Source of the DNA: Planctomycetota bacterium
GTDB lineage: Bacteria; Planctomycetota; Phycisphaerae; FEN-1346
NCBI GenBank assembly: GCA_016872895.1
Contig: VGYT01000008.1
Coordinates: 1 to 36,197, forward strand
Direction of reading: 5' to 3'
DNA: 36,197 nucleotides
The number at the start of each line of letters is the position of its first letter. The first letter of the stretch is position 1. The translations under genes were made by a program, and so were the position numbers. The notes under the pieces are model-generated. The model was given only the letters and a program-made list of their open reading frames with translations, did no database searches and was not told where the DNA came from. Positions 1 through 36,197 of the stretch are shown in pieces.

Positions 1-133
1 AAGCGTTTTCATGGACGTCTCCTTGTCATGGATGGCTGCCGCACGGGGCGCACGCCTCGCGCGGCCGGCGAAGGAGAAGCCTACCCCGGCCGGCGGGGGA
101 ATCAAGCGATTTCGCCGCGCCCCCCCGCGGCGC

Positions 134-162
134 TTGACACTTCCCCCCCCTGCCCTGACAAT
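134..162 (+). promoter_or_regulatory. Sigma70-type promoter for lnt
   Basis: A TTGACA hexamer (134-139), a 17-nt C-rich spacer and GACAAT (157-162) make a near-consensus housekeeping promoter. Transcription would begin near 169, about 27 nt before the chosen lnt start at 196. A purine-rich GGAGAAG (175-181) lies between them and can serve as a somewhat distant ribosome binding site. Confidence 0.6.
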
Positions 163-195
163 GGCCGCGCACCCGGAGAAGAAACGCACACTACG

Positions 196-2103
196 ATGGG
201 TCAGCGCCGCCAAAGCAGATGTGGCACAGCCGGTTCGCCACGGCGAATCTCGCCCCTGGCGGGCATGTCCGGCCGTGGCGGAGAACCGCCGCCGCTTCCC
301 ACGGCCGGACAAGCCGGCCGTGCCACACGCCGCCCGCTCGGCCAGGCCCTGGCGGCGTACCTGCGTCCGTACTCGCTGGCGGTCCTGTCGGCGCTCCTCG
401 TGACGCTCGCCTTTCCGCCGGCGGAGATCTCGTGGCTGGCGTACCTGGCCCCGGTCATCCTGCTTGTCATGGCGGTGCGGACGCCCCGGCCGCGCAAGGT
501 GTTCCTGGCGGGGTGGCTCGGGGGCCTGGTGTTCTTCGGCTTCAACATGCACTGGATATGGCCGATTACCGCGGCCGGATGCCTGGCCCTTATCCCCTAC
601 ATGGCTCTCTACTGGGCGGTGTTTGCGTGGGGCGTGCGGCGGATAGGCGAGGCCGTGCCCGTGCCCCTGGCGCTCTCGGCCCCGGCGCTCTGGGTGGCGA
701 TGGAGTACCTTCGCGGGCGCCTCTTGACGGGCCTGCCGTGGGTTTTCCTCGCCCACACGCAGTACGAGAACCTTGTGCTCATCCAGATTTCGGACGTGCT
801 GGGCGCGTACGGCGTAAGTTTCCTGGTGATGATGACGGCGGGGCTGGCGGCTGACTGGCTGGCGCGCCCCATCTTCGTGCCGGGGCGCGATGCCAAGCGC
901 CGCTTCAGCCCCATGCTCGCCGCCGCCACGCTGCTTACGGCCGCCGCCTGGACGGGCACGGCAGCCTACGGTTTCTGGCGGCTGGGCCAGCCGACGAAGC
1001 GCCCCGGCCCCGTGGTCGCCACCGTCCAGACGTGCGTGCCGCAGGAAGTCAAGAACATCGTGAAGTCCGAGCAGATTCAGACCGCCGAAGACGAGCGGCG
1101 ATTCATGGAAGAAGTCTGCGCCAACGAGCGCCTCATGCTCGACGAGCAACTGGCCCTGACGGCCGGGGTTCTCGCCCGCGAACCGCCGGGCCTGCGGCCG
1201 GACCTCATCTGCTGGCCGGAGACCATGGTCCCCGGCATCGTGGGCAGGACGTTCCTGGAGTACGGCCCGCCGGTGGTCGCCGATTACCCGCGGCTGGCCG
1301 AACTCCAGGAGCGGTCGCGCACGTACTGGAACGAGGTGCACGCGGCCTCGCGCCGGGCGGGGGCGCCGATCCTTTTCGGCGGCCACTCGGCCGAACTGCG
1401 GCCGACGCGCAGCGGCCTGGTGACCTTCGCAAACCAGCGAAACACGGCCTTCCTGGTCGCTCCGGACTCCAGCCCCTACGCCGCCGAGCACACCTACGCA
1501 AAGGCGCACCTCGTGCCCTTCGGCGAGTACGTTCCCTTCAGGGAATCATGGCCGTGGCTGCACCGGCTCCTGGGCGGCCTTACTCCATATGATTATGATT
1601 ACAGCCTGACGCCGGGGGCGCACGACCAGCCGCCCTTCGTCATCCGCCACGACGGCAGCGAGGCGCGGTTCCAGGTCCCCATCTGCTACGAAGACGCCAT
1701 GCCTTACCGCGTCAGGGAGATGGTGCGGTCCGGGGACCCCTCGCGGCCGAAGGCCGTGGACTTCCTCGTCAATATCTCCAACGACGGGTGGTTCAGCGGC
1801 AGCATCGAACTCGACCAGCACCTGAACCTGTGCGTCTTCCGGGCGGTCGAGAACCGCGTGCCCATCGTGCGGTCCGTCAACACCGGCATCAGCGCCATCA
1901 TCGGCCCGGAGGGCCGCATCGAGACGGTCGTCGAGGCCGGCGGGCGGCGCCGCTACGTGAGCGGCCGGGCGGTCGGGCGGCTCACGCTCGACGACCGCGC
2001 CGCGCCGTACACGCGCATCGGCGACGCCTTCGCCGTGGCGTGCCTTGTTATCGCGGGCGGGCTGGGCGCAGGTGCGACGCTGCGCGGCCGCTTCCGGAGA
2101 TAG
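196..2103 (+). CDS. lnt: Apolipoprotein N-acyltransferase Lnt
   Basis: Lnt transfers an acyl chain from phospholipid to the N-terminal cysteine of apolipoproteins in the inner membrane. This 635-residue product has a hydrophobic multi-pass N-terminal half followed by a nitrilase-fold domain. The expected catalytic triad is visible: Glu342 in CWPETM, Lys436 in YAKAHLVPFGE and Cys497 in PICYED. It is longer than the roughly 510-residue E. coli enzyme, partly from a longer stretch between the membrane part and the first catalytic motif, and partly from about 45 extra N-terminal residues. Those extra residues are largely encoded by a palindromic repeat (221-326). The start at 196 follows a good promoter; an in-frame ATG at 265 inside the repeat is the alternative. 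The next gene encodes a probable lipoprotein, a fitting substrate. Family assignment is firm; the exact N-terminus is not. Confidence 0.93.
   Translation: MGQRRQSRCGTAGSPRRISPLAGMSGRGGEPPPLPTAGQAGRATRRPLGQALAAYLRPYSLAVLSALLVTLAFPPAEISWLAYLAPVILLVMAVRTPRPRKVFLAGWLGGLVFFGFNMHWIWPITAAGCLALIPYMALYWAVFAWGVRRIGEAVPVPLALSAPALWVAMEYLRGRLLTGLPWVFLAHTQYENLVLIQISDVLGAYGVSFLVMMTAGLAADWLARPIFVPGRDAKRRFSPMLAAATLLTAAAWTGTAAYGFWRLGQPTKRPGPVVATVQTCVPQEVKNIVKSEQIQTAEDERRFMEEVCANERLMLDEQLALTAGVLAREPPGLRPDLICWPETMVPGIVGRTFLEYGPPVVADYPRLAELQERSRTYWNEVHAASRRAGAPILFGGHSAELRPTRSGLVTFANQRNTAFLVAPDSSPYAAEHTYAKAHLVPFGEYVPFRESWPWLHRLLGGLTPYDYDYSLTPGAHDQPPFVIRHDGSEARFQVPICYEDAMPYRVREMVRSGDPSRPKAVDFLVNISNDGWFSGSIELDQHLNLCVFRAVENRVPIVRSVNTGISAIIGPEGRIETVVEAGGRRRYVSGRAVGRLTLDDRAAPYTRIGDAFAVACLVIAGGLGAGATLRGRFRR
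221..326. repeat. Family E palindromic repeat in the lnt leader
   Basis: Outer arms 221-233 and 314-326 are inverted repeats of 13 nt with one mismatch. They enclose two hairpins: TTCGCC/GGCGAA (234-239/242-247) and a perfect 12-bp stem (267-278/299-310). The right part (301-328) recurs inverted at 14623-14650 upstream of gspH with 27 of 28 bases identical. The element is read through in frame as residues 9-44 of Lnt. Confidence 0.75.
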
Positions 2104-2107
2104 CAAA

Positions 2108-3295
2108 ATGGCCACTCCTGGCTTGCGTTGCTCCGCACTCCGCACGCTGCGCTCCGCACCGAGGGCGCACGCGGCGTGGTTCCTCGGCCTGGCCCTTGCC
2201 GCGAGCGGGTGCGGCGTGCCGGAGGTCCGTGCTCCGCCGGCTCCGCCGCCTGAAGTGCTGGCCGGGGCGAGGTTCGACCCGTACGCGGCCCTCGTCGAGG
2301 CGCTGCGCTCCGGCCAGCCGCCGCTTCAGGCGGCCGCGGCCGAGACGTTCCTTGAGTCCGACCGCCCCCCGCCGCGCGCAGAGGTCGAATCGCTCGTCGA
2401 TACGGCCGACCCGCGCGTGCGGACCACGATCGTGGCGCTGCTGGGGGCCGCGCGGCGGGCGGACCTGGCGTCCCTCTTCCAGCGCAAGTTCCGCGACGCC
2501 GACGCGAACGTGCGCCTGGCCGCGGCCTTCGCCCTGGCCATGGCGGGCGACCCGTCGCAGGTCACCATGCTCCGCGACGGCCTGGCCTCGCCCGACGTCA
2601 CGCAGCGGCGCACCGCCGCGTGGCTCCTGGGCCTCATGGGGAACCCGTCGGCGGCGGGCCTCTTGAAAGTGAAACTGGCCGACCCCGACGCGGTAGTCGT
2701 CCTGCGGGCCGCCGAGGCCCTGCACCGCCTCGGCCGCAGCGACGGCCTCCAGGAGGTGCGGACCCTGACGGAGCACGAGCGGCACGAGGTGCGATACTGG
2801 GCCGTGCGCCTCCTGGGCCGCGTGGGCGACACGACCGACATTCCGCGCCTGGAAAAGTTGTGTCAGAGCAGGTTCCTGGACGTGAGATTTGCCGCCATCG
2901 CGGCGGCGGCACAGCGGGGCGACCTGAAGCGAATCGCTTTTCTCCTGGACATGCTGGACGTCTCCGTTTCCACACTGCGCGAGCAGGCCGCCACGGACAA
3001 GGACCTGGCCGACCTCTTGCAGCAGATGAGCGAGGCCGATGTCGCGGCGTTTGCCAGGGACATGCGCGTCCTTGCGGCACGCGAACTGGGCGAGACGGCG
3101 TACACGCCCGCCCTGGACCGGCTGGAGAAACTCCTGGCGCGCGGAGAACTGCCCGAACGGACGGCGGCGGCGTGCGCGATTGTCCGCATCCTGTCGACCC
3201 ACACGTCGTGGCGCAGCCGCATCCTGGCCGACCGGCCGCCCCCGCTGACGCCGACAGAAGGTCCGCCGGCCGCCGCCCTTCCGAAGCAGCCGTAA
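2108..3295 (+). CDS. HEAT-repeat lipoprotein
   Basis: The 395-residue product begins with a signal peptide ending in a lipobox (LAASGC, Cys35), so it should be lipid-anchored at the cell envelope. The remainder is a run of helical pairs typical of HEAT or PBS-lyase-like repeats; phrases such as DPRVRTTIVALLG, DANVRLAAAFALA and DAVVVLRAAEALHRL recur at about 31-residue spacing from about residue 95 to 290. Such solenoids usually bind other proteins; no catalytic motif is visible. The gene starts 5 nt after the lnt stop and lacks a clear Shine-Dalgarno sequence, so it is probably coupled to lnt. The positively charged part of its signal peptide is encoded by a 7-bp-period repeat (2131-2158). 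An upstream in-frame start inside lnt (2045) is less likely. Confidence 0.8.
   Translation: MATPGLRCSALRTLRSAPRAHAAWFLGLALAASGCGVPEVRAPPAPPPEVLAGARFDPYAALVEALRSGQPPLQAAAAETFLESDRPPPRAEVESLVDTADPRVRTTIVALLGAARRADLASLFQRKFRDADANVRLAAAFALAMAGDPSQVTMLRDGLASPDVTQRRTAAWLLGLMGNPSAAGLLKVKLADPDAVVVLRAAEALHRLGRSDGLQEVRTLTEHERHEVRYWAVRLLGRVGDTTDIPRLEKLCQSRFLDVRFAAIAAAAQRGDLKRIAFLLDMLDVSVSTLREQAATDKDLADLLQQMSEADVAAFARDMRVLAARELGETAYTPALDRLEKLLARGELPERTAAACAIVRILSTHTSWRSRILADRPPPLTPTEGPPAAALPKQP
2131..2158. repeat. Heptamer repeat (CTCCGCA) in a signal-peptide region
   Basis: Four consecutive 7-mers read CTCCGCA, CTCCGCA, CGCTGCG, CTCCGCA. The same family in the opposite orientation (GCGGAGT, GCGGATT) occurs at 16396-16454. 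Here the repeat encodes the n-region of the HEAT lipoprotein signal peptide. Confidence 0.6.
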
Positions 3296-3317
3296 AATCT
3301 TGGGCGTGGAAATTCTC

Positions 3318-3345
3318 TTGACGCTTCCGGGGGCGCAACTAGAAT
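3318..3345 (+). promoter_or_regulatory. Sigma70-type promoter ahead of the shape-gene group
   Basis: TTGACG (3318-3323) and TAGAAT (3340-3345) are separated by 16 nt just after the HEAT gene stop. The predicted start near 3352 would give a 5-prime untranslated region of about 120 nt before the TTG start at 3475. It could drive the run of genes up to mreC. Confidence 0.5.
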
Positions 3346-3474
3346 CGGCGGCGATGGTGAGCGGGATACTGCCGGTGCGGCCGCACCGGATGGAGGGTTG
3401 TTCCAGCCGCTGTCGGACAAGGCCCGATGAATCCCGCCGGCTGCCGTCCGGTGGCTTCTGAAAGGAGACTCGCC

Positions 3475-4320
3475 TTGAGTACCTTGGGGAAGATTCTCAC
3501 GGTCCTGGTGGCCCTTGTGTCCGTGGTCGTGGCCGTGCTTGTGGCCCGCGAGTTCGTGCTGGAGCGGGACTGGAAGCAGGCCCACGACATGGCCGCCGCC
3601 AACGTCCAGAGCGCCCTGGGCGAGCGCGACATGGCCATCGGCCAGCGCGACAAGGACCGCTCCGAGCGCGACGCCGAGAAGGCCGCCCTGGAGGCCCGCA
3701 TCAACGTGCTGACCGATGAACTGGGCCTCCGCAACAACACGATCAGGACGCTCACCGGCGAGAAAGAGAACCAGGAGAAGCGCCTTCAGGAACTCGCGGT
3801 TGACCTGAACGGCGTGAAAGACTCGCTGGCGAAACTCGTCGCCGAGAAGGACTCGTGGCGCAGAGAGCGCGACGACGCCACCAAGAAGGCCGACCAACTG
3901 ACCACGATGTACTCGGAACTCGAGGCCCGGTTCCGCAATACGAGCGCCGACAACGCGAACCTCAAGGAGAGCCTGCGCCAGGCGCTCGAGGAAAAGGCCG
4001 CCCTGGAGAGCCGCGTCGCCTACATCACCACGACTCACCCCGAGGTCAAGTTGCCCGCCCAGGTGCCGGCCGTGTCGCCGAACAAGATCGCCGGCCTTGT
4101 CACGAAGGCCGACAACGAGGCCAAGGTGGCGGAGATCAACGTCGGCGCAGACCGCGGCATCGTCAAGGGCCAGAAGTTCTTCGTATTCAACAGCACCGAA
4201 ATGAAATACCTGGCCACGCTCACCATCAACATGGTTTCGGCCACGAGCGCGGCCGGGGAACTGAGCGTCATCCGGGGCACGGTGAAGGTGAACGACCATG
4301 TCACGAATCGGTTCGAGTAG
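3475..4320 (+). CDS. Membrane-anchored coiled-coil protein with C-terminal beta domain
   Basis: The 281-residue product has one N-terminal transmembrane segment (about residues 5-25), a long heptad-rich coiled coil (about 30-185, rich in Glu, Lys, Arg and Asp) and a C-terminal domain of about 80 residues. That domain has short beta-type segments (KVAEINVGADRGIVKGQKFFV, then ...YLATLTI and VKVNDHV). This pattern of a glycine turn, a 'GIVKGQ' loop and a final 'V..ND.V' resembles small beta-barrel domains of envelope proteins. The overall plan, membrane anchor then coiled coil then beta domain, is that of MreC, which is encoded downstream. The TTG start is chosen because AAAGGAG (3461-3467) sits 7 nt before it; an ATG at 3427 has no such site. 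No named family is recognised; a role as a scaffold for the rod-shape system is inferred from context only. Confidence 0.75.
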   Translation: MSTLGKILTVLVALVSVVVAVLVAREFVLERDWKQAHDMAAANVQSALGERDMAIGQRDKDRSERDAEKAALEARINVLTDELGLRNNTIRTLTGEKENQEKRLQELAVDLNGVKDSLAKLVAEKDSWRRERDDATKKADQLTTMYSELEARFRNTSADNANLKESLRQALEEKAALESRVAYITTTHPEVKLPAQVPAVSPNKIAGLVTKADNEAKVAEINVGADRGIVKGQKFFVFNSTEMKYLATLTINMVSATSAAGELSVIRGTVKVNDHVTNRFE

Positions 4321-4834
4321 TGCAAGCGGCGTGCGCGTCGCGGCGCAGCCTCTGAGCAACGTCTTCACGGTGCTCCTGCTGATCGGTGCGCTGGCGCTGG
4401 TGCTGGCGGCCGTGATGCTGTGGGTCACCCTGGAGAAGCGCTACGGCGTGACGTTCGGCGTCAGCGACGCCGGCAAGACCGCCCTGGAGGCCCCGGCCAG
4501 GGCGCGCCAGGCGCAGGAGGCGCGCGATGCGGAACTGAAGGAAATGCTGGAGAAGATCCGGCGGTTCCCGGAGCCGATCAAGATAGCGGCGCCGGGCACG
4601 GAAGGTGCGGCGCCCACCGAGGGCGCGGCCCCGGCAGCGCCCGCACCCGCGGCCCCGACGGAAAGTGCCCCGCCGGCCGCTCCGGCGCCCGCCGCCCCGA
4701 CTGAAAGCGCCCCGCCGGCAGCGCCCGCCCCGGCGGAAGGTGCGCCCGCGGCGCCGGCCCCGGCGGCCCCGGCGCCTCCGGCCGAGAGCCCGGCGCCTCC
4801 GGCTGCCGCGCCCGCCGCCCCGGCCGCGAACTGA
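4298..4834 (+). CDS. Small membrane protein with Pro/Ala-rich tail
   Basis: This 178-residue protein starts inside the end of the previous gene (23-nt overlap). It has one transmembrane helix (about residues 21-43, NVFTVLLLIGALALVLAAVM), a short charged helix (about 60-90, EARDAELKEMLEKIRRF) and a C-terminal tail of about 75 residues made almost only of Pro, Ala, Glu, Thr and Ser. The tail contains a 14-residue unit (APAPAAPTESAPPA) in tandem. The tail probably extends through the periplasm; it is not a folded domain. I do not recognise a family. Its position between the coiled-coil protein and mreB suggests it belongs to the same envelope group. Confidence 0.65.
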   Translation: MSRIGSSSASGVRVAAQPLSNVFTVLLLIGALALVLAAVMLWVTLEKRYGVTFGVSDAGKTALEAPARARQAQEARDAELKEMLEKIRRFPEPIKIAAPGTEGAAPTEGAAPAAPAPAAPTESAPPAAPAPAAPTESAPPAAPAPAEGAPAAPAPAAPAPPAESPAPPAAAPAAPAAN

Positions 4835-4926
4835 ATTCAATTCGACCGTTTCAGGCGGCCCGCGCCCAGGCGAGCCGTCGCCGACGGTGCGTTCCCCCGG
4901 GGCACGCCCGTCACTTCGGGGGTAGC

Positions 4927-5979
4927 ATGATCTTCGATCGCGTGATTGGCCTCTTGTCCGAGGACATGGGCATCGACCTGGGCACGGCCACCACCCTGGT
5001 TTACGTCCGCGGCCAGGGAATCGTCCTGTGCGAACCATCGGTGGTCGCCATCCACAAAGACACCGGCAAGGTGTTCGCCAACGGCGACGCCGTCGGGTCG
5101 ATGGCCAAGAAGATGCTGGGGCGGTGTCCGCCGTCGGTGGTGGCGGTGCGCCCGATGCGCGACGGCGTCATCGCCGACTTCGAGATCACCGAGGCGATGC
5201 TCAGTTACTTCATCCGCCGCGTGCACGGGCGGCGGACGCTCGTCCGCCCGCGAGTCGTCATTGCCGTCCCGTCGGGCATCACGACGGTCGAGAAGCGGGC
5301 CGTGGTCTCAAGCGCCCACCGCGCCGGCGCCCGCAAGGTGTACCTCTTCGATGAGCCGCGCGCGGCCGCCCTCGGGGCGGGCCTGCCCATCCAGGAATCC
5401 ACGGCCAGCATGATAATGGACATCGGCGGCGGAACGACCGAGGTGGCCGTCATCAGCCTGGCCGACATCGCCTGCTCCGAGTCGCTCCGCATCGCCGGCG
5501 ACGACCTCGACGGCGCCATCATCGAGTACATGAAACGCACGTACAGCCTCCTGGTGGGCGAGCAGACGGCCGAGCAGATCAAAATTCAGATCGGCAGCGC
5601 CTGCCCGCTGCCGGAGGAACTGGAGATGGAAGTCTCCGGCCGCGACCTCATCGCCGGACTGCCCCGCACCACGACCATTACCAGCCAGGAAATCCGCGAG
5701 GCCATGGCCGAGCCCGTCCAGGCCATGATCGAGGCCGTCAAACGCGCGCTGGAACGGACCGAGCCGGAACTGTCGGCCGACCTGGTGCACAACGGCATCA
5801 CGATGTGCGGCGGAGGGTCGCTCCTGAGGGGCCTGCCGCAGGTCATCGCACAGGCCACGGGCCTGAAGGTGCGCGTGGCCGACGACCCCGTCACGTGCGT
5901 GGCTCGCGGCACGGGGATATTCCTGGAGCACCTCGACCGATGGGGCGGCGGCCTGGAAACAAGCGAAGAGGACATGTAG
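4927..5979 (+). CDS. mreB: Rod shape-determining protein MreB
   Basis: MreB is the bacterial actin homologue that assembles into membrane-bound filaments and positions wall synthesis. The 350-residue product has the expected length and motifs: phosphate-1 loop MGIDLGTATTLVY (residues 14-26), the VVIAVPSGIT region, the adenine-phosphate loop MIMDIGGGTTEVAVI, and the C-terminal TMCGGGSLLRGLPQ adenosine motif. The N-terminus MIFDRVIGLLSEDMG has the hydrophobic stretch used by many MreB proteins to touch the membrane. The ATG at 4927 is preceded by a G-rich stretch (4916-4922) that can act as ribosome binding site. mreC follows after about 100 nt; mreD, rodA and pbp2 are not in the window. Planctomycetota vary in whether they keep mreB, so its presence is informative for placing the organism. 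Confidence 0.97.
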   Translation: MIFDRVIGLLSEDMGIDLGTATTLVYVRGQGIVLCEPSVVAIHKDTGKVFANGDAVGSMAKKMLGRCPPSVVAVRPMRDGVIADFEITEAMLSYFIRRVHGRRTLVRPRVVIAVPSGITTVEKRAVVSSAHRAGARKVYLFDEPRAAALGAGLPIQESTASMIMDIGGGTTEVAVISLADIACSESLRIAGDDLDGAIIEYMKRTYSLLVGEQTAEQIKIQIGSACPLPEELEMEVSGRDLIAGLPRTTTITSQEIREAMAEPVQAMIEAVKRALERTEPELSADLVHNGITMCGGGSLLRGLPQVIAQATGLKVRVADDPVTCVARGTGIFLEHLDRWGGGLETSEEDM

Positions 5980-5999
5980 GCCGGGGCAACGTCCCGGCC
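5979..5999 (+). other. Hairpin directly after mreB
   Basis: GGCCGGG (5979-5985) and CCCGGCC (5993-5999) form a 7-bp stem with a 7-nt loop beginning at the last base of the mreB stop codon. No T run follows, so it is a poor intrinsic terminator. It may separate mreB and mreC messages or protect the mreB 3-prime end. Confidence 0.4.
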
Positions 6000-6078
6000 G
6001 TTGCGGTCGTTGGCACTGTCAAGCGTGGGCGGTGGCCGCCGCGGCAGGTGCTGCCGGGGCGTCCTTCCCGGAGACGTG

Positions 6079-7017
6079 ATGGCTGCCTTGTGGCGCAAAT
6101 CGCGACGAACCGTCCGTCATCGCGACGCCTGGGCGCGCGCGGTCATGGCAGCGCTGCCCCTGGCCGCCCTCGGCCTTTTCCTGATGCCGCAAGGCGCGGC
6201 CGACCTCGTCCGCGTGTGGGCCGGCCCCGTCTTCTCGCCCCTGGAAGACGTTACGGGCGCCTGGGCGCTGGACCTCGCGGAACGCATCCGCAACCCCGGC
6301 GGCGCGGCCGCGACGGCCGAGGGGCCGCCCCTCCAGGAGCAGGTCGCGGCGCTCCAGGGGGCGATGGCCCAGGCCGCCGCACTCCTGGGCGACTACGACC
6401 GGCGCCTGCGCGACGTGGCCCGCATCCGCCAGTCTCTCGACGGGTTGCCGTGCCGTGTGGTGCCCGCGCGGCTGATGCCGCCGGAGGTGGCGGGCGGACA
6501 GGCCACCGCCCGCCTGGGCGAGGGGACCGACAAGGGCATCCGCCGCCAGGGCGCCGTCATCGCCGCTCGCCTTGACCGCGGCGCACGCGAGGCCATCCAG
6601 CACGGCGAGCCGGTGCTGACGGCCGCCGGACTGGTGGGGGTCGTCGAGGAGGTCGGACCCGTCACCAGCACCGTCCGCCTCATCACCGACCCGCGCACGA
6701 GCCTCATGGTCCAGGTCATCACTCTTCGCGGCGGGCAGTGGCGCGCCGGGCCGGAGGGGGTGGCTCGCGGCTCCCAGGACGGGCGATCGATAGCCGTCCA
6801 GGGCATCCCGCGCACGAGCGACGTGGTTCCGGGCGACTTCGTGGTCACGAGCCCCTCGCGGGAATCTTCCCTCCCGCCCTACCTCATCGTTGGCCGCGTC
6901 CGGGAGTGCGACGCCAAGCCCGCCGCACTCTTCCGCGGCCTCGTCGTGGAACCGTACGCGTCTCCCAGGGAGGCGTGCGAGGTGTACGTCCTGTCGCCGG
7001 AGACGGGCGGGCGCTGA
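6079..7017 (+). CDS. mreC: Rod shape-determining protein MreC
   Basis: MreC is a bitopic inner-membrane protein whose periplasmic part links MreB filaments to wall synthases. The 312-residue product has a cytoplasmic start, one transmembrane helix (about residues 20-38), a helical segment with coiled-coil character (about 85-120) and the beta-rich C-terminal domain. Family-typical phrases are the GEGTDKGIRRQGAVI turn, AAGLVGVVEEVGPVTSTVRLITDP and the closing DVVPGDFVVTS. I chose the ATG at 6079, with GGAG about 6 nt upstream, over a longer reading from 6001 whose extra N-terminus is Arg/Gly-rich and not MreC-like. It follows mreB in the same direction. A perfect palindrome (7038-7116) closes the group. 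Confidence 0.93.
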   Translation: MAALWRKSRRTVRHRDAWARAVMAALPLAALGLFLMPQGAADLVRVWAGPVFSPLEDVTGAWALDLAERIRNPGGAAATAEGPPLQEQVAALQGAMAQAAALLGDYDRRLRDVARIRQSLDGLPCRVVPARLMPPEVAGGQATARLGEGTDKGIRRQGAVIAARLDRGAREAIQHGEPVLTAAGLVGVVEEVGPVTSTVRLITDPRTSLMVQVITLRGGQWRAGPEGVARGSQDGRSIAVQGIPRTSDVVPGDFVVTSPSRESSLPPYLIVGRVRECDAKPAALFRGLVVEPYASPREACEVYVLSPETGGR

Positions 7018-7037
7018 CCGCCGCCGGCCGTTGCAGA

Positions 7038-7116
7038 TCAGAGCCGCGACCGTAAGGGAGCAGTGCCGTCGGGCTGCGTGCGCAACTACACCGCTCCCTT
7101 ACGGTCGCGGCTCTGA
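7038..7116. repeat. Family A palindromic element, intergenic copy
   Basis: The element is 79 bp long. Its first 24 nt (starting TCAGAGCCGCGACCG, 7038-7061) are the exact reverse complement of its last 24 nt (7093-7116), with a 31-nt centre. A second 79-bp copy lies inside gspL (18769-18847), and half-copies lie at 10922-10950 and 18391-18416. Here the arm carries TAA at the position altered in the gspL copies. The stem could also end mreC transcription, but no T tract follows it. Confidence 0.85.
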
Positions 7117-7137
7117 TTCGGTCACCACCACTTTTGC

Positions 7138-7167
7138 TTCACTGGACACGTGGGGCCGGCGTATAAT
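7138..7167 (+). promoter_or_regulatory. Promoter with consensus TATAAT for the pseudopilin gene
   Basis: A perfect TATAAT lies at 7162-7167. The best -35 match at suitable distance is only TTCACT (7138-7143, 18-nt spacer). The transcript would start near 7174, giving a leader of about 70 nt before the GTG at 7246. Confidence 0.5.
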
Positions 7168-7245
7168 ATCCGGGGAAGGAAGACCTGCTTCCTGCCCCGT
7201 GTTGCTTCATTGACTTTGCACTTTTCACTCAAGCGGAGGTGTCCC

Positions 7246-8097
7246 GTGGCCCGGCGGCGCGCTTTCACGCTCATCGAACTGCTGGTCGTTATCACGATCA
7301 TCGGCATCCTGATCTCGCTCCTGTTCCCCGTCTACGGGAGCATCATACACTCGGTCCAGGAGCACCAGTGCCAGAACAACCTGAATCAACTGGCCAAGGT
7401 CATGCAGGCGTACTGCCAGCAGAACGACGGCTGCTTCCCGTTCGTGGGCTACGGCAGCAGCATAAAACCCAGCGCCGAGGACTGGCTCTTCGTCTCCAGA
7501 TTAGGGGCAAGGCCTCTGACCAGCACCGCCGGCGTGGTGGTCGACACCTACGCGGCACTCGGCGACTTGCAGCGCGGGGCCTTTGTCAGGAACAAAATGG
7601 TCGGCAAGACCGACATCTTCTACTGCCCGACGGACCTTGACCAGGGCCTCATCCGCGGCCCGGGCAACAGCAGGCAGCACTCTTGCCTGCGATACAGGGA
7701 CCCACGCACGTCGGCCATACTGCCGGCCGCAACTTACGTGGTCAACGGCAGCATCACCTACGGCGACGCGACGATCGGCACCGCCCGCCGCGTGCGCAAG
7801 GTTTCGGAGTTCTCCCCTTCGGCCTTCCTGTTCATCGAGGAGTCCAGCGGCGACACGAACAACGGCGAACCCGACTCCGCCTGCAACAGGGCTTACATGA
7901 GCCCGAACGACGGCACGCGGAGACTGACGGCCCGCCACCGCGGCGGCGGGTACATCGCCTGCATGGACGCCAGCGTCATCTGGATGACCACCGACGAGTT
8001 CGAGGAGACCCGCCGCTGGGCCACGGGAACCGACTGGTACAAGTTCTCTCCCACCACCTCCGACGACGCAAGGCAGGCAAAACGCTGGAACCCCTGA
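7246..8097 (+). CDS. Pseudopilin-like protein with prepilin N-terminus
   Basis: The product (283 residues) begins MARRRAFTLIELLVV, a class III prepilin signal with cleavage expected between Ala6 and Phe7, followed by a 20-residue hydrophobic helix and NLNQLAKVMQAYCQQNDGCFP. This is the layout of the planctomycete pilin-like proteins with an H-X9-DG-type C-terminus; the phrase RHRGGGYIACMDASVIWM near residue 238 fits that ending although DG is replaced by DA. It carries Cys in the mid region (IFYCPTDLD) and near NRAYMSPNDG. The GTG start is chosen for GGAGGTG (7235-7241) immediately upstream. A longer reading from 7150 would add a non-signal N-terminus. It is a single gene with its own promoter; cleavage and export by the prepilin peptidase and the secretion operon downstream are inferred. 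Confidence 0.85.
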   Translation: MARRRAFTLIELLVVITIIGILISLLFPVYGSIIHSVQEHQCQNNLNQLAKVMQAYCQQNDGCFPFVGYGSSIKPSAEDWLFVSRLGARPLTSTAGVVVDTYAALGDLQRGAFVRNKMVGKTDIFYCPTDLDQGLIRGPGNSRQHSCLRYRDPRTSAILPAATYVVNGSITYGDATIGTARRVRKVSEFSPSAFLFIEESSGDTNNGEPDSACNRAYMSPNDGTRRLTARHRGGGYIACMDASVIWMTTDEFEETRRWATGTDWYKFSPTTSDDARQAKRWNP

Positions 8098-8403
8098 CGG
8101 CCCGCTCCCCGCAAACGTCGCCCTTTCCGGCGGTTTTCGCCCAGCGCCGGCGCCGCGCTTCCGTGCCGCGCTGCGGCTCCAGGTCCCGCCCCTCGAACCG
8201 GACGGGCGGTTTTCCCGCATCCGGCTCTCCGAGAAGGCCTCACACGTTCGCCCCCGGCGGCGTGGGCGTGTCGCCCGGCCGACCATGCTTTCGCAGCGGC
8301 GCGAAAGCATAGCGCCCCCCTCCCGGAGAAGTCAGGAAATTTCCGGCATGGGGAAGAATCCGCCTGCGTTTGGCAACTATGGGTACGTGGAACGAGGAAC
8401 TGC
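8098..8403. other. Intergenic region before the ECF sigma gene
   Basis: This 306-nt gap has no convincing reading frame. It is GC-rich with several short inverted repeats, and contains the family C hairpin at 8285-8310. A clear ECF-type autoregulatory promoter was not found: GGAAC at 8389-8393 is too close to the start codon to be a -35 element. GAGGAAC at 8394-8400 is the likely ribosome binding site for the GTG at 8404. Confidence 0.5.
8285..8310. repeat. Family C hairpin upstream of the sigma factor
   Basis: ATGCTTTCGC (8285-8294) and GCGAAAGCAT (8301-8310) are a perfect 10-bp inverted repeat with a 6-nt loop. The same arms recur around a longer loop at 10728-10776, and one arm recurs at the gspH start codon (14761-14772). 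Confidence 0.75.
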
Positions 8404-8967
8404 GTGGCAACGGAAATCGCCGATTGGCGGCCCACAGACTTCGACCTGGCCGGCAGGGCGCGAGAAGGCGACCACTCCGCCTTCCACGAACTCGTTGACC
8501 GGCACGCGGGCTTTCTGTTTGCCGTGGCCGTCTCGATGAGCGGCAATGCCGCGGATGCCGAGGACCTTGTGCAGGAAACGTTCGCGGGCGCATTTCGCGG
8601 GCTGGCGGCCTTCGAAGGCCGCGCGTCGGTCAAGACGTGGCTGACGCGGATACTGGTCCGGCAGGCGGCCGGACGCCGGCGCTCGGAAGGCAGGCGCAGG
8701 GCGGCACTCGCCCGGCTGGAAGCGGCCTCCCAGGCCGACCTGGGCCAGGAATCTTCCGACCGCGCGACGGATGCGCGGGTCGACGTGGCGGATGCGATGA
8801 GGTCCTTAAGCCCGGAGCACCGCGAAGTTATTGCCCTGCGGGAGTTGCAGGGCCTCTCCTACGACGAGATCGCCGAGGTCCTGGGCGTGCCGCGCGGAAC
8901 CGTCGAGTCGCGGCTCTTCCGGGCGCGCCGGCGAATGCAGGAACTGCTGAAGGAATACTTCCGCTAG
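8404..8967 (+). CDS. ECF-family RNA polymerase sigma factor
   Basis: This 187-residue protein has only sigma regions 2 and 4, as in extracytoplasmic-function sigma factors of the RpoE group. Region 2 covers about residues 22-85 (FHELVDRHAGFLFAVAVSM ... DAEDLVQETFAGAFRGLAAF ... KTWLTRILV). Region 4 covers about 130-182 (SLSPEHREVIALRELQGLSY ... VPRGTVESRLFRARRRMQ), with a recognisable helix-turn-helix. The GTG start has GAGGAAC just upstream. A zinc-finger anti-sigma gene follows after 112 nt, so the pair is expected to respond to an envelope signal. The regulon cannot be read from this window; the two exported proteins downstream are the obvious candidates. Confidence 0.93.
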   Translation: MATEIADWRPTDFDLAGRAREGDHSAFHELVDRHAGFLFAVAVSMSGNAADAEDLVQETFAGAFRGLAAFEGRASVKTWLTRILVRQAAGRRRSEGRRRAALARLEAASQADLGQESSDRATDARVDVADAMRSLSPEHREVIALRELQGLSYDEIAEVLGVPRGTVESRLFRARRRMQELLKEYFR

Positions 8968-8999
8968 AGAGGCAGCGTGCCACGGCTTGCTTGCACTTT

Positions 9000-9027
9000 G
9001 CGCGGCGGGTCAGGAGACCCGCCGCGC
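9000..9027. repeat. Family B hairpin between sigma and anti-sigma genes
   Basis: GCGCGGCGGGTC (9000-9011) and GACCCGCCGCGC (9016-9027) form a perfect 12-bp stem with loop AGGA. It lies between the sigma stop codon and the anti-sigma ribosome binding site, where it could lower translation or transcription of the anti-sigma gene. Close relatives occur twice at 14676-14753. Confidence 0.8.
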
Positions 9028-9079
9028 AGCGTGGAACTGCGGCACGTGCGGCAATGTCGTCCGTTACAAGGAACGAGCC

Positions 9080-9532
9080 ATGATTGAATGCGAGCAGGGC
9101 CAGCGGGTCGGCGCTTACCATGACGGGGAACTCCCCGAGGCATCACGGGCCGAGGTGGAAAGGCACCTTCGGGAGTGCCCGGTTTGTGCGGCGGAACTGC
9201 GGCGGCTGCGCAGGCTGTCGGACCTGATGCGTGCGGCCGGCGGGGCGGAGATGCCCGGCGAGGTCCTGGCGCGTCTGCACCAGTCTGTGGACATGCAGCC
9301 GAAGATTACGATGCTGCACGTGGCCGAGGTGTTCGTGGCCGCGGCCGCATCGATTCTGCTGGTCTCGTGCGTGTGGCTCTGGAGGATTTCCGCCGCCGGC
9401 GCCGACTCAGGCCAGATCCCGCTCTGGGAGACCGCCGCCGTTGCTCCTCAGGACCCATCGGCAGTCGCATCCCAGGAGCAGTTGGCCCAGTGGATAGTAC
9501 ATGACCTCTCTCGGGAAAACGGACATGACTAG
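9080..9532 (+). CDS. Zinc-finger (zf-HC2) anti-sigma factor
   Basis: The 150-residue product has an N-terminal zinc-binding anti-sigma domain with the HxxxCxxC signature (HLRECPVC, residues 29-36) preceded by YHDGELP, the usual opening of this family. A transmembrane helix follows (about residues 75-97, HVAEVFVAAAASILLVSCVW), then a short periplasmic tail with a conserved-looking WIVHDL end. It should hold the neighbouring sigma factor at the membrane until a signal releases it. The ATG at 9080 has AAGGAACGAG upstream; longer readings from 8987 run through the family B repeat and are rejected. Its end overlaps the start of the next gene, so the two are probably translated together. Confidence 0.88.
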   Translation: MIECEQGQRVGAYHDGELPEASRAEVERHLRECPVCAAELRRLRRLSDLMRAAGGAEMPGEVLARLHQSVDMQPKITMLHVAEVFVAAAASILLVSCVWLWRISAAGADSGQIPLWETAAVAPQDPSAVASQEQLAQWIVHDLSRENGHD

Positions 9533-10043
9533 GATCAAGGCCATTCTGATTGTCTCCTTTCTCGTGACGTTTGCCGCGGGGGCGGCAACCGGCCTGCTGG
9601 CGGACCGCCTGGACCACCGCCCTCCGGGGCCCTCCTGGCTTGAGGCCGAACTGGACCTTACCAGCCAGCAGCGGGAGCAGATGCACGCCATCTGGTCCGA
9701 GGTGATGGGGACCATGATGCGGCAGCACGGCGAGCAGAGAGAAGCCCTGAGACAGCAGCGCGACCAGGCCATCGTTGCCCTGCTGACGGACGAGCAGCGT
9801 TCGCGCTACGACGCCATCCTGAAGGAGTTTGCCGGCAAAGAGGAGGAGATGTCGCAGCAGCGGAAACAGGCGTTCGACGAAGCCGTCAAGCGCACCAAGG
9901 AGATTCTGACGCCCCAGCAGGTCGCCAAGTACGAGGAACTCCTCAAGATGCAGCGGGAGCGTGGCTTCGGCCCGCCCCGCGGCAAGCACCGGGGCCCGCC
10001 GGGCGGGCCGCCCGGGCCGTCGCCCGGGCCGCCGCCGCAATGA
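9525..10043 (+). CDS. CpxP/Spy-like periplasmic protein
   Basis: The product (172 residues) has an N-terminal signal or anchor helix (about residues 4-24) and an all-helical body with two LTxxQ-type motifs: LTSQQREQMHAIW near residue 44 and LTPQQVAKYEELL near 129. These motifs mark the CpxP/Spy/CnrX group of periplasmic chaperones and stress or metal sensors. The last 25 residues are Gly/Pro-rich. The start at 9525 overlaps the anti-sigma stop (9530-9532). Being third in a sigma, anti-sigma, LTxxQ order recalls the CnrH-CnrY-CnrX arrangement of Cupriavidus, in which the LTxxQ protein is the signal sensor; applying this here is inference. Few His residues are present, so metal binding like CnrX is not obvious. 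Confidence 0.8.
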   Translation: MTRIKAILIVSFLVTFAAGAATGLLADRLDHRPPGPSWLEAELDLTSQQREQMHAIWSEVMGTMMRQHGEQREALRQQRDQAIVALLTDEQRSRYDAILKEFAGKEEEMSQQRKQAFDEAVKRTKEILTPQQVAKYEELLKMQRERGFGPPRGKHRGPPGGPPGPSPGPPPQ

Positions 10044-10117
10044 CCCGCGTGCTCCCCTCGGTGGGGGGCGCCGTTTGCCGTGTGATGATCAAGGGAACTC
10101 TGGCAAGGAGACAGAAC

Positions 10118-10699
10118 ATGTTGCGATGCAGCGCCGTTTGCCTTGTGGCCCTCGCCATGATTGTAGCCGGGGCATGGATACAGCAGGCGATGTCCGCAGA
10201 AGGCCCGCCCCCTCCTCCTCCTGGTGAGCGGGACCCGGGTCAGATGGCCCAGCGGATGGAGCAGTTCCGCCAGCAGATGTCGGACCGGATGAGGCAGTCC
10301 CTCGAGGCCAGCGAGGAGGAATGGAAGGTCCTCCAGCCCCGCATCGAGAAGGTGCAGACGCTGTCCCGCCAGACTCGCGGCGGCGGCATGGGCTTCATGA
10401 TGATGGGGATGGCGGGCCGCCGCGGCGGTCCGGGGCCGGACCGCGGGCCGCCGGACCGGCCCGGCGCGGACCGGCCGCCCGACCGGCCGCAGTCCGAGGT
10501 CGAGCAGAAGACCGAAGCGCTCCAGAGAGTGCTGGAGAACAAGGAAGCCAGGGCGGATGAGATCAAGGCAGCCCTGTCCGCACTGCGCGAGGCGCGGGCG
10601 AAGGCCAGGGCCGAGTTGGAGGCCGCTCAGAAGGAACTTCGCGACGTCGTCACCGTGCGCCAGGAAGCGCAGTTGGTGACGATGGGCATCCTTGACTAG
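10118..10699 (+). CDS. Exported helical protein of the ECF module
   Basis: This 193-residue product has a signal peptide (cleavage probably after AMSA, about residue 27), a Pro-rich linker, a helix (RMEQFRQQMSDRMRQSLEA), a Met/Gly-rich segment (GGGMGFMMMGMAGRRGG, about residues 88-104), a Pro/Arg/Asp-rich hinge and a long C-terminal coiled coil. The pattern of two amphipathic helical parts recalls Spy-like chaperones, but no LTxxQ motif was found. The ATG at 10118 is chosen for AAGGAG (10105-10110) 7 nt upstream. It ends the sigma, anti-sigma and CpxP-like group. Function is unknown; a chaperone or spacer role in the periplasm is a guess, and the Met cluster could bind soft metals. Confidence 0.7.
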   Translation: MLRCSAVCLVALAMIVAGAWIQQAMSAEGPPPPPPGERDPGQMAQRMEQFRQQMSDRMRQSLEASEEEWKVLQPRIEKVQTLSRQTRGGGMGFMMMGMAGRRGGPGPDRGPPDRPGADRPPDRPQSEVEQKTEALQRVLENKEARADEIKAALSALREARAKARAELEAAQKELRDVVTVRQEAQLVTMGILD

Positions 10700-10727
10700 C
10701 AGTGCATCAACGCCGTTCTCGTGGGCG

Positions 10728-10776
10728 CCATGCTTTCGCGCCGTTGCACATCAGAGCCGCCGTTGCGAAAGCATGG
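10728..10776. repeat. Family C palindrome upstream of gspE
   Basis: Perfect 12-nt arms (CCATGCTTTCGC, 10728-10739; GCGAAAGCATGG, 10765-10776) surround a 25-nt centre. The centre contains TCAGAGCCGC (10751-10760), the first ten bases of family A, which suggests one repeat landed in or recombined with another. Confidence 0.75.
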
Positions 10777-10836
10777 TCGTGCGAGGGCCGCCGGCCGGCC
10801 TTCGCAAGCGAGAGCATGGCACCCCTTGTATCACGG

Positions 10837-10911
10837 CCGGGTGGCATGCCCACACCGCCTTTGCGTGGGCATGCATGCCCGCGGAACGGATGCCGCGGGC
10901 ATGCCACCCGG
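10837..10911. repeat. Family D double-hairpin palindrome upstream of gspE
   Basis: Outer arms of 15 nt (CCGGGTGGCATGCCC, 10837-10851; its exact complement, 10897-10911) enclose, and compete with, two abutting hairpins: a 10-bp stem (10844-10853/10865-10874) and a 12-bp stem (10873-10884/10893-10904). A near-identical copy is translated within the gspG leader (14099-14165). Confidence 0.85.
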
Positions 10912-10921
10912 CAGGCAGGTT

Positions 10922-10950
10922 TCAGAGCCGCGACCGTAAGGGAGCGGTGC
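10922..10950. repeat. Family A half-element upstream of gspE
   Basis: One complete 29-nt arm of family A is present, directly following the family D copy. The partner arm is missing. The arm retains TAA (10937-10939), as in the intergenic copy at 7038. The gspE ribosome binding site begins only 12 nt later. Confidence 0.8.
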
Positions 10951-10980
10951 CGTAAGCAGAGGAGAAAGGGTCGGTTCACG

Positions 10981-12777
10981 ATGGGCGGAATCCTCGTACG
11001 AATGCGCGCTGGCGGGCTGCTCGACGAGCAGGCCGCAAGGCGGGTCGAATCTCTCGTGGCCCAGGGCAAGCCGCTCGACGAAGCCCTGCTGGCGGCCAGC
11101 GGCCTGCCCGAAGACCAGTTGCTGCGGTTCTTGTCCGAGGAGTTCCACGTTCCGTACGTCGACCTGGAACAGCACCCGCCCGAGAAGGAGTTCCTGACGC
11201 AGTTCCCGGCCCGCATCCTGCTGGCACACGGACTGCTGCCGCTCGGGCAGGAGGACGGCATCGTTACGGTGGCGTCGAGCAGGCTCTTCGACACGGGCGG
11301 CATAGATGAGTTGCGCGTGGCCACGGGGCTTGAACTGCGGGTGGCGCTGGCCCCGTCGGCGGAGATCGGCCGGTGCATCAAGGCCCTGCTCGGCGTCGGG
11401 GCCGACACGCTCCAGTCGCTCGTCTCCGAGGCGGAAGTCGGCGGCGTGCAGGTGGTCGACCACGAGGCGGACTCCGGCCTGGACCTCTCCGCCGCCGCCG
11501 AAGACGCATCCATAATCAAGTTCGTCAACCAGGTGCTCGCGGAGGCCATCGAGCGGCGGGCCACGGACGTTCACTTCGAGCCGTTCGAGGATGCGCTCCG
11601 GGTGCGATACCGCGTGGACGGCGTGCTCCAGGAGGCCAACGTGCCGCCCGAGGTCCGCCAGTTCCAGCCGGCAATCGTTTCGCGCCTGAAGATCCTCAGC
11701 CGCCTGGACATCGCCGAGAAACGCCTGCCGCAGGACGGGCGAATCCGTCTCAAGGTCGCCGGCCGCGAGGTCGACGTCCGTGTGTCCGTCATCCCCATGC
11801 TTCACGGGGAGGCCGTGGTCCTGCGGCTGCTGGACCGAAGTGCGATGCTCCTGGGCCTGGAGCACCTGGGCATGGCCGAGCGCGACCGCGAGATCTTCGA
11901 GCGAATCCTTGCCCTCCCCCACGGCATCGTGCTGGTGACCGGGCCTACCGGCAGCGGCAAGACGACGACGCTGTACGCGGGGCTGTCGCGGATCAACGAC
12001 GTCACGCGCAAGATCGTTACCATCGAGGACCCAATCGAGTACCACCTGCGCGGCATAAACCAGATACAGGTGTCCACGAAGGCGGGGTTGAGTTTTGCGC
12101 GCGGCTTGAGGAGTATTCTGCGGCACGACCCGGACGTGGTCCTGGTGGGCGAGATCCGCGACCGCGAGACGGCCGAGATCGCCGTGCAGGCATCGCTCAC
12201 GGGCCACCTGGTTTTCTCGACGCTTCACACCAACGACGCCCCCGGCGCACTGACGCGCCTGGTGGACATGGGGATCGAGCCGTACCTTGTGGCCTCGTCG
12301 CTGGAAGCGGTGCTGGCGCAGCGCCTGGTCAGGCTTATCTGCACCAACTGCAAGGAGTCTCTTCCCGCCGAGGACGCCGAAGCGCTGAGGGCCCAGTTCG
12401 GCGACAGGGCGCCCGACGTGCTGCACTGGGGTCGCGGCTGCCGCGAGTGCCAGGGCACAGGGTATCGCGGCCGGACAGGCATCTTCGAGACGATGCTGGT
12501 GACCCCGGAAGTCCGGGCCATGATCCTTCAGCGCGCCAGCGCCGGAGAAATCCGCCGCGTGGCCGCCCAGCAGGGCATGTTGAGCCTGCGAGAGGACGGC
12601 TGGCGCCTGGTGCGAAGCGCCCGCACCACCGTCGAGGAAGTCCTCCGGGTCACCAAGGACGAGCGGGCGAGCGGCAACGGCGATCAGGACGCCGGCCCCG
12701 CGGGCGCCGATCCCGCCGCCGAAGCGGCAGGTTATCCCTCGCACCCCGCCGGCAAACCCAGGGAGGCGCCCGGCTGA
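10981..12777 (+). CDS. gspE: Type II secretion ATPase GspE
   Basis: GspE is the cytoplasmic ATPase that powers pseudopilus assembly. The 598-residue product has the N-terminal GspE/MshE domain (about residues 1-150) that docks on GspL. The ATPase follows, with Walker A GPTGSGKT at residues 321-328, the Asp box, Walker B VLVGEIRD at 387-394 and the His box LVFSTLHTNDAPGA after it. The zinc tetracysteine is intact (Cys454, Cys457, Cys487, Cys490), which is typical of type II rather than twitching ATPases. The ATG at 10981 has GGAGAAAGGG 10 nt upstream. A longer open frame back to 10702 only translates three repeat elements and is rejected. It is the first gene of the operon; no clear promoter was seen in the repeat-filled 281 nt before it. 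The stop overlaps the gspF start (TGATG). Confidence 0.96.
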   Translation: MGGILVRMRAGGLLDEQAARRVESLVAQGKPLDEALLAASGLPEDQLLRFLSEEFHVPYVDLEQHPPEKEFLTQFPARILLAHGLLPLGQEDGIVTVASSRLFDTGGIDELRVATGLELRVALAPSAEIGRCIKALLGVGADTLQSLVSEAEVGGVQVVDHEADSGLDLSAAAEDASIIKFVNQVLAEAIERRATDVHFEPFEDALRVRYRVDGVLQEANVPPEVRQFQPAIVSRLKILSRLDIAEKRLPQDGRIRLKVAGREVDVRVSVIPMLHGEAVVLRLLDRSAMLLGLEHLGMAERDREIFERILALPHGIVLVTGPTGSGKTTTLYAGLSRINDVTRKIVTIEDPIEYHLRGINQIQVSTKAGLSFARGLRSILRHDPDVVLVGEIRDRETAEIAVQASLTGHLVFSTLHTNDAPGALTRLVDMGIEPYLVASSLEAVLAQRLVRLICTNCKESLPAEDAEALRAQFGDRAPDVLHWGRGCRECQGTGYRGRTGIFETMLVTPEVRAMILQRASAGEIRRVAAQQGMLSLREDGWRLVRSARTTVEEVLRVTKDERASGNGDQDAGPAGADPAAEAAGYPSHPAGKPREAPG

Positions 12778-14042
12778 TGCCTGTCTTCACGTACACGGCG
12801 GTGGATGCCGCAGGTCGGCGGACCTCCGGAACGGTGCCCGCCTCGAACCGCGCAGCGGCCCTGGACACGGTCATCCAGAAAGGGCTTGTGCCGGCATCTG
12901 TGGAAGAGCAGGAGGCCCCTGCCGCGCTGGGAGGCCCCGGCCTGCCCGCCGAAGCCTCGGCGCAGGCGCAGGCGAGTTGGCTGCTTGGCCCCGCCTGGGG
13001 GGGCCGCGTGTCGCAGGCCGACGTGGAGGCCTTCAGCCGCGAACTGTCGAGCCTTCTGACGGCCGGGGTGTCGCTGAGCCGGGCGCTGGAGATCCTGCGG
13101 CGCGAAGCGTCAAAAGGACCTTCGCGGAAGCAGTGGTCCGCCATCCACGACGACGTGGTGGGCGGGTCGCCGCTGGCCGATGCGCTCGGGAAGTTCCCGC
13201 AGTCGTTCCCGGCGGTGCACGTGGCCATGGTTCGCGCGGGCGAGACGGGGGGGTTCCTCGACGTGGTGCTGGGCCAGATCGCCGATTTCCGGGCGCGCGA
13301 GCGGGACCTGAAGTCGAAGGTCAAGGGCGCGCTGGTGTACCCGACGGTCCTGGTGGTGCTGGCGGGGTGCGTCCTGGTTTTCCTGCTGACGTATTTCATT
13401 CCACGGTTCTCGGGGATTTTTGCGGAGTTCGGCGCGGCGCTGCCGCCGCTGACGCAGGCGATCGTCGCGGCGAGCCGCCTGGTGACGAAGTACGGATTGC
13501 TGGTGGTCATCGGGGCGGCCCTGGCGGTGATGGTGGCCCGGCGGGCATTGAAGTCGCAGTCCGGGCGCCGACTGATGGAGCGTACGCTGCTGCGAGTGCC
13601 GGCCCTGGGCCGCGTGCTGGCACGGTTCGCGCTCGTGCGCTTCTGCCGCATGCTCGGAACGCTGCTGGGGGCGGGCGTCCCGCTGGTCACCGCGCTCGCG
13701 GTGGCCAGGGAGGCCATCGGCAACCAGATTCTGGCGGACTCGGTGAGCCTTTCGATCGAGGAGGTGCAGCAAGGCAGGCCGCTGGCCCGGAGCCTGTCGA
13801 GTTGCCGCCAACTGTTCCCCGCGACGGTCATCGAGATGATCGCCGTGGCCGAGGAGTCGAGCCGCCTGGACCAGGAACTCCTGCGCCTGGCCGCAGTCTA
13901 CGAGGCCGACCTGGACCGCCAGTTGCGGATGCTCGTGGCGCTGGCCGAGCCGGCGCTGCTGTTCATCATGGCGGCCGTCGTGGGCACCGTCGTCATCGGC
14001 ATGATACTGCCCGTCTTCACCCTTCAGGAATACATTCGTTGA
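12777..14042 (+). CDS. gspF: Type II secretion inner-membrane protein GspF
   Basis: GspF is the polytopic platform protein through which the ATPase drives pseudopilin extraction. The 421-residue product opens with the family-typical MPVFTYTAVDAAGRRTSGTV and contains two T2SSF domains (about residues 85-205 and 285-405). Each holds the motif of a Leu-rich helix followed by GVSL or GVPL (LSSLLTAGVSLSRALEIL and MLGTLLGAGVPLVTALAV). Three transmembrane segments are visible, near 185-210, 235-255 and 390-412. Between residues 45 and 75 is an Ala/Pro/Gly-rich linker. The length is normal. The start overlaps the gspE stop by one base. Confidence 0.95.
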   Translation: MPVFTYTAVDAAGRRTSGTVPASNRAAALDTVIQKGLVPASVEEQEAPAALGGPGLPAEASAQAQASWLLGPAWGGRVSQADVEAFSRELSSLLTAGVSLSRALEILRREASKGPSRKQWSAIHDDVVGGSPLADALGKFPQSFPAVHVAMVRAGETGGFLDVVLGQIADFRARERDLKSKVKGALVYPTVLVVLAGCVLVFLLTYFIPRFSGIFAEFGAALPPLTQAIVAASRLVTKYGLLVVIGAALAVMVARRALKSQSGRRLMERTLLRVPALGRVLARFALVRFCRMLGTLLGAGVPLVTALAVAREAIGNQILADSVSLSIEEVQQGRPLARSLSSCRQLFPATVIEMIAVAEESSRLDQELLRLAAVYEADLDRQLRMLVALAEPALLFIMAAVVGTVVIGMILPVFTLQEYIR

Positions 14043-14061
14043 ACGGAAAGGGCCCGGAAAT

Positions 14062-14583
14062 ATGAATAACACGTCCGCAAGAGCATGTGGCACGGCGTGT
14101 GGCATGCCCACGCCGCCTTTGCGTGGGCATGCATGCCCGCGGAACGGATGCCGCGGGCATGCCACCCGACCGGCCGCCGCCCGGGCCTTTACGCTCATCG
14201 AACTCCTGCTGGTGCTGGTCATCCTGGCCACGCTGGCGGCGCTGGTGGTGCCGAAGTTCACCAGGCGGTCCGAACAGGCCAAGATCACCGGCGCGCGAAC
14301 CGACATCGCGAACATCGAGGTGGCGCTCGACGCCTTCGAGGTGGACTGCGGGCGCTATCCCTCCACCGAGGAGGGCCTCAAGGCGCTCCTCGAACTCCCC
14401 CCCACCCTCGTGGGGTGGCAGGGGCCGTACCTGAAGCGCGGCATGCCCAAGGACCCGTGGGGCAACGCCTATCTGTACCGATGTCCGGGGCAGCACAACC
14501 CCAACGGATGCGACCTGTACTCGTTCGGCGCGGACGGGCAGGAAGGCGGGGGAGACGACATTGATAACTGGTCGGAGCGCTGA
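14062..14583 (+). CDS. gspG: Major pseudopilin GspG with repeat-encoded leader
   Basis: GspG is the main subunit of the type II pseudopilus. The mature part (131 residues from Phe43) begins FTLIELLLVLVILATLAALV and ends with SFGADGQEGG followed by GDDIDNW, the aspartate-rich calcium loop of GspG proteins; the GLKALLE and KDPWGNAYLYRCPG motifs are also present. The cleavage site is Ala42/Phe43. The leader is unusual: 42 residues instead of fewer than ten to about twenty. Residues 13-35 are encoded by a family D palindrome (14099-14165). The ATG at 14062 has AAAGGG 9 nt upstream and is the best start. An in-frame ATG at 14104 inside the repeat lacks any ribosome binding site, and even it keeps most of the repeat in the protein. 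Confidence 0.93.
   Translation: MNNTSARACGTACGMPTPPLRGHACPRNGCRGHATRPAAARAFTLIELLLVLVILATLAALVVPKFTRRSEQAKITGARTDIANIEVALDAFEVDCGRYPSTEEGLKALLELPPTLVGWQGPYLKRGMPKDPWGNAYLYRCPGQHNPNGCDLYSFGADGQEGGGDDIDNWSER
14099..14165. repeat. Family D palindrome translated in the gspG leader
   Basis: This is the second copy of the double-hairpin element at 10837-10911, differing at one central base (CACGCCG for CACACCG) and in its flanks. Outer arms GTGGCATGCCC (14099-14109) and GGGCATGCCAC (14155-14165) are perfect. It lies between the gspG start codon and the prepilin cleavage site, in frame and free of stops. Confidence 0.85.
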
Positions 14584-14622
14584 AACTTCGTTCGGCGCCT
14601 TTGGCGCAAACCGCGATCGCGG

Positions 14623-14650
14623 GTGTGGCGCGGCCGGCTTGTCCGGCCGT
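14623..14650. repeat. Family E half-element upstream of gspH
   Basis: These 28 nt are the reverse complement of 301-328 in the lnt leader with a single mismatch (27 of 28). They contain the small stem CGGCCGG/CCGGCCG (14631-14637/14643-14649). Confidence 0.7.
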
Positions 14651-14673
14651 GGCGCGGGGGCCGTGCTTTGGGT

Positions 14674-14755
14674 TTGCGCGGCGGGTCTCCTGGCCCGCCG
14701 CGCCATGCCCGCTGGCCATGCCAATGCGCGGCAGGTCAGGAGACCCGCCGCGCAA
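14674..14755. repeat. Family B inverted pair upstream of gspH
   Basis: Two family B hairpins (14676-14703 and 14726-14753) lie in opposite orientation, so that 14674-14691 and 14738-14755 are perfect 18-nt inverted repeats. The cassette fills most of the 184-nt gap between gspG and gspH and ends 12 nt before the gspH start. Confidence 0.8.
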
Positions 14756-14767
14756 GGGCACGAAAGC

Positions 14768-15256
14768 ATGGCGCCCGCCGGGTTCACGCTGCTGGAACTC
14801 ATCGTGGTCCTGGGCCTGGTGGGCGTGCTGCTGGCGCTGGCCGCGCCGTCGCTGCGCGGTTTCTTCGCCTCGCGCCAGACGGCAGACGCCGCTGCGCAGA
14901 TGCTGGCGCTGACGCAGTTGGCGGGGTCGCGTGCAGCGGCCCAGGGCAGCGTCTATCGGCTGAACATCGACCCGCAGACCGGCACGTACTGGCTCACGGT
15001 CCAGGATGCGGGGACGTTTGCCGACCTCGGCACGGAGTTCGGCCGGAGGTTCCGCCTGCCTGAAGGCACGACCGTCCGCGCCTGGTCGCCCTCGGGCGAA
15101 ACGACGATGGAGTACATCGAGTTCCATCCGAGCGGCAGGACGGAAGAGGCAGTGATCGAGTTGCAGGGCCGGCAGGGGGAAATCTTCCGGGTTGTCTGCG
15201 ACTCCGCCGCCGAAGCGTTTCGCGTGGTGTCGCCGCCGGAGGCACAAGGGTCATGA
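14768..15256 (+). CDS. gspH: Minor pseudopilin GspH
   Basis: GspH is a minor pseudopilin of the pseudopilus tip. The 162-residue product starts MAPAG and is cleaved before FTLLELIVVLGLVGVLLALA, giving a normal short leader of five residues. The body has the long N-terminal helix, then beta-rich sequence (VYRLNIDPQTGTYWL, IEFHPSGRTEEAVIEL) as in the GspH/FimT group. The start codon lies in GCACGAAAGCATGG, which matches one arm of family C, so the repeat seems to supply the ATG. AAGGG (14754-14758) overlapping the end of the family B repeat is the likely ribosome binding site. Longer in-frame readings back to 14561 would translate two repeat cassettes. The gene end overlaps gspI (ATGA). Confidence 0.88.
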   Translation: MAPAGFTLLELIVVLGLVGVLLALAAPSLRGFFASRQTADAAAQMLALTQLAGSRAAAQGSVYRLNIDPQTGTYWLTVQDAGTFADLGTEFGRRFRLPEGTTVRAWSPSGETTMEYIEFHPSGRTEEAVIELQGRQGEIFRVVCDSAAEAFRVVSPPEAQGS

Positions 15257-15690
15257 GCGATACCGCTGGGGTCCCGCGACGTGATGCGCCCGGCTCGCCG
15301 GGGCGACGCCGTGGCAAGCCCGGCCGGCGCGCCTTCACCCTGATTGAGATTCTGGCCACGCTGGTGCTGGTGGCCATCATCCTGCCGGTGGCCATGAGCG
15401 GCATCTCGCTGGCGCTGACCGTTGCCGATGAGAGCCGGCGGCAGACGGAGGCCGCGTCGCTGGCCCAGGCCAAGATGGCCGAGATCGTCGCCTGCGCCCA
15501 GTGGAACAACGCCTCGCTCGCCGGCGATTTCGGCCCCGAGCAGCCGCTGTACCGCTGGTCGGCCCAGGTTACGGACTGGCAGCAGGCCGCCAACGTGCGG
15601 CAGTTGGACGTGCAGGTGTGGTGGAACCTGCGCGGCAGGGACCGCAGCGTGACCTTGACCACGCTCGTTTACACGGGGAGTTCGGGATGA
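15253..15690 (+). CDS. gspI: Minor pseudopilin GspI
   Basis: GspI is the minor pseudopilin that nucleates the tip with GspJ and GspK. The 145-residue product has a prepilin site RRAFTLIEILATLVLVAIIL with cleavage after Ala27, followed by AMSGISLALTVADESRRQTEAASLAQAKMAEIVA, very typical of GspI, and a short beta domain ending SVTLTTLVYT. The leader of 27 residues is longer than usual; its second half is encoded by a 29-nt sequence (15297-15325) shared with the propeller gene. Start and stop are ATGA overlaps with gspH and gspJ, making the start secure. Confidence 0.92.
   Translation: MSDTAGVPRRDAPGSPGRRRGKPGRRAFTLIEILATLVLVAIILPVAMSGISLALTVADESRRQTEAASLAQAKMAEIVACAQWNNASLAGDFGPEQPLYRWSAQVTDWQQAANVRQLDVQVWWNLRGRDRSVTLTTLVYTGSSG
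15297..15325. repeat. Shared 29-mer in the gspI leader
   Basis: The sequence GCCGGGGCGACGCCGTGGCA... (29 nt) matches the reverse complement of 34321-34349 at 26 of 29 positions. Here it encodes the basic run before the prepilin cleavage site of GspI. Confidence 0.6.
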
Positions 15691-16382
15691 CCGGGCGAGA
15701 AGTCAGCGGCGGCGCCGGCGCGCGGGCCTTTACGCTGCTGGAGATGCTGGTGGCGACGGCCCTGGTCGCCGTCCTGGCGGGGTCGCTCTACGCCAGCCTC
15801 AGCATCGCCTTCAACGCCCGGCGCAGCGCCCTGGCGGCGGTTGAGCCCGTGCGCAAGGCGCGGCTTGCCCTGGAACTCGTGGGAGAAGACATCCGCAGCG
15901 CCGTGGTCCCGAAGGGGGTGCTGGCGGGGCCTTTCCTGGGAGACGACGGGCAGGATGCCCGCGGGCGCCAGTCCGACGTGCTCGAACTCTGCTCCACCGC
16001 CTCCAGCCCGGAGCCGGCGGAAGGAATCGGAGATATCAAGAAAATTGAAATCCTGTGCGAACCCTCGGAAGACGGGCTGAGCCAGGTCCTGGTGCGGCTG
16101 GTCACCACCAACCTTCAGGCGCCGCGGACGCCGGAGCCCGTGCGGGAGGTCCTCTGCCGCGGCGTCCACGCATTCAACCTGAGATACTTCACCGGCTCCG
16201 ACTGGCAGGACTACTGGGACAGCACCTCCCAGGACAATACGCTGCCGGTCGCGGTCGAGGCGACGCTCCAGTTGGACGGCGGACGGACGGACGACGCCAG
16301 CGGCGGCTACTGCGCCGCGCAGGTGTTCCTGGTTCCCTGCGGCGCGGCGCCGGCCGACTCCATGCAGATCATCGGGCCTTGA
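15687..16382 (+). CDS. gspJ: Minor pseudopilin GspJ
   Basis: GspJ is a minor pseudopilin of the tip complex. The 231-residue product has leader MTGREVSGGAGARA and mature start FTLLEMLVATALVAVLAGSLYASLSI, followed by a helix and a beta-rich body of typical length for this family (VLELCSTASS, IEILCEPSEDGLSQVLVRL, FNLRYFTGSDWQDYWDS). Translation starts by ATGA overlap with gspI. The gene shows no repeat in its leader, unlike gspG, gspI and gspK. Confidence 0.9.
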   Translation: MTGREVSGGAGARAFTLLEMLVATALVAVLAGSLYASLSIAFNARRSALAAVEPVRKARLALELVGEDIRSAVVPKGVLAGPFLGDDGQDARGRQSDVLELCSTASSPEPAEGIGDIKKIEILCEPSEDGLSQVLVRLVTTNLQAPRTPEPVREVLCRGVHAFNLRYFTGSDWQDYWDSTSQDNTLPVAVEATLQLDGGRTDDASGGYCAAQVFLVPCGAAPADSMQIIGP

Positions 16383-16384
16383 TC

Positions 16385-17896
16385 ATGAGACATCGGCGGA
16401 GTGCTGAATGCGGAGTCAAACCAGTGCGGATTGCGGAATGCGGATTGCAGATTAGACGAACAGAAACGACTCATGGAGCGGCGCTGCCCTGGGTCGTTCA
16501 ATCCGCATTCTGCAATCCGCAATCCGCAATGCAAGTGGAGGGCTTGCGCCGCGCCAGGGGCACCGTTCTGATCGTCACCATGTGGATTCTTCTGGTGCTG
16601 GCAGGGCTGGTGCTTGTGCTGGCCCGCACCATGCGCGTGGAGGGCGACCGTTCGGCCAACGGCGTGGCCGCGCTCCAGGCGGCCGCCATCGAGCAGGGTG
16701 CGATCCAGTACGTGCTGGCCGGCGTTGACGGCCTGGCGGGCCGGACGCCGGACGACGCCGATACGCCGTGCGAGGCCGTCCTGGTGGGCGGCGGGGCGTT
16801 CTGGATACTCCGCCCCGCCGGCACCGACTCTCCGGCCACCTACTCATACGGCATCACGGACGAGGCGTCCAAGGTGAACCTGAACACGGCCCCGCTGGAC
16901 ATGCTCTCGAAGTTGCCCGGCATGACGACGGAACTTGCCGCCGCCATCGTTGACTGGCGCGACCCCGACAGCAACGTCACCTCCGGCGGCGCGGAGAGCG
17001 AGTATTACCTGATGCTCGCCGACCCGTACGAGTGCAAGAACGGCCCCCTGGAGACCGTGGAGGAGTTGTTCCTGGTTCGCGACGCCTCGAAGGAGATTCT
17101 CTTCGGCCGCGACGCCAACCGCAACGGCTTCATCGACGCCGGCGAAAGCGACTCCCGCCCCTTCAGCGGCACGTTCACGAGCAGCGGCGCACGCCTCGAC
17201 TGCGGACTCATCAACTATGTGACCGTTTACAGCGCCAGCGCCCCGGGGAGCACCGGCGGCACGGCGCTTGTCAACGTCAACGACCCGCGGTCACAGGCGC
17301 TGGTTGACCTGCTGCGGCAGGCGGTCTCGGCCGACCGGCTTCCGGGCGTCCTGGACCGCGTGCGCCGCGAACGGCCGTTCCGCAGCGTGCTTGATTTCTA
17401 CTATCGCGCCGGCCTGACGAAGGATGAGTTCCAGAAGATCGCCGGCCGGATTACGACCGGCGGCGGGGGAAGCCAGGCGGGACTCATCAACGTCAATACT
17501 GCGCCCAAGGAGGTGCTCCTCTGCCTGCCCGGCCTGGACGAGAGCGACGCTTCCGCCCTCCTGGCTGCACGCCCCACCGACGACGAAGGCCGCAGCAGCA
17601 TCGCCTGGGTGGTACAGGTCCTGTCGCGGGAGAAGGCTGTCGCCATCGGCGGATCCATCACGGCGCAGTCGTACCGGTTCTCGGCCGACATCGTGAGCAT
17701 CGCCCCCGGCGGCCGCGCGTTCAAACGGTGCCGGGTCGTGGTTGATGCCCGCACGAGCCCGCCCCAGGTCATCTATCGGCAGGACCTGACGCACCTGGGC
17801 TGGCCGCTGTCGCAGGACATTGTCGCCAGGCTGCGCTCCGGCCTGCCGGTGGAGAATGTAATCCAGACAACCGGCCTGGAGGTCGCCCCGCAATGA
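16385..17896 (+). CDS. gspK: Minor pseudopilin GspK with EF-hand-like loop
   Basis: GspK caps the pseudopilus. The 503-residue product has the prepilin site RARG/TVLIVTMWILLVLAGLVLVL, then VNLNTAPLDMLSKLPGM and a second VNVNTAPKEVLLCLPGL, the paired helix-hairpin-helix-like motifs of GspK. Residues 243-254 (DANRNGFIDAGE) match a canonical EF-hand calcium loop. The protein is longer than proteobacterial GspK (about 320). The start at 16385 lies 2 nt after the gspJ stop and fits coupling; it implies a 59-residue leader built largely from 7-bp repeats. An ATG at 16529 would give an 11-residue leader but has no ribosome binding site and falls in the repeat. The stop overlaps the gspL start. Confidence 0.9.
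   Translation: MRHRRSAECGVKPVRIAECGLQIRRTETTHGAALPWVVQSAFCNPQSAMQVEGLRRARGTVLIVTMWILLVLAGLVLVLARTMRVEGDRSANGVAALQAAAIEQGAIQYVLAGVDGLAGRTPDDADTPCEAVLVGGGAFWILRPAGTDSPATYSYGITDEASKVNLNTAPLDMLSKLPGMTTELAAAIVDWRDPDSNVTSGGAESEYYLMLADPYECKNGPLETVEELFLVRDASKEILFGRDANRNGFIDAGESDSRPFSGTFTSSGARLDCGLINYVTVYSASAPGSTGGTALVNVNDPRSQALVDLLRQAVSADRLPGVLDRVRRERPFRSVLDFYYRAGLTKDEFQKIAGRITTGGGGSQAGLINVNTAPKEVLLCLPGLDESDASALLAARPTDDEGRSSIAWVVQVLSREKAVAIGGSITAQSYRFSADIVSIAPGGRAFKRCRVVVDARTSPPQVIYRQDLTHLGWPLSQDIVARLRSGLPVENVIQTTGLEVAPQ
16396..16533. repeat. Inverted heptamer arrays in the gspK leader
   Basis: The left side holds heptamers GCGGAGT, GCTGAAT, GCGGAGT (16396-16416) and GCGGATT, GCGGAAT, GCGGATT, GCAGATT (16427-16454). 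The right side (about 16500-16533) holds the complementary AATCCGC, ATTCTGC, AATCCGC, AATCCGC. Together they form an imperfect long inverted repeat. The whole region is translated in frame between the GspK start and its prepilin site. Confidence 0.75.
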
Positions 17897-19428
17897 TGAC
17901 GCCCCGCAGAATGCTGGGCCTGGCCGTGACCGACCGGAGCATCGCGGCCGCCGAGGTCGCCGTCGCGCACGGCCGCCGCAGGGTGCTCCACGCCGCGGAG
18001 TTCCCCATGCCGGAAGGCGACTCCGCACGCGACCCGGCGAACCTGGCGAAGGCGCTCCGGCAGTTCCTGCGGCAGAACCACTTCTGTGCGTCGCGATGCG
18101 TAATCGGCCTGGGGGCCAGGCGGCTGATCGCCAGGGAGAAATCGTTGCCGCCCACCGCGGCCGACCTGCTGCCCGGCGTCCTCTCGATTGCGGCGGAGCG
18201 GGAGTTTGCTTCGGACCCGAAGGACCTCGTTTTCGACTTTGCCGACCCGGTCGCTGCCGGCCAGGGGCAGTCCGTCCTTCTCGTGGCGGCCCCCCGCCGC
18301 AGCGTGGACCTCTTGTCGCAGGCGGCTCAGGCGGCCGGACTGACGGTGGCGGCCGTCACATCCTCCATGATGGCCCTTGCCGGAGCCACGTCAGAGCCGC
18401 GACCGCCAGGGACCGGTGTTGTTGACCCGCGCCCGCCGTCCTCCCGGCGGCTTGTGCTGGACCACTCGCCCGGCGCGGCGGAACTCAGCGTGCAGTCGGG
18501 CGGCGGTTTCCGCCTCCTGAGGCGGCTGGCGATATCGCCCCCCGCTGCGGGTTCATCTCCCCCGGATGGCTGGCTGGACGACCTGGCCGACGAGTTGCAC
18601 CGCGTCGCTGCGCTGTTGCCCGATAGCGGAGGAGCGGCCCAGGCCGCGGACCTGCTCATATGGAACGCGACCGGACTCTCCGCCGAAGCCCTGCGCGTCC
18701 ACGCGAAACGGCTTTCGCTGGAGCAGAGGCTCTGCCAGTACCCTGCCGACCTGGGGATCGACGACGTATCAGAGCCGCGACCGTCAGGGAGCGGTGCCGT
18801 GGCGTGCGCACACCAACAGCACCGCTCCCTTACGGTCGCGGCTCTGAGCGGCAATTTTGCAGCCGCGACCGCGCTGGCGGCGGCCGGCCTCAACAACAAG
18901 AGGCCCGCGGTCGATTTCCTGCATTCGCGCCTGGACCCACGCAAGGCAGTCGCCCTGCGCAAGAAGGTTATCTGGGGCGGCGCCCTGGCCGCAGGGGTGC
19001 TCCTGGCCGCCCTCGCCCTGTTCCTCGACGTGCGCGGCCAGGAGCAGGACGTCCAGGACCTGAAAGACCAACTCGGCGGGATGAAGGAGAGCCTGACGGC
19101 GGCCAAGGACATCGTCGGCAAGGCGGCCTTCGCTCGCGGCTGGTACGACCGCAGGCCCGCGTGCCTCGATTGTCTGCGCGAACTGACCCTGGCGTTTCCG
19201 GTGGAAGGCAAAATATGGACCACGAGCCTTGCCCTTGACGAGGGTCTCCGCGTGCTCCTCTCCGGAAAGGCCAGGGACGAAAGCGCCGTCCTGGAGGTCC
19301 TGGACCGCCTGAAGGCAGATGCCAGGTTCTCGGACGTCAAGCCCCTGTACATCCGCGAGGTCGGCGCAGAGGCACGCGAAGTGTCCTTTGCCATCAGCCT
19401 CAACTTCGCCGGCGCGGAGCGATCATGA
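17893..19428 (+). CDS. gspL: Type II secretion protein GspL with two in-frame repeat insertions
   Basis: GspL is the bitopic protein that links GspE to the periplasmic GspM. The 511-residue product has an N-terminal actin-like (ASKHA, PilM-type) domain starting MLGLAVTDRSIAAAEV, a transmembrane helix near residues 358-378 (VIWGGALAAGVLLAALALFL) and a periplasmic ferredoxin-like tail. The assignment rests on this architecture and on position before gspM. Two pieces foreign to the family interrupt the cytoplasmic domain: residues 167-175 (SEPRPPGTG, family A half-copy) and residues 293-319 (SEPRPSGSGAVACAH..., full family A element). The second falls just before NFAAATALAAAGL, the conserved end of the actin-like fold. 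The gene remains open because the TAA of the repeat is changed in both places. The start overlaps the gspK stop. Confidence 0.87.
   Translation: MMTPRRMLGLAVTDRSIAAAEVAVAHGRRRVLHAAEFPMPEGDSARDPANLAKALRQFLRQNHFCASRCVIGLGARRLIAREKSLPPTAADLLPGVLSIAAEREFASDPKDLVFDFADPVAAGQGQSVLLVAAPRRSVDLLSQAAQAAGLTVAAVTSSMMALAGATSEPRPPGTGVVDPRPPSSRRLVLDHSPGAAELSVQSGGGFRLLRRLAISPPAAGSSPPDGWLDDLADELHRVAALLPDSGGAAQAADLLIWNATGLSAEALRVHAKRLSLEQRLCQYPADLGIDDVSEPRPSGSGAVACAHQQHRSLTVAALSGNFAAATALAAAGLNNKRPAVDFLHSRLDPRKAVALRKKVIWGGALAAGVLLAALALFLDVRGQEQDVQDLKDQLGGMKESLTAAKDIVGKAAFARGWYDRRPACLDCLRELTLAFPVEGKIWTTSLALDEGLRVLLSGKARDESAVLEVLDRLKADARFSDVKPLYIREVGAEAREVSFAISLNFAGAERS
18391..18416. repeat. Degenerate family A half-element inside gspL
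   Basis: TCAGAGCCGCGACCG (18391-18405) matches family A exactly and is followed by a degenerate continuation (CCAGGGACCGGTG for TAAGGGAGCGGTG). In the gspL frame the codon that is TAA in other copies is CCA. No second arm is seen. Confidence 0.7.
18769..18847. repeat. Complete family A element inside gspL
   Basis: The element is 79 bp, exactly the length of the intergenic copy at 7038-7116. Its 29-nt arms (18769-18797, 18819-18847) are complementary except for one base. That base is 18785, where C turns the expected TAA codon (18784-18786) into TCA in the gspL frame. The other arm keeps the unaltered sequence, which is harmless in its phase. Confidence 0.88.
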
Positions 19429-20006
19429 TCCTCTCCAGGCGAGAACGGCTCATCATCTGCCTCGCGGCGGTCGCGGTGGCGCTGCTGGTGCTGGACCGCT
19501 ACGCCGTGACCCCGCTTCTGGACTATCGCGCGGCACTCGAAAATCAGAAGCAGGGCCTGCTGGTCGAGATGGAACGGGCCGCGGCCCTGCTCGCGCACAA
19601 GCACCGGATCGCCCCGAAGTGGAAAGAAATGACCGCCGCGGGCCTGAAACACGATCCCAGCGAGGCCGAGAGCCAGATACTCCACGCCGTGCGCGACTGG
19701 TCCGCCGAGGCGGGCCTGAAACTCACGTCCCTGAAGCCCGATCGCCTGCCCGATAAGAGGAGTTTGCAGGAGATCACGTTTCAGGCGGCCGGCACAGGGT
19801 CCATGAACGCCGTCGCGCGGTTCCTGTGGCGCATAGAGACGGCCAAGGTCCCCATCAGGGTCAAGGAACTCCAGTTGGGCGCCCGCAAGGAAGGAACCGA
19901 CGACCTCGCGCTTCAGTTGCGCCTCTCGACGCTGTACCAGCCGGTTCAGCCGACCGCGCCGAGCGACCCCGCCACGCCCGCCCAGGCGACAGGAGATGAC
20001 GAATGA
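19425..20006 (+). CDS. gspM: Type II secretion protein GspM (PilO-like)
   Basis: GspM pairs with GspL in the periplasm. The 193-residue product has a short cytoplasmic start (MILSRRER), one transmembrane helix (about 9-27), a coiled coil (DYRAALENQKQGLLVEMERAAALLA) and a ferredoxin-like domain (EAGLKLTSLKPDRL ... LQEITFQAAGTGSMNAVARFLWRIE ... RVKELQLGARKEGTDDLALQLRLSTL) as in GspM and PilO. It has a Pro/Ala/Thr-rich C-terminus. Both ends are ATGA overlaps, with gspL and with the next gene. Confidence 0.88.
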   Translation: MILSRRERLIICLAAVAVALLVLDRYAVTPLLDYRAALENQKQGLLVEMERAAALLAHKHRIAPKWKEMTAAGLKHDPSEAESQILHAVRDWSAEAGLKLTSLKPDRLPDKRSLQEITFQAAGTGSMNAVARFLWRIETAKVPIRVKELQLGARKEGTDDLALQLRLSTLYQPVQPTAPSDPATPAQATGDDE

Positions 20007-20836
20007 CCGCCGTGGCTGACCGCCTCCGGATGGCCGGTTGCGCCGTGGGGTTCTGGCTGCTCATCCTGCCGGCTGCGCCGGCCGCGGCCGCGTCGCCGCC
20101 GGCCGGGCCGCCGGGGCCGCCGACCGCGTCGCCGCCGGCCGCCCGCCCCTCGCAGTGGGAGAGTTACCGGGTCCTGTCGGAGCGGAACATGTTCCTCCGC
20201 AATCGGGCGAGCCCGGCCAGCAGGCGCCCCGCGCCGACCGCCCCGCCCGCCGCTCCCCCCGCCGCCACCGGCGATGACCGCATCGTCCTTACCGGCATCG
20301 TCCACCAGGGTGAGGACTACGTCGCCTTCTTCGAGGACACCAGGACCGGAAAGACCGCCCCCTCGCAGATCGGCGCCGCGCTGGGAAGGGGCCGCCTGGC
20401 CGCCATTACCCTGGACGCCGTCCAGTACGCCTGCGACGGAAACACCACGCGGATCGCCATCGGCAGCAACCTCTCTGGCGCCGCCGCCTCGCTGCCCAAG
20501 CCGGCGGCGCCGCCAAGCGCTCCGGCCGCACCAGCCGCGGCCCCGGCGGCCCCGCCTGCGGGCCGTAGCCCCGCGGCGGGCGAAGGCCCGACGCCCGCGA
20601 CAGCCGCCGGTGCACCCGCGGCGGCGGCCGCCGCGGCATCAACCGCCCCGCCGGCAGCGGATGTCGCCGCTGCCGCTGCCCCGGCAACGCCGGCAACTGC
20701 TGCATCTTCAACAACCCAGCCTTCGGCAGCCCCGCCCCAGGCGGCTGCCGGCATATCGGGCGGTACAACGGACCCAGGCGCTGCCGGCATCCTGGAACGA
20801 ATGCGCCAACGGCGCGAACAGGAACTCAACAGATGA
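20003..20836 (+). CDS. GspC-like periplasmic protein with Pro/Ala-rich tail
   Basis: The 277-residue product has a signal peptide or anchor (about residues 8-29), a Pro-rich stretch and then WESYRVLSERNMFLRNR (52-68). This resembles the 'verNlF' segment that precedes the homology region (HR) domain of GspC and PilP proteins. A small beta domain follows (RIVLTGIVHQGEDYVAFFEDTRTG ... AITLDAVQYACDGNTTRIAIGS, about 92-155), matching the HR fold that binds the secretin. The last 110 residues are almost pure Ala/Pro/Ser/Thr, ending in a short charged helix (ILERMRQRREQELN). No PDZ domain is present. Position between gspM and gspD, overlapping both, supports a GspC role; GspC identity by sequence alone is moderate. 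Confidence 0.75.
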   Translation: MTAVADRLRMAGCAVGFWLLILPAAPAAAASPPAGPPGPPTASPPAARPSQWESYRVLSERNMFLRNRASPASRRPAPTAPPAAPPAATGDDRIVLTGIVHQGEDYVAFFEDTRTGKTAPSQIGAALGRGRLAAITLDAVQYACDGNTTRIAIGSNLSGAAASLPKPAAPPSAPAAPAAAPAAPPAGRSPAAGEGPTPATAAGAPAAAAAAASTAPPAADVAAAAAPATPATAASSTTQPSAAPPQAAAGISGGTTDPGAAGILERMRQRREQELNR

Positions 20837-23625
20837 AAAACTTAACATGCATCTCCACTCTCCGCCGCGTATGGGCGCTTGCGGCTGTGGTCGCCGTGCT
20901 GCTGCTGGGCATGATGCCGGCCGACGCTCGCGCGGCTCCGCCTGAAGAGGCCCAAGCGCCGCCGCCCCCGCCGGCGGCGGGACCGGCGCCTACGCCGCCC
21001 GAGACATCGCCTCCGGCCGTCCCGCCATCACCGGCGCCGCCCGAGGCCGCCCCGCCTGCCGCCCCGCCGCAGACGCCTGCGCCGCCGGCTGAGCCGGGGC
21101 CGGGCACACCGCCGGGCGAGGCGCCGCCTGCCCTGCCGCCGCCGCCGGCGCCGCCCGAGGCCGCCCCGCCTACCGCCCCGCCGCAGGCACCTGCGCCGTC
21201 GGCCCCGACAACACCTGCGCCGTCGGGGCAGCCGCCCGCCGGTACGCTTCCCGGCGAGACGCCCCCGCAGACGCCGCCCTCTCCGGTGCCGGGCACGGCT
21301 CCCGGCGTCGCCCCGCCAGCCGCGCCGCCGGCCGGGGCGGTCCCCGGCGAGCAGCCGCCGCAGCCCCCGGCGCCGAGGAAGCCCCTCCAGGGCCCCATCA
21401 TGCTGAACTTCAAGGACGCCTCGCTTCGCGCGGTGCTGGAGTACCTGTCGGAAGCGGCCGGCCTGGTCGTCGTGCAGGAAGCCGCGGTCGAGGGCCGCAT
21501 CACCGTCATGAGCCTTCAGCCGCTCAACGTGGAAGAGGCTGTATCGCTCCTGAACACCGTCCTGAAGGAAAAAGGCTACGCCGCCGTACGCACCGGCCGC
21601 ACCCTGCGCATCGTGGCGCTCGACCAGGCGAAGAAGGCGCCGCTGCCCGTTCGCTCCGGCAGCAACCCGGAGGAAATCGAGCCTTCCGACCAACTCATCA
21701 CGCAGGTCATCCCCATCCGGTCGGCCGATGCCACGCAACTGAGGCGCGACCTGGCCGCCCTCATCCCGTCCTATGCCGACCTGAGCGCCAACGCCGCCAC
21801 CAACACGCTCATCCTGACCGACACGCAGACGAACGTCCGCCGCTTTGTTGAGATCATCCGCGCCCTGGACACGCAGACGGCAACCGTCTCGGAGGTGCGG
21901 GTTTACCAGTTGAAGTACGCGAACGCGGCCAACGCCGCGCGACTCATCAACGACCTGTTCAGGCAGGACCAGACGACCCAGGGCGGCGCGGCCAGCCCAT
22001 TTGGCGCCATCCGCGAGTTCATGTTCAGAGGCGGGCCCGGCGGCGGGCCCCCTGGCATGCCCTTCGGCGGCGGGCCTCGGGGCGAGTCCGGCGGCTTCGG
22101 GCCTCGCGGTGAGCGCGGCCCCGGCGACGAGTTTCGCCGCGGCGAGGACAGCCAGCGCACGTCGGGCACCACCTCCGGCCGGCGCGAGCAGCAGAAGGTC
22201 ACAGCCTCGTCCGACGACCGCACAAACACCCTCGTCGTCAGCGGACCGCCGGAGTTGCTCGCGGTCATCGACGACATCATCAAGCAACTCGACTCCAACC
22301 CCGCCGAGGAGCAGGCCGTCTTCGTGTACCCCCTGAAGAATGCCCAGGCCGCGAATATCGAGGCCGTGCTGAACAACCTCTTCGGCTGGTCGGGCGGGAC
22401 GAGCGGCCGGACCACGACCGCGCGCCAGACCGCCACCCAGGCGACGCCGTTCAGAAGCGGCGCCGGTTCAAGCACCCGGAGCACCGGCGGAGGGGGCTTC
22501 GGCGGCTCCAGCAGCCGCAGTTCAGGCGGCCTCGGCTCGACCAGCCTCGGATCAACCGGCTTCGGCTCCACCGGCTTCTTCGGCAGCGGGACGACCGCGG
22601 GCACGGCGGGCCGAAGCACCATGCGATTCTCGCCCACGACCGCGGCGGCCGCATCCGACCTCGCCGGACAGGTCTACGTCGTGGCCGACCCCGACACGAA
22701 CTCGCTCCTGGTGACCGCCGATTCCAAGCACTTCGACCGCATCAAGGCAATCCTGGAGGACCTGGACCGGCCCGTGCCGCAGGTCCTCATCAAGATCCTC
22801 ATCGCCGAGGTCACGCACGACGATGCGCTCGACCTGGGCACGGAGTTCTCGGTCCTGAACATGCGGGCCGCCGGCACAAGAGGCGCCCGCGGCGGGACGG
22901 ACTTCTCCGTTGCCGCGCAGACCGGCGGCATAACCGTCAGGGTGATCGAGAGCGACTTTACCGCCGCCGTCCGCGCCCTGGCCACCGCGGGCAAACTCGA
23001 CGTCCTCAGCCGCCCCTACATCCTCACCAGCGACAACCAGCAGGCTTCCATCATGGTGGGCCAGGAAGTGCCCTTCATCACGCGGTCGCAACTCACCGAC
23101 ACGGGCCAGACCATCAACACAATAGAATATGATGATATCGGCATCATCCTGACCGTAACGCCCCACATCAACCCCGACGGCCTGGTCATCATGGACGTTT
23201 ACCCGGAGATTTCGGCCCTCACCGGGACGACCGTTCCCATCTCCGAGACGGTCAACGCGCCGGTGTTCGCCCGGCGCGCCGCGCAGAGCCGCGTGGCCAT
23301 CCACGACGGCCACACCATCGTCATCGGCGGCCTCATGGAAGACCGTAACGTCGAGACCGTTCAGAAGGTGCCCATCCTGGGCGACATCCCCTTGCTGGGC
23401 GCCCTGTTCAGCCGCACAATCAAGACCAAGACCAAGACGGAACTCCTTATGTTCCTTACCCCGCACGTGGCCAGGGTGCCGGAGGACCTGGTGGGCATGT
23501 CGGCCAACGAACAGGCCGGCACCAAACTCACCCCCGATGCCGTCCAGCCGGGCGCGTTCGAGGAACACATGAAGGGCATGCAGCGCGGCGCGACCCCGCC
23601 CCCGCAGCAGCCCCCGGACCAGTGA
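20833..23625 (+). CDS. gspD: Type II secretion secretin GspD
   Basis: GspD forms the outer-membrane channel. The 930-residue product has a signal peptide (cleaved near ADARA, about 33), an unusual Pro/Ala/Gly-rich linker (about 35-180), then N-domains beginning IMLNFKDASLRAVLEYLSEA (184 onward) and VRVYQLKYANAANAARLINDLF. Gly-rich insert 1 covers about 397-450, followed by another N-domain. A Ser/Gly/Thr-rich insert 2 covers about 518-600. The secretin domain (about 640-890) ends with IGGLMEDRNVETVQKVPILGDIPLLGALFS and ELLMFLTPHVAR, the hallmark of the family. Start and end overlap neighbours. The two low-complexity inserts sit between the ring-forming N-domains, as in other secretins, but the first linker is not usual. 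Confidence 0.96.
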   Translation: MKNLTCISTLRRVWALAAVVAVLLLGMMPADARAAPPEEAQAPPPPPAAGPAPTPPETSPPAVPPSPAPPEAAPPAAPPQTPAPPAEPGPGTPPGEAPPALPPPPAPPEAAPPTAPPQAPAPSAPTTPAPSGQPPAGTLPGETPPQTPPSPVPGTAPGVAPPAAPPAGAVPGEQPPQPPAPRKPLQGPIMLNFKDASLRAVLEYLSEAAGLVVVQEAAVEGRITVMSLQPLNVEEAVSLLNTVLKEKGYAAVRTGRTLRIVALDQAKKAPLPVRSGSNPEEIEPSDQLITQVIPIRSADATQLRRDLAALIPSYADLSANAATNTLILTDTQTNVRRFVEIIRALDTQTATVSEVRVYQLKYANAANAARLINDLFRQDQTTQGGAASPFGAIREFMFRGGPGGGPPGMPFGGGPRGESGGFGPRGERGPGDEFRRGEDSQRTSGTTSGRREQQKVTASSDDRTNTLVVSGPPELLAVIDDIIKQLDSNPAEEQAVFVYPLKNAQAANIEAVLNNLFGWSGGTSGRTTTARQTATQATPFRSGAGSSTRSTGGGGFGGSSSRSSGGLGSTSLGSTGFGSTGFFGSGTTAGTAGRSTMRFSPTTAAAASDLAGQVYVVADPDTNSLLVTADSKHFDRIKAILEDLDRPVPQVLIKILIAEVTHDDALDLGTEFSVLNMRAAGTRGARGGTDFSVAAQTGGITVRVIESDFTAAVRALATAGKLDVLSRPYILTSDNQQASIMVGQEVPFITRSQLTDTGQTINTIEYDDIGIILTVTPHINPDGLVIMDVYPEISALTGTTVPISETVNAPVFARRAAQSRVAIHDGHTIVIGGLMEDRNVETVQKVPILGDIPLLGALFSRTIKTKTKTELLMFLTPHVARVPEDLVGMSANEQAGTKLTPDAVQPGAFEEHMKGMQRGATPPPQQPPDQ

Positions 23626-24152
23626 CGAAGTCAGGAAGTGACGACGTGAACAGCCCCTACGCTGCGACCGTGTGGTCCCTGCTTCGTCGCTCTCTCACTT
23701 TGTCACTTTGCCACGCTGTCACTTTGCCGCTCTTTTACTGCTGCCTCTTGGCGGCGGCAATTGCCGCCGGCTGCCAGGTCGCGGCCCCGTCGCCGCGCAG
23801 GCCAAGCACCGACCTCGACCCCTGCGCCGAGCGCCTGCACGACGCCTGCGGGCGGCTCCTGCTCTACTCTCGAACCAACGGAAGGCTTCCGGAGACCCTC
23901 GACGACCTCGCCCGTCCCGATTCCGGCGCGATCGCGCCCCTTGTCTGCCCGGCCTCCGGCAAGCCGTCCGTTTACAGCAAGGACGGGCTTCGCGTGCCCG
24001 GCCGGGCGGGCCTCCTGGTTCTGTACGACGCCCAGCCGGTGCATTCCGGCATGCGCTGGGCAATCCTCGTGGAGGGCAGCGACAAAGGCAAGCCCCTGGC
24101 CGGCCGCGTCGTCCTCCTGCCCGACGGCCCCCTGTTCTCGGAACCCAAGTAG
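23622..24152 (+). CDS. Small lipoprotein at the end of the secretion operon
   Basis: This 176-residue product starts at GTG (overlapping the gspD stop as GTGA). It has a hydrophobic segment ending AIAAGC (Cys51), a plausible lipoprotein site. The rest resembles the C-terminal part of pseudopilin-like proteins: LLLYSRTNGRLPETLDDLARP, then LVCPASGKPSVYSKDGL and a short beta end. No family name is recognised. A second possible start is the GTG at 23646. The hydrophobic part of the signal is encoded by an 8-bp-period repeat (23695-23726). It could be a substrate, pilotin-like helper or assembly factor of the secretin; all are guesses from position. Confidence 0.7.
   Translation: MTKSGSDDVNSPYAATVWSLLRRSLTLSLCHAVTLPLFYCCLLAAAIAAGCQVAAPSPRRPSTDLDPCAERLHDACGRLLLYSRTNGRLPETLDDLARPDSGAIAPLVCPASGKPSVYSKDGLRVPGRAGLLVLYDAQPVHSGMRWAILVEGSDKGKPLAGRVVLLPDGPLFSEPK
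23695..23726. repeat. Octamer repeat (TCACTTTG) in a lipoprotein signal
   Basis: TCACTTTG, TCACTTTG, CCACGCTG, TCACTTTG follow one another with period 8. Complementary AAGTGAC occurs at 23636-23642, so the 5-prime part of the gene can fold into a loose inverted repeat. The repeat encodes the Leu/Cys/Val-rich hydrophobic core of the signal peptide. Confidence 0.6.
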
Positions 24153-24175
24153 CACCTCACGCGGGGGCCATCGAA

Positions 24176-24240
24176 GCGCCGGGCGCGCCGCCTCGCGGCA
24201 GGAAGCGGCATTTTCCGCGAGAAGGGGGGCGCCCCGGCGC
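24176..24240. terminator. Possible bidirectional terminator between convergent genes
   Basis: The gap between the lipoprotein stop and the sulfatase stop contains outer arms GCGCCGGGCGC (24176-24186) and GCGCCCCGGCGC (24229-24240), complementary with one bulged base. An inner stem CTCGCGG/CCGCGAG lies inside with TTTT at its loop edge. The convergent setting suggests transcription ends here for both operons; there is no outer T tract. Confidence 0.35.
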
Positions 24241-24243
24241 ACG

Positions 24244-25785
24244 TCAGAACTTGCCCTTTGCCGATGCGACGATGTTTCGCTTGCCGTCCGTCCAGTGGTC
24301 CCTGTACCAGGTGCACGCCTCGAACGTGTCATCGAGGGACTTCATCTTTCCCGCCATCTGCTTGCGAAGGCGATTCAGCGCATCAGCGTGGGCCGGGTCG
24401 CGGGCGAGGTTCTGCATCTGGAGCGGGTCGCCCAGGTTGTCCAGCAGCAGTTCCGACTTGTCCCGGCGATAGATGGCGTACGTGTACCGCTTGTCGCGAA
24501 CGGCCCGCCACTCGAACCCGTCGTTCCATTGCCAGGTGTGCCCGAGGCCCTGGAGGAATGCGAACTCGGGCTCCGGGCCGGCCCGGCCCCGCGCCAGGTG
24601 GCTGAGGTTCATCCCCTCGACGGCGCCGGGGATGGGAAGGCCCATCAGCCCCAGCAGCGTGGGCATGATGTCCGGCGTGCCCATGCAGGCGTCGCAGACA
24701 AGCCCGCCCGGGATCGTGCCGGGCCAGCGGATGACCATCGGAACGCGCGCGGCAGGCTCGTAGAAGGTGAGTTTGAACACCCGGCCGTTGGCGCCGAACA
24801 TCTCGCCGTGGTCCGACGTGAAGACGATAACCGTGCCGTTTCCGATGCCGGCGGCATCCACGGCGTTAATAATCCGGCCGACGTTGTCGTCCAGGTTGGC
24901 CGTCATCGCGTAGTACGCACGCTGGTAGCCGGGCAGGTTGGGCTTCCACTGCGCGAGCCAGTTCTTCGGGTCCGCGTTGCGGTCCATGTACGGGTCGGGG
25001 GCGTCGGACCAATTCCTGGGCAGCGGGAAATCCACCTCCTTGAACAGGCGGAGGTACTTATCGGGCACGTTGTCCGGTCCCCACGGGTCGTGCGGCGTGC
25101 CTACCGACAGCGTGAGGTAGAAAGGCTTGTCCTTCCCGGCGTGTCGCCGGATGAAGTCGATGGCCATGTCCGTCTGGCCGTCCGGTTCGTAGCCCTCGAA
25201 CGTGTGCTTCACGGGCTCGTCCATGTAATAAAAGTTGTCGTAGTACATGTGGTTGAAGTTGTACGCTGCCCAGAACCCGTCCCAGCCAAGGCGATACTTC
25301 TTCATCTCCGGCGGGATATAGGAGTTCTTCATGGCGTTGTGGTTGCCGCCCTCGTTGGCCCACAGGTGCCACTTGCCGATGTAACCTGTCTCGTAACCGG
25401 CCTCCGTCACCACGTGGCCGAGACACCGCTGGTTGGGGTTGATGCGCAACTCGTTGATGGCCATGCCCGTGCTCGAGGGGTACTTGCCCGTCAGCAGCGA
25501 CGCCCGGTAGGCCGCGCAGACCGGCATGGAGGACACGCACTGCCGGAAACTGACGCCCTGCGATGCCAGCCGGTCGATGTTGGGCGTCCTGGCCTTGGCG
25601 TCGCCCGCGTAGCCGAGGGACTGGTATCGCAATTGGTCAGCAAGGATGTAGATGACATTGGGCCTCTTGCCGGGCGGGCCGGACTCCGAGCCGCCCCCCA
25701 CGGCCCGAGACAGTCCGCAGGTCAACCCCGCCGCGACGGCCGCCGTCCTCAGAAAGTCCCTTCGGGTGAGTCTCTCTCGCAACAT
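24244..25785 (-). CDS. Tat-exported sulfatase
   Basis: Type I sulfatases hydrolyse sulfate esters with a formylglycine made from Cys or Ser. The 513-residue product begins with a twin-arginine signal (LTRRDFLRTAAVAAGL). The catalytic motif is C90-A-A-Y-R in SMPVCAAYRASLLTGKYPSS; Cys90 would be converted. Other family marks are NVIYILADQLRYQSLGY (metal Asp) near 43-59, GYIGKWHLW, SVGTPHDPWGP and VIVFTSDHGEMFG. The start has AGGAG 8 nt upstream. It is the last gene of a four-gene minus-strand run. The maturation enzyme is not in the window. The substrate is unknown; algal or animal sulfated glycans are typical for Planctomycetota. Confidence 0.95.
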   Translation of the reverse strand: MLRERLTRRDFLRTAAVAAGLTCGLSRAVGGGSESGPPGKRPNVIYILADQLRYQSLGYAGDAKARTPNIDRLASQGVSFRQCVSSMPVCAAYRASLLTGKYPSSTGMAINELRINPNQRCLGHVVTEAGYETGYIGKWHLWANEGGNHNAMKNSYIPPEMKKYRLGWDGFWAAYNFNHMYYDNFYYMDEPVKHTFEGYEPDGQTDMAIDFIRRHAGKDKPFYLTLSVGTPHDPWGPDNVPDKYLRLFKEVDFPLPRNWSDAPDPYMDRNADPKNWLAQWKPNLPGYQRAYYAMTANLDDNVGRIINAVDAAGIGNGTVIVFTSDHGEMFGANGRVFKLTFYEPAARVPMVIRWPGTIPGGLVCDACMGTPDIMPTLLGLMGLPIPGAVEGMNLSHLARGRAGPEPEFAFLQGLGHTWQWNDGFEWRAVRDKRYTYAIYRRDKSELLLDNLGDPLQMQNLARDPAHADALNRLRKQMAGKMKSLDDTFEACTWYRDHWTDGKRNIVASAKGKF

Positions 25786-25838
25786 GGCAGGCTCCTGGCG
25801 GGCGGGCTGTTTGCCGGTCATGCGACCCGTAGGGGCCT

Positions 25839-28079
25839 TCACTGGGCGGCCTGGCATTCCGCGACCTTGCGGTAGTTGAAGTCGTCGGTGAGAAGCCCCT
25901 CTTCGTAGAGGGCCTTGATCTGTCGCAGGCGTCCGGCGACTTGCTGCTTGGTGAATGTGGCTTTGCCAGGGGGCGCGGCGGGGGCCTTCGTCTCGACCGC
26001 CGGCGGGGCCTTCGTCCCGGCCGCTGCCGTGGCCTGCGCCACGACTGTCGGCGGCGGGGAAGCGGGCGGCACGCGCTTGGGCGGAGGGGTGTACGACGGG
26101 TCGTAAACGAGGACCTTGAGGTCCTCGGCGGGGACCAGATGCCGCCACAGGAACGCCTGCATCCTGTCTTCCGCGGCGATGGCCTCGTGGGCGACGTCGC
26201 GGTCCTGGATCTTCGCCCTGCCTTCGAGGCGCAGGTTCACCGGCTGCTTCGTGGCGGTCAGTGTAGTGCTCAGCGTCAGCCGCCCGGAAGCCTGGTTCTG
26301 CGGTATCGTGCCGCCCGTCAGCGAGAATCCCGTCGGCGGGTTCTTCAGGACCACGCTGATGGGGCCCGTAAAGCCGTCCTTGCGAATGACCTGGACGTTG
26401 ACGGTGGCGCTGCCCCTGCCGCGCATCGCAACGCTGGACGGCACGACGAACAGGGCGAAGTCCGGCTGCGGCTGGCTCAGTCTCAGGCGATAGGCGAAGT
26501 CCGGGCCGCCGCTGCGGGCGGCGTCGCCCAGGTGAACGTAGTAGGTTCCGTCCGCCGGCAACTTGAACATGATGTAGGAATCGGCGTGGTGCGTGTTCAC
26601 GCCGGCCTGGGGGTCTTCATGGTCGTCGTTCGCCGCCAGCACGTTGCCTGCCGCATCGGTCAGTTTCAGGATGGAATCCACGGGAGACTCCAGCCGCCTG
26701 GCGCTGACTTCCGCAACGAGCGTATCGCCGGCGCGGCCGGCGAGTTGGAAGACGTCCGAGTCACCCCGGCGATCGATCCGGCCGTTGATGATAACGGGCA
26801 GATCGACCTTCTGTGCGGCGCGGCGTTCGTCGTTGGGCTCCTTGTCGAAGCCTTCGGGCAGCGTGTCCAGGACGACCGGCAGGTAGTTGGAGACGAACCC
26901 TGCCCTGCCCGCGGCGGCACGGTAAATCCCCGGCCCGGCGTCCCTGGGAGGGGGCGCCAGCGCGACCATGGCCAGGTTCCAGCCCACGGTCTCGAATCTC
27001 ACCGGTTCGCCGGCCCGCCCGCCCAACGGGAAGATGCTCGTCACGAACGGCAGTTCGCCGATGGTGAGGCGGTAAACGAAATCCTCGCGGCCGCGGTAGA
27101 TGGCGTCGGTGAGGTGGAGCACGTAGGGCCCGTCCTTGGGAACCTCGAAGAACATGACCGGATCGGGCTTGAAGCGGTAGTCGTCGCAGAACGCAACCTC
27201 CTTGCCCCCGGCGTCGCGCAGCGTCAGCACGGGCTGAAACCAGCCGGGGACGGCATCGGCGACGTACGGGTTCAGGCTGCGCGCTTCGACCGAGATCAAC
27301 AGCCGCTGCCCCTTGCGGGCCTCGAAGCGATACCGGTTCACCTCGCCGGAGGCGATCTGGCCGTTGGCGGTGCACGGCACGGTGACCAGCACCTCCGCTT
27401 CCTCGGGGGGCCTCTTGCGGAGGGCCTGCTCCTCCTTGCCGAGCACCTGGAGGGTGCTGGTAATCATGGGTTTCCTGGCGAACTCGGGAAGTTGGCCGAC
27501 GTAGAAGACCAGCGGGTTGGACACCCCGCGCGAGGTTGCCAGCCTGAGTTCCCGCCGGCCGGGCGGGGCGTCGGGCGCAAAAGTGACCGTGGCGAAGACC
27601 AGGCTGGATATCGAGGCGTTGGCCGGGGTCTGAACGTACTCGGCCATCCTCCTCTCAATCTTGGCGACGATCGTCTGGGGTTCCGCGTCCTTCGCGGCCG
27701 CCCCCTTGTCCGTGGCCGCCCCCTCCATGCCCATCGCGGCCATGCCCATGTCCATCGCGGCCGCCCCTTTGCCCTTCGCGGCGGGCCCCTTCGCCCCCCG
27801 GCGCAGATCGGCCAGTTGCTCCCGCAGCAGCGTCATCTCCTGGGGGCCCAGTCTCCTGAGGTACTCGGTCACCGTGGCCTTGACGCCCGTGCCGGAGACC
27901 AGCACCGCGTCCACGTCGTCCAGGTTCTGCCCGCCGAGCCTGATCTGGAAGGTCGTCCCCTGCCGGCCGCCGGCGGGATAGACGTAGCCGATGTAGGGCC
28001 TCTGCTGCGCATGCGCCGCGGGCGCGGCCGCCGCCAGGACGACCAGTCCCAGGCCTGAAAGCCATTGCACTCTGCCCAT
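25839..28079 (-). CDS. Secreted PPC-domain protein with SHOCT-like end
   Basis: The 746-residue product has a signal peptide (cleaved after AHA, about 24) and an IPT/TIG-like start (PYIGYVYPAGGRQGTTFQIRLGG). Two jelly-roll PPC-like domains follow: one around VNRYRFEARKGQRLLISVEA, the other around EPNDERRAAQKVDLPVIING ... DSDVFQLAGRAGDTLVAEV. Near the C-terminus is a Pro/Ala-rich linker, then RLRQIKALYEEGLLTDDFN, a short helical hairpin like SHOCT. A low-complexity Met/Ala/Gly/Lys stretch (MDMGMAAMGMEGAATDKGAA) interrupts the first third. The start at 28079 has GGAG 6 nt upstream; an in-frame ATG at 28091 is possible. Such proteins accompany DUF1501 and DUF1549/1553 genes in planctomycetes; the function is unknown, perhaps surface binding. 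Confidence 0.85.
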   Translation of the reverse strand: MGRVQWLSGLGLVVLAAAAPAAHAQQRPYIGYVYPAGGRQGTTFQIRLGGQNLDDVDAVLVSGTGVKATVTEYLRRLGPQEMTLLREQLADLRRGAKGPAAKGKGAAAMDMGMAAMGMEGAATDKGAAAKDAEPQTIVAKIERRMAEYVQTPANASISSLVFATVTFAPDAPPGRRELRLATSRGVSNPLVFYVGQLPEFARKPMITSTLQVLGKEEQALRKRPPEEAEVLVTVPCTANGQIASGEVNRYRFEARKGQRLLISVEARSLNPYVADAVPGWFQPVLTLRDAGGKEVAFCDDYRFKPDPVMFFEVPKDGPYVLHLTDAIYRGREDFVYRLTIGELPFVTSIFPLGGRAGEPVRFETVGWNLAMVALAPPPRDAGPGIYRAAAGRAGFVSNYLPVVLDTLPEGFDKEPNDERRAAQKVDLPVIINGRIDRRGDSDVFQLAGRAGDTLVAEVSARRLESPVDSILKLTDAAGNVLAANDDHEDPQAGVNTHHADSYIMFKLPADGTYYVHLGDAARSGGPDFAYRLRLSQPQPDFALFVVPSSVAMRGRGSATVNVQVIRKDGFTGPISVVLKNPPTGFSLTGGTIPQNQASGRLTLSTTLTATKQPVNLRLEGRAKIQDRDVAHEAIAAEDRMQAFLWRHLVPAEDLKVLVYDPSYTPPPKRVPPASPPPTVVAQATAAAGTKAPPAVETKAPAAPPGKATFTKQQVAGRLRQIKALYEEGLLTDDFNYRKVAECQAAQ

Positions 28080-28093
28080 GATCCGCTCCATTG

Positions 28094-29452
28094 CTACATG
28101 ATCTCGGTCAGGATTCCGGCCGACTTCACGCCCGCCGACGCGGCGGGCAGCACGTGGGCCTCAAGGCCCATGGGATGGGGCAGCCTGGCGCCGGCGTCGA
28201 TGCCGGCCAACTGATAGATGCTGCCCAGCAGGTCCACCGGATACACGGGCCGCTCCTTGACCTCCTCGGCCCTGGCATCCGACGAGCCGACCACGCGGCC
28301 GCCCTTGAATCCGCCCCCGGCGACCAGGACCGAGAAGACCTTGCCGTAATGGTTTCGTCCGCCGTTCCAGGGCGGCTGCCAGTCCACCTTGGGACCCCGG
28401 CCGAACTCGCCGCAACACCAGACCAGCGTGCTATCGAGCAGGCTGTGGTCCTTGAGGTCCTCCAGGAGCATCGCCAGTCCTTGGTCCAATTGCGGGCATT
28501 GTTGGCGCATTCTCTGGAAGTGCCCGCTGTGCGTGTCCCAACCTCCGGGGTAGTTGATGACAACATAGGGGACACCCGTCTCGACCAGCCGCCGCGCCGC
28601 CAGGCACCCCTGCCCGAACGTGTGGCGGCCGTAACGGTCCCTCAACTCGGGCTTCTCCTTCGAGAGGTCGAAGACGTCTCTGCCGGCGCCCAGGATGAGG
28701 TCGTAGGCCTGTTTCTTGGCGTCCTCCGCCGCCGCAACCTGCGGACTGGCCGCCATCTCGTTGGCCATCGTGTTCATCTTCCCGAGGAGTTCGCGCCGGG
28801 CCTTCTGGCGGTCGTCGCTGATCGACCTGGCGATCACGCCTTCCACCTCGAACCGGGTTGCGTTCGGGTCGCCGCCCGTGGCAAAGGGCTTGAACTTGGG
28901 CCCCAGGAAGCCCTCTTCGGAGAACCGCCCCTGCGGCCTGGTCAGCACCACGTAGGGCGGGATCATCCCCTTGTATCCGGGGCTCTTAAACAGCGAGAAG
29001 ACGGCCCCGACGCTCGGATAGGCCAGCCGCTCGCCGGGCGCGTGCCCGGTCTGCATGAGGTAGGCCGCCGTCTCATGGCCGTTGTTCCCGTGGGTCATGC
29101 TGCGGATGAGGCAGTACTTGTCGGCCTGCTTGGCCAGTTGGGGGAACAGCGCGCCGATCTGGATGCCGTCCACGTTTGTGGGGATGACCTGGGTGAACTC
29201 GCCCATGTAGTCGCGGCCCGATTCGGGCTTGGGGTCCCAGGTGTCGTTGTGGGACATACCGCCCCAGAGGAAGATCTGAATGACCGACTTGGCCTTGACG
29301 GCGGCAGGGGCTTTGGCCGGCTCCGCCGCGGCCAGGGCATACGAGCCCAGGCGTCCGGCCAGCATCAGCCCTGCCGCGCCGCAGAGGCCCTGGCGCATCG
29401 CCTCGCGTCGGGACATTCGCGTGCCGTTGACTGGAATGTGGCTGGGGTCCAT
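28094..29452 (-). CDS. DUF1501 family protein
   Basis: The 452-residue product has a twin-arginine signal (SRREAMRQGLCGAAGLMLAG) and then the DUF1501 core: SVIQIFLWGGMSHNDTWDPKP, LIRSMTHGNNGHETAAYLMQTG, GWDTHSGHFQRMRQQCPQLD, STLVWCCGEFGRGPKVDW, NGGRNHYGKVFSVLVAGGGFKGG. DUF1501 belongs to the alkaline phosphatase/sulfatase fold group, and the Asp/His residues in these motifs are likely metal ligands; its reaction is not established. AAGGAGA precedes the ATG. It lies 73 nt downstream of the DUF1549/1553 gene, its usual partner, and almost touches the PPC gene. Confidence 0.93.
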   Translation of the reverse strand: MDPSHIPVNGTRMSRREAMRQGLCGAAGLMLAGRLGSYALAAAEPAKAPAAVKAKSVIQIFLWGGMSHNDTWDPKPESGRDYMGEFTQVIPTNVDGIQIGALFPQLAKQADKYCLIRSMTHGNNGHETAAYLMQTGHAPGERLAYPSVGAVFSLFKSPGYKGMIPPYVVLTRPQGRFSEEGFLGPKFKPFATGGDPNATRFEVEGVIARSISDDRQKARRELLGKMNTMANEMAASPQVAAAEDAKKQAYDLILGAGRDVFDLSKEKPELRDRYGRHTFGQGCLAARRLVETGVPYVVINYPGGWDTHSGHFQRMRQQCPQLDQGLAMLLEDLKDHSLLDSTLVWCCGEFGRGPKVDWQPPWNGGRNHYGKVFSVLVAGGGFKGGRVVGSSDARAEEVKERPVYPVDLLGSIYQLAGIDAGARLPHPMGLEAHVLPAASAGVKSAGILTEIM

Positions 29453-29525
29453 GTTCTCTGTCTCCTTACATGATCGCCCGAACGGAACCGCAGTTTAACG
29501 TACTCATCGGCAACTTCCGCGAGAA

Positions 29526-31406
29526 TCAATGCCGATAAAGAAACTCCGTGCTGTTGATCAGGGACCAGGTGATGTCTATCCAGTCTTCGCGCCTCTTAGT
29601 TGTCGCGGCCGGCTTGGCGTACTTGGCGGACCTGGCGGACGTGCCGGCCGCCGGGCTCGGCGCGGCAGCGCTGTTATACTCTTCCGCGTTCTCCACCTCC
29701 TCAGGGGTCGGGAATCGCGAAAGGATCGTCAGGTACAGTTCCTCCACGATCTCGGCCGGCGCGCGCTTGGAATCGAAGATCGCCCTGAGGCGGGGGCTCT
29801 GCTCCAGTTTCATCTGGATATGGCTCGAATTCAGCATGTGCAGCGACTGGGCCGGGATCGGCTTGTTCTCGCGTTCGTTCTCCATGCCCGTGGCCCGCGC
29901 CGACCGCCCGAACAAGGCCAGGAAGGGACTGGTGATGCTCCCGTCCGCAATGGCGATGGCCGGCAGGTCCCGGGGAATGTAAGTGAACGGCTCAGGGATC
30001 GGGCTGGTGTACAGGTCCGACGTGCCGGTGACCTTGTTGATGGCGTCGATCAGCACCTCGGCGTCCAAGCGGCGCAGGGGGTAGGCGGCGAAGTTGCTCT
30101 CGGCCTGCGGGGTCTTGTGGCGAGGCATGCTTGATAGTTGATACGTGCCTGAGTTCAGAATCAGCCGGTACAGCCGCTTCAGGTCGTAGCCCCCCGCCGC
30201 GAATTCCCGCTCCAGATAGGCCAGCAGCGCCGGATTGCTCGGCGGGTTGTCGTCGCGGATGTCGTCCGGCTCGTGGATTATGCCGCGCCCCAGCAGCCAG
30301 CCCCACACGCGGTTGACGATGCTGCGCGCCAGCCAGGGGTTCTTGGGCGTGATGAGCCAGTCGGCGAACACCTCCCGCGGGTCGCGGTCGGGCGGCAACA
30401 GGATCTTCGTGCCGTCCGGGAAGACTGCCGTCAGCGGCCCGCTGACGATTGGCGGCGGCGTAGGCGCTTTCGCCTCGGCGGCGGCCGGCGGCGCAGCCGC
30501 CTTCGTCCCGCCGGCGGCAGCCGGCGCAGCCGCCTTCGTCCCGCCGGGGGCAGGCGGCGCAGCCGCTTTCGTCCCACTGGCGGCGGGGGGCGGCGTTGCC
30601 GATGGCGTCGCGCTGGCGGGTGGCGGCGGCGTTGCCGATGGCGTCGCGCTGGCGGGTGGCGGCGGCGTTGCCGGCGGCGTCGCGGTGGCGACGGCCGGTG
30701 CGCTCAGGCGGAGGGGATCCCAGAATACGTTCTCCTCCTTCCACTCGCGCGTGGGCTTATACCCGATTTGTGAGAAGAACACCGCCATGCCCGCCAGGCG
30801 GTCTTTCGGCCAGGAATCCACCCGCGAACCCATGAACGCCAGGGCCACCGCCCCGGCGATGCCCTCGGGAGTCTTGTTCTGGACGGCCCGGTAGAAATTG
30901 ACCGGGCCGACGCGGAAGTTGCTGCCGCTCGAGGTAAGAAGTTCCCGCACAAACCGGTCGTACGGCTTGTTCGCGGCGATCGACTCGCGGACCCAGCGGT
31001 GGTAGGCCTGTGCGGCGTTGGGCCAGAGATTGACGGGGAATTCCGCCTTGATTCGCAGGACGTCGCCCCACTTCATGGCCCAGTAATCCGCGAATTCGTC
31101 CCGCTCCAGCAGCCGGTCAATGAGCGCGCGGCGTTTGCCCTGCGTGTCGGGGTCCCGCAGAAAATCGCCGGCCTCCTTCGCCGTGGGCAGCGTGCCGATG
31201 ACGTCCAGGTACGCGCGGCGCACAAACACCGCGTCGGAGCAGAGGGCCGGCCGGATGTTCAACGACGCCAACTTGGCCAGCACGATGCGATCAATCTCAT
31301 TGGCCGGGGCCGGCGTGGTCGGGCTTTCAAAAACGTTGGGCGCCGCCCCTGCCGCCGCCGCGGCCGCCGCCAGGAAGATAACCGCCGAGATGATTGGCGT
31401 CTTCAT
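29526..31406 (-). CDS. DUF1549/DUF1553 protein
   Basis: The 626-residue product has a signal peptide (KTPIISAVIFLAAAAAAAGA), a DUF1549 domain (about residues 30-230: NEIDRIVLAKLASLNIRPA, VFVRRAYLDVIGTLPTAKEA, RALIDRLLERDEFADYWAMKWGD) and a DUF1553 domain (about 330-600: FADWLITPKNPWLARSIVNR, NPALLAYLEREFAAGGYDLK, LRRLDAEVLIDAINKVTG). The usual N-terminal cytochrome-c-like PSCyt1 domain with CxxCH is absent. Between the domains is an Ala/Pro/Thr/Lys linker (about 236-312) built from 36-nt and 33-nt tandem repeats. The ATG at 31406 lacks a clear ribosome binding site; longer in-frame readings have no signal. It is the first gene of the minus-strand operon. Function is unknown. Confidence 0.9.
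   Translation of the reverse strand: MKTPIISAVIFLAAAAAAAGAAPNVFESPTTPAPANEIDRIVLAKLASLNIRPALCSDAVFVRRAYLDVIGTLPTAKEAGDFLRDPDTQGKRRALIDRLLERDEFADYWAMKWGDVLRIKAEFPVNLWPNAAQAYHRWVRESIAANKPYDRFVRELLTSSGSNFRVGPVNFYRAVQNKTPEGIAGAVALAFMGSRVDSWPKDRLAGMAVFFSQIGYKPTREWKEENVFWDPLRLSAPAVATATPPATPPPPASATPSATPPPPASATPSATPPPAASGTKAAAPPAPGGTKAAAPAAAGGTKAAAPPAAAEAKAPTPPPIVSGPLTAVFPDGTKILLPPDRDPREVFADWLITPKNPWLARSIVNRVWGWLLGRGIIHEPDDIRDDNPPSNPALLAYLEREFAAGGYDLKRLYRLILNSGTYQLSSMPRHKTPQAESNFAAYPLRRLDAEVLIDAINKVTGTSDLYTSPIPEPFTYIPRDLPAIAIADGSITSPFLALFGRSARATGMENERENKPIPAQSLHMLNSSHIQMKLEQSPRLRAIFDSKRAPAEIVEELYLTILSRFPTPEEVENAEEYNSAAAPSPAAGTSARSAKYAKPAATTKRREDWIDITWSLINSTEFLYRH
30490..30672. repeat. Tandem repeats encoding the DUF1549/1553 linker
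   Basis: A 36-nt unit occurs twice exactly (30592-30627, 30628-30663) with a partial third copy, encoding Thr/Pro/Ser/Ala runs. Next to it three diverged 33-nt units encode GTKAAAPPAPG-like segments. The reading frame is preserved throughout, so copy number can change without a frameshift. Confidence 0.8.
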
Positions 31407-31443
31407 GTCTAGTACCCGGGATTTGCCAGTTCGGCGCACCGCC

Positions 31444-31531
31444 GCCGCAGCCGTTCGACCCCGAGGCTGCGGAGCCGGCGGTCGCCGACGCGCCATCGCC
31501 GCCACGGCGACGGTGCGCTCCGGCGCGTCGG
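31444..31531 (-). promoter_or_regulatory. Structured 5-prime leader of the DUF1549/1553 operon
   Basis: Two strong inverted repeats lie between the minus-strand promoter and start codon: an 8-bp stem (31444-31451/31464-31471) and a perfect 11-bp outer stem (GCCGACGCGCC, 31483-31493/31521-31531) with an inner 6-bp hairpin (31495-31500/31504-31509). They would fold in the roughly 150-nt untranslated region. Regulation, attenuation or simply another repeat family are possible. Confidence 0.45.
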
Positions 31532-31566
31532 CGGCTTGCCTCTCGCCGGCGCGCAATTCCTGGGGT

Positions 31567-31596
31567 ATTATACTACATTCCGCGCGCTGTTGCCAG
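31567..31596 (-). promoter_or_regulatory. Promoter of the minus-strand operon
   Basis: On the minus strand CTGGCA (31596-31591) and TATAAT (31572-31567) are 18 nt apart. The start would be near 31560, about 155 nt before the DUF1549/1553 ATG. Confidence 0.5.
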
Positions 31597-31697
31597 GGGC
31601 GTTCCACCCCAAGGCTCCGGGGCGGGCGGCTGCGGCACGCGAAAGCCCGCTCGCGCCTGCGCTGGAGTATAATGTTTCCTGGCTCGCAAAAGTTCCT

Positions 31698-31895
31698 CGG
31701 AATTTGGGCATGGTTCAAACAAGCCCCACGCACCGCGTGGGGATGGATGGTGCGGGCCGATCATCCCCCGGCGGTGCCGGGGGCTTTGAACCATGCCGGA
31801 ATTTGGGCATGGTTCAAACAAGCCCCACGCACCGCGTGGGGATGGATGGTGCGGGCCGATCATCCCCCGGCGGTGCCGGGGGCTTTGAACCATGC
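31698..31895. repeat. Exact tandem duplication of a 99-bp palindromic unit
   Basis: Positions 31698-31796 and 31797-31895 are identical over all 99 bases. Each copy folds with an outer 13-bp stem (first copy 31707-31719/31785-31797, GGCATGGTTCAAA) and two inner perfect 8-bp hairpins with 3-nt loops (31724-31731/31735-31742; 31765-31772/31776-31783). This three-arm shape matches families D and E though the sequence differs. The start of a third unit follows (CGGAATTTG, 31896-31904). Confidence 0.92.
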
Positions 31896-31971
31896 CGGAA
31901 TTTGCCCGGGTGATCGCGGCCGGGACGTGCGTACGAGCATCTCGTTAGAGGGGGACCGCGCGGGATCGCGG

Positions 31972-32000
31972 TTGTCCGCCGCGGGCCTGGAGGGTATAGT
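31972..32000 (+). promoter_or_regulatory. Promoter of the DUF6807 gene
   Basis: TTGTCC (31972-31977) and TATAGT (31995-32000) are separated by 17 nt. The start near 32007 leaves a short leader of about 23 nt that holds GGAGGAG (32016-32022), a strong ribosome binding site 7 nt before the GTG at 32030. Confidence 0.6.
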
Positions 32001-32029
32001 TAACCGGAGCCTCCTGGAGGAGAAGCGTC

Positions 32030-33067
32030 GTGCAGAATCATCGTCTGACCCGCCGCGCGCTGCTCGCCGCCTCGGCGGGGGCCGCGGCCCTCGGTTGTGC
32101 CCGCGCCGGCGCGGCCTCGGCCCTGAGGCCCGAGTTCCGCTGCGAGGAGCAGCCGGACAAGGGCCGCATCCGGTTCCTCGAGGGCGACGACCCCATCCTC
32201 ACGTACAACTGGGGCGATCAACTCGCAGAGGGCGTCCCCAAGGACCGCACCCGCGCCTGTTACTGCCACCCCCTCTGGGCGCCGGACGGCACCGTCCTGA
32301 CCGACGACTTCCCCAAGGACCACTACCATCACCGCGGCATCTTCTGGTCGTGGCCCCGGATGAAGGCGCGGGGCCAGACCGTCCAGACGTGGCACCTGGA
32401 CGGCATCCACCAGCACCACCGCAAGTGGCTTAGGCGTTTCGCGGCGACGGACTCGGGCGCCCTCGACGTCGTCAACGAGTGGCGCCTGGACGACGGCGCC
32501 TGCGTGGGGCAGGAGACGATCCGCATGACCTTCCACAGGGCCGATGAGGTCGGCCGGGCCGTCGACTTCGAACTCGCCTTCGAGGCCGTCGGCGGGCCGG
32601 TCGAACTGCTCGGCGCCGAGGGAAAGGGGTACGGCGGGTTCTGCTTCCGCTTCGCCCCGCGCACCGCCGCGGTCATCACCACCGACGCGGGCGTCCAGAA
32701 GGGCGACAGCGACAACCTGACCCCCGCCTGGGCGGACCTCTCCGCCCGTTTCGGCGCCGCGGCCGCGATGGCCGGCGCCGCCATCTTCCTGGCGCCCGCC
32801 TCCCCGTGCAAGCCGACCGGCTGGACGCTCCGCTACTACGGCTTCTTGGGCCCCAGTTGGCCGGGCCTGAAGGCCTGGACGCTCCAGCCCGGCGCGCCTG
32901 CCACACTCCGGTACCGCGTGTACGTGCATCGCGGCGACGCCGCGCAAGGCAAAGTAGCCGCAGCGTATGCCCAGTACGTCGCATCGGCGGCCGCCGAGGC
33001 AGGCCCTCCCGAGAAGGCCCGGCGCCATGCCGCGCAACTGCGGTCATCCACCCCCGGTTACGGATGA
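32030..33067 (+). CDS. Exported DUF6807 (PmoA-like) protein
   Basis: The 345-residue product opens with a twin-arginine signal (LTRRALLAASAGAAALGC) that also contains a possible lipobox at Cys23. The body matches the planctomycete/Bacteroidota 'methane oxygenase PmoA-like' family now named DUF6807: ILTYNWG, RACYCHPLWAPDGTVLTDDFP, DHYHHRGIFWSWPRM, WHLDGIHQHHRKW and EWRLDDG. The family has no proven link to methane oxidation; neighbours are usually glycan-degradation genes. Conserved His residues (HPLW, HYHHRG, HQHHRKW) could bind metal or substrate. The GTG start is secured by GGAGGAG and a promoter. The DUF1080 gene follows after 36 nt, so co-transcription is likely. Confidence 0.85.
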   Translation: MQNHRLTRRALLAASAGAAALGCARAGAASALRPEFRCEEQPDKGRIRFLEGDDPILTYNWGDQLAEGVPKDRTRACYCHPLWAPDGTVLTDDFPKDHYHHRGIFWSWPRMKARGQTVQTWHLDGIHQHHRKWLRRFAATDSGALDVVNEWRLDDGACVGQETIRMTFHRADEVGRAVDFELAFEAVGGPVELLGAEGKGYGGFCFRFAPRTAAVITTDAGVQKGDSDNLTPAWADLSARFGAAAAMAGAAIFLAPASPCKPTGWTLRYYGFLGPSWPGLKAWTLQPGAPATLRYRVYVHRGDAAQGKVAAAYAQYVASAAAEAGPPEKARRHAAQLRSSTPGYG

Positions 33068-33103
33068 CACGGCCGGGTACAGGAGACTCTGGAGAGAACG
33101 ACA

Positions 33104-33997
33104 ATGACGCCGCGAGAGAACCTCCTCCGCTTGTATCGCCGCAGCGGCGCGTCAGGGAGCAAGTTCCTGTGGATTCTGCGGCCGTCCACCTGGGCACGGG
33201 GGGTCGCCGCGGGAGGCCTGCTCGTTGTGTGCGCCTTCCTGGCGCGGACCACGGTTGCCGCCGCCGACCGCAGCGCTCCGTCCGCCGGCCGATGGCGCTC
33301 CCTGCCGCTCATCACGGACGGCAAGATCGACGTTGCGTGGGCGCAGGTGGGTTGGGGCGGCTTCGTTATTGACGGCGGAGCGCTTCGCACCGAATGCGAT
33401 GACCGCGGCATGGGGCTGCTGCTCTACAAGCCGGAAAAGTTCGGCGACTGCCAGATCCGCGTCGTTTACCGGTGCGAGAAGCCGAAATCGAACGCAGGCG
33501 TCTTCGTGCGCCTCGACGACGGCGTGGTCGCGAAGGTCGGCGAAAAATCTCCCGAGGTGCATCGCGATGCGAAGGGCAAACTGTCCCCGGAGATGATCGA
33601 CAGGCTGAAGGAAGCGTCCGAGAAGCATCTCGGCGGCTGGTATCCGGTGCATCACGGTTATGAAGTGCAGATTCAGGATGCCTCGGACGAGTTCCACAGG
33701 ACCGGAGCGATTTATTCTCTGGCGAAGGCGGCCCCGGTTCCCGAGAAACCGGAGCCAGACTGGCGGACGATGATCATCACCCTCGACGGCCAGCGCATCA
33801 CGGTGGACGTCGATGGCAAACGCCTCAGTTCATTTGATGCGACCGCCCCCGACAATCCGCCCCGCAAGAACTGGACCGAACCGATCCGCGAACTCAAACG
33901 CCCGACGCACGGTTACATCGGTCTCCAGAATCACGATCCCGGCGATGTGGTCTGGTTCAAGGAGGTCAGCGTCCGGCCCCTCGGCGGCGCGGAGTGA
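33104..33997 (+). CDS. Exported DUF1080 (3-keto-disaccharide hydrolase-type) protein
   Basis: The 297-residue product has a long N-terminus with a signal or anchor helix (about residues 32-52, ARGVAAGGLLVVCAFLARTT) and then a concanavalin-like DUF1080 fold: WRSLPLITDGK, GALRTECDDRGMGLLLYKPEKFGDCQIRVVYRCEKPKSNAGVFVRL, VHHGYEVQIQD, GAIYSLAKAAPVPEKPEPDW, HGYIGLQNHDPGDVVWFKEVSVRPL. Some family members cleave 3-keto-glycosides; here the fold is clear but activity is inferred. The start has GGAGAG upstream. An internal start nearer the hydrophobic segment is possible, because the 30 residues before it are basic and unusually long for a signal peptide. Confidence 0.88.
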   Translation: MTPRENLLRLYRRSGASGSKFLWILRPSTWARGVAAGGLLVVCAFLARTTVAAADRSAPSAGRWRSLPLITDGKIDVAWAQVGWGGFVIDGGALRTECDDRGMGLLLYKPEKFGDCQIRVVYRCEKPKSNAGVFVRLDDGVVAKVGEKSPEVHRDAKGKLSPEMIDRLKEASEKHLGGWYPVHHGYEVQIQDASDEFHRTGAIYSLAKAAPVPEKPEPDWRTMIITLDGQRITVDVDGKRLSSFDATAPDNPPRKNWTEPIRELKRPTHGYIGLQNHDPGDVVWFKEVSVRPLGGAE

Positions 33998-34111
33998 CGA
34001 AATCAGGACGGCAGGGGCGACGAGGCAATCCTTGCGGCGATGGTGGCTGATGGTCTCGGTCGCTGAATCCAGAAGCCGACTGGCCCGCGCGGCGCCGGCC
34101 CGGGGTCTTTG

Positions 34112-34160
34112 TATTCTCCATTCTGCATTCTGCATTCTGCATTCTGCATTTTGCATTTCT
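34112..34160. repeat. Heptamer array ATTCTGC upstream of the propeller gene
   Basis: At least four perfect ATTCTGC units (34120-34147) are followed by ATTTTGC and ATTTCTC, with a related unit before them. The same heptamer appears in the right arm of the gspK leader repeat. It lies in the 240-nt gap after the DUF1080 gene, about 80 nt before the next start codon; the rest of that gap shows nothing recognisable. Confidence 0.75.
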
Positions 34161-34237
34161 CGCAAAGGCCCAAGGATGAACAGGCAAGAGGGCCGCAGCC
34201 TTCCAGGCGGCCCGAAAAGAACCAGGAGGCAGACACA

Positions 34238-36197
34238 ATGAGCAGCCAGGCTCTACGCATGCTGGTGACCGTGTTGCTTGGCATGGTGTTCAGCGCCGCC
34301 GGCAGGCCGGCGGTCGCGGCGTCCGGGCTTGCCGCGGCGTCGCCCTGGCGGGCCGGGGCCGATGTGCAGCCGATGCTCGCCGCGCTCGACTCGCCCCGGG
34401 GGGTCTGCGCGATCCTGGGCGACGGCGCGGCCGACCTCGCCCTGGAACTGGCGCGGGCGAGCGAACTGCTCGTTTACGTGCAACTCCCCGCGGCCCAGGA
34501 CGTGGATGCCGCCCGCCGCGCCGCCCTCGCCGCCGGACTCTTGAACCGCCGCGTTTACATCGACCAGGGGGCCGAGGCCCGCATCCACCTGGCGGACAAC
34601 CTGGCCGACCTCGTCGTCGTCCGCGGCGAGGCCGGCGGTCGCATCGCAAGCCAGGAAGTGCTGCGCGTTCTGCGGCCGGGCGGAAAGGGTCTGACCGGCA
34701 CGACCACCGTCGTCAAACCCATGCCCGAGGGGGTGGACGATTGGAGCCACCCCTATCACGGCCCGGACAACAACCCCCAGTCCACCGACCGGATCGCCCG
34801 TGCGCCCTACCTGACGCAGTTCCTTGCGGAGCCCTGGTATTGTCCCATGCCGGAGGTCACGGTCGCATCGGGCGGCCGCGTGTTCAAGGCCTTCGGCAAT
34901 CGGGCCTTCAAGCGGCCGCAATGGCCCATGCTGAACACCCTCATCGCGATGAACGGCTACAACGGGACGATCCTGTGGACCCGGCAACTGGACCCCGACT
35001 TCATGATTCACCGCAACACAATGATCGCCACGCCGGAAACTCTCTACCTGGCCGACCAGGTTTCCTGCAAACTCTTCGATGCGGCCACCGGCGCGCCCAA
35101 GGACGAGATCAAGGCGCCGGCGGCGGTCTGCGACGGTCCGGTGTGGAAGTGGATGGCGCTCGATGGCGGCGTGCTGTATGCCCTGGCGGGCGAGAAGGAG
35201 CCGCCCGGCGACAAACTGGCGGGTACGGCGTTCCGGGGGGCCGGCTGGCCTTGGTGGGAGATTCCCAAGTATGGCTGGGGCTTCGGCCGAACGATTCTGG
35301 CCATCGACCCCCGCACCAAGACTGTCCTCTGGCACCACCGCGAGGCCGAGGCGCTCGATACCCGGGCCATGTGCATGAAGGGCGGCCGAATCTACTTCCT
35401 CAGCCCGCGCAAGTTTCTCGGATGCCTCGACGCCCGGACCGGCGCGGTCCTGTGGAAGACCGAGGACCCGCAGGTGCTCGGCCCGATTGCCGATCAGCGA
35501 CCCGCTCAGCGGGCCGTCTGGGGCTTTGCCACGACCGCCTACGCCAAGTGCAGCGACGACGCCCTCTACTTCGCCGGGCCGCAGCAGACCAAACTGGTGG
35601 CCGTCGCTCCCGGCGATGGAAAACTCCTCTGGCAGTATCCCGCCGACGGGAACTTCCAACTCGTCATCCGCGACGACGCGCTGTACGCCATGGGCTCCGA
35701 CCACCCCAGCCGCAAGTTCGACCGGCTGACCGGAAGCACCCTCCTTCAGTTGCCCCAACGCACATCGTGCACCCGCGCCACGGGCGGGGTGGACCGGGTG
35801 TTTGTCCGGGGCCGCGGCACCAAGTGCTGGGACGTGGCGGCCGACAAGGGGCTCGACCTCACGCCCATGCGGCCCGCCTGCCACGACGGCGTCGTCATTG
35901 CCGGCGGGCAACTCTACTGGGGACCGTGGATGTGCGGCTGCAACCTCTCCCTGATCGGCGTCATCTGTCTGGGACCGTCCGGCAGTTTCAACTATTCCAG
36001 GAAAGCCACCGAGGCCGACCGGCTCCAGCGCCCGGCCGACGCGCCGGCCCAGCCCGCCGCGCTCCCCGAAACGCCGGGCGACTGGCCGACCTATCGCAAG
36101 GACAATGCCCGCCGCGCCTGCTCGCCCGTGGCCGTCGCTTCCGAGGTCGCCGTGCGCTGGCAATCCGAGCCCCGCGCCGGCCACGTCCCCACTGCGC
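34238..36197 (+). CDS. Methyltransferase-like/PQQ beta-propeller protein (partial)
   Basis: The frame stays open to the window edge (653 codons seen). An N-terminal signal peptide (about residues 1-28) is followed by a Rossmann-like segment resembling class I methyltransferases (CAILGDGAADLALELARA ... VYIDQGAEARIHL, then EVLRVLRPGGKG, about 45-160). From about 170 comes VDDWSHPYHGPDNNPQSTD and a PQQ-type propeller with repeated blades ending in LW (NGYNGTILWTRQL, DPRTKTVLWHH, DARTGAVLWKTED, APGDGKLLWQYP). The motif GPWMCGCNLSLIGVICLGP near residue 565 is characteristic of this planctomycete family. AGGAGG (34224-34229) precedes the ATG. Since the protein is exported, the methyltransferase-like part is probably degenerate. 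A second family-J repeat copy (34321-34349) lies in its first exported residues. Confidence 0.85.
   Translation, partial: MSSQALRMLVTVLLGMVFSAAGRPAVAASGLAAASPWRAGADVQPMLAALDSPRGVCAILGDGAADLALELARASELLVYVQLPAAQDVDAARRAALAAGLLNRRVYIDQGAEARIHLADNLADLVVVRGEAGGRIASQEVLRVLRPGGKGLTGTTTVVKPMPEGVDDWSHPYHGPDNNPQSTDRIARAPYLTQFLAEPWYCPMPEVTVASGGRVFKAFGNRAFKRPQWPMLNTLIAMNGYNGTILWTRQLDPDFMIHRNTMIATPETLYLADQVSCKLFDAATGAPKDEIKAPAAVCDGPVWKWMALDGGVLYALAGEKEPPGDKLAGTAFRGAGWPWWEIPKYGWGFGRTILAIDPRTKTVLWHHREAEALDTRAMCMKGGRIYFLSPRKFLGCLDARTGAVLWKTEDPQVLGPIADQRPAQRAVWGFATTAYAKCSDDALYFAGPQQTKLVAVAPGDGKLLWQYPADGNFQLVIRDDALYAMGSDHPSRKFDRLTGSTLLQLPQRTSCTRATGGVDRVFVRGRGTKCWDVAADKGLDLTPMRPACHDGVVIAGGQLYWGPWMCGCNLSLIGVICLGPSGSFNYSRKATEADRLQRPADAPAQPAALPETPGDWPTYRKDNARRACSPVAVASEVAVRWQSEPRAGHVPTA
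34321..34349. repeat. Shared 29-mer in the propeller leader
   Basis: This stretch is the reverse complement of 15297-15325 (gspI leader) at 26 of 29 positions. It encodes residues around the signal-peptide cleavage region of the propeller protein. Confidence 0.55.

Follow-up and report, generated by a model that had tools for sequence, protein, structure and literature searches.

In-frame copies of a REP-like palindrome in gspL and other genes of a Planctomycetota bacterium, with a Y1 transposase as their likely mobiliser

Introduction

How does a palindromic repeat that usually carries a stop codon come to lie twice inside one open reading frame, and is it then read as part of the protein? 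The question is raised by a gspL-like gene of a Planctomycetota bacterium, in which two related palindromic segments stand in frame while the codon that is TAA in most copies of the repeat reads TCA in one and CCA in the other. Rickettsia palindromic elements (RPEs), like similar elements of Wolbachia, lie in frame in conserved genes, are translated and tolerated as loops, and are also found in intergenic DNA (Ogata et al., cited in PMC10969869 and PMC2229807); RPEs measure about 105–150 bp and belong to small AT-rich genomes, and no transposase is noted for them in these sources (PMC10969869; PMC2229807). The ERIC, NEMIS and Yersinia repeats also provide in-frame palindromes, at a lower frequency than in Rickettsia (PMC10969869; PMC2229807). 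REP doublets and their Y1 transposases, on the other hand, are established extragenic systems (PMC3116915; PMC8266576), and GTAG/CGTC families of REP sequences have been listed in Planctomycetes (PMC3733652).

Sequence data and searches

The window, by which we mean the whole stretch of 36,197 nucleotides that was analyzed, is the entire contig C8 of a 5.07-Mb metagenome-assembled genome (MAG; 579 contigs, 88.65% complete, 69% GC), and the relatives named by GspL comparison are Planctomycetota MAGs. Counts of elements rest on a sample of 2.04 Mb (the window and contigs C21–C140), about 40% of this fragmented genome, which forms the unbiased part of the data; genes in this fragmented MAG were called by a purpose-built caller with a Markov model trained on the same 2.04 Mb. 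Extra loci outside the sample were picked by an exact TCA or TGA arm, so the weight is placed on the figures of the unbiased sample. Arms were searched with up to three mismatches allowed, and the controls were 100 shuffles for the window and the reversed pattern for the genome. An element was counted as interior and in frame when coding signal was present on both sides in one shared open frame. Transposases were sought by a Pfam search for Y1 in arm-rich relatives, and the loci that it gave were then screened for arms.

Two palindromic segments in the gspL gene

The gspL-like gene (17,893–19,428, forward strand; 511 amino acids in the list of open reading frames) sits within a type II secretion operon of the order gspE-F-G-H-I-J-K-L-M-C-D. 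Its product consists of a PilM-like actin-fold part, a transmembrane helix at about residues 349–377 and a PilN-like C-terminal part; the Pfam matches to PilN and PilM_2 are weak, each below its cut-off, and PilM is the best match of the structural model in Foldseek. The frame runs uninterrupted across both segments. The first, a half-copy, is a single 33-bp unit at 18,390–18,422 (forward strand), which is read as SEPRPPGTGVV at residues ~167–177 and has two mismatches in the 23-nt arm core at 18,394–18,416. Its codons over 18,391–18,416 are TCA GAG CCG CGA CCG CCA GGG ACC GG, and the CCA at 18,406–18,408 (forward strand) occupies the hairpin-loop site, GTNA, where most copies have TAA. The second is a full 79-bp inverted pair of REPIN-like form at 18,769–18,847 (forward strand), read as SEPRPSGSGAVACAHQQHRSLTVAAL, with the codons TCA GAG CCG CGA CCG TCA GGG AGC GGT from 18,769. 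Its left arm (18,772–18,794, forward strand) is an exact match to the consensus with N = C, and the TCA at 18,784–18,786 (forward strand) lies at the same polymorphic loop site; the right arm (18,822–18,844, reverse strand) is likewise exact, with N = A. The preliminary description had placed the full element and the half-copy (18,391–18,416) in the same phase of the gspL frame, both giving SEPRPxGxG with TCA and CCA respectively at the critical codon, had noted that the second arm of the full copy keeps the consensus, which is TTA on the gene strand, and had found TAA in the non-coding copies at 7,038–7,116 and from 10,922 onward. All of this is confirmed by the sequence.

Insert-free orthologues of GspL, 50–69% identical, exist among the relatives. 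Both segments are absent from L061 (69% identical), L062 (60%), L034 (50%) and two remoter proteins, and L036, the most distant orthologue, shows no more than a short, unrelated run of residues at the insert position. Ancestral GspL sequence is ruled out as the source of the two segments by their absence from these five orthologues. At the DNA level, the full copy stands in place of a 13-bp linker of L061 and L062 with a net gain of exactly 66 bp, or 22 residues, and the half-copy adds 30–36 bp, or 10 to 12 residues, relative to the orthologues. Sequence comparison thus identifies both segments as insertions of an apparently mobile REP-like palindrome.

In an AlphaFold model of GspL (six sequences), both inserts form disordered loops of low confidence, residues 167–184 and 289–321, which lie between secondary-structure elements of the actin-like part and ahead of the predicted membrane helix; the confidence of the modelling is modest, with a mean pLDDT of 59 for GspL and 65.5 for a second model. 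The dN/dS ratios, 0.29 against L061 and 0.46 against L062, indicate that gspL is under constraint, that is, purifying selection. The inserts are very probably translated and, we infer, tolerated within the actin-like part, in line with the earlier reading.

The repeat unit and its relatives

Two intergenic copies of this repeat, here called family A, share the window with gspL: a full 79-bp copy at 7,038–7,116 (forward strand), in which both arms have TAA, and a single unit with TAA at 10,921–10,953 (forward strand), upstream of the gspE start. The arm GAGCCGCGACCGTNAGGGAGCGG has six matches in the window at up to three mismatches, at the sites of the copies named here, and none in the 100 shuffles; the genome-wide search at the same threshold gave 149 + 149 arms (about 298), and the reversed control gave none. 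A chance or low-complexity origin of the repeat is ruled out by these zeros.

Alignment of singles, tandems and flanks gives a basic unit of 33 bp (11 codons), ATCAGAGCCGCGACCGTNAGGGAGCGGTGCCGT. The unit is an imperfect palindrome with mismatches in its stem, CCGC-GA-CC / GG-GA-GCGG, and a GTNA loop; a DNA fold of the unit pairs CCGC with GCGG and CC with GG. The variable N is the third base of the loop, as assigned by inspection, and is therefore free to vary without touching the stem. Units occur alone, in 33-bp tandems and in inverted pairs, and the hairpin formed by an inverted pair is very stable. Of 20 same-orientation tandems, 18 have a spacing of 33 nt and 2 of 34 nt; inverted pairs account for 28 of the 90 elements of the sample, most commonly at a spacing of 50 nt, and singles are the majority. 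The consensus of the flanking bases reads CCG[T/A]ATCA at one end and TGCCGT at the opposite end, and it contains no GTAG or CGTC tag next to the stem. For a target-site duplication the signs are mixed: GCCGT flanks certain copies at either end, but the full gspL copy appears to have taken the place of 13 bp.

The relatives G001 and G004, whose GspL is free of inserts, have one arm each. In G002 the dominant repeat, present on many contigs, is a sister family whose stem, CCGCGACCGTNAGGTCGCGG, is perfect and whose loop is likewise GTNA; a few copies of it occur in the source genome. Exact arms are also present in 58 stretches of IMG/VR viral contigs (L289–L346), in some of them as regular arrays, and no transposase of the clade described below (A2) was found in those stretches. 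The window itself contains a second palindromic family in two copies of 79 nt that are 95% identical (10,838–10,916 and 14,096–14,174). The latter copy is in frame in an open reading frame at 14,062–14,583, where it lies shortly ahead of the gspG prepilin motif FTLIELL, and it may provide that frame with its start codon and leader. A perfect tandem duplication of 99 nt lies at 31,698–31,895 of the window.

Elements inside other genes

In the 2.04-Mb sample, 133 arms make up 90 elements, of which 52 are intergenic, 26 internal to genes and 12 at gene edges. The gene-internal share, about 29%, is strongly depleted compared with the coding density of 86%. In-frame elements with coding sequence on both sides number about 15 in the unbiased sample and 23 with the extra loci, and there is one with a stop. 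Their hosts include phosphoglycerate kinase (PGK), MiaB, DhaL, an ArgE-like deacetylase, a ferredoxin/ASKHA protein, an FAD oxidoreductase (two copies) and AddA/AddB-like helicases. For six genes besides gspL (PGK, MiaB, DhaL, ArgE-like, ASKHA/ferredoxin-like and FAD oxidoreductase), the insert is absent from all close orthologues checked, which came from G001, G004 and G005 and are 55–76% identical, except for remoter paralogues in the case of ArgE. MiaB (against three genomes), the ArgE-like protein and the FAD oxidoreductase gain a net 11 residues, the ASKHA protein 11 or 12, PGK 12 and DhaL 14. The gspL gene is one instance of a genome-wide phenomenon.

The PGK case bears directly on the possibility that gspL is a decaying or redundant gene in which the inserts merely hitch-hike, so that they say nothing about tolerance by proteins. 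Two inserts in a single fast-evolving gene with weak Pfam scores would be in keeping with such decay, but the 511-codon frame of gspL is intact in a complete operon and its dN/dS ratios speak of constraint, and an insert of the same kind is carried by the only PGK gene of the genome. This PGK, normal in other respects, has 421 residues and matches solved structures from end to end, with the insert in a low-confidence loop between structured elements. We consider neutral hitch-hiking very improbable.

At six loci (L076:1055, L095:17470, L105:11532, L106:12920, L156:9583 and L173:5428), a gene ends exactly at the TAA or TGA of an element. The C-termini there are SEPRP or a close variant, which means that the repeat supplies the stop codon.

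Stop codon, loop base and reading frame

The preliminary description went further and proposed that selection had kept gspL open through two different changes of the same TAA codon. Across the genome, the N base is A, C, G or rarely T, and TAA is the commonest form without being the only non-coding one: the 81 intergenic arms comprise TAA 55, CAA 9, TGA 7, TCA 7, TAG 2 and TGG 1. All interior arms in the SEPRP frame (phase 0) are NCA (eight TCA, two CCA and one GCA over the whole set; 6/6 in the unbiased sample), against 62 of 81 intergenic arms with TAA or TGA; much of the pattern is built in, because a stop would end the called gene. The part of the earlier claim that concerns the gspL codons stands, and interior copies of this phase lack the stop. 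Loss of the stop is ruled out as the sole force on the N base, since C is enriched also where TAA would be harmless: in stop-harmless frames, 9 of 19 interior copies have C compared with 27 of 168 (full set, p = 0.003; unbiased sample, p = 0.01).

These figures bear on the explanation in which each gspL copy inserted with TAA and later mutated independently, under selection for GspL, one to TCA and one to CCA. That one gene should hold two differing codons of equal effect fits such a repair, as does the uniform NCA of phase-0 arms. No CCA was seen among the 81 intergenic arms, which makes the half-copy the better case for a change after insertion. An insertion with TAA, however, would truncate GspL at once, so a null-gene intermediate would have to survive. 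Moreover, copies with TCA do exist outside genes: TCA occurs in 29 exact arms genome-wide, some of them intergenic, and there are intergenic inverted pairs of one TCA and one TAA arm, the same make-up as the gspL pair. Together with the enrichment of C in the other frames, these open copies mean that capture or survival of a copy already open accounts for gspL no less well than a later mutation would. We regard repair as unlikely. Our reading is instead that protein tolerance filters the insertions and that polymorphism of the loop supplies the open copies.

The frames in use point in the same direction. Within the unbiased sample, every single or tandem element inside a gene (13/13) is read in one of three frames (p = 2.7e-4 against a stop-only null). 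The three, out of six, are SEPRPSGSGA (the SEPRP frame), QSRDRxGAxP and PLPxGRGSD, all of them flexible hydrophilic peptides. So strong a frame bias argues against the view that the in-gene repeats are favored as regulatory or structural elements of RNA or DNA, for example an mRNA hairpin or attenuator, with the peptide as a by-product. The full gspL copy would suit such a role, as its single-strand DNA fold is very stable (-41 kcal/mol, z = -10), but the majority of copies inside genes consist of one arm, whose hairpin is weak (z -0.4 to -0.9). A search of Rfam with the element returned no family above the gathering score and only sub-threshold matches to miRNA hairpins, by which a structured RNA family is also rejected as the identity of the repeat. 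A regulatory or structural role has, in our judgment, only a very slight chance of being right.

Y1 transposases flanked by the arms in relatives

A distinct clade of Y1 transposases (A2 in our alignment) is flanked by family-A arms at L278 (G054), L280 (G046) and L281 (G059), and in G003 three of the eight arms bracket a clade-A2 gene, as taken from coordinates. The background is 3 arm-like matches in 217 kb of relatives' loci that were not chosen for arms. Across 61 genomes, the number of arms is correlated with the best clade-A2 score (Spearman 0.61), with p = 1.7e-7, a value that is optimistic because the genomes are phylogenetically related. There are counter-cases of both kinds: G030 and G035 have the transposase and zero arms, and the arm-rich G002, G022, G023 and G034 have no strong member of the clade. 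The clade-A2 protein scores 32.5 against the model of the REP-associated tyrosine transposase (NF047646, cut-off 80) and similarly, 33.6, against IS200; judged by these scores, A2 is a distinct Y1 clade that is related to the REP-associated and IS200 models and falls below their cut-offs.

In the source assembly no arm-flanked transposase was found. The three Y1 genes found in this 88.65%-complete assembly have no arms around them, on which ground a resident RAYT is rejected as the source, and its nearest counterpart of the arm-linked clade scores weakly, at 54 bits. With no strong clade member in the source genome, the link from transposase to gspL copies is drawn from the relatives, and on that ground the family in gspL is likely moved by a single-strand HUH/Y1 transposase of the REP-associated type.

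Transposases nested in tRNA synthetase genes

In two of these relatives the transposase lies within a tRNA synthetase gene. At L280, a stretch of 1076 codons is one open frame that runs from alanyl-tRNA synthetase through arms, Y1 transposase and arms back into alanyl-tRNA synthetase (L280:1–3228; G046:C77:148001–151024, forward strand; open frame of 1450 aa); the gene has an additional in-frame repeat pair upstream. At L281, Y1 and arms are in frame within valyl-tRNA synthetase, between the residues that match 363 and 373 of the Thermus enzyme (L281:1–3210; G059:C7:110145–113201, reverse strand; open frame of 1283 aa). A Y1 of another subfamily, without family-A arms, is in frame in the leucyl-tRNA synthetase gene of G034 (L269:1–3165 on C17, reverse strand), and one more of another subfamily lies, by coordinates, within valyl-tRNA synthetase of the same genome (G034:C3:192404–195703). 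No second copy of the interrupted synthetase was found in G046, G059 or G034, and the genomes with nested transposases are 93–97% complete. At L278, the transposase is in a DUF1156 methylase-like frame filled with arms, and strong clade-A2 matches at G042:C36:72419–72883 and G028:C103:6377–6841 fall in frames that stay open for 1512 and 1672 codons. A Pfam scan of four nested frames for a splicing (Hint) domain found none, and only Y1_Tnp and the host domains were present.

A scenario for entry into proteins

We think it probable that gspL contains a mobile REP-like palindrome that is kept by a filter of frame and stop and likely moved by a HUH/Y1 transposase. The 33-bp unit would land inside a gene and be read as an extra flexible loop that leaves the protein unbroken; its length of 11 codons and its flexible hydrophilic peptide in three frames would make such a landing tolerable. 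Insertions in these three frames would pass the filter, with the added demand in the SEPRP frame that the loop base give NCA. The candidate mobiliser would be the Y1 transposase that in relatives is flanked by the same arms and is itself in frame within host genes. A point against clean single-strand insertion is that the full gspL copy appears to replace 13 bp.

A wider reading can be offered tentatively, with chances we put a little below even: that of an element class adapted to coding sequence, with repeats of 11 codons, small forms that add loops, and an autonomous form whose HUH transposase is an in-frame domain inside single-copy aminoacyl-tRNA synthetases, intein-like without splicing.

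Until now, in-frame palindromes have been known mainly from Rickettsia and Wolbachia, for which PMC10969869 and PMC2229807 name no mobiliser. A literature search that covered few subscription journals turned up neither this family nor in-frame REP units in Planctomycetota, and no Y1 transposase inside a tRNA synthetase. The 33-bp in-frame unit and the arm-flanked nested transposases reach further than the original claim on gspL, and the nested transposases are the newest part: if expressed as read, transposases in single-copy tRNA synthetase genes would be a new tie between a mobile element and an essential gene. With hundreds of copies, a unit of 33 bp, relatives of the same family whose orthologues lack the inserts, and a transposase as candidate mobiliser, the entry of selfish DNA into proteins and its survival there become testable.

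Comparison with known systems

The family resembles the elements of Rickettsia and Wolbachia in that palindromes lie in frame in conserved genes, here seven by comparison with orthologues, and also in intergenic DNA. Unlike RPEs, as compared by description, it has a 33-bp REP-like unit, belongs to a Planctomycetota genome of 69% GC and is linked to Y1 in relatives. With REP, REPIN and RAYT systems it shares high-copy short imperfect palindromes, singles along with inverted doublets, and a HUH Y1 transposase flanked by them in relatives, but about 29% of its elements are gene-internal, it has no GTAG tag and its cognate transposases are within host frames. Like the intragenic MITEs (ERIC, NEMIS of 107 bp and YPAL; PMC2229807), it brings short non-autonomous repeats into frame with host genes, whereas those elements are 100–170 bp, with target duplications in several families, and the unit here is 33 bp. 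Finally, the nested genes differ from inteins, as the inner protein is a Y1 transposase flanked by repeats in frame and has no Hint domain, and they are like inteins in that, in relatives, the enzyme of a mobile element is encoded in frame within essential enzymes such as tRNA synthetases.
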